Part shown: piece by piece, positions 1 to 64,000 of the stretch
Position numbering within the stretch: the stretch's first letter is position 1
Layout of the letters: the number at the start of each line of letters is the position of its first letter
From: Paraburkholderia ginsengiterrae
GTDB lineage: Bacteria > Pseudomonadota > Gammaproteobacteria > Burkholderiales > Burkholderiaceae
Direction: 5' to 3'
Assembly (NCBI RefSeq): GCF_001645125.1
Contig: NZ_LXKA01000110.1
Span: 248,001-312,000 of the forward strand
DNA length: 64,000 bases
Program-made: the position numbers and the translations under genes
The notes under the pieces: generated by a model
Told to the model about the DNA's origin: nothing
Database searches by the model: none
What the model saw: the letters and a program-made list of their open reading frames with translations, nothing else

Positions 1-612
1 CAGTTCCAGAATCGTCTTGCGCGGAATGATCACTTCCTGACGCGAGAACGAGCCTTCAATCTTCATGGACGAAAACGCCAGACGGTGGCCGTCCGTCGCG
101 ACCGCCATCAGCTGGTCGCCGTCCACCACCAGCAGCATGCCGTTCAGGTAGTAGCGGATGTCCTGCTGGGCCATCGAAAAATGGACCATGCCAAGCAGCT
201 GGCGGAACGTCTTTTGCGGAACCACGAGGTTCGCGCCGTAGTCTTTGGCTTGCGCGACGGTCGGGAATTCGTCAGCGGCGAGGGTTTGCAGCGCAAAGCG
301 GCTCTTGCCGGATTGCACGGTCAAACGCTTGTCGTTCAGCGTGAGCGTGACCTGCCCGTCGGGCATGGCGCGCAGAATGTCGAGGAGCTTTCTTGCTGCC
401 ACCGTGGTCGCCACCGAATCGCCGCCCACGCCGAAATCCGCACGCGTGGTGATCTGCAATTCGAGGTCGGTCGACAGGAACGACACGTCCGGGCCGTTCT
501 TGGTAATCAGCAAATTGGCGAGGATCGGCAACGTATGGCGGCGTTCGACGATGCCGCTCACAGTTTGCAGCGGCCTGAGGAGGTTATCGCGTTCGGTCTT
601 GACCAGTTGCAT
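1..612 (-). CDS. dnaN: DNA polymerase III beta sliding clamp (N-terminal part; runs off the window)
   Basis: Encodes the beta clamp that encircles DNA and tethers polymerase III. The visible N-terminus reads MQLVKTERDNLLRPL and continues through GIVERRHTLPILANLL, typical of proteobacterial clamp domain 1. About 204 residues of a family of roughly 367 are present, ending in the second domain at the window edge. The ATG at 610-612 is chosen because the conserved clamp N-terminus starts exactly there. It lies 220 bp downstream of dnaA on the same strand, the classical dnaA-dnaN arrangement. No terminator is visible between the two, so co-transcription is likely. Confidence 0.97.
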   Translation of the reverse strand, partial: MQLVKTERDNLLRPLQTVSGIVERRHTLPILANLLITKNGPDVSFLSTDLELQITTRADFGVGGDSVATTVAARKLLDILRAMPDGQVTLTLNDKRLTVQSGKSRFALQTLAADEFPTVAQAKDYGANLVVPQKTFRQLLGMVHFSMAQQDIRYYLNGMLLVVDGDQLMAVATDGHRLAFSSMKIEGSFSRQEVIIPRKTILEL

Positions 613-832
613 AGAGTTCCTTCGTTGATATAACGGCCTGCGCGCCTTGCCTGCCAAGCTTTCCGGCACGCAGCCGCGGCTCCCCGCCGGCGCCACGCAG
701 CGCCTGTCACGGCGTGAAATCCGCCCGCGGCCGCCGGGCGGTTAAACCTGTATTGTGCCTGAAAACGGAACCGCCTCACTAAAATGGGGGCGAGTTCCGA
801 AATAAACAGGTCGATTTTTTTGTCCGGGCCGC

Positions 833-2461
833 TTAGCCCTTCAAGGTCTGTTCCAGCACGTGCAATTCGTGGTTCAGTTGCGCGTCCTTGCTGCGCTCAT
901 CCGCAATCTTGCGCACCGCGTGCAGCACCGTGGTGTGGTCGCGCCCGCCGAACAGCTCGCCGATCTCCGGCAAGCTCTTCTGGGTCAGCTCCTTCGCCAG
1001 ATACATAGCGATCTGCCGCGGCCGCGCAATGTTCGCCGGACGCTTCTTCGAATACATATCCGCGACCTTGATGCTGTAGAAGTCAGCCGTGGTCTTCTGG
1101 ATGTTTTCCACCGAAATCTGCCGGTTCTGTACCGTCAGCAGGTCTTTCAGCGCTTCTTTCGTCACTTCAATCGTGATTTCGCGGCCGTGGAACTTCGAGT
1201 ACGCGAGGATCTTGCGCAGCGCGCCTTCGAGTTCACGCACGTTCGAGCGCAAGTGCTTCGCGACGAAGAACGCGACGTCTTCATTCAGGCTCACGAACTC
1301 CGATTGCGCCTTGCGCATCAGAATCGCCACCCGCATTTCCAGCTCGGGCGGCTCGATCGCCACCGTCAGGCCGGAGTCGAAGCGCGAGATCAGGCGGTCG
1401 TCGATACCCGAAATTTCCTTCGGATACGTGTCGCTGGTGATGATCACCTGCGCCTTGTTCGCCACCAGCGCCTCGAACGCGTAGAAGAATTCCTCTTGTG
1501 TGCGCGACTTGCCTGAGAAAAATTGAATATCGTCGATCAGCAGCAGGTCGAGCGAGTGGTAATAGCGCTTGAAATCGTCGAACGCCTTGCGCTGGTACGC
1601 CTTCACCACGTCGGACACATACTGTTCCGCGTGAATGTAGCGAATCCGCGCGCCGGCCTTGTCCATCAGAAGCTGGTTGCCGATCGCGTGAATCAGGTGA
1701 GTCTTGCCCAGACCCACGCCGCCATACAGGAACAGTGGGTTGTACGAGATGCCCGGGTTGTCCGCGACCTGGATCGCCGCGGCGCGCGCCAGCTGGTTGG
1801 CCTTACCGGTCACGAAGTTGTCGAACGTCAGAACCGGGTTCAGCTTGGAGCGCTCGTACATCGAGTCGTTGTCGCCGCTACCCGCGGCGCCCGCGCCCTG
1901 GCCCGGACGCCACGTGCGGCGGGCCGCGGCGCGTTCGTTCGCGTCGAGGCTGGGGAGGTCGAGGTCGGCGGCATCGTCAGCGGCTGCGGCCGCTGCACGC
2001 GCATTGGCGTTCTGTTCGGCCGCCGCGCGTGCATTCGCGTTGAGGTTTGCCATCGCGCTGTTTGCGCTACCCATGCGCGCGGCCTGCGCTGCCTGCACGG
2101 CGCCGACGGCGGCGTCCACCGCTGCCGCAACGCCGGCGTTACCGGCGAGCGAGCCTGGCGAGGAAGCTGGACGTGCCGGTGCCGGCGCGGCTGGCGCGGG
2201 CGCGCGCATGCCGGCTTTCGGATCCAGCACGAATTGCACGTCGACCGGAGCGTGCCAGAAATCGCGGGCCATATCCGCGATACGTCCGGAGAACTGGCTC
2301 TTGACCCAGTCGAGCTTGAAACGGTTCGGCGCGGCGATGCTAAGCGTGTTCGCAGCGGCGTCGAAGGCGACCGGGGCCAACGGTTTGATCCACGTCACAT
2401 ACTGCTGGGGCGTAAGCTCACGCTCCAGCAATGCGGAACAGTGTTGCCAGAAATCGTTCAT
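833..2461 (-). CDS. dnaA: Chromosomal replication initiator protein DnaA
   Basis: Initiator AAA+ ATPase that binds 9-bp DnaA boxes and opens the origin. The 542-residue product has domain I ([20 protein letters not shown]), a long Ala-rich low-complexity domain II at about residues 85-195, then the AAA+ core with Walker [11 protein letters not shown] and Walker [11 protein letters not shown]. Domain IV ends with the DnaA-box-binding signature [11 protein letters not shown]. An in-frame start lies 39 codons upstream, but the conserved MNDFWQ start at 2461 is preferred. The expanded Ala-rich linker is commonly seen in Burkholderia. It is divergent from rpmH, with a DnaA box in the intervening spacer. 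Confidence 0.98.
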
Positions 2462-2669
2462 CGAGTTGCTGTCGTTATGGTGTGCACGGCGGTTCGCCGC
2501 TGCCCCTGTCGCGCGTACGCAACAAGGCCCTGAGCAGCCGGACAAACCAGGCGCAATGGCCCCAGGCGCTTGTGCCACAAGGGTTTGCGGGTCAAGCGAG
2601 CCGGAGCGGCGTGCAGCATTTTTGGGAAGTAAGGCGAGATTCTAACGCCAAATCGGAGCCGAAAGGGAG

Positions 2670-2678
2670 TTATCCACA
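2670..2678 (+). promoter_or_regulatory. DnaA box (TTATCCACA)
   Basis: Perfect match to the 9-bp DnaA consensus, about 210 bp upstream of the dnaA start. Likely used for dnaA autoregulation and/or origin function. Confidence 0.7.
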
Positions 2679-2733
2679 GGGCCTGATCACCTGGCGAATC
2701 GGACCCGGCGCGCGGCTGAACCAGGCTAAACTA

Positions 2734-2762
2734 TTGACGGCCAACGGTAAACGGGTTTAAAT
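2734..2762 (+). promoter_or_regulatory. Putative sigma70 promoter for rpmH operon
   Basis: TTGACG (2734-2739), a 17-bp spacer and TTAAAT (2757-2762) face rpmH, about 90 bp upstream of its start. The spacer contains the GGTAAAC motif. Inference from consensus matching only. Confidence 0.5.
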
Positions 2763-2854
2763 AGCGGGTTCCGCGAAAACCAATTCAGTAAACCTCCGGC
2801 CATTGCGCTTTCAGCGATGATCGCGCGGTTATTTTTCGATCAAGTGAGAGCAAC

Positions 2855-2989
2855 ATGAAACGTACTTACCAACCTTCCGTTACCCGTCGCAAGCGCACCC
2901 ACGGCTTCCGCGTTCGCATGAAGACCGCAGGTGGCCGCAAGGTCATCAACGCACGTCGCGCGAAGGGCCGCAAGCGCCTCGCCATCTAA
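2855..2989 (+). CDS. rpmH: 50S ribosomal protein L34
   Basis: 44-residue basic protein beginning [20 protein letters not shown] and ending [11 protein letters not shown], a canonical L34 of normal length in the large ribosomal subunit. It is too short for many ORF finders. It heads the rpmH-rnpA-yidD-yidC cluster, with rnpA starting within 15-85 bp. The spacing gtgagagcaac before the ATG gives a modest Shine-Dalgarno. Confidence 0.98.
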
Positions 2990-3003
2990 GGCAGGCTAGC
3001 GGA

Positions 3004-3492
3004 TTGCGCGCTGTGACTGGTGCCCGCGTTGAAGCGGGAACGGCTGGGGCGCAGCAACCGGGCTCGGTTCCGTTGCGAGCGCAAGCCGCCTTCCCCAAAG
3101 CCGCAAGGCTGCTGAAAACGGATGAATTTTCATCCGTTTTTCGTTTGCGCCCGTGGCGCCGCACCGCGCACTTCGTGGTGTACGGCCGGCCCACCGGCAA
3201 CGACGCTCGCTTAGGGCTAGTGATCGGCAAGAAGTATGCGCCGCGCGCGGCCACGCGTAATCTGGTGCGTCGAATCGCGCGTGAGGCCTTCCGGCTTCGT
3301 CGCGAAGAATTCGGCGGTTGGGATGTGCTGCTGCGTTTGCACACGCGCTTCGACAAGAAAGCTTTGCCGAGCGCTTCGTCGCCGCCGTTGAGGGCGCTGT
3401 GCCGCAGCGAAATCGAGGCGTTGCTCGACAAGGCAGCGCGCGAAGTTGTCCGTCGCCAGGCGCCGCCCGCGGAAGCGCCCAAGACGGAATGA
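3004..3492 (+). CDS. rnpA: Ribonuclease P protein component
   Basis: Protein subunit of RNase P, which assists the catalytic RNA in tRNA 5' processing. The conserved core [20 protein letters not shown] and the RNR-type motif [15 protein letters not shown] are present. No ATG exists upstream of the core. The longest form uses TTG at 3004 (162 aa). A TTG at 3073, giving [14 protein letters not shown], matches the usual beta-proteobacterial N-terminus better and is a strong alternative (139 aa). It follows rpmH directly, so the two are probably co-transcribed. Confidence 0.93.
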
Positions 3493-3580
3493 TGCTCAAG
3501 TGACAGCCCGCCTTGCAGCCCTGCTGCGCGGGCGTCGCCCGGTACTTCACGTTGCGCGGCGCCGTCCGGCCGCACCAGCC

Positions 3581-3811
3581 ATGCAAACGGTACTCTTCGC
3601 TTTATTGCGTTTCTACAAGGTTGCCATCAGCCCCATGCTTGGCAACCGGTGCCGTTTTTACCCTTCCTGCTCTGATTACGCGCGCGAAGCAATCCAGTAT
3701 CATGGCGCCGCGCGCGGGACTTATCTCGCCGCCAGGCGTATTTGCCGCTGCCACCCGTTTTCCGCGGGCGGCGTCGATCTCGTCCCGCCACCCACTTCTG
3801 AAAAGCGCTGA
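3581..3811 (+). CDS. yidD: Membrane protein insertion efficiency factor YidD
   Basis: Small (76 aa) inner-membrane-associated protein that aids YidC-dependent insertion. The family hallmark [19 protein letters not shown] is present, with conserved cysteines, and [11 protein letters not shown] follows. ATG 3581 ([13 protein letters not shown]) is chosen as the conserved family start. An in-frame GTG at 3500, just behind the rnpA stop, is possible but would add a non-conserved Arg-rich leader. It sits between rnpA and yidC as usual. Confidence 0.93.
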
Positions 3812-3841
3812 CGCGCCGTTCCATCGACACTGAGACAACGC

Positions 3842-5500
3842 ATGGATATCAAACGCACCGTCCTATGGGTCATCTTTTTCATGTCAGCGGTCATGCTGTT
3901 CGACAACTGGCAACGCGACCACGGACGCCCGTCGATGTTCTTCCCGAGCAGCACACCGACGCAAACCGTCGCTAGCGCCACACCGGGAACCACGACGCCG
4001 GGAACCCAGCCCGCCGATCTGCCGGCCACGAACGCAGCCGCACCGGGCAACGCGCCGGCGGCAACGCAATCGCAACTGGTCAAGTTCAGCACCGACGTCT
4101 ATAGCGGCGAAATCGACACCCGCGGCGGCACGCTGTCGAAGCTGTCGCTCATCAAGCAAGGCGACGGCAAGACGCCGGATCTCGTCATCACGCTGTTCGA
4201 CCGCACCGCGAACCACACGTATCTCGCGCGCACGGGCCTGCTCGGCGGCGATTTCCCGAACCACAACGACATCTTCACCCCGCTGCCGAACCAGCCGCAC
4301 GACCTCACGGGCGACGCCAAGTCGTTCCAGCTCAGCTTCGAGTCGCCGGAGAAAGGTGGCGTGAAGGTCATCAAGACCTACACGTTCACGCGCGGCAGCT
4401 ACGTGATTGGCGTGGACACGAAGATCCAGAACGTCGGCACGGCGCCGGTGAGCCCGTCGGTCTATATGGAGCTGGTGCGTGACGACACGCCGGTGGAAAC
4501 GCCGCGCTTCTCGCACACCTTCATCGGACCGGCTGTCTACACCGACCAGCATCATTTCCAGAAAATGACGTTCGGCGACATCGACAAGAACAAGCAGGAT
4601 TACGCGACCTCGGCCGACAACGGCTGGATTGCGATGGTCCAGCACTACTTCGCGTCGGCCTGGATTCCGCAGCAAGGTGCCAAGCGCGACATCTACGTCG
4701 AGAAGATCGATCCGACGCTGTATCGCGTCGGCGTGAAGCAGCCGGTGGCAACCATCGCTCCGGGCCAAACCGTCGACGTCTCCGCGCGCCTGTTCGCCGG
4801 TCCGGAAGAAGAGCGCATGCTCGAAGGCATCGCGCCGGGTCTGGAACTGGTGAAGGACTACGGCTGGGTCACGATCATCGCGAAGCCGCTGTTCTGGCTG
4901 CTGGAGAAGATCCACAGCTATGTCGGCAATTGGGGCTGGTCGATCGTCCTGCTCACGCTGTTGATCAAGGCGGTGTTCTTCCCGCTGTCGGCTGCGAGCT
5001 ACAAGTCGATGGCGCGCATGAAGGCGATCACGCCGCGCATGCAGGCGCTGCGCGAACGCTTCAAGGGCGATCCGCAGAAGATGAACGCCGCGCTGATGGA
5101 GCTGTACAAGACCGAGAAGGTCAATCCGTTCGGCGGCTGTCTGCCGGTCGTGATTCAGATTCCGGTGTTCATCTCGCTGTACTGGGTGCTGCTGTCGTCG
5201 GTGGAAATGCGCGGCGCGCCGTGGATGCTGTGGATTCACGATCTGTCGCAGCAAGACCCGTTCTTCATCCTGCCGGTGCTGATGGCCGTCTCGATGTTCC
5301 TGCAGACCAAGCTGAACCCGACGCCGCCGGACCCGGTTCAAGCCAAGATGATGATGTTCATGCCGATCGCGTTCTCGGTCATGTTCTTCTTCTTCCCGGC
5401 CGGTCTGGTGCTGTACTACGTCGTGAACAACGTGCTGTCGATCGCCCAGCAGTACTACATCACGCGGATGATGGGGCAGTCGAAGGTCAAAGCGGCCTGA
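3842..5500 (+). CDS. yidC: Membrane protein insertase YidC
   Basis: 552-aa Oxa1/YidC insertase. The N-terminal membrane anchor ([19 protein letters not shown]) is followed by a Pro/Thr/Ala-rich linker, a large periplasmic beta-domain at about residues 80-340, and the conserved five-helix core starting [20 protein letters not shown]. The cytoplasmic hairpin [18 protein letters not shown] and the C-terminal helices are present. Length and order match Gram-negative YidC. It is the last gene of the rpmH cluster and is followed by a strong hairpin terminator. Confidence 0.98.
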
Positions 5501-5572
5501 TGTTTTGCCTGAGGCGGGCGGAAACGCCCGCTGGCAGCAAGGCACACGCTGGCTGAGAGAACAGCGGTTAAG

Positions 5573-5607
5573 AAAAAGCCGCCCGGTTTGCACCGGGCGG
5601 CTTTTTT
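5573..5607 (+). terminator. Rho-independent terminator after yidC (bidirectional)
   Basis: GC-rich stem AGCCGCCCGGT / ACCGGGCGGCT with a 4-nt loop and T6 tail. A matching A-run on the left lets it also terminate the convergent HTH gene on the minus strand. Confidence 0.9.
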
Positions 5608-5644
5608 CATGGTCGGTTCTGGATCACATGGTGCGACGCACCGC

Positions 5645-6052
5645 CTACTCTTCTTCCGCGTCCTCACCATAAAAGCGCACGATCATCTCTTCGACCAGAA
5701 AGCGATCTTTCGGCGTAAGCGACTGGATCTTGGAAGCGAGTTCGATCGTCTCAGGTGTCGGCGGATATTTCTCGCCACGCGCCAGTGGTCTCGCACTCGT
5801 ACCCGGCGGCGGTCCATAGTGAAGCCAATGCTCCTTCACGTTCAGCCATTCGGCGAGCGCACGCAACTTATCGGGCTTGGGAATCGTCGTACCGGAGAGC
5901 CACTTATGAGCGGTTTGCGGCGTCACCTCACGCTCACCGCGGTAGCGAAGATTGAATTGCTCGGCGAGCTTGGTCCCGCCGCGGATCTTGAGCGGCTCCA
6001 GCAGGTCCTTCAACCGTTTGGCGAAGGCGGCTTTTTCTTTGTTGGTCGGCAT
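5645..6052 (-). CDS. Small helix-turn-helix (XRE/Cro-like) transcriptional regulator
   Basis: 135-residue protein beginning MPTNKEKAAFAKRLKDLLEP. Residues about 20-75 look like a lambda-repressor-type HTH (GTKLAEQFNLRYRGEREVTPQTAHKWLSGTTIPKPDKLRALAEWLNV), and the acidic tail ends GEDAEEE. No ligand or protease domain is visible. It is isolated between yidC and mnmE and converges on the yidC terminator. The upstream 240 bp are unusually AT-rich and carry a direct repeat TTGAGATA(G/A)AT that could be its operator. The next upstream start adds 13 residues. Specific function unknown. Confidence 0.75.
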   Translation of the reverse strand: MPTNKEKAAFAKRLKDLLEPLKIRGGTKLAEQFNLRYRGEREVTPQTAHKWLSGTTIPKPDKLRALAEWLNVKEHWLHYGPPPGTSARPLARGEKYPPTPETIELASKIQSLTPKDRFLVEEMIVRFYGEDAEEE

Positions 6053-6421
6053 GGGCCAGATTGTGCAATTCAGAGTCCGGCCTGTTGACAACCAAGCAAG
6101 TTTCGTTTTAGCGTATTTGAGATAGATTTAGCTTGCAGCCCGCTTCAGACAAAGCTTCCAACGAATTGTATTTTTTTGATCTTTTCCTTATCTAGCCGCC
6201 ATCTTCGCGATTTCTCCGTCTCACCAAGTCCAATTTATTCTGTGGTTGAGCAGTAGAAATCCTAGCTTAATTGAGATAAATCCAAAATCGTCTTAATGCA
6301 GCCGCGAACGTGACGAGCGGCGGAGGTGCGGTGCGGTCGTCGCATGCGCCCGCGTTACAATGCCTCGCGCCGTGTCGATCGTCGCCGCGCATCCCTCTAT
6401 CTCCGTTTTTGCCACGCTTTT
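6053..6421. other. AT-rich intergenic region upstream of HTH gene and mnmE
   Basis: 369 bp without a supported gene. Positions about 6090-6300 are markedly AT-rich compared with the flanks. They contain two copies of TTGAGATA(G/A)AT (6117-6127 and 6271-6281). This is probably the promoter/operator region of the minus-strand HTH gene and of mnmE. Confidence 0.5.
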
Positions 6422-7816
6422 ATGCTCACCACCGATTTCGATCCCATCGTCGCCATTGCCACCGCGCCCGGTCGAGGCGGCATCGGTGTCGTGCGGATTT
6501 CGTTCGGCCGAGCGGGCGAAGCCGCGGCTCAACCGCTGATGCAGGCGCTCACCGGTCAGGCGCTCGCGCCGCGCCACGCGAGCTATGTGCCGTTCCTCGA
6601 CGCCAGCGGCAATGCGCTCGATCGCGGCATCGCGCTGTACTTTCCGGCGCCGCATTCCTACACCGGTGAACACGTGCTGGAATTGCAGGGGCACGGCGGT
6701 CCGGTCGTGCTGCAACTCGTGCTGCAGCGCTGCATCCACGCAGGCCGCGCGTTCGGCCTGCGCCTTGCCGAACCGGGTGAATTCACGCGTCGGGCGTTCC
6801 TGAATGACAAGCTGGATCTGGCGCAGGCCGAGGCCGTTGCAGACCTGATCGAGGCCAGCACTGAAGCCGCCGCACGTTCGGCGGGCCGCTCGCTCGACGG
6901 CGCGTTTTCGCGCGACATTCACGCGCTGGTCGAAGAGGTGATCACGCTGCGCATGCTGGTCGAAGCCACGCTCGATTTCCCCGAGGAAGAGATCGACTTC
7001 CTGGAAGCCGCCGACGCCCGCGGCAAGCTCACCCGCATTCGCGAGCGCCTCGCGCACGTGCTGAGCGAAGCGCGGCAAGGGGCGTTGCTGCGCGAAGGGT
7101 TGTCGGTGGTGCTCGCGGGGCAGCCGAACGTCGGCAAGTCGTCGCTGCTGCATGCGCTGGCCGGCGCGGAGCTGGCCATCGTCACGCCGATCGCCGGCAC
7201 GACGCGTGACAAGGTCGCGCAGACCATCCAGATCGAAGGCATTCCGCTGCATGTGATCGACACCGCCGGCCTGCGCGATACCGAAGACGAGGTCGAAAAA
7301 ATCGGCATTGCGCGCACGTGGAGCGAGATCGAACGCGCTGACGTGGTGCTGCATCTGCTCGACGCACGCACCGGCATGACCGGCGAAGACGAGACAATCG
7401 CCGGGCGCTTTCCTGGCGGTGTGCCGGTGGTGCGTGTGTTGAACAAGACGGATCTGATCGGCCTCGCGCCTGCTGCAAGGCCGCTCGACGCTGACCTCGA
7501 CCTCAGCGAAGTGCGGCTGTCGGCCAAGCAAGGTGATGGCGTTGCACTGTTGCGCGAAGAGTTGTTGCGGATCGCCGGCTGGCAGGCCGGAGCGGAGAGC
7601 GTCTACCTGGCGCGCGAGCGGCATCTGATTGCACTGCGCGCAGCCGAGGAGCACCTGGAAACCGCAGCCGCGCACGCCGATCAGAACTCGCAAGCGCTAG
7701 ATCTGTTCGCGGAAGAACTGCGGCTCGCACAAGATCAACTGAACTCGATCACCGGCGAATTCAGCTCGGACGACCTGCTCGGAGTGATTTTTAGCAGGTT
7801 CTGTATTGGAAAGTAG
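6422..7816 (+). CDS. mnmE: tRNA uridine-5-carboxymethylaminomethyl modification GTPase MnmE (TrmE)
   Basis: 464-aa GTPase that works with MnmG to modify U34 of certain tRNAs. The N-terminal folate-binding domain ([27 protein letters not shown]) is followed by a helical domain with an inserted G domain: P-loop GQPNVGKSS, switch [16 protein letters not shown] and NKTD. The C-terminal FCIGK contains the conserved functional cysteine. The in-frame ORF extends 32 codons further upstream, but MLTTDFDPI is the family start. The last ~30 bases use AT-rich codons unlike the rest of the gene, ending TTCTGTATTGGAAAGTAG, and an integrase follows. Confidence 0.97.
7799..7816 (+). other. Probable att site at mnmE 3' end (SGI1-like core)
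   Basis: The final 18 bp of mnmE, TTCTGTATTGGAAAGTAG, closely resemble the remembered attachment site of Salmonella genomic island 1 in thdF (=mnmE), roughly TTCTGTATTGG-AAGTAA. The surrounding codons are AT-rich in a GC-rich gene, and an integrase gene starts 175 bp downstream. No second copy was seen in the window, so any island would be a remnant. Confidence 0.5.
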
Positions 7817-7930
7817 GCGAGAGTCGGGTACTCGGTCATTATGCTTAATACAAAAGGCTTTGGTCGCCATATCGGACTCGTCTTTGTAGACCCTCAGCCC
7901 ATGTCGGTTGACCCAAAATCCACTGAATCT

Positions 7931-7940
7931 TTGGTACACA
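7931..7940 (+). repeat. Short direct repeat TTGGTACACA flanking the integrase (left copy)
   Basis: The 10-mer TTGGTACACA occurs here, about 50 bp upstream of the integrase, and again at 9264-9273 about 60 bp downstream, in the same orientation. Possibly integrase arm sites or an island end. Short enough to be chance. Confidence 0.3.
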
Positions 7941-7991
7941 AGCGATATACGGTTTAGAATCACCGCTGTCCGCATATCGGCCACCCAAAGC

Positions 7992-9206
7992 ATGCCCCGC
8001 CTAGCCGTCCCGCTCACCGAAGCCCAGATCCGCGCGCTCGAACCGCGCGCCACACGCTATTGCGTCGCTGACGGCAACGGCCTCGTCATCGAAGTCATGA
8101 CAACCGGCACCAAGGTGTGGCGCTTCCGCTATACGCTGGACGGCCAGCGCCAGCCACTCGTCACCATCGGCGACTACCGGATGATCTCGTTGCGCGTTGC
8201 GCGGGCCAAGGCGCAGAAGTATGCGGAGCTGGTCGCGCAAGGCCTGTCGCCGGTCTCCACGGCGCGGCGCGACCGGGGCGCCGAAAGCAAAGCCGACCTC
8301 CTGCGCGAGGCCGCCGAGCTCTATCTCGCCACGGAAATGGCGGGCAAGTCGGAGGAATATCGGCGCACCACGCGGCGGGCGCTCGACAAGGACGTGCTGC
8401 CCGCCATCGGCAACATGCCGATCAAGGCCGTCACCGCAGAGCACATCGTCGCCATATGCGAACGGATCAAAAGCCGCGGCTCGCCGAAGATGGCGTTGCA
8501 TACACGCCACGTGATCAAGCGACTCTTCGCCTATCTGATGGCCCGGCAGCTCGCGACCCGCAATCCGGCGGAGGTGGTGCCTGCCCGCTCGATTGCCACC
8601 TTCGACAGCCGTGCTCGCGTGCTCTCGGGTGATGAGATCGGCATCATGCTCCGCTCAATCGACGCGTCGAGCATTCGCCGGCCGCTCAAGCTGGCGCTGC
8701 ACCTGCTCGTCCTGACGATGGTGCGCAAATCCGACCTCGTGGAAGCGACATGGACGGAGTTCGATCTGGACCGCGCGCTGTGGACGCTCCCCGCCGCACG
8801 TCTGAAGAAAGACCGCGATCAGCTCGTGCCACTTTCGCGGCAGGCGGTTTTCATGCTGCGCGAACTCCAGTACCCCAGGGCCAGCCGCAATTTCGTTTTC
8901 CCTAGCGTGCGCGGCAATGACCGGCCGATCGCCAAAAGCACGTTGAATCAGGCAGTCAAGGCACTCGGGCTCGACGTGGAGCATTTTGTCCTGCATGACT
9001 TCCGGCGCACGGCGGCCGCGCACTTGCGCGAGCTTGCGCAGCAACCGGACGCGCTAAACAGCAACTCGGCAGAGACGCCTCAGAACGGCGAGCAAGACGC
9101 GGATGCGGACAATGCCACGGAACCGCGCCGCAGCATGCAGCGTTGGGCGGACTTTGTCGATGCGCAGATTGAAAGCGGTCGCCAAGCGGCGCTCGGCACG
9201 CCCTGA
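7992..9206 (+). CDS. P4-type tyrosine recombinase/integrase lacking the catalytic tyrosine (probably inactive or domesticated)
   Basis: 404-aa integrase-like protein. Residues about 5-90 are a DUF4102-type arm-binding domain (FRYTLDGQRQPLVTIGDYRMISLRVARAKA), about 100-195 a core-binding domain, and about 205-345 a catalytic domain. Box I Arg (LTMVRKSDL, R245) and the HDFRR box (H335, R338) are present. After HDFRRTAAAHLRE, the usual second histidine/LGH segment and the nucleophilic Tyr are absent. Instead there is a 32-residue N/D/E/Q-rich linker leading into the familiar tail RRSMQRWADFVD. No Tyr occurs after residue 294. Start ATG 7992 gives the family N-terminus; upstream ORF starts look spurious. 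Confidence 0.9.
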   Translation: MPRLAVPLTEAQIRALEPRATRYCVADGNGLVIEVMTTGTKVWRFRYTLDGQRQPLVTIGDYRMISLRVARAKAQKYAELVAQGLSPVSTARRDRGAESKADLLREAAELYLATEMAGKSEEYRRTTRRALDKDVLPAIGNMPIKAVTAEHIVAICERIKSRGSPKMALHTRHVIKRLFAYLMARQLATRNPAEVVPARSIATFDSRARVLSGDEIGIMLRSIDASSIRRPLKLALHLLVLTMVRKSDLVEATWTEFDLDRALWTLPAARLKKDRDQLVPLSRQAVFMLRELQYPRASRNFVFPSVRGNDRPIAKSTLNQAVKALGLDVEHFVLHDFRRTAAAHLRELAQQPDALNSNSAETPQNGEQDADADNATEPRRSMQRWADFVDAQIESGRQAALGTP

Positions 9207-9263
9207 CGGACCGCGCCACAGATTTGGCATTCGCTACGCCAACCATCGAAATCACGAATTTTA

Positions 9264-9273
9264 TTGGTACACA
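9264..9273 (+). repeat. Short direct repeat TTGGTACACA flanking the integrase (right copy)
   Basis: Second copy of the 10-mer at 7931-7940, in an AT-rich stretch (about 9225-9350) behind the integrase. Composition returns to normal by about 9360, which may mark the right end of a decayed island. Confidence 0.3.
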
Positions 9274-9452
9274 TATTCCAAAGGCTCGATTACAACCCAC
9301 TGTTTTAAACAGATAATTTCGTTTTTTGCTAGGTTTTAAAGGTGAGGAATCAAGTGCCAAATAGCCCTGCCACGTGCGCTTCACGTCGCCCTTCCCTCCC
9401 GCGTTTCATCGCCTAAACTGAAGGCTGGACGCAACTCGACACGGAGGCTCCC

Positions 9453-9614
9453 ATGTCCGAATCCTTGATGGCTTATTTGCTGGGGCCCGTCGTCATGCTG
9501 CTTGTCGGCGTTGTCATCTGGGCGGCGTCCCGCTATCACCACAAGGCTGGCCCGCAAAGAATCGAGCGCTGGCTCGACACGCACTATGCGGAGTGGCTGC
9601 ATCACAAGCACTAA
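9453..9614 (+). CDS. Small single-pass membrane protein
   Basis: 53-aa ORF preceded by a good Shine-Dalgarno (cggaggctccc ATG). It reads MSESLMAYLLGPVVMLLVGV then VIWAASRYHHK, a single hydrophobic segment at about residues 6-25 with a basic, His/Trp-containing cytoplasmic tail (ERWLDTHYAEWLHHKH). A strong terminator follows directly, supporting a real gene. I do not recognise the family; no function assigned. Confidence 0.65.
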   Translation: MSESLMAYLLGPVVMLLVGVVIWAASRYHHKAGPQRIERWLDTHYAEWLHHKH

Positions 9615-9630
9615 GCGGCACACGAAATGA

Positions 9631-9660
9631 AAAGGCCGTCGCGCAATTGCGACGGCCTTT
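9631..9660. terminator. Bidirectional terminator hairpin
   Basis: AAAGGCCGTCGC-gcaatt-GCGACGGCCTTT is a perfect 12-bp stem with A/T flanks. It ends the small membrane gene on the plus strand and serves the convergent minus-strand gene. Confidence 0.85.
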
Positions 9661-9699
9661 CTGTCTATGGCGCGCGCCTGCATGAGGCGCGGCGCGCGA

Positions 9700-10026
9700 T
9701 CACCAACCCGGTTGAGGCTGCTGCGGATACCAGTCCTGTGCGGGCGGCGGTGCTCCGCACGCCACATAGCCGCGCTGGTACTGGTCATAGCAGTATCCCG
9801 GCGGCGGCCCCGCATAGACCGGCGCGGGCTGATACGCCGGCTGTGCATAAACGGGCTGCTGGTACGCGACCACCGGCGCCGGATTGAGCACCGAGGTCAC
9901 CACCGCCCCCAGCACGGCACCGCCGATCAGCGCACCCACGACATCGCCACCATCACCATGAGCCGAAGCTTGCCCCGCGACGCTCAGGCTCCCAATCATC
10001 ACCAACGCCACTGCGATCTTTTTCAT
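9700..10026 (-). CDS. Exported glycine-zipper, Pro/Tyr-rich protein
   Basis: 108 residues. The Sec signal peptide MKKIAVALVMIGSLSVAGQASA is followed by HGDGGD and a glycine-zipper-like hydrophobic segment (VVGALIGGAVLGAVVTSVL), then repeated Pro/Tyr/Gln units (PAPVVAYQQPVYAQPAYQPAPV) and a tail containing two Cys. Such short PXPV-type exported proteins are common in Burkholderia. They are probably envelope-associated with no known function. ATG 10026 is chosen because it begins the signal peptide. The downstream terminator is shared with the convergent small gene. Confidence 0.75.
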   Translation of the reverse strand: MKKIAVALVMIGSLSVAGQASAHGDGGDVVGALIGGAVLGAVVTSVLNPAPVVAYQQPVYAQPAYQPAPVYAGPPPGYCYDQYQRGYVACGAPPPAQDWYPQQPQPGW

Positions 10027-10315
10027 GTTTGACTCCCGCCGTTCAGGCATGGAGCAGATTGTGGCTGGCGCGCGCAGAAATAGATGCTGCAAGTGGTAAC
10101 GGGGCATTACCCGTGTAACGCATAGCCGAGTTAGCTGGCTGCACCGGTCCTCAGCGGCGAAAGAAAAAACGCGTCGCCGCTCATGAATTTTCTGACGTGA
10201 TGGCTCCGCCGTCTGATGGTCCAGCCGAGGCTCTCTTCATAGAATCGACATGCAGTTGCTGGTGGCTGAACGCGACAACCGCCGCCTTCCTGCACAACTT
10301 TTCAAGGGAGCGACA

Positions 10316-11131
10316 ATGACGAATCACACTTTTGACGGCATCAAGCAAGTCAGCGAGCACCATATTGAGTTCTGGTCGGCGCGAGAACTCCAGCCGCTTC
10401 TCGAATACTCGACGTGGGACAAGTTCAAGCGTGTTATTGAAAAGGCCAGCGAGGCGTGCGAGCGCTCCGGCCATCGCGTCGCGGACCATTTTTCCCAAGT
10501 GGGAAAAATGGTTGAACTGGGCTCCGGTGCGCAGCGTACAGTCGAAGACTTCCGGCTTTCCCGCTACGCCTGCTACCTCGTCGTACAGAACGGCGATCCC
10601 TCCAAGCCCGTGATTGCAAACGGTCAGACCTACTTTGCTATTCAGACGCGGCGTCAGGAAATTGGGGACGAGAAGGCGTTCGCCGGAATGGTGGAAGATC
10701 AGCGTCGACTGATGCTGCGAGGCGAACTGACACATCACAACAAGAAGCTCAGCGCCGCCGCCAGGAATGCTGGCGTGCAAACCACGCTCGACTACGCGGT
10801 CTTCCAGGACCACGGCTATCGTGGTCTCTACGGCGGCTTGAGCGCCAAGGAGATTCACGTGCACAAGCGCTTGAAGAGGAGCCAGAAAATTCTCGATCAC
10901 ATAGGTAGCACCGAGCTCGCCGCCAACCTTTTCCGCGCAACACAGACCGAAGACAAACTCCGGCGCGACGGTGTGCAAGGCAAGCTGCACGCGAATCAGA
11001 CGCACTTCGAAGTGGGCGGCAAAGTTCGGGACACGATCCGCGAACTCGGCGGAACCATGCCCGAAGCGCTGCCGACGCCAAAGACAAGCATTCGCCAGCT
11101 TGCGCGGGAAAGCAAAAAATCAGAAAACTGA
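10316..11131 (+). CDS. dinD: DNA damage-inducible protein D family
   Basis: 271-aa DinD-like protein starting MTNHTFDGIKQVSEHHIEFWSARELQ after an AAGGGAG ribosome-binding site. The BRO/DinD-type segment WSARELQPLLEYSTWDKFKRVIEKA and HFSQVGKMVELGSGAQR are characteristic, and length matches the family (~274 aa). In E. coli dinD is SOS-induced and its product inhibits RecA filament activity. No clear LexA box was found upstream here. The gene contains a 28-bp near-perfect palindrome at 10485-10512. The family is often found on mobile DNA. Confidence 0.85.
   Translation: MTNHTFDGIKQVSEHHIEFWSARELQPLLEYSTWDKFKRVIEKASEACERSGHRVADHFSQVGKMVELGSGAQRTVEDFRLSRYACYLVVQNGDPSKPVIANGQTYFAIQTRRQEIGDEKAFAGMVEDQRRLMLRGELTHHNKKLSAAARNAGVQTTLDYAVFQDHGYRGLYGGLSAKEIHVHKRLKRSQKILDHIGSTELAANLFRATQTEDKLRRDGVQGKLHANQTHFEVGGKVRDTIRELGGTMPEALPTPKTSIRQLARESKKSEN
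10485..10512. repeat. Intragenic palindrome in dinD
   Basis: ACCATTTTTCCCA-AG-TGGGAAAAATGGT: 13-bp perfect arms around a 2-nt centre, inside the HFSQVGKMV-coding stretch. It would form a stable hairpin in mRNA or act as a dyad protein-binding site. Confidence 0.8.
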
Positions 11132-11325
11132 TTCCGCAAGACTTGCCGTGTCCATCACCAGAAGTAAATTGACGCCCGCGCCCCCGATCCCCCGATCAAT
11201 GTAGAATCCGCCGCATAACCCGTCGGAAAAATCCGACGATCCATCAAGCTTTCCGACCCGTCGATCTCAATCCGGACCACGTCGACAACCCCCGGTCGAG
11301 AAAAGCCAAAGTAAGGGGCGTGCGC

Positions 11326-12951
11326 GTGAAACAATGGACCATCCGGCAACGGATTTTGTGCAGCTTCGGCATCGTGCTGATTGTGATGCTGGCAATGGCA
11401 ATCGTCACATTCGAGCAGCTCGGCGGCATTGACCGCGACGCGCGGAGCCAGCAGCAGGACTCCATGCCGGGCCTCTACTACGCCACGGCCATGCGCGCGG
11501 CCTGGTTCGAGAACTACAGCGTCACGCAGCGCCTCATCTATGCCGACGCGGACCCCGAGTCCTTCAAACGCGACACCGCGCGTCTGCAGGAAACCCAGCA
11601 GACGCTGCAGAAGCTGCTCAGCGACTACGGCACGACCATCTTCCGCGAATCGGATCGCGCGCTCTTCAGCGATTTCCGTCAGCAGCACACGCAATACCTG
11701 CCGATCCAGACCTCATTGCTGAGCGCGCTGACGAGTTCGAAAGAAGACGCCGCGCGCATCTTCAATACGCAACTCACGCCTGCCTGGGAAACCGGCCGGG
11801 TCGCGGTGCGCAAGCTGGTCGACGACAACAAGAGCTACGCCGATCAATCCGCCGAAAGTATTCGCCACTCGGTCGAGACGACCCGCATCGTGCTGCTCGT
11901 CATGCTGCTGATTGCCGCTGTCGCCGCGGTGCTGGCTGGTTACTGGCTGCTGCGCGCCGTCACCACGCCGATGGCCAAGGTGCTGCAGGTCGTCGACGTC
12001 ATGCGCACGGGCGACCTCACGCAACGCCTGCAACTGAATCGCGCGGACGAAATCGGCGCGCTCGAGGCGGGCTTTAACCGCATGACCGACGAGCTCACCG
12101 CGCTGGTCGGCCAGGCCCAGAAATCGGCGGTGCAGGTCACCACGTCGGTGACAGAAATCGCCGCGACCTCGCGTGAGCAGCAAGCCACCGCCAACGAAAC
12201 CGCCGCCACCACCACCGAGATCGGCGCCACGTCGCGTGAAATCTTCGCCACGTCGCGGGATCTGCTGCGCACCATGAACGAAGTCTCGGAAGTGGCCAGC
12301 GAATCCGCGGCGCTCGCGGGCACCGGTCACGCCGGCCTCACCCGCATGGAAGAAACCATGCGCCTCGTGATGGAAGCGGCCGGCTCGGTCAACGCCAAAC
12401 TCGCGATCCTCAACGAGAAGGCCAGCAACATCAACCAGGTCGTCGCCACCATCACCAAGGTCGCGGATCAGACCAATCTGCTCTCGCTGAATGCGGCGAT
12501 CGAAGCGGAAAAAGCCGGCGAATACGGCCGCGGCTTCGCGGTCGTGGCGACGGAGATCCGCCGCCTTGCCGATCAAACCGCCGTGGCGACCTACGACATC
12601 GAACAGATGGTGAAAGAGATTCAATCCGCGGTCGCGGCCGGTGTGATGGGCATGGACAAGTTCTCTGAAGAAGTGCGGCGCGGCATGCTCGACGTGCAGA
12701 ACGTGGGCGGCCATCTCACGCAGATCATCCAGCAGGTGCAGCAGCTCGCACCGCGCTTCTCGATGGTCAACGAAGGCATGCAGACGCAGGCCACCGGCGC
12801 CGAGCAGATCACCCAGGCGTTGACGCAGCTCTCCGAGGCCGCGCAACAGACGGCGGAATCGCTGCGCCAGTCGACCCAGGCAATCGACGATCTGACGCAC
12901 GTCGCCAACAGCCTGCGCACCGGCGTGTCGCGCTTCAAGGTGGCGGCCTGA
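11326..12951 (+). CDS. wspA: Methyl-accepting chemotaxis protein, Wsp receptor (WspA-like)
   Basis: 541-aa inner-membrane receptor: N-terminal TM at about residues 7-28, periplasmic four-helix sensor at about 30-183, second TM at about 185-210 (IVLLVMLLIAAVAAVLAGYWLL), HAMP, then an MCP signalling domain whose tip is near 383-418 (NLLSLNAAIEAEKAGEYGRG). GTG 11326 is preferred to GTG 11320 because AAGGGG is 7 nt from it and only 1 nt from 11320. It heads a gene set in exact wspABCDEFR order. In Pseudomonas such a receptor senses surface contact or envelope stress and drives c-di-GMP synthesis. Confidence 0.9.
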   Translation: MKQWTIRQRILCSFGIVLIVMLAMAIVTFEQLGGIDRDARSQQQDSMPGLYYATAMRAAWFENYSVTQRLIYADADPESFKRDTARLQETQQTLQKLLSDYGTTIFRESDRALFSDFRQQHTQYLPIQTSLLSALTSSKEDAARIFNTQLTPAWETGRVAVRKLVDDNKSYADQSAESIRHSVETTRIVLLVMLLIAAVAAVLAGYWLLRAVTTPMAKVLQVVDVMRTGDLTQRLQLNRADEIGALEAGFNRMTDELTALVGQAQKSAVQVTTSVTEIAATSREQQATANETAATTTEIGATSREIFATSRDLLRTMNEVSEVASESAALAGTGHAGLTRMEETMRLVMEAAGSVNAKLAILNEKASNINQVVATITKVADQTNLLSLNAAIEAEKAGEYGRGFAVVATEIRRLADQTAVATYDIEQMVKEIQSAVAAGVMGMDKFSEEVRRGMLDVQNVGGHLTQIIQQVQQLAPRFSMVNEGMQTQATGAEQITQALTQLSEAAQQTAESLRQSTQAIDDLTHVANSLRTGVSRFKVAA

Positions 12952-13015
12952 CGGCCCGCGGCGCATTACCCGAAGCCGCCCGCCGCACGTTCGTCCACAG
13001 CTCACGCCTACGCCG

Positions 13016-13480
13016 ATGCTTTTCATCCTCTTCACGCTCGATAGCGAACGCTACGTGATCGACGCGACGCAGGTGGAGCGCCTGATGCCGCTCACGCCGC
13101 AGTCGCCGCCCAAGACGATCCCCGGCGCGCCGGCCTGGGTGGCGGGCGTGCTCGATCACGAAGGCATGCCGCTGCCGGTGATCGATCTGCCCGCGCTCGC
13201 GCTCGGCCGTCCCGCCGCGCAACTCATGTCGACGCGCGTCGTGCTGGTGCGCTATCCGCACGCGGGCGCCACCCGCCTGCTCGCGCTGCTGCTCGAAGGC
13301 GCGACGCGCACGATTCGCCTGAATGAGGATGCGTTTCACGATGCCGGCATCGACATGCCGCACGCGCGCTATCTCGGTCCGGTCGCGAGCGAAGCGGGCG
13401 GCCTCGTGCAATGGATTCGCGTCGAGCATCTGTTGCCCGACGACGTCAAAACGCTGCTGTTTCCCGAGGCGCACGCATGA
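13016..13480 (+). CDS. wspB: CheW-type coupling protein (WspB-like)
   Basis: 154-aa single CheW domain (MLFILFTLDSERYVIDATQVERLMPL ... GVLDHEGMPLPVIDLPALALG) that would couple the WspA receptor to the WspE kinase. It follows wspA by 64 bp. Its stop overlaps the cheR-type gene start (ATGA at 13477-13480), indicating translational coupling. Symbol assigned from position in the cluster. Confidence 0.85.
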   Translation: MLFILFTLDSERYVIDATQVERLMPLTPQSPPKTIPGAPAWVAGVLDHEGMPLPVIDLPALALGRPAAQLMSTRVVLVRYPHAGATRLLALLLEGATRTIRLNEDAFHDAGIDMPHARYLGPVASEAGGLVQWIRVEHLLPDDVKTLLFPEAHA

Positions 13481-14922
13481 ACGCGCATCACGACAACGCC
13501 CCGCTGTATCGGCATTTCGCCGAACTCCTGCATCGGACCATCGGGCTCGACGCGGCCTCGCTCGGTCATAGCGCGATCGAACGTGCGGTCGACCAGCGCG
13601 CCGCTGCGTGGTACGCCGACGGTCACGCCGACGCCACCCTCGCTGACTACTGCCAGGCAGCGCAAAACTCGCCTGCTATCTTGCAGGCACTGATCGAAGC
13701 AGTGGTGGTGCCGGAGACCTGGTTCTATCGCGACGCGGACGCATTCAAAGCGCTCGCGAAGCTCGCGCGTGAGCGCCTGGACGAACGCGGTACCGCGCTG
13801 CCGCTGCGCATCCTGAGCCTGCCCTGCTCGACCGGTGAAGAGCCGTACACGATTGCGATGACCTTGCTCGACGCGGGCATCGAGCCCACGCAGCTGCGCA
13901 TCGACGCAATGGATATCAGCGAACGTTCGCTCGCCGTCGCGCGGCGCGCGGTCTACGGACGCAATTCGTTCCGCGGCAATGCGTTTCCGTTTCGCGACGC
14001 GCACTTCACCCGCGCCGAGGACGGCTGGCGTCTCGCGCAGCGCGTCGTCGAAACGGTGCAGTTCGCGCGCGCCAATCTGATGCAGCTCGATGCGTCGGCG
14101 CTCGGTGTCTACGACTTCGTGTTTTGCCGCAACGTGCTGATTTACTTCGATCGTGAAGCGCAACAAACCGCCTTGCACGTGCTCAATAGCATGCTGGCCG
14201 GCAAAGGCACGCTGTTCGTGGGCCCCGCGGAAACCGGATTGCTGATGCGCTACGGCATGCAGTCCGCGAAGATTCCGTTGGCTTTCGCGTTCCATCGCGG
14301 CGCCCCCGAAGACGCGTCGCTCAACACCTGGCACACCGCGCCGCTCTCTAACGCCGCGGCACTTGCGATGACCTCTGCCCGGATGCCCGCGTTCGCGCCC
14401 GCACAGGTGTTTTCCGCCAAGCCGTTCGCATGGCTCGATCCGGTTGCGCCCGCGACCGTCGACGCAGTTGCGCGGGACGTGCCGCGTCATGAAACCACGC
14501 GCTCCACGCCGGTTGGCAGCCGTGCGCCGCATGCACGCAAAGCGTCGATCCTCGAATCGCAGACGCCTGATCGGCTGTCGTCACAGATCGCCGCGCCGAC
14601 TCGCACAGCAAGCGATACGCTGAAAACCGCGCACACGCTGGCCGATGCCGGACGTCTCGAGGAAGCCGCCACTGCGCTCAATACGTACCTGGCGCATCAC
14701 GCCCCGCATGCCGAGGCGTTTTACCTGCTCGGCGTGCTGGCCGACGCCAACAGCGAGCCGGCCGTCGCACGCGCGCACTATCGCAAGGCGCTCTATCTCG
14801 ATCCTCAGCATGCCGAAGCACTTGCGCATCTCGCCACGCTGCTCGAACTCGAAGGCGACCGCCACGGCGCGAGTCTGTTGAAGCAACGCGCGACGCGCGC
14901 ACAAGGAGCCCAACGTGGCTGA
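13477..14922 (+). CDS. wspC: CheR-type receptor methyltransferase with TPR tail (WspC-like)
   Basis: 481-aa SAM-dependent glutamate methyltransferase for the Wsp receptor. The CheR core spans about residues 10-275: VVPETWFYRDADAF, LSLPCSTGEEPYTIAMTLLDAG (SAM-binding) and VFCRNVLIYFDREAQQ. A Pro/Ala-rich linker follows, and TPR-like helices lie at about 385-475 (LAHHAPHAEAFYLLGVLADANSEPAVARAHYRKALYLDPQHAEAL). The C-terminal TPR is typical of WspC. It overlaps both neighbours by a few bases, so the operon is tightly coupled. Confidence 0.92.
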   Translation: MNAHHDNAPLYRHFAELLHRTIGLDAASLGHSAIERAVDQRAAAWYADGHADATLADYCQAAQNSPAILQALIEAVVVPETWFYRDADAFKALAKLARERLDERGTALPLRILSLPCSTGEEPYTIAMTLLDAGIEPTQLRIDAMDISERSLAVARRAVYGRNSFRGNAFPFRDAHFTRAEDGWRLAQRVVETVQFARANLMQLDASALGVYDFVFCRNVLIYFDREAQQTALHVLNSMLAGKGTLFVGPAETGLLMRYGMQSAKIPLAFAFHRGAPEDASLNTWHTAPLSNAAALAMTSARMPAFAPAQVFSAKPFAWLDPVAPATVDAVARDVPRHETTRSTPVGSRAPHARKASILESQTPDRLSSQIAAPTRTASDTLKTAHTLADAGRLEEAATALNTYLAHHAPHAEAFYLLGVLADANSEPAVARAHYRKALYLDPQHAEALAHLATLLELEGDRHGASLLKQRATRAQGAQRG

Positions 14923-15604
14923 CGCGCAAACCACGGGTTTCGACGATTGCTGGAATCGCATCGGCGTGCGCGGCGATTCGTCATGCGAACGTCTGGACGA
15001 ATACGTGCGCTGCCTGAATTGCCCCGTGTTCGAAGCGGCTGCGGCCAAACTGCTGGAGCGGCCGATTCCGCGCGTGGATCTGTCGCTGCACGACGTTCGC
15101 GCGTCGCAATGGGAACAGCCTGATGCGCAAGGCGCGAGCGAATCGTTCCTGGTCTTTCGCATCGGCGAAGAATGGCTCGCGCTGCCCACGCCGACTTTCA
15201 AGCGCATCGTGCAGACGCGGCCGATTCACACCTTGCCGCATCGGCAGCATGGCGCGGTGCTGGGTGTGGTGAACGTGCAGGGCGAGTTGCTGGTGTGCCT
15301 GTCGCTCGCCCATCTGCTCGGCTTCGAGTCCGGGCCCGCGGCACGCAACGATCGCGACGATCGCGTGCGCCACGATCTGCCACGCATGCTGGTGGTCGCG
15401 CGGGCGGAAGAACACGCGGTGTTCCCCGTCGATCAGGTCGACGGCGTGCATCGTATCGCGACCGCCAGCTTCTGCACTCCGCCCGCCACGCTCTCGCACG
15501 CCGCGGCCGCGCATACGCGGGCGGTCGCGCCGTGGCGGGGCGTGAGCGTGGGACTGCTCGACGCCCACGCGCTTTTCGACACCTTGAACCGGAGCCTCGG
15601 ATGA
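14915..15604 (+). CDS. wspD: CheW-type coupling protein with N-terminal extension (WspD-like)
   Basis: 229 aa, starting at GTG inside the end of wspC. An N-terminal ~70 residues with a Cys-containing motif (CERLDEYVRCLNCPVFEAAAAKLLER) precede a CheW domain (SFLVFRIGEEWLALPTPTFKRIV ... VLGVVNVQGELLVCLSLAHLLG). The CxxC-type N-terminal segment is typical of WspD. It ends in an ATGA overlap with wspE (15601-15604). Confidence 0.88.
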   Translation: MADAQTTGFDDCWNRIGVRGDSSCERLDEYVRCLNCPVFEAAAAKLLERPIPRVDLSLHDVRASQWEQPDAQGASESFLVFRIGEEWLALPTPTFKRIVQTRPIHTLPHRQHGAVLGVVNVQGELLVCLSLAHLLGFESGPAARNDRDDRVRHDLPRMLVVARAEEHAVFPVDQVDGVHRIATASFCTPPATLSHAAAAHTRAVAPWRGVSVGLLDAHALFDTLNRSLG

Positions 15605-18054
15605 CGGACGATCCGCGCCGCCCGTCGTTGATCGATCTTTTCCGCGAAGAAGCGCGGACCCAGGCACGCGTGCTCAACGACGGGCTGCTCGCCCTCGATC
15701 GCGCGCCGCGCGACGCCGCCGCACTCGAGGCCTGCATGCGGGCCGCGCATTCGCTCAAGGGCGCGGCTCGCATTGTCGGCGTGCAGGTCGGCGTCGAACT
15801 GGCGCACGAAATGGAAGAGTGCTTCGTCGCCGCCCAGGAAGGACGCGTGCTGCTCGACGCCGGCTGGATCGACGCACTGCTGCGCGGTGTCGATATCGTC
15901 GCGCGCATCGGCAACGATGATGACGAGTCGGCGCGCGAGGCCGTCGGTGCATGTGTGGCGTCGTTGCAGGCATTGATGGCGGGTAGAGTGCCGCATGGCG
16001 CGGCGACGCGGCGCGACGTGACGCCGCCGGCTGGCGCTGCGTCAACCGCCAACACGCACAGTGCAGCCGTTGAACCGCCTGCCTCGGCCTCCGCCGGCGC
16101 AGATGCAAGCGCGGACGCTGACGCCGAATTCAACCTGCTCGCCGCCGCCCTGCGCGCCGAGGCCGCACCGGCCATCGCCGCAACCGCCACGACCACCGCA
16201 GACGTGACAAGCAGGACAATCGCACCAGCCGCGACGCCTGCCACCGTTCCCGCCTCGACCACCAGCGGCAACACAAGCGGCGCCGCCACCGAACCTGGCC
16301 GCATGCTGCGCGTGCGCGCCGACAACCTCGACCGCCTGCTATCGCTATCGGGCGAATCGCTGGTCGAATCGCGCTGGCTCAAACCGTTCGCGCAATCGAT
16401 GCTGCGCGTCAAACGCGTGCAGCGCGACAGCGCCCGCGCGCTGGACAAGCTGCACGAAACGCTCGCCGACCTGAAGCTCGACCCGCGCGCCCAGACTGCG
16501 CTCGAGGAAGTTCGCCGCCTCACCGCGGAGTCCCAGCATCTGCTCGCCGAGCGCCTCGCCGATCTGGAGAGCTTCGACCGCCGCTCGACGCACTTGTCCC
16601 AACAGCTCTACGACGCCGCCCTGCAATGCCGCATGCGTCCGTTCGGCGACAGCGCCGGCGGCCTCGCGCGGATGGTGCGCGACGTGGCGCGTTCGCTGGG
16701 CAAAAAGGTGCGCTGGCAACTGGTCGGCGAATCGACGCAGGTGGATCGCGACATTCTCGATCTGCTCGAAGCGCCGCTTGGCCACATGCTGCGCAACGCC
16801 CTCGACCATGGCATCGAAACCCCCGCCGTGCGCCTCGCGCGCGGCAAGCCGGAAGAAGGCACCCTGACGCTCGACGCGCGTCACACCGCCGGCGCGCTGC
16901 TCATTACGGTCTCAGACGACGGCGCGGGCATCGATCTCGACGCACTGCGCGCGTCGATCATTCGCAAGAACCTGGCAAGCGAGGAAACCGCCGCGCGTCT
17001 CTCTGAAGCCGAGCTGCTCGAGTTCCTGTTGCTGCCGGGCTTTTCCCTGCGCGATCAGGTGACCGACGTGTCGGGTCGCGGCGTCGGTCTCGATGCGGTG
17101 CATGACGTCGTCAAGCGCGTGCGCGGCACGGTGCGGATCACGCATGAGCCCGGTCTCGGCACGCGCGTGCAATTGCAGTTGCCGTTGACGCTGTCGGTCA
17201 TTCGCAGCCTGCTGATCGAAGTCGCGGGCGAGCCGTACGCGGTGCCGCTCGCGCATGTGAATCGCACGCTGCACGTGAGCCGCGCGGAGATCGAACTGCT
17301 CGAAGGCCATCAGCACATCGCTCTCGCCGGCCGGCGCGTCGGCGTCGTCACTGCCCACCAGATTCTCGACACGGCGCCGCCTGCGGATGAAGGCGATACC
17401 GTCAGCGTGATCGTGATCGGCGATGGTCCGCAAACCTACGGCGTGGTGGTCGATCGCTTTCTTGGCGAGCGGATGCTGGTCGTGCAGCCGCTCGACCCGC
17501 GTCTGGGCAAGATCAGGAACATCACCGCCGGCGCGTTGATGGAAAACGGCGATCCGGTGCTGATCGCCGATGTCGACGACTGGCTGCGTTCGGTCGAACG
17601 GCTCGTCGCGGGTGGCAATCTGCAGCACACGCAACACGGCGTCGCGCATGCCGCGCAGCGCACCACGCGGCGCGTGCTGGTGGTTGACGATTCGCTCACC
17701 GTGCGCGAGCTCGAACGCAAACTGCTGGCCACGCGCGGCTATGACGTGACCATTGCCGTCGACGGTATGGATGGCTGGAACGCGGTGCGCGGCGAACGCT
17801 TCGATCTCGTCATCACCGACATCGACATGCCGCGCATGGACGGCATCGAGCTTGTCACGCTCATCAAGCGCGATCCGCAGTTGCAATGGCTGCCGGTGAT
17901 GATCGTGTCGTACAAGGATCGCGAAGAAGACCGCCGTGCCGGCCTGGACGCGGGCGCGGACTACTATCTGGCGAAAGGCAGCTTTCACGACGAAGCACTG
18001 CTCGATGCGGTGCGCGATCTGATCGGCGAAGCGCACGGTCAAACCCACGGGTAA
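15601..18054 (+). CDS. wspE: CheA-type hybrid histidine kinase/response regulator (WspE-like)
   Basis: 817 aa. Hpt (P1) domain with phospho-accepting His50 in CMRAAHSLKGAARIVG; Ala/Thr-rich linker at about 150-235; dimerisation and HATPase domain (LRNALDHGIETPAVR, SDDGAGIDLDAL, DVSGRGVGLDAV); CheW-like P5 domain; C-terminal receiver at about 695-815 (RVLVVDDSLTVRELERKLL, phosphoacceptor Asp in ITDIDMPRMDG). The reading frame is open far upstream, inside wspD, but ATG 15601 gives the family N-terminus. It phosphorylates WspR and the CheB-type WspF. Confidence 0.93.
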   Translation: MTDDPRRPSLIDLFREEARTQARVLNDGLLALDRAPRDAAALEACMRAAHSLKGAARIVGVQVGVELAHEMEECFVAAQEGRVLLDAGWIDALLRGVDIVARIGNDDDESAREAVGACVASLQALMAGRVPHGAATRRDVTPPAGAASTANTHSAAVEPPASASAGADASADADAEFNLLAAALRAEAAPAIAATATTTADVTSRTIAPAATPATVPASTTSGNTSGAATEPGRMLRVRADNLDRLLSLSGESLVESRWLKPFAQSMLRVKRVQRDSARALDKLHETLADLKLDPRAQTALEEVRRLTAESQHLLAERLADLESFDRRSTHLSQQLYDAALQCRMRPFGDSAGGLARMVRDVARSLGKKVRWQLVGESTQVDRDILDLLEAPLGHMLRNALDHGIETPAVRLARGKPEEGTLTLDARHTAGALLITVSDDGAGIDLDALRASIIRKNLASEETAARLSEAELLEFLLLPGFSLRDQVTDVSGRGVGLDAVHDVVKRVRGTVRITHEPGLGTRVQLQLPLTLSVIRSLLIEVAGEPYAVPLAHVNRTLHVSRAEIELLEGHQHIALAGRRVGVVTAHQILDTAPPADEGDTVSVIVIGDGPQTYGVVVDRFLGERMLVVQPLDPRLGKIRNITAGALMENGDPVLIADVDDWLRSVERLVAGGNLQHTQHGVAHAAQRTTRRVLVVDDSLTVRELERKLLATRGYDVTIAVDGMDGWNAVRGERFDLVITDIDMPRMDGIELVTLIKRDPQLQWLPVMIVSYKDREEDRRAGLDAGADYYLAKGSFHDEALLDAVRDLIGEAHGQTHG

Positions 18055-18059
18055 AACGG

Positions 18060-19076
18060 ATGAAAATCGGAATCGTCAACGATATGCCGCTCGCCGTCGA
18101 GGCACTGCGCCGCGCGCTCGCGGCGCGCCACGACTACACCGTCCTGTGGGTCGCGCAGGACGGCCAGCAGGCGATCGATTTCTGCACCGCGCAGCGGCCC
18201 GACATCGTGCTGATGGACCTGGTGATGCCGAACGTCGACGGGATCGAGGCCACGCGGCGCATCATGGCGAGCGCGCCGTGCGCGATCCTGATCGTCACCG
18301 TCGACGTGGGCGCGAACGCCTGGCGCGTCTATGAAGCGATGGGCGCGGGCGCGCTCGACGCCGTCGATACGCCGTCGCTGAGCGGTCCCGACGCGCCGAG
18401 AAGCATCGCCACATTGATCGCGAAAATCGACCGCATTGCCGCGCTCGTGCAGGAGCGCAACGGAGCCGGCGCGGTGGCGGCGGGCGCGCCGGCCGGCACG
18501 CCGAATCGCGACACGCCGCTCGTGGCGATCGGCGCATCGGCGGGCGGTCCGTCGGCGCTCGCCACGCTGCTCGCCGGCCTGCCGAAGGATTTCGCGGCGG
18601 CCATCGTGGTTGTCCAGCACGTCGACGCGGCGTTCGCGGCCGGCATGGCGGACTGGCTGAACCAGCAATCGGCGTTGCCCGTGCGGATTGCCCGCGAAGG
18701 CGACCGGCCGCAGCCGGGCGTCGTGCTGCTCGCCGCCACCGACGACCATCTGCATCTGAAACTGCCGAACGTGCTCGGCTACACGCGTGTGCCGGAAGAA
18801 ACGCCTTACCGCCCTTCCGTCGACGTGTTTTTCCACAGCGTGGTGGCACGCTGGCCCGCGCGCGCGATCGGCGTGCTGTTGACCGGCATGGGCCGCGACG
18901 GCGCGATTGGCCTCAAGGCGATGCGCACCAAGGGCTATCACACGATCGCGCAGGACGAGGCAACGAGCGCCGTGTACGGCATGCCGAAAGCCGCCGCGGC
19001 GCTCGACGCCGCCGCCGCGATCCTGCCGTTGCCGCGCATCGCCGCCGCGCTCGCCAGCGCAGTCAACGCACGGTAG
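18060..19076 (+). CDS. wspF: CheB-type methylesterase/response regulator (WspF-like)
   Basis: 338 aa. Receiver domain at residues 1-~115 with phosphoacceptor Asp53 (VLMDLVMPNVDG), then a CheB methylesterase domain with GASAGGPSAL (catalytic Ser), VVQHVD (His) and LLTGMGRDGAIG (Asp region). It removes methyl groups from the Wsp receptor and damps signalling. Loss of WspF in Pseudomonas locks WspR on and gives wrinkly colonies. It starts 5 bp after the wspE stop. Confidence 0.93.
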   Translation: MKIGIVNDMPLAVEALRRALAARHDYTVLWVAQDGQQAIDFCTAQRPDIVLMDLVMPNVDGIEATRRIMASAPCAILIVTVDVGANAWRVYEAMGAGALDAVDTPSLSGPDAPRSIATLIAKIDRIAALVQERNGAGAVAAGAPAGTPNRDTPLVAIGASAGGPSALATLLAGLPKDFAAAIVVVQHVDAAFAAGMADWLNQQSALPVRIAREGDRPQPGVVLLAATDDHLHLKLPNVLGYTRVPEETPYRPSVDVFFHSVVARWPARAIGVLLTGMGRDGAIGLKAMRTKGYHTIAQDEATSAVYGMPKAAAALDAAAAILPLPRIAAALASAVNAR

Positions 19077-19114
19077 CCGCCTCGAAACACTGATATTTAT
19101 TCTGGCTGAACGAC

Positions 19115-20209
19115 ATGAACACGTCTAACCCACATCAGAACGCCGCCGCGCCGGATCTCGCAGAAAACGGCGCGAACGTGCTGGACGCCCCCAACCTCGC
19201 TATCGATGACGCGTTGGCACGCATCCTCGGCAATCCCCCCGCGGCCGAGTGCCCGATCATGGTGCTGCTGGTCGACGACCAGGCGATCATCGCCGAGGCG
19301 GTTCGCCAGGCGCTGGCCGGCGAAGCGAGCGTCGACTTCCACTACTGCGCGTCGCCCGAAGAGGCGCTGCGCTGCGCCGAGGACACGCGCGCGACGGTGA
19401 TCCTGCAAGACCTCGTGATGCCGGGCACCGACGGCCTCACCCTCGTGCGCCAGTATCGGCAAAACCCGGCCACGCGCGACATTCCGATCATCGTGCTGTC
19501 GACCAAGGAAGAGCCGCTCGTGAAAAGCGCGGCCTTCGCCGCCGGTGCCAACGACTATCTGGTGAAGCTGCCGGACCGCATCGAGCTGATTGCTCGCGTG
19601 CGCTACCACTCGCGCTCGTATCTGAACCTGTTGCAGCGGGACGAGGCCTATCAGGCGCTGCGCCAATCGCAGCAGCAGTTGCTCGCGACTAACCTGGAAT
19701 TGCAGCGGCTCACCCATTCGGACGGCCTGACGGGGCTGTCGAACCGCCGTTACCTCGATCAGTACCTGACCGCCGAATGGCGGCGCGGCGCGCGCGACAA
19801 GACCGGCCTCGGCTTTCTGATGATCGACGTGGATAACTTCAAGGCCTACAACGACACCTACGGGCACGTCGCGGGTGACGACGTCCTCAAACGCGTCGCG
19901 CAAACCATCGAGTCGTGCCTTGGCCGCTCGCCAGATCTGGCGGCACGCTTCGGCGGCGAAGAGTTCGCCGTGGTGGTGCCTGGCACGTCCGCAGGCGGAT
20001 TGCACCTGCTCGCGGAGAAGATCCGCATCGCCATCGAAGGGCTGGCGATCCCGCATGCGGGCTCCGTTGCGGGCGTCGTGACGATCAGCATCGGCGCGGC
20101 GACCGTCGTGCCCTCGCCCGCCGAGCCGGTCACCAAACTGATCGAAACTGCCGACGTCGGGCTGTATCGCGCGAAACGCGACGGGAAGAATCAGGTCGCG
20201 GTGAGTTGA
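19115..20209 (+). CDS. wspR: Response regulator diguanylate cyclase (WspR-like)
   Basis: 364 aa. Receiver at about residues 45-165 (phosphoacceptor D98 in ILQDLVMPGTDG), coiled linker (YQALRQSQQQLLATNLELQRL), then a GGDEF domain with active-site GGEEF at 279-283. An RxxD inhibitory I-site (RSPD, 270-273) sits exactly five residues before it. It makes cyclic-di-GMP when phosphorylated by WspE and has product feedback inhibition. This locus keeps a catalytic cyclase, unlike the WspHRR variant I recall from some Burkholderia cepacia-complex strains. Confidence 0.94.
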   Translation: MNTSNPHQNAAAPDLAENGANVLDAPNLAIDDALARILGNPPAAECPIMVLLVDDQAIIAEAVRQALAGEASVDFHYCASPEEALRCAEDTRATVILQDLVMPGTDGLTLVRQYRQNPATRDIPIIVLSTKEEPLVKSAAFAAGANDYLVKLPDRIELIARVRYHSRSYLNLLQRDEAYQALRQSQQQLLATNLELQRLTHSDGLTGLSNRRYLDQYLTAEWRRGARDKTGLGFLMIDVDNFKAYNDTYGHVAGDDVLKRVAQTIESCLGRSPDLAARFGGEEFAVVVPGTSAGGLHLLAEKIRIAIEGLAIPHAGSVAGVVTISIGAATVVPSPAEPVTKLIETADVGLYRAKRDGKNQVAVS

Positions 20210-20349
20210 GCTGCGCCTTCCTTGGGGTGCGCAGAGCCAGCCACCGCAGGCGATTGAACGCGCAACACGCGTGGTGTAACACAGGTAGTGGACAATATCG
20301 GCAACGATGGCATCACTCGATATGACCCTTCCACCCTGAGAGGAACGTG

Positions 20350-20775
20350 ATGAACTACGACGACAGCAATCCCTTCGCCAGGATTCTGCGCGGCGAACTA
20401 CCGTGCATTAAGGTGGCCGAAACCGATGCCGCCCTCGCCTTCATGGACCTGATGCCGCAAGCCGACGGCCATCTGCTGGTGGTGCCGAAGGAAGCCGTGG
20501 CGGAGATTTTCGACCTGTCGGACGCTTCGACGGTGGCCTGCATGCGCATGGCGCAGAAGCTGGCGATTGCCGTGCGCGCGGCCTTGCGCCCGGACGGCGT
20601 GTTCATCGGACAATTCAACGGCGCCGCTGCGGGGCAAACCGTGCCGCACGTGCACTTTCACGTCATCCCGCGCTGGGAGGGCCAGCCGCTGCGCATGCAC
20701 GCGCGCGACGTCGCCGATGCGGATACGCTCGAGGCCCTCGCCACGCGGATCCGCTCACATTGGCGCGCCGATTGA
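20350..20775 (+). CDS. HIT family nucleotide hydrolase/transferase
   Basis: 141-aa histidine-triad protein, likely an Hint-like purine nucleoside phosphoramidase or AP(n)A hydrolase. The triad is HVHFH (H100, H102, H104) followed by VIPRWEG, with the N-terminal NPFARILRGELPCIKVAETD typical of HIT proteins. ATG 20350 follows GAGAGGAACGTG; the GTG at 20347 is an alternative one codon upstream. It stands alone behind the wsp operon, with a terminator 135 bp downstream. Confidence 0.9.
   Translation: MNYDDSNPFARILRGELPCIKVAETDAALAFMDLMPQADGHLLVVPKEAVAEIFDLSDASTVACMRMAQKLAIAVRAALRPDGVFIGQFNGAAAGQTVPHVHFHVIPRWEGQPLRMHARDVADADTLEALATRIRSHWRAD
20759..20773. repeat. 15-bp direct repeat ATTGGCGCGCCGATT (copy 1)
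   Basis: Identical 15-mer at the 3' end of the HIT gene and at 20938-20952, bracketing a ~165-bp segment that carries a terminator. Confidence 0.6.
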
Positions 20776-20910
20776 GGCGGAGTGCTCCGGATCGGTGTGT
20801 GGTTATGCGCCGTAATATCTGTAAAAGCTTCTGAAACCAGCCGCGCGCGCTGTGCAGCTAGACTTCTCTTTGCCTTGTACCCACAAGGCATTGAGTGTGG
20901 ATCTCTTTTC

Positions 20911-20937
20911 AGCCTGCCCGAAACGGCAGGCTTTTTT
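20911..20937 (+). terminator. Rho-independent terminator after HIT gene
   Basis: AGCCTGCC-cgaaac-GGCAGGCT followed by a T-run. A small hairpin-prone stretch (cttgtacccacaag) precedes it. Confidence 0.85.
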
Positions 20938-20952
20938 ATTGGCGCGCCGATT
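20938..20952. repeat. 15-bp direct repeat ATTGGCGCGCCGATT (copy 2)
   Basis: Second identical copy, immediately after the terminator T-run. Confidence 0.6.
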
Positions 20953-20987
20953 CGACTGACTCGACCCACAGTGCAATGCTGTGCGTG

Positions 20988-21176
20988 TCAAAGGCGGTCC
21001 CGCGCGCGCCGCAGCGGATGCCGCCAGTCGATGCGGCGCGCACGTGCGTGCACGGGCCGCGGGTCATGCAGATCGTGCAGGTGCCGGTGTTCTTGCCACA
21101 ATTCGTCGGAGAAAAGAAACAGGACGATGAGCAGCGGAATCACCAGAAAGGCGCCCAGTATCAAGTGCTCGATCAC
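20988..21176 (-). CDS. Small single-pass membrane protein
   Basis: 62-aa protein: MIEHLILGAFLVIPLLIVLF then LFSDELWQEHRHLHDLHD and an Arg-rich tail. GTG 21176 is chosen because GGAGG lies 6 nt upstream; an ATG further upstream would add 8 or 14 poorly hydrophobic residues. One TM at about residues 4-22, N-out or N-in unknown, and a His/Arg-rich cytoplasmic tail. Family not recognised. Confidence 0.55.
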   Translation of the reverse strand: MIEHLILGAFLVIPLLIVLFLFSDELWQEHRHLHDLHDPRPVHARARRIDWRHPLRRARDRL

Positions 21177-21469
21177 GTTAGCCTCCGGTTGCAGGAGCAT
21201 GATTTCATTGTAGAGCACCGCTCATACCCACACCGTGCCGCGCCACTCATAAGCGTCCTGATCGTCCCAGTCACCCCCAATTTCCAGCCTGCGACAACGC
21301 GACGCCCCGGCCCCGCCAAACCCGCGCCCCGCCTCACTTATCGCAAAAATACGCTGCGCGGGAAGCCGCCATGGCAAGAACTCCATGCCTGAAGCCGTGA
21401 CTAACTGAAACGTGCCTCGTCCGGCAACGGACACACACATTCAGACCAATAATTCTCAAGGGGAATCCA

Positions 21470-22012
21470 ATGACGATTGAACGCAGCAGCGAACTGACTT
21501 TGCGCCCGCTCGAGCGCACCGATCTGCGCTTCGTCCATGAAGTGAACAACAACGCGAAAATCATGCGGTACTGGTTCGAGGAACCGTACGAAACCTTTTC
21601 GGAGCTGACCCAGCTTTATGATCAGCACGTGCACGACTTGCGCGAGCGGCGCTTCGTGGCGATCGACAACGAAGGGCAAACGGTCGGCGTGGTCGAGTTG
21701 ATCGAGTTGGACTATATCCATCGGCGCGGCGAATTTCAGATCATCATCGCGCCGCACGCCCAGGGCCGCGGCTACGCGACAGTCGCTACCCGGCTCGCAA
21801 TCGACTATGCGTTCTCCGTGCTGAACCTGCGCAAGGTCTACCTGATTGTCGACAAGTCGAACACCGCGGCCATCCACGTTTATGAAAAGTGTGGTTTCAG
21901 GCACGAGGCTGAACTGATCGAGGAGTTTTTCGGCAATGGGCGCTATCACAACGCCTTGCGCATGTGCATGTTCCAATCCGAGTTCTTCACGGCCAATCAG
22001 CGCGCCGACTGA
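21470..22012 (+). CDS. speG: Spermidine/spermine N-acetyltransferase (GNAT)
   Basis: 180-aa GNAT enzyme that acetylates polyamines with acetyl-CoA. It resembles E. coli SpeG over its whole length: [61 protein letters not shown] (acetyl-CoA loop Q/RxxGxG/A), [26 protein letters not shown] and [22 protein letters not shown] follows AAGGGGAATCCA. It is a single gene with AT-rich DNA behind it. Confidence 0.92.
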
Positions 22013-22463
22013 ACCTGCCTCCTCGCCGCAGACGCCGTTCGGCGCGTCTGCGCGCGCCGCGAGCCACACCTGGCACCATTTATATTCTGCAAATACCCCG
22101 TTATTTCGCGATTCCGGCCTGTCCGGTTGAATGACTTTGTGTGCAACGCACCAAAGGCGTCATTTAATAGTAGTAAATCACTTAATTGCGGCCTCTCGTT
22201 TACGCCAATACGTACCGCAAAGCTTTACTGGTTAAAGCGATGCGTCCTATTCGTCTTTTAGTTATCCGTTGCGATCTCGATCAATTAAGCAGTTGCTCAA
22301 GGATTAGGCAGGTGCGACAGCCGGTGCGACAATTCGCCGCTGTTGCGACCGCACACAAGATGTGCTTGTCGTTCTCCACGATTCTCCTAAAGTCGAATGT
22401 GCGGGTCCGACGTTAAAGTTAAATACATAGCTAACCTGAGTATCTCCCCGCACCGGAGGACAT
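22013..22463. other. Gene-free AT-rich interval between speG and exported protein
   Basis: 451 bp with no supported ORF. Positions about 22080-22320 are AT-rich for this genome, and short motifs such as GGTGCGACA recur (about 22310-22330). Probably promoter/leader for the gene at 22464; no riboswitch or RNA fold recognised. Confidence 0.4.
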
Positions 22464-22802
22464 ATGAAAATGCGAATCGCCCTTGTTTTCGCCATTGCGG
22501 GATTGGCTGCCGCGACTGTTCAGGCGCAAGACGTCATGATCAAGCCGCAACAAACCATCCAGTTCAAGGCCAATGCTTATGGCTGCCTGTCGAAGGATAA
22601 ACTCGACGCCGCCGACCAGCATGCGCAAGCCGGCGAACAGCAAAAGATGCAGGAATTCTTCTCCGGATATCAATGCATTTCTACCCCGGAAAATTCAGAC
22701 TTCCGCGTGGTCCGCGTGGTCGGACACGACGTCGAATTCGTGAATTCCGGTAACAGCGATACCCAAGGCCTCTGGGCGAACGATCGGTTCATCAAGCAAT
22801 AA
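22464..22802 (+). CDS. Small exported protein of unknown function
   Basis: 112 aa, with GGAGG 6 nt before the ATG. Signal peptide MKMRIALVFAIAGLAAATVQA, mature protein starting QDVMIKPQQTIQF. Two mature Cys (YGCLSKDK and YQCISTPEN) could form a periplasmic disulfide, and the middle is Gln/Ala-rich and helical (DQHAQAGEQQKMQEFFSGY). Ends GLWANDRFIKQ. Not recognised as a named family; likely periplasmic. Confidence 0.75.
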   Translation: MKMRIALVFAIAGLAAATVQAQDVMIKPQQTIQFKANAYGCLSKDKLDAADQHAQAGEQQKMQEFFSGYQCISTPENSDFRVVRVVGHDVEFVNSGNSDTQGLWANDRFIKQ

Positions 22803-22901
22803 ATTGAACGCTGACATTCCGGCGAAACGCCGGGGTGTGATTTTGCGCGTGTGGATCGCTGGCTGCTGAAAGTTAGGGACTGAGTTTCTGCGAGTTAAAA
22901 A

Positions 22902-22933
22902 AACGGCTGGGCATTTTATGCCCGGCCGTTTTT
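22902..22933. terminator. Bidirectional terminator hairpin
   Basis: AACGGCtGGGC-attttat-GCCCgGCCGTT with T5 to the right and an A-run to the left. It ends the exported-protein gene. Confidence 0.8.
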
Positions 22934-22976
22934 GCTGGCATTCGCGCATGAAGCTGTAACGCATCGGTGCGGACGG

Positions 22977-23013
22977 AAAAAAGCCGATGCGGAATGTGTC
23001 GGTCCGCATCGGC
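22977..23013 (-). terminator. Terminator of the arabinose operon
   Basis: On the minus strand: GCCGATGCGG, an 11-nt loop, CCGCATCGGC, then T6. It lies 75 bp beyond the dehydratase stop. Confidence 0.85.
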
Positions 23014-23087
23014 AGCACGCCTTCTCGCAAAGCGCAGGAAACCGTAGCTAACTCACCATCACGGCACAACGCGCCACGTCGTGCCGG

Positions 23088-24821
23088 TCAATGAGAGTCG
23101 CGCGGCACCGGCGCGCCGCTCGATCCGACCAGAAAGTCCAGATCCGCTCCCTCGTCCGCTTGCAGCACGTGTTCGACGTAGAGCTTGTAGTAGCCGCGTT
23201 TGGGGACCTCCGGCGCTTGCCACGTGGCCCGCCGGCGCGCGAGTTCCTCATCGGTGACGTCGAGGTGCAGGCGGCGTGCTTCGACGTCGAGTTCGATCAT
23301 GTCGCCGGTCCGCACGAACGCCAACGGACCGCCCGCGGCCGCTTCCGGCGACACGTGCAGTACTACTGCGCCATAGGCCGTGCCGCTCATGCGGCCATCG
23401 GAAATGCGCACCATGTCCGTGATGCCTTTTTGCAGCACCTTTTTTGGCAGCGGCATGTTGCCGACTTCCGCAAATCCCGGATAGCCCTTTGGCCCCGCGC
23501 CCTTGAGCACCATGATGCAGTGTTCGTCGATATCGAGCGACTCGTCGTCGATCTTCGCGTGCAACTCCTCGATGTTCTCGAATACGACCGCGCGGCCGCG
23601 ATGCTTCAGCAACTGCGCGGTGGCCGCCGACGGCTTGATCACCGCGCCGTTCGGCGCCAGGTTGCCCTTGAGCACCGCAATGCCGGCCTTTGGCTTGAAC
23701 GGCTCGGCAAACGTGGTGATGACTTTCTCGTCGTGATTCGGCGCGTTGCGCACGTTGTCCCAGATCGTCTTGCCATTCACCGTCAGTGCTTCGCGGTGCA
23801 GCAGGCCTTGTTCGCCGAGTTGCTTCAACACCGCCGGCAAGCCGCCTGCGTAGTAAAAATCCTCCATCAGATACTCACCCGACGGCTGCAGATTCACGAG
23901 GCACGGCACGTTCGAACCCAGTTCCCAGTCTTGCAGCGACAACTCCACGCCCATGCGCCGCGCCAGCGCGATCAGATGCACCACCGCATTGGTCGATCCG
24001 CCAATCGCCGCATTCGTGCGGATCGCGTTCTCGAACGCCTTGCGCGTGAGAATCTTGTCCATGGTCAGATCTTCGCGAACCATGTCGACAATGCGCCGGC
24101 CGGCGAGATGCGCCAGCACCTGGCGGCGTGCGTCCACCGCGGGAATCGCCGCGTTGTGCGGCAAGCCCATGCCGAGCGATTCGACCATCGAGGCCATCGT
24201 CGAGGCCGTGCCCATCGTCATGCAGTGGCCGCGTGAGCGGTTCATGCAGGACTCGGCTTCGGTGAATTCCTCCTCCGTCATCGTGCCGGCGCGCACTTCC
24301 TCCGACATCTGCCACACGCCCGTGCCCGAACCTATGTTCTTGCCGCGAAACCGGCCATTGAGCATTGGGCCACCCGACACGGCGAGTGCCGGCAAATTGC
24401 ACGACGCGGCGCCCATCAGCAGCGCGGGTGTGGTCTTGTCGCAGCCCACCAGCAGGATCACGCCGTCCATTGGATTGCCGCGAATCGATTCCTCGACATC
24501 CATGGAAGCGAGATTGCGAAACAGCATGGCGGTAGGCCGCAAATTGGTTTCGCCCAGCGACATGACCGGAAACTCGAGCGGCAAGCCGCCCGCTTCGTGC
24601 ACGCCTTTTTTCACGTACTCCGCCAGCTCGCGAAAATGCGCATTGCACGGCGTTAGTTCGGACCACGTATTACAGATCCCGATCACCGGGCGTCCGTCGA
24701 ATTCGTCGTGAGGAATGCCCTGGTTCTTCATCCACGAGCGATGCAGGAAACCGTCGCGGTCCTTGAGGCCGAACCACGCCTGGCTGCGCAGCGGCTTTTT
24801 AGTCTGGTTCGAATCAGCCAT
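23088..24821 (-). CDS. araC: L-arabinonate dehydratase (IlvD/Edd family)
   Basis: 577-aa Fe-S dehydratase predicted to convert L-arabinonate to 2-dehydro-3-deoxy-L-arabinonate in oxidative L-arabinose catabolism. IlvD/Edd hallmarks: CNTWSELTPCNAHFRELAE, ILLVGCDKTTPALLMGAA, NRSRGHCMTMGTASTM (cluster cysteines) and DGRMSGTAYGAVVLHVSPEA. The family alone cannot separate this from dihydroxy-acid or other sugar-acid dehydratases. The araF-G-H transporter in the same operon points to L-arabinonate. Start 24821 follows AGGAGACTTC. The symbol araC follows the Azospirillum pathway naming, not the E. coli regulator. Confidence 0.85.
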   Translation of the reverse strand: MADSNQTKKPLRSQAWFGLKDRDGFLHRSWMKNQGIPHDEFDGRPVIGICNTWSELTPCNAHFRELAEYVKKGVHEAGGLPLEFPVMSLGETNLRPTAMLFRNLASMDVEESIRGNPMDGVILLVGCDKTTPALLMGAASCNLPALAVSGGPMLNGRFRGKNIGSGTGVWQMSEEVRAGTMTEEEFTEAESCMNRSRGHCMTMGTASTMASMVESLGMGLPHNAAIPAVDARRQVLAHLAGRRIVDMVREDLTMDKILTRKAFENAIRTNAAIGGSTNAVVHLIALARRMGVELSLQDWELGSNVPCLVNLQPSGEYLMEDFYYAGGLPAVLKQLGEQGLLHREALTVNGKTIWDNVRNAPNHDEKVITTFAEPFKPKAGIAVLKGNLAPNGAVIKPSAATAQLLKHRGRAVVFENIEELHAKIDDESLDIDEHCIMVLKGAGPKGYPGFAEVGNMPLPKKVLQKGITDMVRISDGRMSGTAYGAVVLHVSPEAAAGGPLAFVRTGDMIELDVEARRLHLDVTDEELARRRATWQAPEVPKRGYYKLYVEHVLQADEGADLDFLVGSSGAPVPRDSH

Positions 24822-24854
24822 GAAGTCTCCTGTTGGCAAATGTTTTGAAGCGCG

Positions 24855-25859
24855 TCAGTGCACGCGCTTGCTGCGGCGGAACTGGTCGAACAGCACGGCG
24901 AGCAGCAAAATTCCGCCTCGAATCAGGTATTGGTAGAAGGTCGGCACGTTCAGAAGACTCATGGCGTCCTGCACGGAGCCCATGATCAGCACGCCGACCA
25001 GCACGCCGGAAATCGTCGCGACGCCGCCCGTGAGCGAGACGCCACCGAGCACGCACGCAGAAATCACGCCCAGTTCGAGCCCGACCGAGGTTTTCGGGTC
25101 GCCCAGACTCATGCGCGACGCCAGCATCACACCCGCAAAGCCCGTCACGAGACCTTGCAATACGAACACTGTGATCTTGATACGCGTCACCGGCAAGCCC
25201 GCCAGCAAGGCCGCTTCGCCGTTGCCGCCGACCGCCAGCACGTTCTTGCCGAACACGGTTTTCTTCAACAAAAAGCCGAACAGCACGAAGCCGACGATGT
25301 TGCTCCAGATCGGGTAGGAAATGCCGAGGAACGAACCGCCGCCGAGGTCGAAGAAACGCTCTTCGGAGATCATCACGGCGTCGCCGTTCGACGTGATGTA
25401 GGCGAGGCCGCGCACGACCTCCATCATGGCGAGCGTGACAATCAGCGAGTTGATCTTGTAGCGCGCGACGAGCACGCCGTTCACGAGGCCGACCGCGCCT
25501 CCCGCGAGCACACCGGCGGCCACGCCGAGGGTTACGCTATGCGTCGCGGTAATCAAGGTGGAGGCGACCACGCCCGCGAACGCGACGATCGATGCCACCG
25601 ACAAATCCACTTCGCCGAGCGCGAGCACAAACATCATGGTCACCGAGATCGAACCGATCAGCGTGACGGAGAGCAGCAGGCCCTGAATATTGCGCGCGCT
25701 CAGAAAGTCCGGCACGGTGAACGACAGGACCGCGAACAGAATCACGAACACCATGACGATGCCGGACCGGTTGATCAGGTCCCAGGTGCGCGCGGCACGC
25801 GCGCTCAGCCCGGCTGACGCGACAGCGGGAGTCGAGGAGTCGGTTGAAGGGGTATGCAT
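24855..25859 (-). CDS. araH: L-arabinose ABC transporter permease
   Basis: 334-aa inner-membrane permease of the ribose/xylose/arabinose family. About 8-10 TM segments include IVMVFVILFAVLSFTVPDFLSARN and SISVTMMFVLALGEVDLSVASIVAFAGVVAS, with the EAA-like GVISACVLGGVSLTGGVATISGVLVG. The C-terminus ends YLIRGGILLLAVLFDQFRRSK. It lies between the ATPase gene and the dehydratase, 33 bp upstream of the latter, within one operon. Confidence 0.9.
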   Translation of the reverse strand: MHTPSTDSSTPAVASAGLSARAARTWDLINRSGIVMVFVILFAVLSFTVPDFLSARNIQGLLLSVTLIGSISVTMMFVLALGEVDLSVASIVAFAGVVASTLITATHSVTLGVAAGVLAGGAVGLVNGVLVARYKINSLIVTLAMMEVVRGLAYITSNGDAVMISEERFFDLGGGSFLGISYPIWSNIVGFVLFGFLLKKTVFGKNVLAVGGNGEAALLAGLPVTRIKITVFVLQGLVTGFAGVMLASRMSLGDPKTSVGLELGVISACVLGGVSLTGGVATISGVLVGVLIMGSVQDAMSLLNVPTFYQYLIRGGILLLAVLFDQFRRSKRVH

Positions 25860-25947
25860 GGTGTTTATTCCGTTTCAATGGCGCGCTTGAGTCGCCTTCG
25901 TTTGTCGGGTGAGTGCGGCGGTGAATGCGGTGACGAACGCGGTCGCG

Positions 25948-27489
25948 TCAGCGGGGCAGGGCGAGCTTGATCAACGCATCCGGCGTGGCCTGAGCCTTGG
26001 GCAAATTGCCAACGATGCGTCCTTCCTTCATCACGATCACGCGATCCGCCACACCGATCACTTCGGCGAGGTCGCTCGACACGACAATCACGGTGCGGCC
26101 CGCTTCCGCGAGCCCATACAGCAGCCCATAAATTTCGCTGCGCGCGCCGACGTCGATACCGCGCGTGGGTTCGTCCATCAGGAACACGTCGATCTCTTCA
26201 GCCAGCCAGCGCGACAGAATCACCTTCTGCTGATTGCCGCCGGAGAGCGTGCCAATCGGCGTGTCGCCGTCGCGCGTCTTGATCGCGAGCTTGCTGATGA
26301 ACGCTTTCGCGGTCTGCGCTTCCTTGCGGCCGTCGAGTACGTTGAAGCGGCTGAAATGGCGGCGGCAGCTGATGTTCAGGTTGTCCGACACCGAGGCAAT
26401 CGACACGATGCCTTCCTGCTTGCGGTCCTCGGGACACAACGCCACGCCCGCGCGCACGGCATCGCGCGGCGTGGTGAAATGCACGCGTTTGCCTTTGAGC
26501 GTGATCTCGCCCGATGTGGGTTTGACCGCGCCGTAAATCAGCTTCATCAACTCCGAACGGCCCGCGCCAACCAGCCCGAAGAAGCCGACGATCTCGCCCT
26601 GGCGCGCGGTGAACGAAGCGGGCTCACGCAAGCCACGCCCCATCACCGCGTTGACGTCGAGTTGCACGCCGCCGAGTTCTCGAGCGCGATAGCCGTACAC
26701 GTCCGCGATTGAACGGCCCACCATGCAACTGATCAGACGATCGCGATCGAGTCCTTCACCGGCTTCGAACGTATCGATGTGGCGGCCATCGCGAAACACT
26801 GTCACGCGGTCACACAGTTCGTAGACTTCGTCCATGCGATGCGTGACGTAGATGATCGCGCGGCCTTCGGCCTTCAACCCGCGGATGATCCGGAAGAGTT
26901 GAGTGGTCTCACGCGACGACAAGGAGCTGGTCGGTTCGTCGAAGGCAATCACGCGCGCATCGCGCATCAGCGCCTTGCCGATCTCGATCATCTGCCGCTG
27001 GCCGATCGAGAGATGCTTCACCTGCTGCAACGGATCGATCTTTTCACCGAGCCGTTCGAGCTCGCGCACCGCGCGTGCCACCAACGCCTTTTCATCCAGT
27101 ACACCGAAGCGATTCGGCATGGCGCCGAGCATCAGGTTGTCGGCCACCGTCAGTTCCGGCACCAGATGCAGTTCCTGGTAGATGATCGCCACACCCGCTG
27201 CGATGGCAGCCTTTGTCGAACCGAAATGCTGCTCGACGCCATCGAGCGACAAGGTGCCCGCTGCGGGCTGGTTCACTCCGGACAACACCTTGAGCAGCGT
27301 CGACTTGCCGGCGCCGTTTTCGCCCATCAGGCCGTGCACTTCGCCGCGGCGCACGTCCAGCGACACCTGGTCGAGCGCGAGTACACCAGGAAAGCGCACG
27401 GTGATGCCGTCGAGTTGCAGATACGGCTCGCCGGATGCAGGCGAGGGCGCCGCTTCGGCGGTGGGGGACTCCGTGTATGAAGACGTCAT
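25948..27489 (-). CDS. araG: L-arabinose ABC transporter ATP-binding protein
   Basis: 513-aa double ABC ATPase. The first domain has Walker [13 protein letters not shown], signature [15 protein letters not shown] and Walker [13 protein letters not shown]. The second has a degenerate P-loop ([12 protein letters not shown]), signature [15 protein letters not shown] and [14 protein letters not shown], as usual in sugar importers. ATG 27489 is preferred to the TTG two codons upstream. It energises uptake by AraF/AraH. Confidence 0.92.
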
Positions 27490-27588
27490 CGACAAACCTC
27501 AAGCAGATGAAAACCTGTGGCAGGCCGCTCCCGCGCAAACGGAAGCGCGAACGGAAAACGGCCCGCCGTGCGCAATCTGGAACCCCGC

Positions 27589-28593
27589 TTAAATGCCGAG
27601 TTCCTTACGCACTTCCTGCCAGTTGTCGCGCACCATCAGCTTGCCGGTGGTCTGTGTATCCGCAGGCGGCTGCTTGCCGTCCTTGATCCACTCGACGAGG
27701 TTCTCCGTGCTCTCCCTGCCGTGCATCGTCGAGCTCACCGCGATCGTGCCGTAGAAGCCGGTCGGCTCCTTCTTCTGGAATTCGGCAAACGCTTCGCCCG
27801 CGCCGTTGATGCCGACGCCGATCACGTCCGCCGCCGGAATATGCAGTTGCTCGGTGGCGCGCACGCCACCCAGCACGCTTTCTTCGTTGAGCGCGAAGAT
27901 CACCCACTTCTTGATGTTCGGATGCTGCGCAAGCACGGGCGACGAGGCATTGAATCCGCCTTCGTCATCGGTCGTTTTCTGCGGCGCGTCGAAGATGTTG
28001 TCCTTCTTGAAGCCGCCGGCCAGCAGCGATTGCGTCGCGCCGTCGGTGCGCAGTTTCGCGGTCGGCAGTTCGTAGTTCGTAATACGCAGCGCGCCGACTT
28101 CTTCCGGCTTCCAGCCGCGCCGCTTCATCTCTTCGGAGATCGCGGTGCCGACCTGATTACCGATCTTGAGCGCGGACATGCCCAGATGCGGCACGTTCGC
28201 GAGCGGCTTGCCGGTGGAGTCGACCAGTTGATCGTCGACGGTAACGAACTTCATGTTGTAGCGCTTCGCGCGCGCCTGAATCGCGGGTCCGAGACGCACG
28301 TCGGGTGCGCAGATCACGAAGCCCTGCGCACCTTGCGCGCCGAGGTTGTCGATCGCGGCCAGCACTTTTTCACCGTCCGGCGTGCCGATGTTCACCACCG
28401 AGAATCCATCCTTCTGGCCGAGTGCGGTCGCGGCTTTCTGTTCGTTGATGAACCATGCCTGTTCCGGCATCTTCACGAGAAAGCCGACTTTGAGCGGCTG
28501 ATCCGCCCGCGCGGACAGTTGCGTGGCGAAGGGAGCGGCGAGGGCGGCGGCGGCCATCGCGGATAGCGTTAAACGGCGAAGCTTGCTGGTCAT
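27589..28593 (-). CDS. araF: L-arabinose-binding periplasmic protein
   Basis: 334 aa. Signal peptide MTSKLRRLTLSAMAAAALAA..ARA, then a periplasmic-binding fold very similar to E. coli AraF: LKVGFLVKMPEQAWFINEQKAA, TPDGEKVLAAIDNLGAQGAQGFVICAPD, DDQLVDSTGKPLANVPHLGMSALKIGNQVG, ALNEESVLGGVRATEQ and GVGINGAGEAFAEF. ATG follows CAGGAGACAG. This ortholog is the main reason to call the operon arabinose-specific. Confidence 0.92.
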   Translation of the reverse strand: MTSKLRRLTLSAMAAAALAAPFATQLSARADQPLKVGFLVKMPEQAWFINEQKAATALGQKDGFSVVNIGTPDGEKVLAAIDNLGAQGAQGFVICAPDVRLGPAIQARAKRYNMKFVTVDDQLVDSTGKPLANVPHLGMSALKIGNQVGTAISEEMKRRGWKPEEVGALRITNYELPTAKLRTDGATQSLLAGGFKKDNIFDAPQKTTDDEGGFNASSPVLAQHPNIKKWVIFALNEESVLGGVRATEQLHIPAADVIGVGINGAGEAFAEFQKKEPTGFYGTIAVSSTMHGRESTENLVEWIKDGKQPPADTQTTGKLMVRDNWQEVRKELGI

Positions 28594-28671
28594 GTCTGTC
28601 TCCTGTCGATTGGTGTTAGATGGCACTGACTTCGATCCCATGCAACCAGGTTGCTGAGCTTGAAAAGCTGT

Positions 28672-30120
28672 TCAGCCCGCCACGTAAGCCGTTTTCACGG
28701 CTGTCCAGAACGCGGCATCCGCGGTGCCATAGGCGGACGCCTTACGGCCGCCGCCGGGTACGTGATGCTCCACGGCGGTGGTCGGCAGATTGATCGTGAC
28801 AAAGCCGCTGTGTACATGACGGCGAAAATGCCGCGCGCGAGTGAGCGAGCGTGTGCAGATGCCGGCGCACAAGCCGTACGCGTTGTCGTTCGCGAGATGC
28901 AGTGCGTGCTCGTAGTCATCTGCGCGCAGAACCACTGCGAGCGGTCCAAAAATGTCTTCCTGCGCGATACGGTGTGCGGGTTCGCCCACGAACAGCGCCG
29001 GCTCGAAAAAGTAGCCGCGCGTCGCGCGTTCCAACCGGCGTCCGCCATGCAGCAATTGCGCGCCTTCCTGCAAACCGATGCGCACATAGTCGAGACCGCG
29101 CTCCAACTGCGCGGCGTTGGCCACCGGGCCGATATCCGTGCCATGCTTCAGCGCGTGATCGATCGTGAGTCGGGCGAGCTTTGCCCGCAACGCGTCCACG
29201 AACGGCTCGAACACCGCGCGCTCGACGATCAGCCGGGCCGCCGCCGTGCTGCGTTGACCGGCCGACCCATACGCGCCGCTCAAGGCGGCATCGACAGCGC
29301 CATCCAGATCGGCATCAGCCAGTACAACGAACGGATTTTTGCCGCCCATATCCAGTTGCACGCGCGCCTGGCGAGCAGCGGCGGATTGCAGCACGCGCGT
29401 CCCGGTTTCCGCAGAACCGGTCAGGCTGATCGCGGCCACCAGCGGATGGGCGGCAATCCGCGCGCCGACTTGCCGGCCGCTGCCCATCACCAGATTGAAC
29501 ACGCCTGCGGGCAGACCGGCACGGCTGATCAGCGATCCCAGCGCCGCAGCGCAAGCCGGCACCGATTCGGCCGGCTTGAACACGACACAATTGCCATAGG
29601 CAAGCGCGGCGCCTATCTTCGCCGCGGCGATGGCGAGCGGCGCGCTCCACGGCGCGATGATGCCCACCACGCCGAGCGGCTCCCGCGTCACGTCGATCTC
29701 GACGCCGGCGCGCGCCGACGCGACCGGTTCGGCAAAAGCGCCTAACGCTTCGGCGGCGAATCGCTTGAAGAGCTGGCCGGCGCGCGTGGCTTCGGCGAGC
29801 GCCTCGGGCAAGGTCTTGCCAACTTCACGCGCAAGCAGCCGGGCCAGCTCGTCGCGACGCGCGAGCATCTCGCTGCCGATGGCATCGAGCGCGTCCGCGC
29901 GACGCTGCGCCGAGCCGACCGACCATTCGCGAAAAGCCTCGTGCGCGGCTTCAATGGCGGCATCCGTCTGCCGCACGTCGGCCCGCGCATAATCGCCGAC
30001 CGGTTCGTCCAGGTCCGACGGATTGAGCGAGACGCCCGTGGTCGCGCCCGTTTCCCAGCCACCATTGATGTAGTGGCGAAACGGACTGGCAACGAGCGGG
30101 ACGAGCGGATCGCGGTTCAT
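28672..30120 (-). CDS. Aldehyde dehydrogenase family protein (KGSA-dehydrogenase-like) with substituted catalytic residues
   Basis: 482 aa, ALDH fold throughout; by position it should be the alpha-ketoglutarate semialdehyde dehydrogenase closing the oxidative arabinose pathway. Cofactor features are kept: FKPAES (Lys), LTGSAETG (Rossmann glycines) and EDIFGPLAVV (Glu). All three catalytic positions differ: PWNxP reads PWSAP (S159), LELGG reads LDMGG (D257), and GQxCT reads GQRST (S291). No other Cys is nearby. It is the first gene of the leftward operon. ATG 30120 begins the conserved N-terminus; the ORF upstream is non-homologous. Either an inactive pseudoenzyme or a divergent activity. Confidence 0.8.
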   Translation of the reverse strand: MNRDPLVPLVASPFRHYINGGWETGATTGVSLNPSDLDEPVGDYARADVRQTDAAIEAAHEAFREWSVGSAQRRADALDAIGSEMLARRDELARLLAREVGKTLPEALAEATRAGQLFKRFAAEALGAFAEPVASARAGVEIDVTREPLGVVGIIAPWSAPLAIAAAKIGAALAYGNCVVFKPAESVPACAAALGSLISRAGLPAGVFNLVMGSGRQVGARIAAHPLVAAISLTGSAETGTRVLQSAAARQARVQLDMGGKNPFVVLADADLDGAVDAALSGAYGSAGQRSTAAARLIVERAVFEPFVDALRAKLARLTIDHALKHGTDIGPVANAAQLERGLDYVRIGLQEGAQLLHGGRRLERATRGYFFEPALFVGEPAHRIAQEDIFGPLAVVLRADDYEHALHLANDNAYGLCAGICTRSLTRARHFRRHVHSGFVTINLPTTAVEHHVPGGGRKASAYGTADAAFWTAVKTAYVAG

Positions 30121-30310
30121 CAGCGGCAAGGGGCGGCGTGGAGAAGGCTGGAAAGTCCACGAATGGTATGAGCCGGCCCAATAACTTTCCAATCCCTTTT
30201 TAGGCCATCCCGATATCAATTCAGGTATGGCATCATGGATGTCGTGTCGAGGCAGACTGCTCGGCGGAAGGCGCCGGATCGCCTCGAATAAAACGTGCTG
30301 GAGACACGCC

Positions 30311-31288
30311 ATGACGCGTAGCTACTCGAACTGGTTCGTGCGTGCACGGCTCAAGACGCGACAGCTGCTGCTGCTCGCCGCGATGGACGAGGAGGGCAAC
30401 GTCCGGCGGGCCGCCGACGTGCTCGGCATGACCCAGCCCGCGGCGTCGCGCCTCCTGAAAGAACTGGAGGACATGCTGGGCGTGAGCCTGTTCGACCGCA
30501 CGCCGCACGGCATGCACGCCACGCTGTACGGCGAGGTAATGATCCGCCACGCCCGCATGGTGCTATCCAATCTGAGCCACGCGCACGACGAGATTTCCGC
30601 GCTGCGCGCCGGTCTCGCGGGCCAGGTGCGGATCGGCGTGATCGCCGCGGCGGCGGCCACGATGGTGCCGCGCGCGATCGCCGGTGTGAAGGAGCGCTAC
30701 CCGCAGTTGCAGATCTGGGTCGAGGTGGAAACGTCAGACGTGATGCTGCCGCGGTTGGCGGAAGGGGAACTGGATCTCATGATCGGGCGCGTGCTGGAGC
30801 GGCAGAACCAGTTCAAGACCGAAGTCCGCTATGAACCGCTCGCCGACGAACCGCTCTGCGTGGTGGCGCGTCCCGGGCATCCTCTCGAAAATGAAACAGG
30901 TTTGACACTGCGCGCAATCGTCAACGCAAGCTGGGTTTTGCACCCGCCGGGCAGCGTGTTGCGGCATCGCTTTGATCTGATGTTTTCGCAGATTGGACTC
31001 AATCCTCCGCAGAATGTGGTGAATACGAACAATTTTCTGGCAATTTCCAGCTTGCTATTGCAAAGCGACATGTTGGCGGTTTTGCCTGACGAAGTGGCGC
31101 GCCAGTACCAACAGTACGGCGTTTTGAAGCGTATACCGATCGATTTACCGTACAGGATGGATACATTCGGTATCATCACGCGCCAGTCGCACCTGCTCTC
31201 GCCGGCGGCCTCGGTCGTGCTCGAAGCCTTGCGGGGAGCGGCTGGCGAGGTTTACGGCAGCACTTTCGAGCCGCTCATGGCGCGATAA
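30311..31288 (+). CDS. LysR-type regulator, GbpR/GguR-like
   Basis: 325 aa. N-terminal winged HTH at about residues 12-72 (TRQLLLLAAMDEEGNVRRAADVLGMTQPAASRLLKELEDMLGVSLFDRTPHGM) and a C-terminal effector-binding domain starting near 90 (GLAGQVRIGVIAAAAATMVPRAI). It is divergent from the arabinose operon, with a 190-bp shared promoter region. The GbpR/GguR subfamily controls galactose and arabinose uptake and catabolism in Azospirillum, Agrobacterium and Burkholderia. Assignment rests on sequence style and context. Confidence 0.85.
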   Translation: MTRSYSNWFVRARLKTRQLLLLAAMDEEGNVRRAADVLGMTQPAASRLLKELEDMLGVSLFDRTPHGMHATLYGEVMIRHARMVLSNLSHAHDEISALRAGLAGQVRIGVIAAAAATMVPRAIAGVKERYPQLQIWVEVETSDVMLPRLAEGELDLMIGRVLERQNQFKTEVRYEPLADEPLCVVARPGHPLENETGLTLRAIVNASWVLHPPGSVLRHRFDLMFSQIGLNPPQNVVNTNNFLAISSLLLQSDMLAVLPDEVARQYQQYGVLKRIPIDLPYRMDTFGIITRQSHLLSPAASVVLEALRGAAGEVYGSTFEPLMAR

Positions 31289-31433
31289 ATGCTCCTTCCG
31301 TGGTCATGGCTGCCGGCAAACGGCGCGGAAGGAGCAAACGATGTACAACGACCAACACCGAAAACGGCAACGTGCCGTCGACGATTCTTTTTCAGTTCGC
31401 TCCGGCGGAGCGAGCGCCTGGTTTAGCAACGGC

Positions 31434-31988
31434 ATGGCTCTCAAATCGACGATTTACAAAGCGGAACTGCAGATCGCCAACATGGACCGGCACTATTACG
31501 CCGACCATTCGCTGACGATCGCCCGCCATCCCTCCGAAACCGACGAACGGATGATGGTCCGCGTCGCCGCGTTCGCGCTGTTCGCGCAGGAACGCCTCGA
31601 ATTCTGCAAAGGCTTGTCTGACGTGGACGAGCCCGACCTGTGGGAAAAGGATCTGACCGGCGCGATCGATACCTGGATCGAAGTCGGCCAGCCGGACGAA
31701 CGGCGTATTGCCAAAGCAAGCGGCCGCGCCAACCACGTGATCGTGATGGCGTACGGCGGCCGCGCGTCGGACATCTGGTGGCAGGGCGTGCGCAACAAGG
31801 TGGAACGCCTGCGCAATGTGACGGTGTGGACGCTCGGCGAAGACGTCGCCGCGTCGCTCGGCGCGCTGGCCGAACGGACCATGCGCCTGCAGTGCACCGT
31901 GCAGGACGGTGAAGCATGGCTCGGCAGCGCCGAAGCCGATGCGGTCAAGATCGATTGGACAGTGCTGAAAGCGCCCGCCGACGCTTGA
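31434..31988 (+). CDS. yaeQ: YaeQ family protein
   Basis: 184 aa starting MALKSTIYKAELQIANMDRHYYADHSLTIARHPSETDERMMVR, the canonical YaeQ N-terminus. YaeQ has a restriction-endonuclease-like fold and suppresses rfaH defects in Enterobacteria; its reaction is unknown. Start choice conflicts: homology favours 31434, but this ATG has no Shine-Dalgarno. An in-frame ATG at 31341 has an excellent one (GGAAGGAG, 7-nt spacing) and would add 31 residues. Confidence 0.88.
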   Translation: MALKSTIYKAELQIANMDRHYYADHSLTIARHPSETDERMMVRVAAFALFAQERLEFCKGLSDVDEPDLWEKDLTGAIDTWIEVGQPDERRIAKASGRANHVIVMAYGGRASDIWWQGVRNKVERLRNVTVWTLGEDVAASLGALAERTMRLQCTVQDGEAWLGSAEADAVKIDWTVLKAPADA

Positions 31989-32008
31989 CGTCTGATCGCC
32001 GGAAACGC

Positions 32009-32434
32009 TTACAGCGACGTCATCCGCGCCGCTTCCGGCGGCCCCTTGAGTTCGACCATATTGCCCTCCGGGTCGAACAGATATAGCGACGGCCCAAACC
32101 CGTCCGCACCGTAGCGCAGCCCCAGTTCGCCCAGCCGTGCGCCGTGTTCGACCAGGTGCGCCTTGAGTGCATCGGCGTCGAACGGCTCGATGCGCAGGCA
32201 CACGTGATCCATATTCCGCCCCGCGCCGGGCACGCCGTTTTCAGCGTGATCGAGCCGGGCGCCGACCTGCAGCAGATCGATCAGCGAGCGCCCCGCGCGC
32301 AACTGCGTCAGGCCCAGTTCGCGCTGCTCCTTCTCCACGCGGCAGCCAAGCACATCGCAATAGAAGCGCGACATCGCCTCGACATTGGTTGCCCGAATGA
32401 CGATGTGATCGATCTCGCGAATGTGGATTTTCAT
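32009..32434 (-). CDS. VOC (glyoxalase/dioxygenase fold) family protein
   Basis: 141 aa, one vicinal-oxygen-chelate domain of two beta-alpha-beta-beta-beta units: IREIDHIVIRATNVEAMSRFYCDVLGCRVEK and GRNMDHVCLRIEPFDADAL, ending SLYLFDPEGNMVELKG. The metal-ligand pattern His (IDHIV), His (MDHVC) and Glu (MVELKG) is consistent with a metalloenzyme such as a glyoxalase, fosfomycin-resistance-like protein or dioxygenase. It converges with yaeQ, 20 bp apart. Substrate not predictable. Confidence 0.85.
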   Translation of the reverse strand: MKIHIREIDHIVIRATNVEAMSRFYCDVLGCRVEKEQRELGLTQLRAGRSLIDLLQVGARLDHAENGVPGAGRNMDHVCLRIEPFDADALKAHLVEHGARLGELGLRYGADGFGPSLYLFDPEGNMVELKGPPEAARMTSL

Positions 32435-32552
32435 GTCGAACGCCCCTTGGCCGGCTCACCGAACGGATGGAATAGCCAGTGTAGAAGAAAGGGCGGGGCT
32501 GCGAGTGCGAGTCGTGCAAACGCGGCGAGGGTCAGATCCCAGAGTACGGACG

Positions 32553-32582
32553 AAAAAAAGCCCGCTCTATGTGGAGCGGGCT
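32553..32582 (-). terminator. Terminator of the candidate sRNA
   Basis: Perfect 9-bp stem 32559-32567 / 32574-32582 with T7 on the minus strand. No minus-strand protein gene lies upstream, so it must end a short RNA. Confidence 0.8.
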
Positions 32583-32616
32583 GAATCCATATCAGGAGGA
32601 GACATGGAGGAGACAG
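32553..32616 (-). ncRNA. Candidate trans-acting sRNA with duplicated anti-Shine-Dalgarno motifs
   Basis: On the minus strand a promoter (TTGCGT, 17 bp, TATATT) precedes a ~60-nt transcript ending in a strong terminator: stem AGCCCGCTC/GAGCGGGCT with 6-nt loop and T7. The unstructured 5' part carries two copies of UCUCCUCC separated by AUG, complementary to Shine-Dalgarno sequences. The layout matches short CU-rich Hfq-type sRNAs such as the NcS27 class I recall from Burkholderia cenocepacia. Identity with that family is not verified. Confidence 0.65.
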
Positions 32617-32621
32617 GTACT

Positions 32622-32650
32622 AATATACACACGAGGTTGATGCGACGCAA
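32622..32650 (-). promoter_or_regulatory. Sigma70-like promoter of the candidate sRNA
   Basis: -35 TTGCGT (32650-32645), 17-bp spacer, -10 TATATT (32627-32622). Transcription would begin near 32614-32617. Confidence 0.55.
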
Positions 32651-32738
32651 TAACTTTTTAAGGGAAAACCCGATATCGGGCCAAATTGTCGCAGTTTGCG
32701 GTGAACCGGTTGCCTGGCGGGCGCCTCGGGCCTACGGG

Positions 32739-32747
32739 GAAGCGCAA
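32739..32747 (+). promoter_or_regulatory. Possible Ada box upstream of ada
   Basis: GAAGCGCAA, one mismatch from the Ada-box core AAAGCGCA, 82 bp before the ada start. Would fit autoregulation of the adaptive response. Short motif, modest support. Confidence 0.3.
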
Positions 32748-32828
32748 TGACAGAGCAAGAACCGGAGCGTACTGTGTTGGCAGGCGGCCTACATTGGTGA
32801 GCATCGACACCGCCTATTCGAGACCATC

Positions 32829-33998
32829 ATGAACCGCAATCTTGCCGATACCGCCTCCCGCGCGCCCCGCTGGACTTCCGACGACGAGCGCTGGGACGCC
32901 GTGACACGCCGCGAGCCGCAAGCCGACGGCGCGTTCTTCTACGCCGTCAAAACGACTGGCGTGTTTTGCCGGCCGTCGTGCGCGTCGCGCCAGCCACGCC
33001 GCGAAAATGTCGCTTTCTTCGCCGATGCCGCCGCGGCGCGTGCCGCGGGCTATCGCGACTGTAAGCGTTGCCAGCCGGGCGGCCTGCCGCGCGAACTGGA
33101 AATCGTGAATCGCGCCTGCGCCGCGCTGGACGCCGATCCGCAGCAGCGCCTCACGCTCGCGCAATTGAGCGACGCCGTGCACGTGAGCCCGTTCCACTTG
33201 CAGCGTCTGTTCAAGCGCGTCGTCGGCGTGTCACCGCGTCAATACCAGGCCGCACAGCGTGGCGCGGCCTTGCGCGATGCGCTTCAGCGCGGCTCGGACG
33301 TCACCCGCGCCACGCTCGACGCGGGCTTTGGCTCGCCGTCGCGGATGTACGACAGCGCGTCGGCGGAACTGGGCATGGCGCCGTCCGCATATCGGCGCAA
33401 GGGTGCGGGGCTCACCGTGCGCTATGCCAGCGCGCCTACCTCGCTCGGCTTTGTGCTAGTCGCGGCGACCGACAAGGGCATCTGCAAGATCGGTTTCGGC
33501 GACGACGCCGCCATGCTCGCCGACGACCTGCGCGGCGAATTCGCCAACGCCGACCTGCTGGAAGACGTCGAGCGCCTCGCGCCGTTCATCGCGCAGATCG
33601 ACGCCTATTTGCGCGGCACCCGCCAGGATTTCGACCTGCCGCTGGATATCGCCGCGACGGCGTTCCGGCAGCGTGTATGGGACGCGCTGCGGCGCATTCC
33701 GTACGGCGAGACCCGCAGCTACTCGCAAATCGCCGAAGCAGTCGGCTCCCCGCGCGCCGTGCGGGCGGCGGCGAGCGCGTGCGCGACCAATCCGGTGGCG
33801 CTGGCGATTCCCTGTCATCGGGTGGTGCAAAAGGGCGGGGCGCTGGCCGGCTATCGCTGGGGTCTTCCGCGCAAGGCCGCGCTGCTCGACAACGAAGCGC
33901 AGCACGCCGGTAACATTTCGCGCGACGAGGCCGGGCGCCGCCAACCGGCTCTGGCTGACACGGACAACACCCTGACCAAACTGGACCACGCCGCGTGA
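32829..33998 (+). CDS. ada: Bifunctional Ada: methylated-DNA-cysteine methyltransferase and AraC-type activator
   Basis: 389 aa. N-terminal zinc domain with four Cys (GVFCRPSCASRQPRRENVAFF ... GYRDCKRCQP), whose first Cys accepts methyl from phosphotriesters. AraC HTH at about residues 95-190 (LTLAQLSDAVHVSPFHLQRLFKRVVG). C-terminal O6-methylguanine methyltransferase with active-site Cys in NPVALAIPCHRVVQKGG. After methylation Ada activates its own operon. Its stop overlaps the GTG start of alkA (33995), so the two form the adaptive-response operon. Confidence 0.95.
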   Translation: MNRNLADTASRAPRWTSDDERWDAVTRREPQADGAFFYAVKTTGVFCRPSCASRQPRRENVAFFADAAAARAAGYRDCKRCQPGGLPRELEIVNRACAALDADPQQRLTLAQLSDAVHVSPFHLQRLFKRVVGVSPRQYQAAQRGAALRDALQRGSDVTRATLDAGFGSPSRMYDSASAELGMAPSAYRRKGAGLTVRYASAPTSLGFVLVAATDKGICKIGFGDDAAMLADDLRGEFANADLLEDVERLAPFIAQIDAYLRGTRQDFDLPLDIAATAFRQRVWDALRRIPYGETRSYSQIAEAVGSPRAVRAAASACATNPVALAIPCHRVVQKGGALAGYRWGLPRKAALLDNEAQHAGNISRDEAGRRQPALADTDNTLTKLDHAA

Positions 33999-34912
33999 GC
34001 ACGCTCGACGAAGTCGCCACACTCGAACTACCGTTCAAACCACCCCTCGACTGGCCGCGCCTGCTGCGCTTCTTCGGCGGGCGCGCGACCCCGGGCGTCG
34101 AAGCGGTGGAAGACGGCGCGTATCGCCGCGCGATCGACTGGGCCGGCGACAGCGGCACGCTGAGCGTGCGCCTGCATCCACGCAAGCGCTGTCTGGTCGC
34201 CAGCATCGAAGGGCCAGCGAGCCGTCACGCCGACGCGCTCGCTACGCCGATTGCGAAGATGTTCGACCTGCACGCCGATCCGAAAAAGATCGGCGCCGGA
34301 CTCGCCGCGGATCCGTGGCTCGCGCCGCTCGTCGAGGCCGTACCCGGCTTGCGCGTGCCGGGCGCATGGTCGGGCTTCGAACTGGTGGTGCGCGCGATCG
34401 CCGGCCAGCAGGTCAGCGTGAAAGCGGCCACTACCATCATCGGGCGGCTGGTGCAGCGCGCCGGTGAACGCATTGACGGACATCCGCATGAGAACACCGC
34501 ATGGCGTTTTCCCACGCCCGCCGCGTTGGCCGCGGTGGACCTCGCGCAAATCGGCATGCCGGGGAAGCGTGTAGCGGCCTTGCAAGGCTTTGCGCACGCG
34601 GTCGCAACCGGCGACGTGCCGGTCGACAGCAGCACCGCCGACGCCGACAGCCTGCGCGCCGCGTTGCTCGCGCTGCCCGGCATCGGCCCATGGACGGTCG
34701 AGTATGTGGCGATGCGGGCATGGCGCGATGCCGACGCATGGCCCGCGTGGGACCTCGTGCTGATGCAGTCGATCTGCGCGCGCGATCCGGCGCTTCAGCG
34801 GCCCGCCCAGCAGCGCATGCGCACTGACGCGTGGCGGCCGTGGCGCGCGTATGCGGCGATGCATCTGTGGAACGAAGTGGCGGACCGCGCCGGCGCCGCG
34901 CGAGGCGGCTGA
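33995..34912 (+). CDS. alkA: DNA-3-methyladenine glycosylase II
   Basis: 305-aa HhH-GPD base-excision glycosylase removing alkylated purines. An AlkA N-terminal domain (LELPFKPPLDWPRLLRFFGGRATPGVE) precedes the HhH-GPD motif LLALPGIGPWTVEYVAMRAWRD, with the catalytic Asp in AWPAWDLVLMQ. It starts at GTG overlapping the ada stop by four bases, implying translational coupling and shared Ada control. Confidence 0.93.
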   Translation: MSTLDEVATLELPFKPPLDWPRLLRFFGGRATPGVEAVEDGAYRRAIDWAGDSGTLSVRLHPRKRCLVASIEGPASRHADALATPIAKMFDLHADPKKIGAGLAADPWLAPLVEAVPGLRVPGAWSGFELVVRAIAGQQVSVKAATTIIGRLVQRAGERIDGHPHENTAWRFPTPAALAAVDLAQIGMPGKRVAALQGFAHAVATGDVPVDSSTADADSLRAALLALPGIGPWTVEYVAMRAWRDADAWPAWDLVLMQSICARDPALQRPAQQRMRTDAWRPWRAYAAMHLWNEVADRAGAARGG

Positions 34913-35156
34913 CATCGCCGGCCACTCGGCAGGGAGCCGTGCACAAGGTGCGTCGAGAGGCAGGGTGACGATCCGCAAAGCAGGCGTATTCGTCGGGAAA
35001 ATAGGTGGGGCGAGGGGTGCCGATGAGCCGCCGAAGCGGCCTCAAGCAGCCGTTCTGGCGAGATGTTAAAGTGCCCGCTACTGAAAAATTCCACCGAACG
35101 TTGTCGACCGCGCAGAGCTGTGAAGCAGGGCGGCCGTCAACAGCGAACTCGCCTCA

Positions 35157-36773
35157 ATGCCAAACACGACCTCTTCCCGCACGACCGATGCGCTCTTGCA
35201 TAGCCTGTCCGTGCTGACCTCGGGCCCGCAGCGCGACGCGCTGACTACGGGCCTGCGCGGCATCGAAAGGGAAAGCCTGCGCGTGACGCACGAGGGCCAG
35301 CTCGCCTTGACGCCGCATGCGCGCGAGCTCGGCTCGGCGCTCACGCATCATTCGCTCACGACGGACTATTCCGAAGCGCTGCTCGAACTGATCACGCCGG
35401 CTGAGCACGACGTCGCGCTCACGCTGGAGAAGCTCGACACGCTGCATCGTTTTGTCTACACGGGGCTTGGCGACGAGATCCTGTGGAACAACTCCATGCC
35501 GGGCCTGCTGCCCGACAGCGATGACGGCATTCCGATCGCGCGCTATGGCAGCTCGAACATCGGCAAGCTGAAGTACGTGTATCGCATGGGCCTCGCGCTG
35601 CGTTACGGCCGCACCATGCAGTGCATTGCCGGCATCCACTACAACTATTCGCTAAACGAAGAAGTGTGGCGGCTGCTGCATGCGGACCAGCAATCCACCG
35701 CGAACGCCGTCGATTTCCAGTCCGACCGCTATCTCGCGCTGATCCGCAATTTCCGCCGCACCAACTGGCTGCTGATGTATCTGTTCGGTGCGTCGCCGGC
35801 GCTGGATCGCCGTTTTATCCGCGATCGCCAGCACTCGCTCGAAACCTTCGACGCCGACACGCTCTACCGCCCCTACGCGACCAGTCTGCGCATGAGCGAC
35901 CTCGGCTACTCGAACACCACGGCGCAGGCGGCGCTGCACGCCGACTACAACACGCTGCCGGGCTATCTCGACGCGCTCGCCAAAGCCGTGAGCCAGCCGT
36001 ATCCCGCCTATGAGGCGATCGGCACGCAGCGCGACGGCGAGTGGGTGCAGATCAACACGAACGTATTGCAGATCGAAAACGAGTTCTACTCGACGATCCG
36101 CCCGAAGCGCGTCACGTATCCGGGCGAGCGGCCGCTCCATGCGCTGGCCGCGCGCGGTGTGCAATACGTGGAAGTGCGTTGCATGGATATCGACCCGTTC
36201 GAGCCGACCGGCATTTCGCTGGAAACGTCACGCTTTCTTGACGCCTATCTGCTGGTCTGCGCGCTCGACGACAGCGCGCCGTTGCCTCCGGACGCCTACA
36301 CTGAAGCCAATCAGAACTTCAGCCGCGTCACGATGGAAGGGCGCAAGCCCGGCCTCGAACTGACACGCGACGGTCAACCGGTCGCGATGATCGATTGGGC
36401 GAATCAATTGCTGAGCAAGATCGACGCAGCAGCGGCCGCACTCGACAGTTTGCACGGCGGCGATGCGCACGCCCGCGCCGTCGCGGTTCAGCGCGCGAAG
36501 CTGGCGGATGCGTCACTCACGCCGTCGGCGCGTGTGCTGCAGACCATGCGTGAGAAACAGCAGAGCTTCCTCGCATTCGGACTCGAGCAAAGCGAAGCGC
36601 ACGCCGCCTACTTCCGGTCGCGTCCGCTGGATGCCGAGCAGATGAAGGAGTTCACCGACCTCGCTGAGCGGTCGCTCGCTGAACAGGCGAAGCTCGAGCA
36701 GGAAGAAGTCGGTTCGTTCGACGCATTTGTCGCGGCTTACCGCGCCTACACGTTGAACCGCTTCAGCGTCTGA
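35157..36773 (+). CDS. gshA: Glutamate-cysteine ligase (gamma-proteobacterial GshA type)
   Basis: 538 aa; first step of glutathione synthesis, ATP-dependent joining of Glu and Cys. Typical GshA segments: [70 protein letters not shown] and [21 protein letters not shown]. The N-terminal short Ser/Thr-rich stretch begins at ATG 35157. It stands alone and ends at a strong terminator. The window also holds a GCS2-type ligase (62175). Confidence 0.95.
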
Positions 36774-36802
36774 AACCTGCGCGCGTATGCGTGTGACGAA
36801 AG

Positions 36803-36827
36803 AGCGGCCTACCTGGCCGCTTTTTTT
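36803..36827 (+). terminator. Terminator after gshA
   Basis: AGCGGCC-tacct-GGCCGCT followed by T7, about 30 bp after the gshA stop. Confidence 0.85.
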
Positions 36828-36987
36828 ATTGCGCACAGGTAACGGCTACGTCATGCGACGTACAGCCTCGAACGCTATCGGCAAATATTCCGTGCGTTCC
36901 GGCGATTCTCTGAGGCAGATGAAACACCTCCCCGGCCCCACGGTCCAAACAGATAGGACGCGTTCCACAGAGGGAGGAAGAAAGGTG

Positions 36988-37488
36988 ATGAAAAAGACTC
37001 TGTTAGCCGTACTGTGCGTCGCGGCGGCGGGGTGTTCGACACAAGGCCAGGTCGATCCGAACGTCATGCAGATCGCAACAACGCCGTTGACGTGTTCGAA
37101 CAAGGCCGAATGCGAGGTCTGGTGGCAACGGGCGCACACGTGGGTGACGAGCCACGCGACATACGCGATCGAAGCCTCGACCGACACGCTGATCCAGACT
37201 GCCGGACCCGACGGCGGCAAGCGTGCGCTGGCGTATCAGATCACACGCGCCGCGAATCCGGACGGCACCGCCACCATCGGCTTTGCCGCGCATTGCGACG
37301 GCGCGATGGGCTGCAAGCCGAATCCGTGGGAAGCCGGCGCCGACTTCAAGCAATACGTGCGGGGCGCGGCTGCAAGTGCGCCGCAGACTGGCGCCAAGCC
37401 CTCGCAGCCCGCACCGGCGACCACGCATCCGGAGGCGTCGCAAGGGCAATCGATTCCGCCAACGAATGGCGAAGCCCTGTCGCAGTGA
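36988..37488 (+). CDS. Putative lipoprotein
   Basis: 166 aa with lipobox signal MKKTLLAVLCVAAAGC (Cys16 lipidated after LCVAAAG). The mature part begins STQGQVDPNVMQ and includes CSNKAECEVWWQRAHTWV and AAHCDGAMGCKPNPW, followed by a disordered Pro/Ala/Gln tail. Four mature Cys suggest disulfides. GGGAGGAAG precedes a GTG-ATG pair; ATG 36988 is used. Unknown function, probably outer-membrane or periplasm-facing. Confidence 0.8.
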   Translation: MKKTLLAVLCVAAAGCSTQGQVDPNVMQIATTPLTCSNKAECEVWWQRAHTWVTSHATYAIEASTDTLIQTAGPDGGKRALAYQITRAANPDGTATIGFAAHCDGAMGCKPNPWEAGADFKQYVRGAAASAPQTGAKPSQPAPATTHPEASQGQSIPPTNGEALSQ

Positions 37489-37500
37489 TTTCGGCGCGAA

Positions 37501-39063
37501 TCAATGCCCCATCGACGGCCCCACACCCTTGCGCGGCTTGGTAATCCAGACCAGCATCGCGAGCACCAGAAACGCCGCGCACGAGATGCGGAAAAAATCG
37601 TTGGTGGCCATCATATAGGCCTGAGCGGTCACCACCTGGTTCAGCTGCGCGGTGAGGCCATCGCCGGAGAGCCCGATGCCGGCTAGCGCATCGGTATAAG
37701 CGTTGGTATTGGAGGAGTACACATTGACCGAGTCCGTCAGCATCGCGTGATGGTAGATCGTGTCGTTCTCCCAGTACGTCGTGCTAATGGCCGTGCCGAT
37801 CGCCCCCGACAACGTTCTGAAGAAATTGGACAGTCCGGACGCACTCGCCAGCCGTTCATCCGGCACGCTTGAGAGGGTGATGGTGGTCATCGGCACGAAG
37901 AAGCACGCCACGCCGATGCCTTGGACGAGCCGCGGCCAGATCACGTGATTGAACGGCACGTCGAGCGTAAACGTCGAGTTCCAGAACGACACGAAGGCGA
38001 ACACGATGAACGCAAAGCTCGCCACCACGCGCAGATTCAGCCGGTGCATGTTCTTGCCGATCATCGGCGAGAGGAACAGCGCGAGCAAACCGACCGGCGC
38101 GGTCGCAAGACCCGCCAGCCCCGCGGTGTAACCCATCACGGTTTGCAGCCAGAGCGGGAAAATCACCACCGAGCCGAAAAAGGCCATGAAGCCGAACGAG
38201 ATGATCACCACGCCGAGCGCGAAGTTGCGATCTTTGAACAGCGAGAGATCGACAACCGGCTCTTTCTCCGTCATCTCCCACACCAGCATGAAGGCGATCG
38301 CCACCAGCGCAATCACCGCCAGCGTAACGATGAAGGGCGAGTTGAACCAGTCGCGATCCTTGCCGAGGTCGAGCATCATCTGCAGACACGACACGCCTGT
38401 CACGAGCAGCACCAGACCCACCGCGTCAATGCGCTGTTGAGTGATCTTCGTCTCGCGTCCGCGCAGCAGCAGAAACGCGCACACCGCCGAGAACAGGCCG
38501 ATCGGCACATTGATGTAGAAAATCCACGGCCACGTGAAGTTGTCCGTAATGTAGCCGCCCATCACGGGGCCGAAGATGGGGGCGCAAATCACGGTCATTG
38601 CCCAGAGACCCAGCGCGAGGCCGCGTTTTTCCGGCGGATACGAGCGCATCAGAATGGTCTGCGAGAGCGGGACCATCGGCCCGGACACAAGCCCTTGCAC
38701 CAGCCGGAATGCGATCAGCGACTCGAAGTTGTGCGCGAAACCGCATAGCGCCGAAGCGATCGTGAACAGCAGCACGGACAACGTGAACAGGCGCACTTCG
38801 CCGACGCGCCGCGCGAGCCAGCCCGTCAACGGCACGGCGATCGCCGAGGCGACCGAATACGACGAGATCACCCAGGTGCCCTGGCTGGTCGCCACACCGA
38901 GGCTGCCGGAAATGGTCGGCACTGCGACGTTCGCAATCGACGTGTCGAGCACCTCCATAAAGGTGCCGAGCGCGAGACCGACCGTCAGCAAGGCCAGCGC
39001 ACCGCCTTTGAGCGAAGCCGGTTCGGCGGCGGGCAGGGCAGCGGCGGAAGCCGTGGCATTCAT
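37501..39063 (-). CDS. DHA2-family MFS multidrug efflux pump (EmrB-like)
   Basis: 520 aa, 14 predicted TM helices. MFS/DHA2 motifs: LDTSIANVAVPTISGSLG at the end of TM1, GWLARRVGEVRLFTLSVLLF after TM2, and VQGLVSGPMVPLSQTILMRSYPPEKRG. Expected to export hydrophobic compounds by proton antiport. It follows the marR gene by 138 bp in the same direction, so MarR probably controls it. An EmrA/HlyD-type adaptor gene, normally adjacent, is absent. Confidence 0.9.
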   Translation of the reverse strand: MNATASAAALPAAEPASLKGGALALLTVGLALGTFMEVLDTSIANVAVPTISGSLGVATSQGTWVISSYSVASAIAVPLTGWLARRVGEVRLFTLSVLLFTIASALCGFAHNFESLIAFRLVQGLVSGPMVPLSQTILMRSYPPEKRGLALGLWAMTVICAPIFGPVMGGYITDNFTWPWIFYINVPIGLFSAVCAFLLLRGRETKITQQRIDAVGLVLLVTGVSCLQMMLDLGKDRDWFNSPFIVTLAVIALVAIAFMLVWEMTEKEPVVDLSLFKDRNFALGVVIISFGFMAFFGSVVIFPLWLQTVMGYTAGLAGLATAPVGLLALFLSPMIGKNMHRLNLRVVASFAFIVFAFVSFWNSTFTLDVPFNHVIWPRLVQGIGVACFFVPMTTITLSSVPDERLASASGLSNFFRTLSGAIGTAISTTYWENDTIYHHAMLTDSVNVYSSNTNAYTDALAGIGLSGDGLTAQLNQVVTAQAYMMATNDFFRISCAAFLVLAMLVWITKPRKGVGPSMGH

Positions 39064-39201
39064 GGATTCTTCTCCTCAGCCGGGAAAGCTTGTCGCGGCA
39101 GCTTTATCGCATCCACTGACGGGTGCGCTTACATGCCACATCACTCTCTGCCCAGACAGATATCGTCAAACAATCATGCGCGCAAGGGCGCGCTTTCTGG
39201 C

Positions 39202-39744
39202 TTATTGCTCGCCGCGTTTCAGCGGCGACTCTTCGGGTAATTCGTCGGGCGATTCGTGCTGCGGCCCCACTCCGCAGGCCGCGCTTGCGCCTGCGTCGAT
39301 ACCGTTCGCGATGAAACGGCCGAGCAGGTCGATCAGCGTGGCGTGCTCCGCAACAGAAAACCCGCGCAACTGCTCGTTCAGGACTTCGGCACCCAGGCCG
39401 GGCAGCAGTTGCGCGGCTTCGTGGCCTTGCGGCGTCAACTCCAGCTTCACCATCCGGCGATCGGTATCGCTGCGCGTGCGCACGATAAAGCCTTTCTTTT
39501 CAAGGCGATCGAGCAGACGCGTCATTGAACCGCTGTCGTAGGACATGGCGCGCGACAGCTCGAACGGTGTGCTTGCGCGTCGCGACGAAAGCATCAGAAT
39601 CACGCCAATCTGCTGCGTGGTCAGCCCCAGCGGTTTGACCGCGCGGTCCGTGCGCTCGACCAGCACATTGCGCGCTTTCGTCAGGTAGTAGCCAAGACTC
39701 GATTCGAGATCAATCTCGTCTGCCTTGTAGGGGCCATCAGTCAT
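39202..39744 (-). CDS. MarR family transcriptional regulator
   Basis: 180 aa winged-helix regulator: LGYYLTKARNVLVERTDRAVKPLGLTTQQIGVILML, recognition region ASTPFELSRAMSYDSGSMTRLLDRLEKKGFIVR, wing SDTDRRMVKLELTPQG. The C-terminus carries a 30-residue acidic tail. ATG 39744 begins the conserved portion; the upstream ORF extension is not convincing. Likely repressor of the downstream MFS pump. ATTG-N6-CAAT at 39880-39893 is a possible operator. Confidence 0.88.
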   Translation of the reverse strand: MTDGPYKADEIDLESSLGYYLTKARNVLVERTDRAVKPLGLTTQQIGVILMLSSRRASTPFELSRAMSYDSGSMTRLLDRLEKKGFIVRTRSDTDRRMVKLELTPQGHEAAQLLPGLGAEVLNEQLRGFSVAEHATLIDLLGRFIANGIDAGASAACGVGPQHESPDELPEESPLKRGEQ

Positions 39745-39879
39745 TGTGTTTCCAGGAACATCGTCGAGCAGAACGGATTTTAGCTGCCTAAGCAGGCAAG
39801 TCAAACTGGATTTCACGTAGAGCGAACAGCGGAAAAACAACACCGCAGCTTCATACGAGGCCAAGTATCTTGAAATTTA

Positions 39880-39893
39880 ATTGCATAGTCAAT
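39880..39893. promoter_or_regulatory. Possible MarR operator
   Basis: ATTG-catagt-CAAT dyad in an AT-rich stretch 136 bp upstream of the marR start. Position and symmetry fit MarR-type autoregulation; short and unproven. Confidence 0.3.
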
Positions 39894-39996
39894 ATTATGA
39901 CAGGCAACGAGTTACGCGCGATCTGCGCCACCCGAGACTATGTTCTGACCGATTGCCTGCACGCCGCGAGCGCGGCATGTACAAAGGATGTTCCCG

Positions 39997-40359
39997 ATGC
40001 TGTACCTCAAAAACACGCTTGGCGGCCTGAGCCGCTCCCTGACCGATTCCGCACTGAACAGCTTCCAAGGCCCGCGCCGCTGGTGGAAACTCGCGTTGTT
40101 CGCCGTGTTGTTCGTGTTGCCCGGCGGATCGGTGGGCGTGGCGGTGCTGGCGTGGGTGGAGCATCGACGGGGGCAGAAGGGCGACACGCCGGCAAAGGTC
40201 AAGTCGGTGCCGGCATCGGTCCCAACGGTGAACACAGCTGTTCCGGCTATCGGCGCCGACAAACATCCAACCGCCTGCCAGGCGCGTGGCGATGCGCCTT
40301 GCCGTGCCGCGGCCGGAAAGCTTGCCCGGCAGGCGACGTCGACAGAATCGCGGGTTTAA
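39997..40359 (+). CDS. Small membrane protein of unknown function
   Basis: 120 aa. Amphipathic N-terminus (MLYLKNTLGGLSRSLTDSALNSF), one TM at about residues 31-52 (WWKLALFAVLFVLPGGSVGVAVLAWVEHRR), then a disordered Ala/Val/Pro-rich region with CQARGDAPCRAA. ATG 39997 (AAGGA 9 nt upstream) is chosen; ATG 39988 is possible. Divergent from marR. Family not recognised. Confidence 0.6.
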   Translation: MLYLKNTLGGLSRSLTDSALNSFQGPRRWWKLALFAVLFVLPGGSVGVAVLAWVEHRRGQKGDTPAKVKSVPASVPTVNTAVPAIGADKHPTACQARGDAPCRAAAGKLARQATSTESRV

Positions 40360-40574
40360 ACGGACTTACCGGCGGGCTGAGCGGCCGCCTGTCCGGTAAC
40401 AGCGCGTAACCATCGCGTTATCCTCGGTAACACACCTGCATCGCTCCTCGCATTAACCTTTCGGTTTCCCGCGCCCAAGCGGGCTCATACGCTAACATGC
40501 CGGCAGACCATGATCTCGCCCGGCCGGCGGTGCCGCCATTGTCCGCACCGCGGCGTCCCGAAGGAATTCATTGC

Positions 40575-42152
40575 ATGCAGTCTTATCGAACCGCGCGCGT
40601 GCGATCGCTTGCGCCTCGCGTCATGACTATCGCGGTGGTGGCGGCCCTCGCCACCCTGCTGAGCGCCTGTGTGGTCGGCCCCGACTACAAACGGCCGTCC
40701 GCCGAGATTCCCGCGTCGTACAAGGAAGCCGCGCCCGGCTGGAAAGTCGCCGAACCGGCCGATCAGCACGATCGCGGTAACTGGTGGAGCATTTACGAAG
40801 ACCCGCAGCTCAACGCGCTCGAAGACCAGCTCAATACCGCGAATCAGACCATCGCCCAGTTCGCCGCCGCGTACCGGCAGGCACGCGCGCTGGTCGGCGA
40901 GGCACGGGCCGCCTACTTCCCGACCATCGGCGCCTCGGCGGGCGCGACGCGCTCGGGCAACGGCTCGTCCTCCGGCGGCAACTCGACCACCGCCACCAGC
41001 CGTTCCGGCGTCAACAACAGCTTCAACGTGCAGCTCGACGCCAGCTGGGAGCCGGATCTCTGGGGCTCGGTCACCCGCTCGGTCAACTCGCAGAAAGCCG
41101 GCCAGCAAAGCGCCGCCGCGGATCTGGCGAATGCACGGCTGTCCGCGCAGGCCACGCTCGCGCAAACCTACTTCTCGCTGCGCGCGCTCGATTCCACGCA
41201 AAAATTGCTCGACGACACTGTCGCGGCCTATCAGCGCTCGCTGCAGCTCACGCAAAACCAGTACGCGGCCGGCGTGGCCGCCCGCTCCGACGTGATTCAG
41301 GCGCAAACGCAATTGCAATCCGCGCAGGCAGCCGCGATCGACAACGGTATCCAGCGCGCTCAGGACGAGCACGCCATCGCCGTGCTGGTCGGCCAGCCGG
41401 CCTCGACCTTTTCGATTCCGCCTATGCCGCTCACCGCGACGCCGCCCGCCGTGCCGGCGCAGATGCCGTCCGCGCTGCTCGAACGGCGTCCGGATATCGC
41501 GTCGGCGGAACGCAAGGCCGCAGCCGCGAACGAACAGATTGGCGTCGCGATTGCCGCCTTCTTCCCGTCGCTCACGCTGTCGGCCACGGGCGGCTTCGAA
41601 AGTTCGGTGTTCTCACAGTTGCTGACCGCGCCGTCGCGCTTCTGGACGCTTGGCCCGCAACTTGCCGAAACGCTATTCGACGCCGGTCTGCGTCAGGCCA
41701 AAAATGACGCCGCCCGCGCGGCGTACGACGGTAACGTGGCGACCTACCGTCAAACGGTGCTGGCCGCATTCCAGGACGTCGAGGACAACCTCGCTTCGCA
41801 ACGCATCCTCGAACAGGAAATCGTCGTGCAGCGGCAGGCGGTGGAATCCGCACGCCAGGCGCTGGCGATCGTCACGAACGAGTACAAGGCGGGCACGGTC
41901 GGCTATGTCAACGTGCTGACGGCGCAAACCACCGCTTTCACTGCCGAGCAGAAGCTCGAGAACATCGCCGGGCAGCGGATGGTCTCGTCGGTGGGTCTGG
42001 TGAAGGCGCTGGGCGGCGGCTGGGACGTGTCGCAGATGAATCGCGAAACGGGCGATGTGGCGGCGCCGGCGCCTGTGCCGGCGTCATCGCCGGTGCCCGT
42101 CGCGCAGAGCGGGGCGACGCCTCCTTCGCAGGCGCCGACGCAAAGCCAATAG
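40575..42152 (+). CDS. RND/NodT-type outer membrane efflux lipoprotein (OprM family)
   Basis: 525 aa. The lipoprotein signal ends LLSAC (lipidated Cys) then VVGPDYKRPSAEIPASYKEA, the NodT/OprM start. Two OEP repeats follow: NTANQTIAQFAAAYRQARALVGEARAAYFPTIGASAG and NEQIGVAIAAFFPSLTLSATGGFESS, plus LGPQLAETLFDAGLRQAKNDAARAAYDGNVATYRQTVLAAFQDVEDNLASQRILEQE. It forms a trimeric channel. No inner-membrane adaptor is adjacent. It may serve the nearby MFS pump or a pump encoded elsewhere. The C-terminal Pro/Ala/Ser tail is variable. Confidence 0.92.
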   Translation: MQSYRTARVRSLAPRVMTIAVVAALATLLSACVVGPDYKRPSAEIPASYKEAAPGWKVAEPADQHDRGNWWSIYEDPQLNALEDQLNTANQTIAQFAAAYRQARALVGEARAAYFPTIGASAGATRSGNGSSSGGNSTTATSRSGVNNSFNVQLDASWEPDLWGSVTRSVNSQKAGQQSAAADLANARLSAQATLAQTYFSLRALDSTQKLLDDTVAAYQRSLQLTQNQYAAGVAARSDVIQAQTQLQSAQAAAIDNGIQRAQDEHAIAVLVGQPASTFSIPPMPLTATPPAVPAQMPSALLERRPDIASAERKAAAANEQIGVAIAAFFPSLTLSATGGFESSVFSQLLTAPSRFWTLGPQLAETLFDAGLRQAKNDAARAAYDGNVATYRQTVLAAFQDVEDNLASQRILEQEIVVQRQAVESARQALAIVTNEYKAGTVGYVNVLTAQTTAFTAEQKLENIAGQRMVSSVGLVKALGGGWDVSQMNRETGDVAAPAPVPASSPVPVAQSGATPPSQAPTQSQ

Positions 42153-42176
42153 GCAGCGCCACCCGTCGGGGCAAAA

Positions 42177-42219
42177 CAAAAGAGGCATGCTCGCGGAATG
42201 CGGTCATGCCTCTTTTTTT
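42177..42219. terminator. Terminator between NodT gene and gspN
   Basis: GAGGCATG (42182-42189) and CATGCCTC (42205-42212) pair, followed by T7 and preceded by an A-rich run. It can end both the NodT gene and the leftward gsp operon. Confidence 0.8.
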
Positions 42220-42249
42220 CATGGCGCTGGCGTGCGTCGGTCCCGTACC

Positions 42250-43029
42250 TCAGTGTACGAACGTGAGCGCGACCGTATCCGGACCGCTTGGCCGTCCCAG
42301 AAGATTCAGCAACCCCGCGAGGTTATCGCGCGCCTCCGGCGCCGCGCTCGCCGTCCCATGAAACGACGTGGAGCCCGCCGACACCGTGCCATTGCCGGTC
42401 AGCGTGAGCGGCCCTTTGGTCGTCGTCAGATCGAGTGTGGACGAGGCGCCCTCGGCCTGAAACACCACGCGGTACGACCCCAGCGGCTTGACCAGCGAGA
42501 CGCGCGAGCTGACATTGGTCAGCGTGACGGTCAGTTGCCCGAACGCTTCTCGGTTGAAGCTTCGCCAGTCGGACCACGACAGCTGCACATCGCCCTGCAG
42601 ATCCAGCGTGTTGAAAGGCGCACCCAGCCCGCTCAGCAGCGACGCCGGCACGGTGATCGCGCCCGATGTGACCGTGGCGGTACGCGGTGTGGCGTCGACG
42701 GTGATCGGCTCCGGCATGGCTTCGCTCTGCCGCATGGTCATCCGCACCCGGCCGATGAAAAGCGGCCAGAATGCCGTATGCCATTCGATGCGTCCTGGCA
42801 GCAGCGTCGCGGCGCTCATGTCGGAGCCGGCGGCCAGCATCAGCGTGGCGGAGCCGTGCCAGAGCGAACCGGCCGGATCGACGAGATTGACGTGACCACG
42901 CGTCTGCCGGGCGAACTGCGGCGTAATCCACGCGGCCGGCAACAGCGTCAGCATCACGACCGCGGCCGACAGCACCGCGATCACCAGCCAGGGAAGCGCG
43001 ACGCGCAAGCGCCGCATCCAGTAGCTCAT
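42250..43029 (-). CDS. gspN: Type II secretion system protein N
   Basis: 259 aa, N-terminal TM (LPWLVIAVLSAAVVMLTLLPAAW) and a periplasmic beta-rich domain. GspN segments: GHVNLVDPAGSLWHGSATLMLA, LLPGRIEWHTAFWPLF, FNTLDLQGDVQLSW and GPDTVALTFVH. Last gene of the leftward gsp operon, 22 bp after gspM. Accessory role in secretion. Confidence 0.9.
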   Translation of the reverse strand: MSYWMRRLRVALPWLVIAVLSAAVVMLTLLPAAWITPQFARQTRGHVNLVDPAGSLWHGSATLMLAAGSDMSAATLLPGRIEWHTAFWPLFIGRVRMTMRQSEAMPEPITVDATPRTATVTSGAITVPASLLSGLGAPFNTLDLQGDVQLSWSDWRSFNREAFGQLTVTLTNVSSRVSLVKPLGSYRVVFQAEGASSTLDLTTTKGPLTLTGNGTVSAGSTSFHGTASAAPEARDNLAGLLNLLGRPSGPDTVALTFVH

Positions 43030-43051
43030 GCGAATTCCTGTGACGGCGCGG

Positions 43052-43555
43052 TTATTTCGCGGTCGACGGCTGCAGCGATGCCGTCAGATCCACCTGGCCG
43101 TCTTCCTTGAGCGCGGTTGCGTGCGCCTCCGAGACCTGCACCTTGAACTGCTTGCGCACGTCGTCGAGCCAGTTCGTCCACGCCGGAAACGACGCGTTCT
43201 TCAACTGGATCTGCACCACGTTGCCGATCACCTGCACCTGGACCGCCGCCAGGCCGTGATCGTTGAGCGACGCGCTCAGCGCGTCCTTCAGCGCGGCACC
43301 GGTCGGCGCGACGCCTTGTGCCGCCGCCGACAGCTGACGCGCTTCGTTCGACTGCGCGGTCATCTGCGCCAGTTGCCGCTGCAAGGCGGGCAGCGACTCA
43401 CGCAGATGCGCGCGGCCTTCCTGCGCCGGCGCCCACAGCACCGACCACGCGATCACCACGGCGAGGATGCCGCCGCCCCACGTCAGCAGCGTTTTTTCGC
43501 GCTCGCTGCGCTGCTCCCAGAATCCAGCCCAGGTTTGGGCGAGTTCAGCTTTCAT
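43052..43555 (-). CDS. gspM: Type II secretion system protein M
   Basis: 167 aa. Short cytoplasmic start MKAELAQTWAGFWEQRSEREKTLL, a TM at about residues 27-45 (TWGGGILAVVIAWSVLWA) and a periplasmic ferredoxin-like domain. It binds GspL in the inner-membrane platform. The start overlaps the gspL stop (ATGA, 43552-43555). An upstream in-frame start inside gspL is less likely. Confidence 0.92.
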   Translation of the reverse strand: MKAELAQTWAGFWEQRSEREKTLLTWGGGILAVVIAWSVLWAPAQEGRAHLRESLPALQRQLAQMTAQSNEARQLSAAAQGVAPTGAALKDALSASLNDHGLAAVQVQVIGNVVQIQLKNASFPAWTNWLDDVRKQFKVQVSEAHATALKEDGQVDLTASLQPSTAK

Positions 43556-44949
43556 TGTCCGTTCCTGATGGTCCACTTGCCGGTATTGCTGTCGATCGCG
43601 CCAGAGAGCCCGTTGCGCGCGAGGCGCTTGGAGAAGTCCGGATCGACCTTGATCTCAGGCTTGAAGGTGACATCGAGCCGCCGGTCGTGATAATCGAGCG
43701 CGGCGATGCCGTTGACCGGCACCGTCCCCAGCGAGCGCGCGACGCCGTCGGCGAGCGGCAGGAAGTCGTCCGGCGACAACTCGCCCGCCGCGACGCGCAA
43801 CTGCTGCAACTGGCGAGACATCTGGCCGGGCGCATCGAGCACGACCGTCGTCTTGGGGAAGGTATTGAGCAGCAGCTCGGTCATCTGCGTACTGATCGCG
43901 TCGCGTTGGCGCGAGAGCATCAGCCACTGCACATTCGCGCCGACAATCGCGATCAGCAACGCGCCCACCGCGAGCAGCACCGGCAGGCGCAGACGCCTCA
44001 GCGTCGCGCGGTCGAGCCGCCACGGCTGCGAGGCGAACTCGAACTGGCACAGGTCGAAGCGGCACTCCAGCGCGCGCCGCGCGAGTTGCTCGAACGGCAT
44101 TGGGCTGGCGCCGTGGATATGCGCAGCGAGGCGCGCCGGGCTATTCGTCGCGAGGCTCGGCTCGTTGCCGGGCACTTCGGTGAGCATGTGCAGCGAAACC
44201 GGCGCCGCGCCGGCCAGCGCGCCGAGCGTCGCGTTCACTGCATTGGCCGGCACGGCCAGCCCTTCGCCCTGCATGCCGCGTGCGATCGCCAATTCGACGC
44301 GCGGCACCAATCTGTCCCCGTTGGACTCGACCGCGCCTTCGAGCAGCATGACCGGTGCAGTCTGGACCACGGCGCCGAGCACGGCGGCGACCATCGGCGG
44401 CAAAGCCGCCTCGTCCGCCGCAGACGCCACCCCGCCGGCGGCATCCGCCATGACCGGCTCGCCTGCGGTGGCCAATTCCACGACTTTCGCGGATGTGCCA
44501 AGCGCAAGCGCCTGCGGCAGGCAGCGCGTGACGGGCACCGCGCGCAAGCTGCGATGGCCGGCGGCAGAGAACGATTCGCAGATAAAGCGGAACCAGCCGC
44601 GGTCGATAATCGCCAGCAGTTGCCGGCCGCCCACGGCCGGTTGCGGATCGACGGCGATGTGACAGGTCTGCGGATCCTGGATCAGTTGATCCTCGACGAT
44701 ATTGGGCAATGCCTGACGCAGCCGCGGGCCGCGCAACGGCGGCAGGGTGGCGGGCATCATCAGCAGGTCGCGTGCGGCGACCATCAGCACCGTGGTCGAG
44801 GCGCGCGGCAGCAGCGCGAGCGCCGAGCGGCCGGCGCGCTGGGTGCGGCCCGACTTGTCGAGCAGCAGAAACGGCAGCTCGGGCAGTTGCCATTCCTGCG
44901 ATGGCACCGCCGGATCACGCGGCGGCAGTAGAACGATCAGCGTGCTCAA
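43552..44949 (-). CDS. gspL: Type II secretion system protein L
   Basis: 465 aa. Actin-like cytoplasmic domain at about residues 1-265 (STLIVLLPPRDPAVPSQEWQLPELPFLLLD, LVEDQLIQDP-type segment NIVEDQLIQDPQTCHIAV), TM at about 330-350 (LRLPVLLAVGALLIAIVGANVQWL) and a periplasmic ferredoxin-like domain. It links GspE to the platform. It starts at TTG 44949, 28 bp past the gspK stop; no ATG or GTG gives the conserved N-terminus. Confidence 0.92.
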   Translation of the reverse strand: MSTLIVLLPPRDPAVPSQEWQLPELPFLLLDKSGRTQRAGRSALALLPRASTTVLMVAARDLLMMPATLPPLRGPRLRQALPNIVEDQLIQDPQTCHIAVDPQPAVGGRQLLAIIDRGWFRFICESFSAAGHRSLRAVPVTRCLPQALALGTSAKVVELATAGEPVMADAAGGVASAADEAALPPMVAAVLGAVVQTAPVMLLEGAVESNGDRLVPRVELAIARGMQGEGLAVPANAVNATLGALAGAAPVSLHMLTEVPGNEPSLATNSPARLAAHIHGASPMPFEQLARRALECRFDLCQFEFASQPWRLDRATLRRLRLPVLLAVGALLIAIVGANVQWLMLSRQRDAISTQMTELLLNTFPKTTVVLDAPGQMSRQLQQLRVAAGELSPDDFLPLADGVARSLGTVPVNGIAALDYHDRRLDVTFKPEIKVDPDFSKRLARNGLSGAIDSNTGKWTIRNGQ

Positions 44950-44977
44950 AGGCCACTCTCTCTGGGAAAGGCGTTAT

Positions 44978-46189
44978 TCATAGTTGGTCTTGTACCCGCA
45001 CGATACGCGTAGTGTGCGTCAATGCGTCGCGATAGACGAGTGTTGTGCGGTCCACCTCGGCGCGTTCGTGCTGCACGCGGCCATGGATGAGGAAATAACT
45101 CGTGTTGACGTCGAGTTCGCTTTGATCGAACGGGATCGATTGCCCGGCGCCGCGCAACGCGAGCTGGATGTCGCCGGCGTTGCGGAAAAACACGGTCTGC
45201 CGGCGCGCGACGAGGGCCTGCGCAGCCGACAGGCTCATGCCCGGCACGACTGCCGCGATCACCTCGGCGGAGGCCGTATTCGCGTTGATCGGCGTGACGG
45301 TCGGCAAGACGGTCACGAACGGCCGCAGGTGCGCGACGATTTCCGGCGTATAACCCGGAATATCGAGCAGCGAGTCCACGCTGGTCAATTGAAGCGGCGC
45401 ATGCGCCGAGCTGTCGTCGCCTTCTTCGAGACCGGGCTTGTCGGTGAAGCTGCTGCCGCCGATGGCGCCACCCTGAATCGACGGGGCCGCTGTCGTGCCG
45501 TTCGCGGACGTGACGGTCTGAAAGCGGGTTGCCGATTGCGCGAGGCTCGCGCGAACCTGAACGGCGGTGGTTTTTGCCAGCTGGCTGTTCACGCCGAGGG
45601 AGACGAGCAGGCGCTGGTAGTTGCCGATCTGATCCGTGTCCAGTTGAAGGACGCCGGGCGCGGGGCTCGAGACGAGATTGCGCAGGTTGAATTTTGCCTG
45701 GGCGTCTTCGATCGAGCCTGAGAGGTAGGTTGCTGCGCCTTCCTCTGCGCGGACTTCGCCGATTTGTCCCAGGAAATCTGATAGGCGTGTTTTGGCGATG
45801 GGGACGCCCCATAGGCCGCCCAGGTACGTGATGCCTGCTGATGTGTCGCCCTCCGAGCGGAGGATCAGGCGCGTCCAGTCGAGGGCGCCGCGGGCCACCC
45901 ATTGCGCCTGGGAGAGGAGGCGCTGGTTTTCGATTCTTCTTATTTGGACTTGTTGGCGCCAGAGCATGCCCGAGACCAATATTGCTGAGAGGGCTACTAC
46001 CAGTAGGGCGCTGATGATGGCGACGCCAGACTGGGTTTTTTGTTTTCCCCGGGTGTTGGTGGCCTCTCCTTGAATTCGCGGCGGTCCACTTTTGATGTTG
46101 GCCTTTCCTTGAATTCGCGGTGGTCTATTAGCGTTGCCCCTGTGCGGGGCGGCACCTACTTTCTTTGCCGCGGCAAAGAAAGTAGGCAA
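44978..46189 (-). CDS. gspK: Type II secretion minor pseudopilin K; 5' end altered by a repeat element
   Basis: The GspK core begins QSGVAIISALLVVALSAILVSGMLWRQQVQIRR (prepilin-type leader and hydrophobic helix, about 46040-45940). It then has GspK domains including SVDSLLDIPGYTPEIVAHLRPFVTVLP and ITPINANTASAEVIAA-like text. GspK caps the pseudopilus tip. No ATG, GTG or TTG lies between the core and the inverted-repeat element at 46053-46668. The first usable start, TTG 46189, lies inside the element; ATC at 46096 and ATT at 46075 are non-standard alternatives. The frame stays open through the whole element into gspJ. Coordinates assume TTG 46189 (403 aa). Confidence 0.8.
   Translation of the reverse strand: MPTFFAAAKKVGAAPHRGNANRPPRIQGKANIKSGPPRIQGEATNTRGKQKTQSGVAIISALLVVALSAILVSGMLWRQQVQIRRIENQRLLSQAQWVARGALDWTRLILRSEGDTSAGITYLGGLWGVPIAKTRLSDFLGQIGEVRAEEGAATYLSGSIEDAQAKFNLRNLVSSPAPGVLQLDTDQIGNYQRLLVSLGVNSQLAKTTAVQVRASLAQSATRFQTVTSANGTTAAPSIQGGAIGGSSFTDKPGLEEGDDSSAHAPLQLTSVDSLLDIPGYTPEIVAHLRPFVTVLPTVTPINANTASAEVIAAVVPGMSLSAAQALVARRQTVFFRNAGDIQLALRGAGQSIPFDQSELDVNTSYFLIHGRVQHERAEVDRTTLVYRDALTHTTRIVRVQDQL
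46155..46186. repeat. 32-bp perfect palindrome (left arm)
   Basis: CCTACTTTCTTTGCCG joined to CGGCAAAGAAAGTAGG. The right arm carries the same palindrome with both symmetric positions changed. Confidence 0.9.
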
Positions 46190-46537
46190 AGAAAGCCGCT
46201 TCACACCGCTAACTCTTAAGCGAGTCCCCTGGCTTGGAGGGGGTAGTGGTGCATCTGGAATCCGTGCCCCCGCGCACTCCGCGTTCGTGACAAAGCAGTC
46301 ATCCTTCCCGTCTTGCACTACGTGCTCGCCGGAACGGTCTGTCTCAAACCCCAGTGGCTTCGCTTGGGGGCGGTGGGGGTATTCGGATGTACCCTTCGGC
46401 GCGCGCAGCGCCGCCGGAGCGGATGACTGCCTGGTCACTACCGGTTGTTGAGCGAGGGAATGTGCGTTGATCGCGCCACTACCGTGGCTGTGCGAGGAGC
46501 CCGCTTGTACGTTAGCGGTGTGAAGCGGCTTTCTTTG

Positions 46538-46569
46538 CTTACTTTCTTTGCCGCGGCAAAGAAAGTAAG
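46538..46569. repeat. 32-bp perfect palindrome (right arm)
   Basis: CTTACTTTCTTTGCCG joined to CGGCAAAGAAAGTAAG. Relative to the left copy, C-to-T and G-to-A changes compensate, so symmetry is kept. Confidence 0.9.
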
Positions 46570-46736
46570 TGCCGCCCCGCACAGGGGCAACGCTAATCGA
46601 CCGCCATGAACTCAAGGAAAGGCCAACACGAGAATAAGACCACCGTGAATTCAAGGAAAGGCCAACACCAAGGTTAGCCCACCGAGAACCCAAAAAAAAC
46701 CCAACCCTAGACGGAGAAAAAAAAGAAGCGATCATT

Positions 46737-47414
46737 TCACTCTCCGACGAGAAAAACCCGAGTAACAGGCCGCGCCAGCGACTTAGCCCCAATACTCAAC
46801 TCCAACCCCGTCACCGACCGCGGCAGCGGCGCACTCCCCAGCTGCGGGACCTTCAGATTATTGTCCGCCTCCGTAATCGCGCTCTGCACATCGCCCATCT
46901 GCGTCGTCCACCCCACCTTCGGCACATAAACCCGCGCCGAAATCGCGCCGACACCTCCCATCAAGGGCACAGCCGTCCACGCACTGCCTTCGCCGCCTCG
47001 CAGCGCCCCCCGCAACTCACCCACATTGCCAAGCGGCGGCGACGCATACCGAATCACCCGCCCGTCGGCCACGCGATAACGCACTACCTGCAAACGCGGC
47101 GCCGTGCCCGGCAAGTTGATCTGCCGCACGATCTGCAACACGCTGCCAGACACGGATATCGCCGCCTGCCCAGCCTCGTCGTCCGTGGCGGCCTGGCGGG
47201 CGTCGATCCGCATCTGGTCGAACAACTGCGCGAAGACACGTTCATCTTCCATCGCGTTCGTGATGGTCTGCCGGCCGCGAATGATCTGGTCAAGCCCACG
47301 CCACGACAGCACGGCAATCACCGCCAGAATCGCAATCGCCACCAGCAATTCGATCAGCGTAAAACCACGCGCGCCCGAGCGGCGCCGGCGCTCAGAGCGA
47401 ACGGTTGGTTTCAT
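46737..47414 (-). CDS. gspJ: Type II secretion minor pseudopilin J
   Basis: 225 aa. Class III leader and N-methylation site RRSGARGFTLIELLVAIAILAVIAVLSWRGLDQII (cleavage after Gly, Glu at +5), then RQTITNAMEDERVFAQLFDQMRIDARQA typical of GspJ. Minor pseudopilin of the I-J-K tip complex. It overlaps gspI by 23 bp. Downstream the operon is interrupted by the inverted-repeat element before gspK. Confidence 0.94.
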   Translation of the reverse strand: MKPTVRSERRRRSGARGFTLIELLVAIAILAVIAVLSWRGLDQIIRGRQTITNAMEDERVFAQLFDQMRIDARQAATDDEAGQAAISVSGSVLQIVRQINLPGTAPRLQVVRYRVADGRVIRYASPPLGNVGELRGALRGGEGSAWTAVPLMGGVGAISARVYVPKVGWTTQMGDVQSAITEADNNLKVPQLGSAPLPRSVTGLELSIGAKSLARPVTRVFLVGE

Positions 47415-47808
47415 TCGCGACCACCGTCACCATCTGGGCGAGATTGCCGGACCGCCCCGGCCTCGTCACCATCACTTCCACTCGACGAAACAACGGATTC
47501 GGCGTTGCCGTCACGTGCTCGGTGCAGAGCAGCTGCAAATTGCCCTGCGAACAATCGAAACTCGTCGTGCCCACATTCGGCCAGCCATGCGTCAGACGTA
47601 ATTGCGCAAGCGCATTGTCCGCGCTCCAGCCGGCTAGCAAGCGCTGGTGCAGATCAGCCTCGCCGCTCGCAAGACTGCCCACCGCGCGCAACGACGCCGC
47701 CAGCGCCACCGCGATAATCGCCAGCGCCACCAGCACCTCGATCATCGTAAATCCGCCCTGCGCGCCGTGGCCATTTGCGCGAGCCGCCTTGCTCCTGCAA
47801 CGACGCAT
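47392..47808 (-). CDS. gspI: Type II secretion minor pseudopilin I
   Basis: 138 aa. Leader HGAQGGFTMIEVLVALAIIAVALAASLRAVGSLASGEADL with the prepilin cleavage Gly and Glu+5, then NALAQLRLTHGWPNVGTTSFDCSQGNLQLLCTEHV (two Cys). ATG 47808 is chosen one base past the gspH stop; longer in-frame starts fall inside gspH. Part of the pseudopilus tip. Confidence 0.93.
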   Translation of the reverse strand: MRRCRSKAARANGHGAQGGFTMIEVLVALAIIAVALAASLRAVGSLASGEADLHQRLLAGWSADNALAQLRLTHGWPNVGTTSFDCSQGNLQLLCTEHVTATPNPLFRRVEVMVTRPGRSGNLAQMVTVVANETNRSL

Positions 47809-47809
47809 C

Positions 47810-48370
47810 TCAGTGCACCTCGTAGCGGCCATTGCCGGTGCCGACAATCGTCGCGCGCCCGGCGGCTGAAAACAGCGTGATCTGCACCGGTACGTCGATC
47901 GCCTCGGTGCCGAATACGACTCGGCTCGGTTGCGAATCCGAACCCGGATAGTTGATCGTCACGCCGGTCACGCCGCCTTCCCAGTTGCGAGGCCCAAGCA
48001 GGTCGTCACGCAGCGGACGCCAGCCGTCTTCGGTACGCATATCGAAACGAAAACCGCCTTCGAGCGGTTGCCACGCAATCGGCCGCGCGCGCACCTGCGC
48101 TTCGTCGCCGGCCGATTCGAACAGCAGCGCGAGACGCTGCGCCTCTTCGTTCAGATCAGTGCGCGGATTGCGCGTCATGGTCAGCGCCGTCACCGATACC
48201 AGAATGCCCGCAATCACCAGCACGACCAGCATTTCCAGCAGCGTGAAACCCGCGGCGCGTCGCAAGCCGCTGCGCAGCGTCACGCGTGGGCGCGCGCCGG
48301 CACGCGCCGCGCACGGCAGCGCGGCCGTACTCGGAGCGTCCACACGGGACTTGCAAGCGGACAGTCGCAT
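47810..48370 (-). CDS. gspH: Type II secretion minor pseudopilin H
   Basis: 186 aa. An unusually long ~40-residue pre-leader precedes RRAAGFTLLEMLVVLVIAGILVSVTALTMTRNPRTDLNEEAQRLALLFESAGDEAQVRARPIAWQPL, the GspH signature. ATG 48370 is used; a GTG four codons upstream is possible. Minor pseudopilin joining the tip complex to the GspG filament. Confidence 0.92.
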   Translation of the reverse strand: MRLSACKSRVDAPSTAALPCAARAGARPRVTLRSGLRRAAGFTLLEMLVVLVIAGILVSVTALTMTRNPRTDLNEEAQRLALLFESAGDEAQVRARPIAWQPLEGGFRFDMRTEDGWRPLRDDLLGPRNWEGGVTGVTINYPGSDSQPSRVVFGTEAIDVPVQITLFSAAGRATIVGTGNGRYEVH

Positions 48371-48493
48371 AGTGCCGGCCACGAACGATCAACCAGAAAT
48401 CAGACAACGATGCATCGACAGGAACGCGCGGGATTCACCAGACAAACGGAACGAACCCGCCGCGCGCATGAACATCAACGGATCTTCAGCGAT

Positions 48494-48958
48494 CTATTGC
48501 CACGAACCAATGTCGGCGTCGTTGCCTTCGCCGCCCGGCTTGCCGTCCGCGCCGTAACTGAACACGTCGATCTCGCCGTGCACGCCAGGATTCAGATACT
48601 GGTACGAGTTACCCCACGGGTCGTTCGGCAGGCGCTCGAGGTAGCCACCGTCTTTCCAGTTATTCGGCACCGGATCCGTGGTCGGCTTTTCGATCAGCGC
48701 GCGCAGGCCTTGCTCCTGCGTCGGATAACGGCCGTTGTCGAGACGGTAGAGCTTCAAAGCCTGCATCATCGTGCCGATGTCCTGCTTGGCGGCCACGCGC
48801 CTCGCTTCGTCGGGACGGCTCATGATTTTCGGTACGATCAACGCGGCCAGAATGCCCAGAATCGCGATCACGACCATGATTTCAATCAGCGTGAAACCTC
48901 GCTGACGACGGCTGCGCGAACCCGCGATTTCATAACGGCGAGTGGTCCACAGTTGCAT
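48494..48958 (-). CDS. gspG: Type II secretion major pseudopilin G
   Basis: 154 aa. Leader [69 protein letters not shown] is diagnostic. The C-terminal calcium-binding loop region ([39 protein letters not shown]) is intact. It polymerises into the pseudopilus. First gene of gspGHIJKLMN; 124 bp separate it from gspH. Confidence 0.96.
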
Positions 48959-49088
48959 AGCTTGCTACCTCTTTTCAGGTGAAATTTTCGACTGGGCGGA
49001 ATTCGCATGCCGGCACTCGAAGTGCCATTGAACACGCCCGACCGGTCATTTTAATGTCATGCAGCTGGGGGCTCGTGAGAAAACGCTG

Positions 49089-49140
49089 GGCCGCCCCAAG
49101 TTTGCTCCCCCCTCGGGGGGCCTGGCGCGAAGCGCCTGGT
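49089..49140. repeat. GC-rich hairpin/intergenic repeat between gspG and gspC
   Basis: Two adjacent hairpins, CCCCCC-tc-GGGGGG and GGCGC-gaa-GCGCC, in a segment of a type I recall as common between Burkholderiales genes. It separates divergent gspG and gspC promoters. Confidence 0.45.
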
Positions 49141-49194
49141 TAGGGAGCACTTTCCCTCAACGCAATTTTCACAATAGTCCGTACAATAAAGCCC

Positions 49195-49608
49195 ATGAAC
49201 GCCATCCAAATCCGCCTTCTGTCGCTCGCGCTGTTCGCCGTGTTCTGCGCGACGCTGACCTACTGGGTCATCACGCTCGGCACGACGTCCGCCGCGCCGT
49301 TGCCCGCGGCCGCCGCGCACGCGCAGGTCTCGACCGATCAGGCCGCCACGCTGTTTGGCGGCCAGCTCACGCGCAGCGCCAATCAGGACGTGCGTCTGTT
49401 CGGCATCCTCGCTTTGCGGGAAGGCGCTGCAGCCATCGTCAGCGTGGGCGGCGAACCGCCGCGTGCCGTGTCGATCGGCAGCGCGCTGATGCAAGGCGCC
49501 AAACTCTCCGAAGTTCGCGCCCGTTCGATCATCATCGACCGCAACGGCGCGCATTCCGAAGTATTCCTGCCGGCCAATGCCGCAGGTCCTACGATCTACG
49601 TGCGCTAA
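49195..49608 (+). CDS. gspC: Type II secretion system protein C
   Basis: 137 aa. Cytoplasmic start, TM at about residues 8-28 (LLSLALFAVFCATLTYWVITLG) and a periplasmic HR domain (QAATLFGGQLTRSANQDVRLFGILALREGAAAIVSVGGEPPRAVSIGSAL). No PDZ domain, so a short GspC. It contacts the secretin. Divergent from gspG and convergent with gspF, the inverted gspC arrangement known in Burkholderia. A TACAAT -10-like box at 49182-49187 is very close to the ATG. Confidence 0.9.
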   Translation: MNAIQIRLLSLALFAVFCATLTYWVITLGTTSAAPLPAAAAHAQVSTDQAATLFGGQLTRSANQDVRLFGILALREGAAAIVSVGGEPPRAVSIGSALMQGAKLSEVRARSIIIDRNGAHSEVFLPANAAGPTIYVR

Positions 49609-49714
49609 AGCAGTCAATCCACTGCCCGCCGGCTGCATCACATTGCGCGTCAACCCCGCCGGCAGCCACCACAGGTGGCCGCGGGGGTGACTGCGCAAAC
49701 CGCCGCGCTCCGCC

Positions 49715-50932
49715 TTACTGCACCAGGTTATTCAACTCGATGATCGGCAGCATCACCGCCAGCACGATCACCAGCACCACGCCCCCCATCGCCAGAATCA
49801 GCAGCGGCTCGAGCAGGCTCGTCAGGAACATCGTGCGGCGCTCCAACTCGCGCGCTTCGCCGTCGGCCGCGCGGTCGAGCATGGTCGTCACGTCGCCGGT
49901 CGCTTCACCGGAACGGATCAGGTGGACCAGCACGGGCGGGAATGTCTTCGTATTGCCGAGCGCGCGCGATAGCGACGTGCCTTCGCGCACGCGCACGATC
50001 GCGTCGTCGATATTGCCGCGCATGGCGTTGTTGCTGAGCGTCTCGGCGGCGGCCTGCAGCGCGCGCAGAATCGGCACGCCGGCTGCAGTCAGGATGCCCA
50101 GCGTGCTGGCAAAGCGCACGGTGTTGTAGCCCCGCACGAGTTTGCCGAGCAGCGGCGCGGTCAGCAGCCACCGGTCGAAAGCGAGACGCGGGCCGGCCTG
50201 CTTGAGCGTCGAGCGCACCAGATACGCCAGCACGGCCACGCCGATCAGCACCGCCCACCACCAGTTCCGCACGAATCCGGACAGCGCCATCATCATGATG
50301 GTCAGGAAGGGCAGTTGCTGCTTGGTGCTGGCGAATACATTCACCACCTGCGGCACCACGTAGCTCAACAGAAACGTGACGATACCGAACGCGATGATCG
50401 TGACGATGGTCGGGTACGTGAACGCGAGCACGATCTTCTGCTTCAGCGCGTTGCGTTGCTCGATGTAGTCGGCAAGGCGCGAGAGCACCAGACCGAGCTT
50501 GCCGGTATGTTCGCCGGCCGCGACCAGCGCGCGATAAATCTCGGGGAAGTCTTTGGGGTGCTGCGTCAGCGCATTGGCCAGCGAATGCCCGCCGAGCACT
50601 TCCGCGCGAATCGACGCCATCAGTTCGCGAATGTAATCGCGCTCCGACTGCTCGGTGAGCACGGCAAGCGCCTCGTCGAGCGGCAAGCCGGCAATCAGCA
50701 GGCTGGCCAGCTGCCGCGTGAGGATCGCCTGCTCACGTTGCGACAAACGCCGCCCCAGCGACAGGCGCTGGTTGCGCTCGCCGCGCGTGCGCGTGGCCGC
50801 CGGTTCCACGACGAGCGGCGTCAGGCCTTGCGAACGCAGGTTGGTCCGCGCGCCGCGCGCGCTGTCCGCGTCGAGCACGCCTTTTTGCGCCTTGCCCGCC
50901 GCGTCGATCGCTTCGAAACGAAATGCCGGCAT
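49715..50932 (-). CDS. gspF: Type II secretion inner-membrane protein F
   Basis: 405 aa polytopic platform protein. PAFRFEAIDAAGKAQKGVLDADSARGARTNLRSQGLTPLVVE, then two T2SF domains with LTRQLASLLIAGLPLDEALAVLTEQ and the second copy FASTLGILTAAGVPILRALQAAAE. Three TM segments; C-terminus LEPLLILAMGGVVLVIVLAVMLPIIELNNLVQ. It lies 4 bp after gspE. Confidence 0.96.
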   Translation of the reverse strand: MPAFRFEAIDAAGKAQKGVLDADSARGARTNLRSQGLTPLVVEPAATRTRGERNQRLSLGRRLSQREQAILTRQLASLLIAGLPLDEALAVLTEQSERDYIRELMASIRAEVLGGHSLANALTQHPKDFPEIYRALVAAGEHTGKLGLVLSRLADYIEQRNALKQKIVLAFTYPTIVTIIAFGIVTFLLSYVVPQVVNVFASTKQQLPFLTIMMMALSGFVRNWWWAVLIGVAVLAYLVRSTLKQAGPRLAFDRWLLTAPLLGKLVRGYNTVRFASTLGILTAAGVPILRALQAAAETLSNNAMRGNIDDAIVRVREGTSLSRALGNTKTFPPVLVHLIRSGEATGDVTTMLDRAADGEARELERRTMFLTSLLEPLLILAMGGVVLVIVLAVMLPIIELNNLVQ

Positions 50933-50936
50933 GCGC

Positions 50937-52436
50937 TTATGCTCCGCCCGTGACGCGGATCACTTCTTCGAGCGAGGTCAGCCCGGAGTCGAGCCAGCGA
51001 TCCGCATCTTCGCGCAGCGTGCGCATGCCTTGCTTGCGCCCGGTCGCGAGAATTTCCGCATCGGCGGCGTTGCGGTGAACCAGCGCGCGGATCTCTTCGT
51101 CGATCAGCAACAGTTCATACACGCCGCGCCGTCCCGCATAGCCGGACTGGCCGCAGCGGTCGCATCCGACCGGATGCCAGTGCACGCGGCCGCCTTCTTC
51201 GACGCGCTCTTCGCGGCATACCGGGCACAGACGCCGCACGAGCCGCTGCGCGAGCACGCCGAGCAGCGACGAGGCCAGCAGATACGGCTCGACGCCCATG
51301 TCGGTCAGACGTGTCACGGCGGAGGCCGCGTCGTTGGTGTGCAGCGTCGCCAGCACGAGGTGGCCCGTGAGCGACGCCTGCACCGCGATCTGCGCGGTCT
51401 CGAGGTCACGGATTTCACCGATCATGATGATGTCCGGGTCCTGCCGCAGAATCGAGCGCAGCGCCCGCGCGAACGTCATGCCGATCCGCTCGTTGACCTG
51501 CGTCTGGCCAATGCCGGACAGGTCGTATTCAATCGGGTCTTCGACCGTCATGATGTTGGTGGTCGCCGTTTCGAGCCGCGACATCGCCGCATACAGCGTG
51601 GTCGTTTTACCCGAGCCGGTCGGGCCGGTCACCAGCACGATGCCGTGCGGCTTGCCGATCAGCTTGTCGAACTTGCCGAGCGTATCCGGCCCCATGCCGA
51701 GCGCTTCGAGATTCAGGCGCGACGCGTCCTTTTCCAGCAGACGCAGCACGGCGCGTTCGCCGTGTCCCGTGGGCAGCGTCGAGACGCGCACGTCGACCGG
51801 CCGGCCGCCCACGCGCAGCGTGATACGGCCATCTTGCGGCAGACGCTTTTCGGCGATATCGAGCTGCGCCATGATCTTGATCCGCGAGATCAGCGCGCCG
51901 TGCAGCGCTTTTTTCGGCCGCACGACGTCGCGCAGCGTGCCGTCGACCCGGAAGCGCACCACCGAGGCATTCTCGAACGGCTCGATGTGAATATCCGAGG
52001 CCTGTTCGCGCGCCGCTTGCGTGAGCAGCGCGTTGATCATACGGATGATCGGCGCGTCGTCTTCCGACTCGAGCAGATCCTCGACCTCGGGGATGTCCTG
52101 CATCAGGCGCGACAGATCGACTTCGCCTTCCACTTCGCCGACCACTTGCGCGGCACTGCCGTCCTGGCGTGCGTACGCCTGGTTGATCGCCAGCGCCAGT
52201 TCATCGGCGGGCAGGCGCACCACCGACAATGCGCCGAAGTTGCGTGCGACCTCGGCGAGCGCGGCCTCACTGGTGCGTTCGCTGATCCAGACTTCTATGC
52301 TGTCGGCGTGCTGATGCGCGACCAGAATCTGGCCGCTGCGGGCAAAGCCATACGGCACGAGCCGCGCGGCCACCGCCGAAGGCGCGCTGCGTTCGGCATG
52401 TTCCGCCGCGGCCGCAGGCGTAGACGGCGTGTTCAC
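50937..52436 (-). CDS. gspE: Type II secretion ATPase E
   Basis: 499-aa hexameric ATPase powering pseudopilus assembly. N-terminal GspL-binding region, then Walker A VTGPTGSGKTTTLYAA, Asp box TVEDPIEYDLSGIGQTQVN, Walker B PDIIMIGEIRDLETAQIA and the His box ATLHTNDA. A zinc tetracysteine motif CPVC ... CDRC lies at about residues 395-425. Start ATG 52436 overlaps the gspD stop, indicating coupling. Confidence 0.96.
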   Translation of the reverse strand: MNTPSTPAAAAEHAERSAPSAVAARLVPYGFARSGQILVAHQHADSIEVWISERTSEAALAEVARNFGALSVVRLPADELALAINQAYARQDGSAAQVVGEVEGEVDLSRLMQDIPEVEDLLESEDDAPIIRMINALLTQAAREQASDIHIEPFENASVVRFRVDGTLRDVVRPKKALHGALISRIKIMAQLDIAEKRLPQDGRITLRVGGRPVDVRVSTLPTGHGERAVLRLLEKDASRLNLEALGMGPDTLGKFDKLIGKPHGIVLVTGPTGSGKTTTLYAAMSRLETATTNIMTVEDPIEYDLSGIGQTQVNERIGMTFARALRSILRQDPDIIMIGEIRDLETAQIAVQASLTGHLVLATLHTNDAASAVTRLTDMGVEPYLLASSLLGVLAQRLVRRLCPVCREERVEEGGRVHWHPVGCDRCGQSGYAGRRGVYELLLIDEEIRALVHRNAADAEILATGRKQGMRTLREDADRWLDSGLTSLEEVIRVTGGA

Positions 52437-54832
52437 GGCTGCGCTCCAGGTGATGAGGTGGACGGTGCCGCCGGGACCGGATTGGTCTGAACAGCACCGC
52501 CATTCGTGACCGGGTTCGTCTGAGCAGGACCGCCGGTCGTGACAGGATTCGTCTGCACGGCGCCGCCGTTCGTCACCGGAGCCTGCATGCCGGCCGGCGG
52601 CCGCATGACCTGCTGACGGCGCATCTTGTCGAGATCGAACAGGTTGGTCGCCGCCGAGCCGCCCTGGCTCGGACCGATCGGCATGGGCGGCATCACCGGA
52701 TCGTCGTTGTCCTTGATCAGATTGTTATCCGACTTGTAGGCGCCCTGCACGCCCTGGATGTAGTCGTAGCGATTCGCCGTCACAGCCTGAGCGGTTTCGC
52801 GATCGTTGATGATCACAGGGCGCAGGAACACCATCAGGTTGGTCTTGTTGCGCGTCTTGTTTTCCGAGCGGAACAACTGGCCGATCCACGGAATGTCGCC
52901 CAGCAGCGGCACCTTGCTGTTGCTGACCTGATAATTGTCCTGCATCAGGCCGCCCAGCACGATGATCTCGCCGTTGTCGGCCAGCACGGTGGACTGGATC
53001 GAGCGCTTGGTGAACTCCGGTCCCGACGGGTTGGTCGTCGCGTTGGTCGTGCCGTTCACGATCGCCGAGTCTTCCGTATAGAGCTGCAGCTTGAGAATCC
53101 CGCCGTCGGTGATCTGCGGTTTGACGTGCAGCGTCAAACCCACGTCGACACGGTCGAACGTATTGAATGCGTTGCTCGTGGTGCCGCTCGTGAGATTCGA
53201 ATACGAACCCGTTTGAATAGGCACGTTCGTGCCGACGACGATCTTCGCTTCCTCGTTGTCGAGCGTAATAAGGTTAGGCGTGGACAGCACGTTCGCGTCG
53301 GCCGTCTGCGACAGCGCCTGCAGCAGCGCGCCGAGTCCCTGCACACCGAAAATGTTGTGCAGCCAGCCGACGTTCAGGCCTTGCTGAAGCTGCTGCGTGC
53401 CAAGCGCGGTGGCGAGACCGCCGGTCGCCGCGTTGGCCGCGGCCGCCGCCGTCAGATTGACGATGCTGTTGCCGTTGCCGGTTGCCAGGTTGGTACCGGC
53501 GAACAGGTTACCGTTCGCGACCTGCCACTGAATGCCGAGATTGGCGTTCGTGTTCGAGTTCAACTCGACGATCAGCGCCTCGATATAGACCTGCGCGCGC
53601 CGTGCGTCGAGCTGGTCGATCACCGCCCGCAGATTGCGGTACACCGGTTCGGCCGCCGTGATGATCAGCGAGTTCGTGGCCGAGTCCGCCTGGATCATGC
53701 CGCCTGGCTGATTGTCTTCGCCCTTGTCCTTGTCGCCGCCGAGCAGGCCGCCGGAACCGGCGCCGCCGCTCGACCCGTAGCCACCGCCGCTGCCGCTGCC
53801 GCCCAGCGGCGACGATGACAGCGAGCTGTTACTGAGTCCGCCCGAGGGCAGCGGCGGGGTACCCGACGTGCCCGTCGAATTGCTGCCGCCCAGACCACCA
53901 CCGCCGTTCTGGTTGAACGAATTCGCTTCGTTCGAGCCACCCGACGAGCCGGTGTCGCCCTTGCCGAGCATGCCGCGCAAGGTCTTCGCGAGCCTCGTCG
54001 CGTCCGCGTTGCGCAGCGGCACGACGTGAATGTTGCCAGGCATGGTGGTCGGCGCGTCCAGTTCCTTGGCGAGCGTCCTGGCGGCCGCGAGACGCGCACC
54101 GTTCGATGCGCGGATCAGCAGCGAGTTGGTGCGCGGGTCCGCGGTGACCTGCACCTTCAGCGTCGCGTCGGTGCTGCCGATCGCGCCGGGATCGAGCATC
54201 TTGGTGAGCTGCGCGGCAATGTCGAGCGCGTTGGCGTTCTTCAGTTGCACGACCGAGACCGACTGGCCCGCCGCCGTATCCACTCCCGCAATGATCTGTG
54301 CAATACGCCGCACGTTGTCCGCGTAGTCGGTAACGACAATCGAGTTGTTGGCGGGGTAGGCTGCTACGGTGTTGTTCGGCGAGATCAGCGGACGCAGCAC
54401 CGGCAGCAGGTTGTTGGCCGACTCATTCTTCAGCACGAATACCTGCGTGACCACCTGGTCGCCTCGTGCAACAGGCGCGTTGCCGACATAGGTCGGCACG
54501 CCCTGGAGCTTGGCGTCGGCTTCAGGCACGACCTTCAGTACGCCGTGGTCCTGTACCAGCGCGAAACCCTGCATTCGCAAAGCCGATTGCAGGGTCTTCA
54601 GCGCCTGATCTTCAGGCACCGCGTTTTCCGATACGAGGTTCAGCTGACCCTTCACACGCGGGTCGACGATGATCGTTTTGCCGGTCGCCGCGCCGATTGC
54701 CTTGGCCACCTGGTCAATGTCGGCGTTGACGAAATTGAGTGTCACCTGCGCCTGTGCCGTCTGCGCAGTGATCAACCCAGCCACCAGCAGCGCCGTTGCG
54801 ACGCGACGCAAAGCCATACGATTTCTTCTCAT
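52433..54832 (-). CDS. gspD: Type II secretion outer-membrane secretin D
   Basis: 799 aa. Signal sequence MALRRVATALLVAGLITAQTAQA preceded by MRRNR. N0 domain (VTLNFVNADIDQVAKAIGAATGKTIIVDPRVKGQLNLVSE) and N1-N3 domains. N3 is interrupted by a ~80-residue Gly/Ser/Asn-rich insert. Secretin C-domain includes LDNEEAKIVVGTNVPIQTGSYSN and the VPLLGDIPWIGQLFRSENK signature. The C-terminus carries an 11-residue tandem repeat. First gene of gspDEF. ATG 54832 is used; ATG 54817 is an alternative. Confidence 0.95.
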   Translation of the reverse strand: MRRNRMALRRVATALLVAGLITAQTAQAQVTLNFVNADIDQVAKAIGAATGKTIIVDPRVKGQLNLVSENAVPEDQALKTLQSALRMQGFALVQDHGVLKVVPEADAKLQGVPTYVGNAPVARGDQVVTQVFVLKNESANNLLPVLRPLISPNNTVAAYPANNSIVVTDYADNVRRIAQIIAGVDTAAGQSVSVVQLKNANALDIAAQLTKMLDPGAIGSTDATLKVQVTADPRTNSLLIRASNGARLAAARTLAKELDAPTTMPGNIHVVPLRNADATRLAKTLRGMLGKGDTGSSGGSNEANSFNQNGGGGLGGSNSTGTSGTPPLPSGGLSNSSLSSSPLGGSGSGGGYGSSGGAGSGGLLGGDKDKGEDNQPGGMIQADSATNSLIITAAEPVYRNLRAVIDQLDARRAQVYIEALIVELNSNTNANLGIQWQVANGNLFAGTNLATGNGNSIVNLTAAAAANAATGGLATALGTQQLQQGLNVGWLHNIFGVQGLGALLQALSQTADANVLSTPNLITLDNEEAKIVVGTNVPIQTGSYSNLTSGTTSNAFNTFDRVDVGLTLHVKPQITDGGILKLQLYTEDSAIVNGTTNATTNPSGPEFTKRSIQSTVLADNGEIIVLGGLMQDNYQVSNSKVPLLGDIPWIGQLFRSENKTRNKTNLMVFLRPVIINDRETAQAVTANRYDYIQGVQGAYKSDNNLIKDNDDPVMPPMPIGPSQGGSAATNLFDLDKMRRQQVMRPPAGMQAPVTNGGAVQTNPVTTGGPAQTNPVTNGGAVQTNPVPAAPSTSSPGAQP
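52475..52573 (-). repeat. Three tandem 33-bp repeats at the gspD 3' end
   Basis: Units 52475-52507, 52508-52540 and 52541-52573 each encode an 11-residue unit of the type TNGGAVQTNPV. The units diverge mainly at synonymous positions, so the peptide looks maintained. Confidence 0.85.
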
Positions 54833-55331
54833 GGAATAGGGTATCGATGCTGGCAGCCGTGGCTGCCGGCTGTCATGCCGTGCGGACATAGGAGCAGGCC
54901 GCCGCCCTGTCGGTCTGCTGGTCGGCCTCGCGGGCAATCATCGCCCTCGCTGCCCACCGCCCGATGTCCGAAAAAAATGAACAGTAACAGTTTTTCATGT
55001 CGGATTTGTCACAAAACACTCGGCCGCGTGCAATTCCTCTAAAGAACGCCCACTTTGTCAAACATTTGAAAGCTAAAGAAATATCGCGCAATAACGGCAC
55101 AAACGCTTCGTTTTCTGCCTGCTTATGTCGGTTAGCCAACTTGACGAGGGTCTGCCTGCCGGTATGATACGAGCCGTTTACCTCTCTGGTCGCGGATTGG
55201 CGACACGGGTTTTCCCCGATTCGCGACAAAAGCCCGGCCGGCGCGGCTCGACGGCCGCCAGTGACTGCACTATGGCCGATGGAATGCCTTACCTAACCTT
55301 ACTCTGACAATTTGCTTAGTCGTCTTGACTG
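54833..55331. other. Divergent promoter region between gspD and the lytic transglycosylase
   Basis: 499 bp without a supported gene, AT-rich at about 54970-55130. It holds a strong plus-strand promoter at 55141-55168 and an inverted repeat GTCGCG / CGCGAC (about 55190-55230) in the leader of the transglycosylase gene. Confidence 0.5.
55141..55168 (+). promoter_or_regulatory. Sigma70-like promoter for the lytic transglycosylase
   Basis: TTGACG (55141-55146), 16-bp spacer, TATGAT (55163-55168). It predicts a ~155-nt 5' leader before the ATG at 55332. Confidence 0.6.
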
Positions 55332-55769
55332 ATGAAACGAACCTTCGTCACCGTCGCTGTGGGAATTGCCGTGCTGCTGGCAGCAGGTTCCGCACGCGCC
55401 GACTGTTTTGACGAAGCGGCCAAATATCAGAAGGTTAATCCGCTGATCCTCCGCGCCATTGCATGGCAGGAGTCCCACAACCGGCCCGACGCCCGGCATA
55501 AGAACGCCAACGGCTCGACCGACTACGGCGTGATGCAGATCAATTCGGTTCATCTTCCCGTACTGGCCCAGTACGGCATCTCGCAAGGCACGCTGATGGA
55601 GCCGTGCAAGAACGTTTATATAGCGGCGTGGCATCTGCGCCGCCAGATGAACAAGTACGGCAATACCTGGCAGGCGGTCGGCGCGTATCACTCGGAGACG
55701 CCGGCGCTGCGGGACAAATACGCTCAGCAGATTGCCGATATCTTGCGCAAGTGGAATCTGATGCGCTAG
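55332..55769 (+). CDS. Lytic transglycosylase (SLT family), exported
   Basis: 145 aa. Signal peptide MKRTFVTVAVGIAVLLAAGSARA. SLT domain: CFDEAAKYQKVNPLILRAIAWQESHNRPDARHKNANGSTDYGVMQINSVHLPVLAQYG, with the catalytic Glu in AWQES and the YGVMQI motif, then CKNVYIAAWHLRRQM and AVGAYHS. A peptidoglycan-cleaving enzyme that could open the wall for the adjacent secretion machinery. Such small transglycosylases often sit beside secretion genes; that role here is inference. Confidence 0.9.
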   Translation: MKRTFVTVAVGIAVLLAAGSARADCFDEAAKYQKVNPLILRAIAWQESHNRPDARHKNANGSTDYGVMQINSVHLPVLAQYGISQGTLMEPCKNVYIAAWHLRRQMNKYGNTWQAVGAYHSETPALRDKYAQQIADILRKWNLMR

Positions 55770-55912
55770 TCCGGCCCGTCACGCGGCCGTCGCCCGTTTG
55801 ATGCACAATGCGGCTTCGTGCTGCCTCTGAGGTCCGCTATTGGCGGCGCTCGCGCCGTCATACGGCGTCAGGCCCGGCACACCTTCCAATCCTCTAGCTT
55901 TTCCGTACTGCG

Positions 55913-57220
55913 ATGAACCAGCCGCTATTGCCCGTCACCGTGCTCTCCGGTTTTCTGGGCGCCGGCAAGACCACGCTCCTGAATCATATCCTCGCGAATC
56001 GCGCCGGTTTGCGCGTGGCCGTGATCGTCAACGATCTGGCCGCCGTCAATATCGATGCAACGCTCGTGCGCGATGCCGCCTCGCTCTCGCACATGGAGGA
56101 GCAACTCGTCGAACTGTCGAACGGCTGCATCTGCTGCACGCTGCGCGACGATCTGCTGATCGAGATCAAACGCCTCGCCGGCGAGAACCGTTTCGACGCG
56201 ATCCTGATCGAATCGACTGGCGTGGCCGAGCCGATGCCGATCGCCGAAACCTTCACCTTTGTCGACGATGAAGGCGGGTCGCTCTCCGACGTCGCGCGGC
56301 TCGACACGATGGTAACCGTGGTCGATGCCTTCAACTTCCTGCGCGATTACGGCTCCGCCGATGCACTCGCCGAGCGCGGCATTGCCACAAGCGAAGAAGA
56401 CGATCGCACGCTGGTCGAACTGCTGATCGAACAGATCGAATTCTGCGACGTGCTGGTGGTAAACAAGGCCGACCTGGTCAGCACGGACGAACTCACGCGT
56501 CTGCAACGCATTCTGGCCCGGATCAATCCGCGCGCGGTGCAGGTGGCGGCCCGCTTCGGCGAGGTGCCGCTCGAGCAGGTGCTGAACACCGGCCGTTTCG
56601 ACTTCGACGAGGCGTCGAGCGCGCCGGGCTGGCTGGCGTCGCTGAATCATGCTCATGACCATGACCTCGAGCACGGCCATGCCCATCACGGCGAAGCCGA
56701 CGAGTTTGGCATCGGCAACTTCATTTACCGGGCACGCCGGCCGTTTCATCCCGAACGCCTTTGGGCGCTGCTGCACGAGGAGTGGAAGGGCGTGTTGCGC
56801 AGCAAGGGCTTCTTCTGGCTCGCCACGCGTAACGATATCGCCGGGTCGCTGTCGCAGGCGGGCGGCGCTTGCCGGCACGGTCCGGCCGGCATGTGGTGGG
56901 CCGCTCAGGATCGCAGCAAATGGCCCGAAGGCGACGACGAACTGGCGGCTGAAATCGCGGCGGACTGGTACGGCGATCCGGACGATCTGAGCATTGGCGA
57001 CCGTCGTCAGGAACTGGTGATGATCGGCGTGGGCATCGATCCGGCTGTCTGGACGGCGAAGTTCGACGCCTGTCTGGTCACCGACGAGGAATACGCACTG
57101 GGACCGCAAGGCTGGGTGCAATTCGCCGATCCGTTCCCGGCGTGGGACTTCGACGAAGACGATCATGACCACGATCACGATCACGACGGACACGGGGAAA
57201 TCGTGCATCGCCACAACTAA
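55913..57220 (+). CDS. COG0523 (CobW/YeiR-type) GTP-binding metallochaperone
   Basis: 435 aa. P-loop [15 protein letters not shown], the COG0523 signature CxCC in [35 protein letters not shown], and a C-terminal CobW domain. Two His-rich stretches ([19 protein letters not shown] near 247 and a terminal [21 protein letters not shown]) suggest zinc or another divalent metal. The family includes zinc-starvation chaperones. No clear Zur box was identified, so the metal is inferred. Confidence 0.88.
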
Positions 57221-57292
57221 CGAGGCTTTGCCGCTCGCCGCGGCACCCGCCGCGGCCGCCCCGCGCATCAACCGCTCACGAAAGCGCAGGCG

Positions 57293-57317
57293 AAAAAAAA
57301 CCCGCCATTGGGCGGGT
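57293..57317 (-). terminator. Terminator of the HU gene
   Basis: Minus strand ACCCGCC-caat-GGCGGGT followed by a T8 run, 25 bp past the HU stop. Confidence 0.85.
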
Positions 57318-57341
57318 GTCAACTGCCTCGCAGTAATCTGC

Positions 57342-57620
57342 TTAGCGCTTGTTGACAGCGTCCTTGAACGCCTTACCAGCCGTGAACTTGACGGTCTTGG
57401 CAGCCGGGATCTTGATAGTTTCGCCGGTCTTGGGATTACGACCCGTACGTGCTGCGCGCTTGCCCGAACCGAAGCTGCCGAAGCCGATCAACTGGACCGC
57501 GTCGCCTTTCGACACAGACTTCTTGATCACTTCAAGCAACGTGTCCAGCGTTTCACCAGTTTGAGCCTTGCTGGCGCCCGTCTGTCCTGCGACGGCGTCG
57601 ATCAGTTCCTGTTTGTTCAT
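57342..57620 (-). CDS. hupB: DNA-binding protein HU
   Basis: 92 aa nucleoid protein: [32 protein letters not shown], the beta-arm [28 protein letters not shown] and [14 protein letters not shown]. Family residues RTGRNPKTG at the DNA-intercalating arm tip are intact. HU-type rather than IHF-type by the arm and C-terminus; the letter A or B cannot be fixed. An AAGGAACC ribosome-binding site precedes ATG 57620. Confidence 0.94.
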
Positions 57621-58034
57621 TAAGGTTCCTTTCTGAGTTTAGGTTGATACGAACAGCGCGAACGCGCCGATTATACGTGCGCGCGCCGCGCCGTCGAGCA
57701 GCTCCGGCACCCGATCCCCCGGATCATTCACGCCGGACAGATGACTCTCCGGCGGCCGTGCTGCCGCTCCCTTCGCGGCGCTTGCTATGATAGCGCAGCG
57801 CAAACCCAATCAGGACAAGGGTTTCGAAGATTTACGCGGTTCCGGGGCCGATATCGCAAGGAAACCTCAATTTTTGCTGCCGGCGACCCCTAACCGAGGG
57901 CTGAAACCCAGTATGGGCGGGGCTTAGCGTTGGTTTTTGCCAACGTTTGGCGCGTCCTTTTTGGCCGTCCGGCGAGCTGCGCGCGTGGGCGGTAACGTTC
58001 GACTCGCACTTTTGGGCGTCATTTTCCGTCCCGC
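57621..58034. other. Divergent spacer between HU gene and mnmC
   Basis: 414 bp without a supported gene. TATGAT at 57786-57791 is a -10-like element on the plus strand, and its complement TATCAT could serve the HU gene, but no good -35 was seen for either. An inverted repeat TTGG / CCAA occurs near 57930-57945. Confidence 0.4.
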
Positions 58035-60002
58035 ATGACCGATCCGCTGATCCCCGCCGCCCTCGCTTTTCGCGATAACGGCACGCCGTTTTCACCGCTC
58101 TACGACGACATCTATCACAGTGCCGTGGGCGGTCTTGAGCAAGCTCATCACGTGTTCCTGCTCGGCAATGGGCTACCTGGCCGTTGGCAGAACCGCCGCC
58201 TTTTCACCGTGCTCGAGACCGGTTTCGGCATGGGCATCAACTTTGTGATGACGTGGGCCGCGTGGCGCGCCGACCCGTCGCGTTGCGAGCGGCTGCATTT
58301 CGTGTCGATCGAAAAGCACCCGTTTACCGTCGCCGATTTACGCAAGGCGGTGGCAGCGACGATTTCCGACCCGGAGATCGCCGGGCTGGCGGAATCGCTC
58401 GCGAATGCCTGGCCAATGCTCGTCCCCGGCACGCACCGGCTTGAGTTCGAGAACGGCCGTGTCGTGCTCACGCTGGTGTTCGGTGACGCGCAGGACAGCC
58501 TGCCGGCCTTGAGACTGCGCGCCGACGCGTTCTATCTCGATGGCTTCGCACCGGCCAAGAATCCCGAGCTCTGGACCCCGGCAATCTTCAAGGCGCTCGC
58601 GCGGCTGGCGGGCGAGGGCGCTACGTTCGCCACCTACAGCAGCGCTGGCGAGATCAAGCGCGCGCTGACGCAATGCGGCTTCGAGTACCGCAAAGTGGAG
58701 GGTTTCGGCTGGAAACGGGCGATGCTGGTCGGCCACTTCGCACCGCGCTGGCGCGTGCGCCGCTATGAGCCGCCTGCGCCACTCGCGCTCGAGGAACGGC
58801 ATGCGGTGGTGATTGGCGCCGGGCTCGCCGGCTGCGCGGTCATCGAGCGGCTCGCGGCGCGCGGCTGGCGTGTCACGTCGCTGGAGCGGCATGCGTCGGT
58901 GGCGCAAGACGCGTCGGGCAATCCGGCTGGCGTGTTCCATCCCATGATTTCACGCGATGACAGCGTCGCCTCGCGGGTCACGCGCGCCGGGTTTCTGTAT
59001 GCGCTACAACGCTGGGCCGCGCTCGAACGGTTCGGTCACGCGCCCTTGCGCGGCGGCCAAGGCCTCCTGCAGATCGCCGCAGATGACGAAGAAGCCCGCT
59101 CGATCAGCGAAGCAATAGCGGCGTTCGGCTATCCGTCGGATTACGTGACGCCGATTTCATCGAACGAGGCGCGGCAACTCGCCGGCATGCCGCTCGCGCG
59201 CGGCGGCTGGTTCTTTCCTCACGGCGGCTGGATCGATCCCGCGTCGCTTTGCGCCGCGCAATGCGCCGCGGCAGGCGATCTGCTCGACCGCCGCTTCGGT
59301 GTGGAGGTCGGCCGAATCGAACGCTCAGGCGCTCAATGGACCGTGTTCGACACCGCGGGCGCAGCCGTGGCGCGCGCCCCCGTGGTGGTCGTCGCCAGCG
59401 CTCACGACGCGGCACGCATCGCCGGCTTGCAGCACGCGCCGACGCGCAGCATTCGCGGCCAGCTGACCTTGCTGCCCTCCGGCACGGTGCCGCCGCTCAA
59501 GATGCCGGTCATGGGCGAAGGGTACGCGGTGCCGCTTGCGGACGGTACGACGCTGACTGGCGCCACTTATGAACTCGACGACCTCGACACGTCGCTGCGC
59601 GCGGCGCTTCATCTGGAAAACGTCGAGCGTGTCGCGCAGATGCTCCCGGCCTTTGCGGGCGTGGCCGATCACGCTCAGGCCGCGGACTTGGCCGGACGTG
59701 TCGCTTTCCGCTGCGTGACGAGCGACCGCATGCCGATGATCGGCCAGTTCGCGGACGAAACCCTCGCCGCGCGCGACGCCCAACGTCTACGCGGCGCATG
59801 GCCGCTCGATCTGCCACGCACGGACGGCCTGTTCGGCGCATTTGCTTACGGTTCGCGCGGCCTCGTGTGGGCAGCGCTCGGCGCGGAGCTGATCACCTCG
59901 CAACTGGAAGGCGAACCGTGGCCGCTCGAACGGGATCTGGCCGAAGACATCGATCCCGCGCGCTTCCTGCTGCGTGCCTTGCGTCAAGGAACCGTGCGTT
60001 AA
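58035..60002 (+). CDS. mnmC: Bifunctional tRNA (mnm5s2U34) methyltransferase/FAD-dependent cmnm5s2U34 oxidoreductase MnmC
   Basis: 655 aa fusion completing the tRNA wobble-uridine modification begun by MnmE/MnmG. The N-terminal methyltransferase domain spans about residues 1-240 (FTVLETGFGMGINFVMTWAAW, VFGDAQDSLP, YLDGFAPAKNPELWTPAIF). The C-terminal FAD domain begins near 255 (HAVVIGAGLAGCAVIERLAARGWRVTSLERH) and ends FAYGSRGLVWAALGAELITSQLEGEPWPLERDL. Both halves look intact. mnmE lies in the same window. Confidence 0.95.
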   Translation: MTDPLIPAALAFRDNGTPFSPLYDDIYHSAVGGLEQAHHVFLLGNGLPGRWQNRRLFTVLETGFGMGINFVMTWAAWRADPSRCERLHFVSIEKHPFTVADLRKAVAATISDPEIAGLAESLANAWPMLVPGTHRLEFENGRVVLTLVFGDAQDSLPALRLRADAFYLDGFAPAKNPELWTPAIFKALARLAGEGATFATYSSAGEIKRALTQCGFEYRKVEGFGWKRAMLVGHFAPRWRVRRYEPPAPLALEERHAVVIGAGLAGCAVIERLAARGWRVTSLERHASVAQDASGNPAGVFHPMISRDDSVASRVTRAGFLYALQRWAALERFGHAPLRGGQGLLQIAADDEEARSISEAIAAFGYPSDYVTPISSNEARQLAGMPLARGGWFFPHGGWIDPASLCAAQCAAAGDLLDRRFGVEVGRIERSGAQWTVFDTAGAAVARAPVVVVASAHDAARIAGLQHAPTRSIRGQLTLLPSGTVPPLKMPVMGEGYAVPLADGTTLTGATYELDDLDTSLRAALHLENVERVAQMLPAFAGVADHAQAADLAGRVAFRCVTSDRMPMIGQFADETLAARDAQRLRGAWPLDLPRTDGLFGAFAYGSRGLVWAALGAELITSQLEGEPWPLERDLAEDIDPARFLLRALRQGTVR

Positions 60003-60036
60003 CTTCCTGCTGGATCCCGTTTACCAGCCAGTCAAG

Positions 60037-60060
60037 TTATCCACCGAAAGTTGTGGATAA
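60037..60060. promoter_or_regulatory. Pair of opposed DnaA boxes
   Basis: TTATCCACC (60037-60045, plus, one mismatch) faces TGTGGATAA (60052-60060, perfect on minus) with a 6-bp gap. This forms a dyad. Confidence 0.7.
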
Positions 60061-60231
60061 CCGCGCCGTTTACCGGCGCAACTCGTGTGGAGCCGTTGTG
60101 GACGTAAACGGGGTAACTTTGCCGCCGCCGAAAATCGCAAAAAGTTGCCCTTGTATACCCGCTACTCCCGCACACCCTGTGCATTCGGTTATGCCGTCCG
60201 CAAACTGATGATTCATTTCGGTAAACAGGAG

Positions 60232-60240
60232 TTATCCACA
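60232..60240 (+). promoter_or_regulatory. DnaA box (TTATCCACA)
   Basis: Perfect 9-mer, 6 bp after a GGTAAAC motif (60220-60226). Confidence 0.7.
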
Positions 60241-60252
60241 GAAAGCGAGGCA

Positions 60253-60273
60253 GCTTGTTAACTGTTACTACGT
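60253..60273 (+). repeat. 21-bp inverted repeat, left copy (partner at 63409-63429)
   Basis: Begins GCTTGTTAACT and ends TACTACGT; matches the reverse complement of 63409-63429 at 19 of 21 positions. Followed immediately by GTATAC. Confidence 0.75.
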
Positions 60274-60848
60274 ATACATACGGTAAACCTGTATACAGCA
60301 AGACCGTAGCTGGGCCAGAGATTGCCGCCTGAGTTCGGCGTCGCCCAACCCGGCGCCAAAACGACCTGGACAATGTCCCCAAAAGCACATCTGCCTCGTT
60401 CAAACTAGCCAGGCGGGTAGCCGATTTCGGCGGTAAACGGTCGCTTTTTCCTCGTACGAGCGAGATGACGTACGTTTTTACCGTTTTGCCTGCATGTTCG
60501 TGTCTTTTCGGTTGAAGCTGAAAAAGCTATGGCACAATCGCCGTTCTTTTCCGCGTCGTACCTTGGCTCCACATCGGTACGGGCAAGTGGAACGGTGCCG
60601 GTCAATCAGAATCTGATTCAAAGTCGGCAGCGTTCTTTCACCGTGCCGTGCCGGTTGCCACGGCCGCACTCTCGGATGCGCCGGACTCCCCGCGGCTGTG
60701 GCGCATTCAGATCATCCGATCGTTGAAAACTCGCAACGCGGGCTACGCGAAGCGATCGCGACAGTGAGCGCCTCATGCGCTCACCCGCCTGCCGGCGTTG
60801 GCGCCGGTTCGTGTCGTCTGCCGTTGCTGCAAAGGAGAACCCATCACG

Positions 60849-62054
60849 ATGAATTCGGCGTTTTCATTTTTTCCAGCCTGGCCGCTCGCACCCGATGCCA
60901 TTTTTTGGGCCGGTCTTGCATTGCTTGCCGCAGGTCTGTGCGGTGAACTTTGCTATCGCGCGTGGCGTTTGCCGCGTATTTCCGGGTACGCGGTCATCGG
61001 TCTGGCTGCCGGCGCGGCCGGCTCGGGCGTGATCGATGCGGAGTCCGCGAGCGCCGCGCGGCCGTTGCTCGATGTCGCGCTCGGCTTGCTGCTGTTCGAA
61101 CTCGGCAGCCGGCTCGATCTGCGCTGGATTCGCCGCAACCCCTGGATGATTCTGTCGAGCGTGGCCGAAGCCACGCTGACTTTCGCACTCGTCTTGCCGG
61201 TCTTGCTGTTCCTGAAGGTGCCGCTGATGGTCGCGACGGTGCTCGCCGCGATTGCCATGGCGACGTCTCCGGCCATGGTGATTCAGCTCAAAACGGAACT
61301 GCGCGCGGAAGGACAGGTGACCCAGCGCCTGTTGACCTTGACCGCGCTGAACAGCATGTATGCCGTGGTGATTGAAAAACTCGTGTCGAGCTGGCTGCAT
61401 CAGGAGGCATACGGCAACGTCTTCGCGACCATTTTGCAGCCGCTTTATCTGCTGGTCGGCTCGCTCGTGCTCGCGTATCTGCTCGCGCGCACCTGTACGT
61501 TCTTTTATCGCCGGCTGAACATGCAGGACGAGCACTCGTTTGTCGCGTTGTTCGGCCTCGTGCTGCTGGCCATAGCGGTGGCGCATCTGTTCAAGCTGTC
61601 GACGATTCTCGCGCTGCTGGCCGCCGGCATCATTGTGAAGAATCTCGAAGCACGTCCGCAGTTGTGGCCGGAGAATTTCGGTACGGCCGGCTGGTTGTTG
61701 ACCGTGATTCTGTTCGTACTGACGCTCACGTCGTTCGAATGGCGAGACATTGCGCTCGGCGGTGTCGCGGCGCTAGGTCTGATCGTTGCGCGGCTCCTGG
61801 CGAAACTGGTCGGCGTGCTGGCGTTCGCCAAGCCGAGCGGTTTGAACTGGAAGCAGGGGATGGCGCTTGGTTTGTCGTTGTCACCCATGTCTGCGATGGC
61901 GTATCTGCTGGTCGACGATACCTACAATCTGTATCCCAACTTCGATCCGCAACTGCGCGCGATCGTGATGTGTTCGATTGTCGTGCTGCAGATTCTCGGG
62001 CCATGGCTCGTCTATCGCAGCCTCGCACTGGTGGCCGAGCGACGCGAAGCGTGA
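60849..62054 (+). CDS. CPA2-type cation:proton antiporter
   Basis: 401 aa, about 12 TM helices in the KefB/NhaS/GerN-like Na+(K+)/H+ exchanger fold: AIFWAGLALLAAGLCGELCYRAWRLPRISGYAVIGLAAG, LLDVALGLLLFELGSRLDLRWI (GxxLFxxG-like), VLAAIAMATSPAMVIQL and LKLSTILALLAAGIIVKN-type text. No C-terminal RCK/TrkA domain. ATG 60849 follows AAAGGAG at a long spacing; a GTG further upstream is less likely. Ion specificity unknown. Confidence 0.88.
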   Translation: MNSAFSFFPAWPLAPDAIFWAGLALLAAGLCGELCYRAWRLPRISGYAVIGLAAGAAGSGVIDAESASAARPLLDVALGLLLFELGSRLDLRWIRRNPWMILSSVAEATLTFALVLPVLLFLKVPLMVATVLAAIAMATSPAMVIQLKTELRAEGQVTQRLLTLTALNSMYAVVIEKLVSSWLHQEAYGNVFATILQPLYLLVGSLVLAYLLARTCTFFYRRLNMQDEHSFVALFGLVLLAIAVAHLFKLSTILALLAAGIIVKNLEARPQLWPENFGTAGWLLTVILFVLTLTSFEWRDIALGGVAALGLIVARLLAKLVGVLAFAKPSGLNWKQGMALGLSLSPMSAMAYLLVDDTYNLYPNFDPQLRAIVMCSIVVLQILGPWLVYRSLALVAERREA

Positions 62055-62125
62055 GCGCGCGTCAGGCAGCGCACCGCGTTGCTTGCTGGTTGATAGGCTT
62101 TATCCGACTTACATCCGATTCAAAA

Positions 62126-62158
62126 CCGGCCGGCCATGTGAGCCACACCCGGCCGGCC
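62126..62158. repeat. GC-rich hairpin upstream of ybdK-type gene
   Basis: CCGGCCGGCC occurs twice (62126-62135 and 62149-62158), self-complementary with a 13-nt loop and no T-tract. It could be a weak terminator or attenuator. Confidence 0.4.
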
Positions 62159-62174
62159 TGACTTAGGGGACGCC

Positions 62175-63290
62175 ATGTCACTCGAACCCTTCATCGATTC
62201 GAAACCGTTCACCTTCGGTGTCGAACTCGAGATGCAGATCGTCAATACGCACGACTATGATCTGACCAAAGCCGGCTCGGATCTGCTGCGTCTCATCAAG
62301 GACGAAAAAATCCCCGGCAACATCACGCCGGAAATTACCGAAAGCATGATCGAGTTGTCGACCGGCATCTGCACGACGCATGAACAGGCCGTCACCGACT
62401 TGCGCAAGATTCGCGACACGCTGGTTTCGGCCGCGGACCATCTGAATGTTGGTTTGTGCGGCGGCGGAACGCATGCATTCCAGCAATGGAGCGAGCGGAA
62501 GATTGTCGATACGCCGCGCTTTCAGTATTTGTCGGAGTTGTACGGCTATCTCGCCAAGCAGTTCACCGTATTCGGCCAGCACGTGCACATCGGCTGCCCG
62601 GATCCGAACAGCGCGCTGTACCTGCTGCATTCCATGTCGCGCTTCATTCCGCACTTCATCGCGTTGACCGCCTCGTCGCCATTCGTGCAGGGTGTCGATA
62701 CCGGTTTTCATTCGGCACGACTGAATTCCGTGTTCGCGTTCCCGCTGTCGGGCCGCGCGCCGTTTGTGCTGACGTGGGACAGCTTTGAGGAATATTTCTC
62801 GAAGATGGTCCACACCGGTGTGGTCAACAGTATGAAAGACTTTTACTGGGACATCCGGCCAAAACCGGGCTTCGGCACGATAGAGGTTCGCGTAATGGAT
62901 ACGCCCTTGTCGGTGGATCGCGCCGCGGCGATTGCCTGCTACATCCAGACGCTGGCGCGCCATCTGCTGCTCGACAAACCGATCTCGCCGCATGAAGACG
63001 ACTATCTCGTCTATACGTTCAACCGCTTCGAAGCATGCCGTTTCGGTCTTGCCGGCACCTGCATCAATCCGCAAACGGGCGAACGCAAGACGATTTCCGA
63101 AGACATCCTCGAAACGCTGGACCGGATCGCTCCGCACGCCGAAGCGTTGGGCTCGGGCAATGCGCTTGCAGAAATCGGCGCGATCGCGCGCGGGCAGGTC
63201 AATGATGCGACCTGGTTGCGCGGTGTGGTGGAACGGGAAAAGTCCTTGCACGAGGCCGTGCGGCAGCAATGTTTGCAGTGGCGAGCCTAG
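62175..63290 (+). CDS. ybdK: GCS2-family carboxylate-amine ligase (YbdK-like)
   Basis: 371 aa. GCS2 features: [20 protein letters not shown] (metal/ATP-binding Glu residues), [73 protein letters not shown] and [15 protein letters not shown]. The E. coli homologue has weak glutamate-cysteine ligase activity. Since a GshA is present (35157), this one may make another gamma-glutamyl or amide product. ATG follows a short spacer with GGGGACGCC. Confidence 0.9.
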
Positions 63291-63324
63291 CCGGAGACAG
63301 GTTTGGTTACGTCAAATCGTAAGG

Positions 63325-63349
63325 AAACCCGCCGTGAGCGGGTTTTTTT
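63325..63349 (+). terminator. Terminator after ybdK-type gene
   Basis: AAACCCGC-cgtga-GCGGGTTT followed by T-rich sequence, 35 bp past the stop. Confidence 0.85.
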
Positions 63350-63408
63350 ATAAAAATTATTTTTTCAGTTCGAGGCGCTTCAGGTTTTTATAAAGTTAAC
63401 GTATACAA

Positions 63409-63429
63409 ACGTAGTAGTAGTTAACAAGC
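63409..63429 (-). repeat. 21-bp inverted repeat, right copy (partner at 60253-60273)
   Basis: Reverse complement begins GCTTGTTAACT and ends TACTACGT; two differences from the left copy. It is also flanked by GTATAC (63401-63406). Confidence 0.75.
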
Positions 63430-63441
63430 ATTGCCGCGGCC

Positions 63442-63450
63442 TGTGGACAA
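63442..63450 (-). promoter_or_regulatory. DnaA box, one mismatch (TTGTCCACA)
   Basis: TGTGGACAA on the plus strand, 40 bp from the AT-rich tract. Confidence 0.5.
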
Positions 63451-63611
63451 CTGAATAATTTCCTGTAAAGTCAATGCGCTGCGTAAACTATAAGTAGGCG
63501 GATCGAGGGTGCGTCGGCACCGGTATACGAGGACAACTCTGGCGAGGGCAAACGGGGCCTGGGCGCTTATCAAGAATCGACGCACATGCCATCCCTCGAG
63601 TTTTCCCATGG

Positions 63612-63620
63612 TTATCCACA
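63612..63620 (+). promoter_or_regulatory. DnaA box (TTATCCACA)
   Basis: Perfect 9-mer about 210 bp before the marR-type start. Confidence 0.7.
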
Positions 63621-63829
63621 GGTTACGATGAACAAGTTAGCTGTACGATTCGCTTCTCTCGCATAGAATGTCGTTTGCGCCGCTTTGGCTTGCAAGGCGG
63701 TAAATTTTTGAGATAGTAGAGAACGTCTTGTCCGCAGTTGGGCGAGGCCACCCCACACAAGCTACGGGCGCGGTCGGCGAGCGGTTCGCCGGCCTTGTAC
63801 GAAAGCTGTAAATAAACCAATCGAAGATT

Positions 63830-64000
63830 ATGAGCGAAGGCGTATACGGAGAACAGGCAACCGGGCGAGTGACTCACAGCCTGTTGCGATTGAGCACGGC
63901 AATGCGGAGCCAGGCTTGGGAATGGGCGGAAGGCGCCGGCCTGACACCGACTCAAGGCGAAATTCTGGTCTTGTTGATGCAACGTAAAGGCCCGATGCGT
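63830..64000 (+). CDS. MarR family transcriptional regulator (N-terminal part; runs off the window)
   Basis: 57 residues visible: MSEGVYGEQATGRVTHSLLRLSTAMRSQAWEWAEGAGLTPTQGEILVLLMQRKGPMR, continuing beyond the window. The pattern of an N-terminal dimerisation helix followed by LTPTQGEILVLLMQ is the MarR winged-helix start. The first codons overlap a GTATAC hexamer at 63842-63847. Targets unknown. Confidence 0.75.
   Translation, partial: MSEGVYGEQATGRVTHSLLRLSTAMRSQAWEWAEGAGLTPTQGEILVLLMQRKGPMR

Follow-up and report, generated by a model that had tools for sequence, protein, structure and literature searches.

The oriC of Helicobacter pylori is bipartite and consists of two DnaA-box clusters, which are set apart by gene-sized DNA and flank the dnaA gene. 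Other DnaA-binding sites, such as datA, DARS and the DnaA-box clusters, are found on the same chromosome at a distance from oriC, and origins can be dense in sites recognised by an adenine methyltransferase (GATC for Dam, GANTC for CcrM). Origin marking of the latter type is discussed in PMC7364216 and PMC5390034, and GTWWAC methylation has been reported to be conserved in the family (PMC5390034). In Bacillus subtilis, the basal unwinding system (BUS) comprises a DnaA box, a spacer and at least three triplets with a central A on the trio strand, 3'-GAT-5' being the commonest; the corresponding search rule places a DnaA box with at most 2 mismatches no more than 16 bp from the triplets, and tandem boxes no more than 3 bp apart (PMC8287927). 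For Burkholderia cenocepacia, oriC1 has been assigned to a region at the skew minimum in which DnaA boxes are dispersed and an AT-rich block occurs, the exact origin being left uncertain (PMC4948915), and in B. pseudomallei DnaA binding has been shown for a skew-switch amplicon that contains two opposed boxes (PMC12914326). The Burkholderia origin region and origin methylation are already published; no mention of repeated modules, trios or distal paralogues was found in PMC4948915 and PMC12914326, and a literature search for paired origin modules or distal paralogues in Burkholderia found nothing.

The window analysed here is a 64-kb stretch of Paraburkholderia ginsengiterrae DNA within a 516,557-bp contig (62.4% GC). 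Two homologous modules, termed L and R, lie upstream of a cation:proton antiporter gene and downstream of ybdK, respectively, and face inward across ~3 kb (Table 1). This locus is very probably the oriC of the main chromosome; L would be the main site and R an auxiliary, and related distal modules may be control sites. L is best read as the core module and R as a second module, which is sometimes lost. Among the 37 DnaA boxes (at most 1 mismatch) of the contig, the densest group is formed by the five boxes of the L and R spacers, which fall within 3.6 kb. The cluster and its repeats go beyond chance, since no denser group occurs in the contig and the arrangement and spacing recur across genera. 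All five boxes lie where the initial annotation had placed them, as does the AT-rich tract on the right, and the sole other perfect box of the window is indeed at position 2670. The 21-bp inverted pair that it described (60253-60273 and 63409-63429) is identical at 19 of 21 positions, both copies being located beside a GTATAC (60272 and 63401). At the gathering threshold, Rfam yielded a single match in the window, which is unrelated to the locus.

Table 1. Features of the proposed origin locus and of dnaA (window positions; strand "." means none assigned)
Feature	Position	Strand	Remarks
dnaA	833..2578	-	58 kb from proposed origin; TIGR00362 above cut-off
GTWWAC motifs, nine in 278 bp	60019..60296	.	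densest such window of the contig
L module, core of proposed oriC	60026..60303	+	~260-280 bp; homologous to R, DL and DR; nhmmer, 73-relative profile: 256.5 bits, E 1e-76
DnaA box of L, TTATCCACC	60037..60045	+	1 mismatch
DnaA box of L, TGTGGATAA	60052..60060	-	perfect
Core DnaA box of L, TTATCCACA	60232..60240	+	perfect; overlaps CACAG methylation motif
Conserved CTTGTTAA and three DnaA-trio-like triplets of L	60254..60270	+	CTG TTA CTA; 13 bp after core box
GTATAC/GTAAAC-rich arm of L	60271..60303	+	after the triplets; candidate unwinding side
Cation:proton antiporter gene	60849..62054	+	between L and R; PF00999; TIGR00932 match below its cut-off
Minimum of cumulative GC skew, 516,557-bp contig	60893	.	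between L and R, away from dnaA
ybdK (carboxylate-amine ligase)	62175..63290	+	between L and R; NF010040 above cut-off
AT-rich tract of R	63340..63399	.	73% AT; candidate DNA unwinding element
R module	63378..63666	-	inverted relative to L; nhmmer, R-class profile (44 relatives): E 1.6e-76; L-class profile: E 3e-23
GTWWAC motifs, five in R	63395..63528	.	
Conserved CTTGTTAA and three DnaA-trio triplets of R	63412..63428	-	CTA CTA CTA (minus strand)
Core DnaA box of R, TGTGGACAA / TTGTCCACA	63442..63450	-	1 mismatch
Second DnaA box of R, TTATCCACA	63612..63620	+	perfect; 170 bp from core box

A ~260-bp module extends around the 21-bp repeat, which forms its core. In L as well as in R, the strong DnaA box (TTRTCCACA) of this module is followed, after a spacer of constant length (13 bp), by CTTGTTAA, three DnaA-trio-like triplets and an AT-richer arm. 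Both modules carry clustered GTWWAC sites and a further DnaA box at a distance of ~170-180 bp from the core one; in relatives, 68 of 73 L modules have an equivalent of the perfect minus-strand box of L, placed 180 or 181 bp ahead of their core box. Beside the boxes of R, the arm has an AT content of 0.65, and that of the tract is reached by a fraction of 9.5e-5 of the contig's 60-mers. The L arm is moderately AT-rich (0.53, a value reached by 3.2% of the 60-mers). The split origin suggested by the initial annotation exists as anatomy, in the form of two inverted homologous modules; cooperation of the halves is an inference.

The arrangement resembles the BUS in its order of box, spacer and at least three central-A triplets, which on the box strand read CTG TTA CTA in L and CTA CTA CTA in R and are kept in relatives. 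It differs by the conserved CTTGTTAA between box and triplets, by the inverted copies 3 kb apart and by its distal paralogues. In L and R the strong box is 21 bp from the first CTA or CTG triplet and thereby exceeds the 16-bp maximum of the spacer rule, which excludes filing the modules as BUS members. If TTGTTAACT is taken as a weak box, it deviates by 4 mismatches, and its distance from the strong box is 14 bp, against the 3 bp allowed for tandem boxes. The modules are accordingly described as working like a BUS in their predicted operation, yet outside the BUS proper. With H. pylori the locus shares two DnaA-box sub-regions with gene-sized DNA between them, but its halves are modules homologous to one another, which point inward from either side of antiporter and ybdK, 58 kb from dnaA. 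The skew-minimum region, dispersed boxes, AT-rich block and opposed boxes are in keeping with the Burkholderia origins.

The skew minimum lies at L/R and not at dnaA-rpmH, which supports the origin candidate of the initial annotation. Both spacers, moreover, are conserved across genera, and neither of these two results bears out the corresponding refuting condition of that annotation. At the same locus in ~400-kb stretches of four relatives (G375, G329, G311 and G136), the minimum is within 1.0-2.5 kb of the presumed origin, and 20 samples of 20 kb from the 3.69-Mb chromosome of G329 have opposite skew signs on the two halves, one near-zero sample excepted. Two perfect parS-like sites are located 28.5 kb to the right of the minimum. 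E. coli-type KOPS are without polarity around it (4 plus and 6 minus on the left, 6 plus and 5 minus on the right), the motif being that of E. coli.

Like the Dam and CcrM origins, the locus is dense in adenine methyltransferase sites, although the motif is GTWWAC. L, R and DL contain 8, 5 and 4 such sites, respectively, at an expectation of 0.05 each, and DR contains only 2; 20 counted D modules range from 1 to 5, a set that includes the "DL" modules of G311 and G329, which belong to the L group (see below). The GTATAC sites of the spacers are part of this wider enrichment: the window has seven, six of which (60153, 60272, 60291, 63401, 63523 and 63842) are in or just beside the spacers. The genome encodes two PF01555 genes, and the first, compared with PDB 8urk, matches at E 2e-159; judged by this similarity, the encoded methyltransferase is likely the enzyme for GTWWAC. 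The ~260-bp module around the repeat, the GTWWAC enrichment and two copies outside the window are additions to the initial annotation.

The module pattern occurs in 217 of 350 genomes of the family, including 54 of 54 of the genus, and the reversed pattern gave 3 matches in the same list. In 103 of 103 pairs from 80 relatives, with 0-40 bp allowed, the gap between core box and TTGTTAAC is 14 bp. An L module is present in 73 of 80 relatives and an R module, at no more than 3 mismatches, in 44; the profiles were built from these loci, Robbsia with its two tandem modules being excluded by name from L. A few of the 80 contigs end near ybdK. The left anchor is missing in 11 of 81 loci, and the alignments display 23 (left) and 25 (right) selected rows of 81. 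The L profile retrieves R (3e-23), DL (1.7e-24) and DR (1e-22), each at full length, whereas the reversed contig gives no match with it up to E 1; the R profile has one weak match off the modules (C1:70285-70210, E 0.38). In a midpoint-rooted tree of 49 selected modules, L (0.94, including the module of Pandoraea), R (0.98) and D (0.84) form separate groups, each of which spans genera, and they therefore look like old paralogues. Position does not simply equal class: the "DL" modules of G311 and G329 fall into the L group, and Pandoraea has an R-position module only, which groups beside the L class. Since R is kept in just 44 of 80 relatives, two-part working is not universal, and this loss, along with decay in many relatives, argues that R is not always required.

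Of the two full-length homologues outside the window, DL is situated 112 kb to the left, while DR is carried by contig C351. Relatives have a DR-like copy ~145-300 kb to the right of L, the distance being ~190-300 kb in long contigs of the genus. In DL as well as DR, core box, spacer and triplets are retained together with a second box and an AT-rich arm (0.65 AT), and the D group crosses genera, as would suit a multi-origin chromosome on which L/R dominates and DL and DR fire in some cells, creating an initiation zone ~300 kb wide. We consider this improbable, as the overall skew has a single minimum. A local minimum does occur 1-2 kb from DL in the own genome and in G375, searched in 30-kb ranges picked around DL, and the hand-averaged mean skew 60-200 kb to the right of the origin is lower in four genomes with DR (~0.007-0.012) than in G136 (0.029), where DR was not found. 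However, G136, the sole DR-less genome compared and a member of another genus, is likewise strongly skewed beyond +200 kb; that step is thus not DR-specific, and GC skew was dismissed as proof of DR firing. B. cenocepacia c1 also has one replication region at 10-kb bins, at which a site ~50 kb away may go undetected (PMC4948915). In a fuller version, the main chromosome of Paraburkholderia would have as many as four oriC modules, all homologous, competent to unwind and belonging to three old classes, and the distal ones would fire at least conditionally under coordination by GTWWAC methylation; this appears equally doubtful. A reading that we rate somewhat short of even has L/R alone initiating and the distal modules serving as DnaA titration or reactivation sites of the datA, DARS or DnaA-box-cluster type. 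Their DnaA boxes and their placement on both arms, ~50-300 kb from the origin, suit a dosage-sensitive control, and the skew indicates one origin; yet such sites neither need nor contain the triplet and AT unwinding part and are not full-length oriC homologues, whereas DL and DR carry triplets and an AT arm. The "DnaA-control locus" put forward as an alternative in the initial annotation is unneeded for L/R and stays alive for these distal copies, which are possibly back-up or control sites.

Another reading, which we rate as rather unlikely, makes L the sole origin and regards R and D as duplicates in decay that no longer have a function. Several relatives, among them P. nodosa, P. sacchari and B. 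cenocepacia, do have degraded R triplets, and in three genomes (G165, G145 and G081) only two copies were found, at L and R; nevertheless, the R and D groups cross genera with exact spacing and methylation sites kept, and D copies recur at similar distances in many genomes. That the modules are DnaA sites which regulate the transcription of adjacent genes, with replication starting elsewhere near dnaA, is very hard to credit: L precedes the antiporter gene, and the dnaA-rpmH spacer holds one perfect DnaA box and two GTWWAC, but the position of the skew minimum largely refutes this reading. The genes flanking D modules vary between clades while the module persists, and gene neighbours were rejected as its cause. 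An origin at dnaA-rpmH was rejected as well, the spacer being without a skew minimum; the 39-bp module pattern is absent there, and its matches in the own genome are limited to the four module places. The polarity objection of the initial annotation is correct in that rpmH-yidC would be on the lagging strand, but it is weak, since dnaA itself would be leading.

If L/R is the oriC, DnaA would load on the core box, extend onto the triplets and melt the adjacent arm, as in the basal unwinding system. Initiation would then take place mainly at L, with R as an auxiliary that may be looped to it. GTWWAC methylation may serve to label origins that have just been replicated and are hemimethylated, comparable to Dam and GATC in E. 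coli, and the distal modules would most likely be DnaA-binding control sites with a residual or conditional ability to unwind.

For the chromosome 1 origin in Burkholderia-type bacteria, which is uncertain in the published B. cenocepacia map (PMC4948915), the locus provides a candidate at base level, and it indicates that origin modules can duplicate and be retained across genera in the form of distinct paralogues. The locus also makes testable whether a natural bacterial chromosome can use more than one origin, a question raised in PMC4403523, as well as the purpose of the family-conserved GTWWAC methylation (PMC5390034). Should the doubtful multi-origin reading be true, this would be a natural multi-origin bacterial chromosome, the sites of which are coordinated by GTWWAC methylation.

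The locus formed by L (window 60026..60303, + strand) and R (63378..63666, - strand), two modules of about 260 bp around the antiporter and ybdK genes, is well supported as oriC of the main chromosome. The initial annotation had proposed a split origin or DnaA-control locus here and had named GC skew as a check. Over the whole of contig C1 (516,557 bp; 25 adjoining stretches joined, no gaps), cumulative GC skew reaches its minimum at window 60893, inside the proposed locus. The assembly comprises 8.53 Mb in 393 contigs, with the window at C1:248001-312000. Searched with ybdK, the best 20 named matches share 92-99% identity and carry the label Paraburkholderia or Burkholderia sp. Relatives behave alike: in a 400-kb stretch of genome G375 the minimum (1,261,495) falls between L (1,260,832) and R (1,264,033), and the stretches of three others place it 1.2 kb (G329), 2.5 kb (G311) and 1.3 kb (G136) from the assumed origin point. 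G329 was sampled at 20 sites of 20 kb: between 40 kb and 1.70 Mb all samples but one (-0.003, at 776 kb) have positive skew, and those between 1.88 and 3.56 Mb have negative skew. In the densely covered stretch, the sign changes at the modules, near 3.65 Mb. Two perfect parS-like sites are located 28.5 kb right of the C1 minimum, and no KOPS polarity around the origin was found with the E. coli motif. In B. cenocepacia, replication from the region of the chromosome 1 (c1) origin is bidirectional at a resolution of 10-kb bins; the dispersal of its elements kept the same source from fixing that origin exactly (PMC4948915). An oriC annotation does not always mark the true origin (PMC13342612).

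Elsewhere, the dnaA-rpmH spacer (window 2579-2855) holds two sites of the adenine methylation motif GTWWAC together with a perfect DnaA box that ends in CACAG; these perhaps serve dnaA autoregulation. Left of the window, four one-mismatch DnaA boxes are packed into 1.9 kb, away from any module (C1 231508-233338, about -16.5 to -14.7 kb in window terms), and the Betaproteobacteria toxic small RNA (Rfam RF02278, 84.1 bits) maps to window 32552-32615 (- strand).

The DnaA boxes, AT tract, GTATAC sites and 21-bp inverted pair (19/21 matches) were all found as initially described, and the box arrangement of both regions, whose conservation had also been put forward as a check, recurs in the majority of 80 named relatives: on the left, + box, 15 bp, - box, 180/181 bp, + box; on the right, - box, about 169 bp, + box. 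Alignment of relatives extends the 21-mer to a longer block of TTATCCACAG, a spacer and CTTGTTAACTNNTACTACGTATACATA, and TTGTTAAC follows the box TTRTCCACN by exactly 14 bp in 103/103 pairs (80 loci; 0-40 bp gaps permitted). Divided into triplets, the block of L is CTG TTA CTA and that of R is CTA CTA CTA. Both fit the DnaA-trio pattern 3'-NAN-5', in which GAT is the most frequent triplet, and the order of box, spacer and trios is that of the basal unwinding system (BUS) of bacterial oriC (PMC8287927). However, the strong box lies 21 bp from the first triplet, compared with the 16 bp used in that work, and therefore we term the modules BUS-like only. Because L is directed at the antiporter gene and R at ybdK, their candidate unwinding sides face each other. 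Of the amplicons tested with B. pseudomallei DnaA, the strongest signal came from one close to the skew switch that carries two opposed boxes plus a degenerate one, a make-up resembling that of L and R; a weaker comparison amplicon carries one full and one degenerate box (PMC12914326). An origin at the proposed locus is well supported; that its two parts work together is plausible at most, since R has been lost from many relatives.

The surprising part of the origin system is its distal paralogues, DL on C1 and DR on contig C351. Exact copies of the 18-mer TTGTTAACN3TACTACG number three in the genome (L, R and C1:196344-196361), and a fourth copy, at C351:3550-3567, differs by two mismatches. 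A 39-bp pattern (box, 13 bp, CTTGTTAAC, N3, TACTA; up to 3 mismatches allowed) hits L, R, DL and DR with 0 mismatches each and has no fifth match in this genome. The L profile, built from 73 relatives, matches R (E 3e-23), DL (1.7e-24) and DR (1e-22) over about 250 bp; its weaker matches (E 0.013-0.49) fall on modules, on the opposite strand, and the R profile has one weak match away from modules (C1:70285-70210, E 0.38). The reversed contig gave no match to either profile up to E 1. Among the matches listed from the open-licence literature, none dealt with origin modules in repeated copies or with trios in Burkholderia.

Distances were taken where ybdK or an L/R pair fixes L, with circular wrap accounted for; distal-left copies lie about 48-122 kb left and distal-right copies about 144-304 kb right of L.

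Distal module copies relative to L in the own genome and four relatives
Genome	Distal-left copy	Distal-right copy
Own genome	DL, 112 kb left	DR, on separate contig C351
G375	102 kb left	208 kb right
G329	53 kb left	222 kb right
G311	92 kb left	214 kb right
G115	58 kb left	191 kb right

The 39-bp pattern is present in 217/350 genomes and 13/22 genera of the family, where the reversed pattern gave 3 matches. All 54 genomes of the own genus carry it, in four (14), three (27) or two (13) copies. The presumably Burkholderia-like genus g12 has mostly two copies and the presumably Pandoraea-like g11 mostly one; g24 yielded a single match in one genome and g3 none at up to 3 mismatches. Order-wide, 11/200 genomes match; the 7 that lie outside the family have a single copy apiece, with 3 mismatches. 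In G049 a copy (C1:769674) is some 810 kb away from the origin, well outside the usual range, and an extra copy in G044, about 220 kb off, is on the arm opposite to that of G094 (+144). Two tandem modules about 0.5 kb apart replace the L/R pair at or near the L position in G015 (L154 6705 and 7197) and likewise in Robbsia (locus L101).

A midpoint-rooted tree of 49 chosen modules separates three groups that each contain several genera: R (0.98), the distal class (0.84), and L joined by Pandoraea's module (0.94). Exceptions are the DL of G311 and G329, which belong to the L class, and the one module of Pandoraea, which occupies the R position yet groups beside L. Clades share the neighbour genes of distal modules internally and in part with one another, but the exact intergenic slot varies. 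As read from translations, ethanolamine-utilisation genes lie near DL, and EamA-type transporter and glmU-type genes near DR. Also near DL are two large-serine-recombinase-like and two ParB-like genes (L012 10123-16448; C1 about 198.1-204.4 kb), perhaps an integrative element.

As to whether the distal modules fire, GC skew is compatible with either answer. At 60-200 kb right of the origin, the skew is about 0.007-0.012 in four genomes with DR, compared with 0.029 in G136, the sole comparison genome in which no DR was found and a member of another genus; the strong-skew stretch beyond +200 kb is also present in G136. Local skew minima 1-2 kb from DL in two related genomes are only a hint of firing. 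According to PMC4403523, there was at its time no evidence for two working origins on one bacterial chromosome.

The modules are rich in GTWWAC, which occurs 98 times in the 516,557 bp of C1: L holds 8, R 5 and DL 4 sites, compared with 0.05 expected each, and DR 2, compared with 0.07. The 14 densest windows of C1 (278 bp) all lie on or beside L, R or DL, and seven further classes of palindromic hexamer with similar composition reach 0-1 per module. Among relatives, L averages 5.5 (n=73) and R 3.5 (n=44) sites per ~289 bp, and distal modules 2.9 (n=20, own included), compared with a background of 0.16. One of two PF01555 genes in the genome encodes a 301-aa adenine methyltransferase (L256 1336-2241); the gene is flanked by apparent trpB and trpA genes, and its product matches PDB 8urk (E 2e-159), which we take to be the GTWWAC enzyme of B. 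cenocepacia. Methylation in Burkholderia is treated in PMC7364216. PMC5390034 describes the GTWWAC enzyme as conserved across Burkholderiaceae and judges a Dam/CcrM-like mechanism improbable for the cluster of GTWWAC sites that precedes repA on the Ralstonia megaplasmid. At origins of the L/R type, GTWWAC hemimethylation may serve as a mark.
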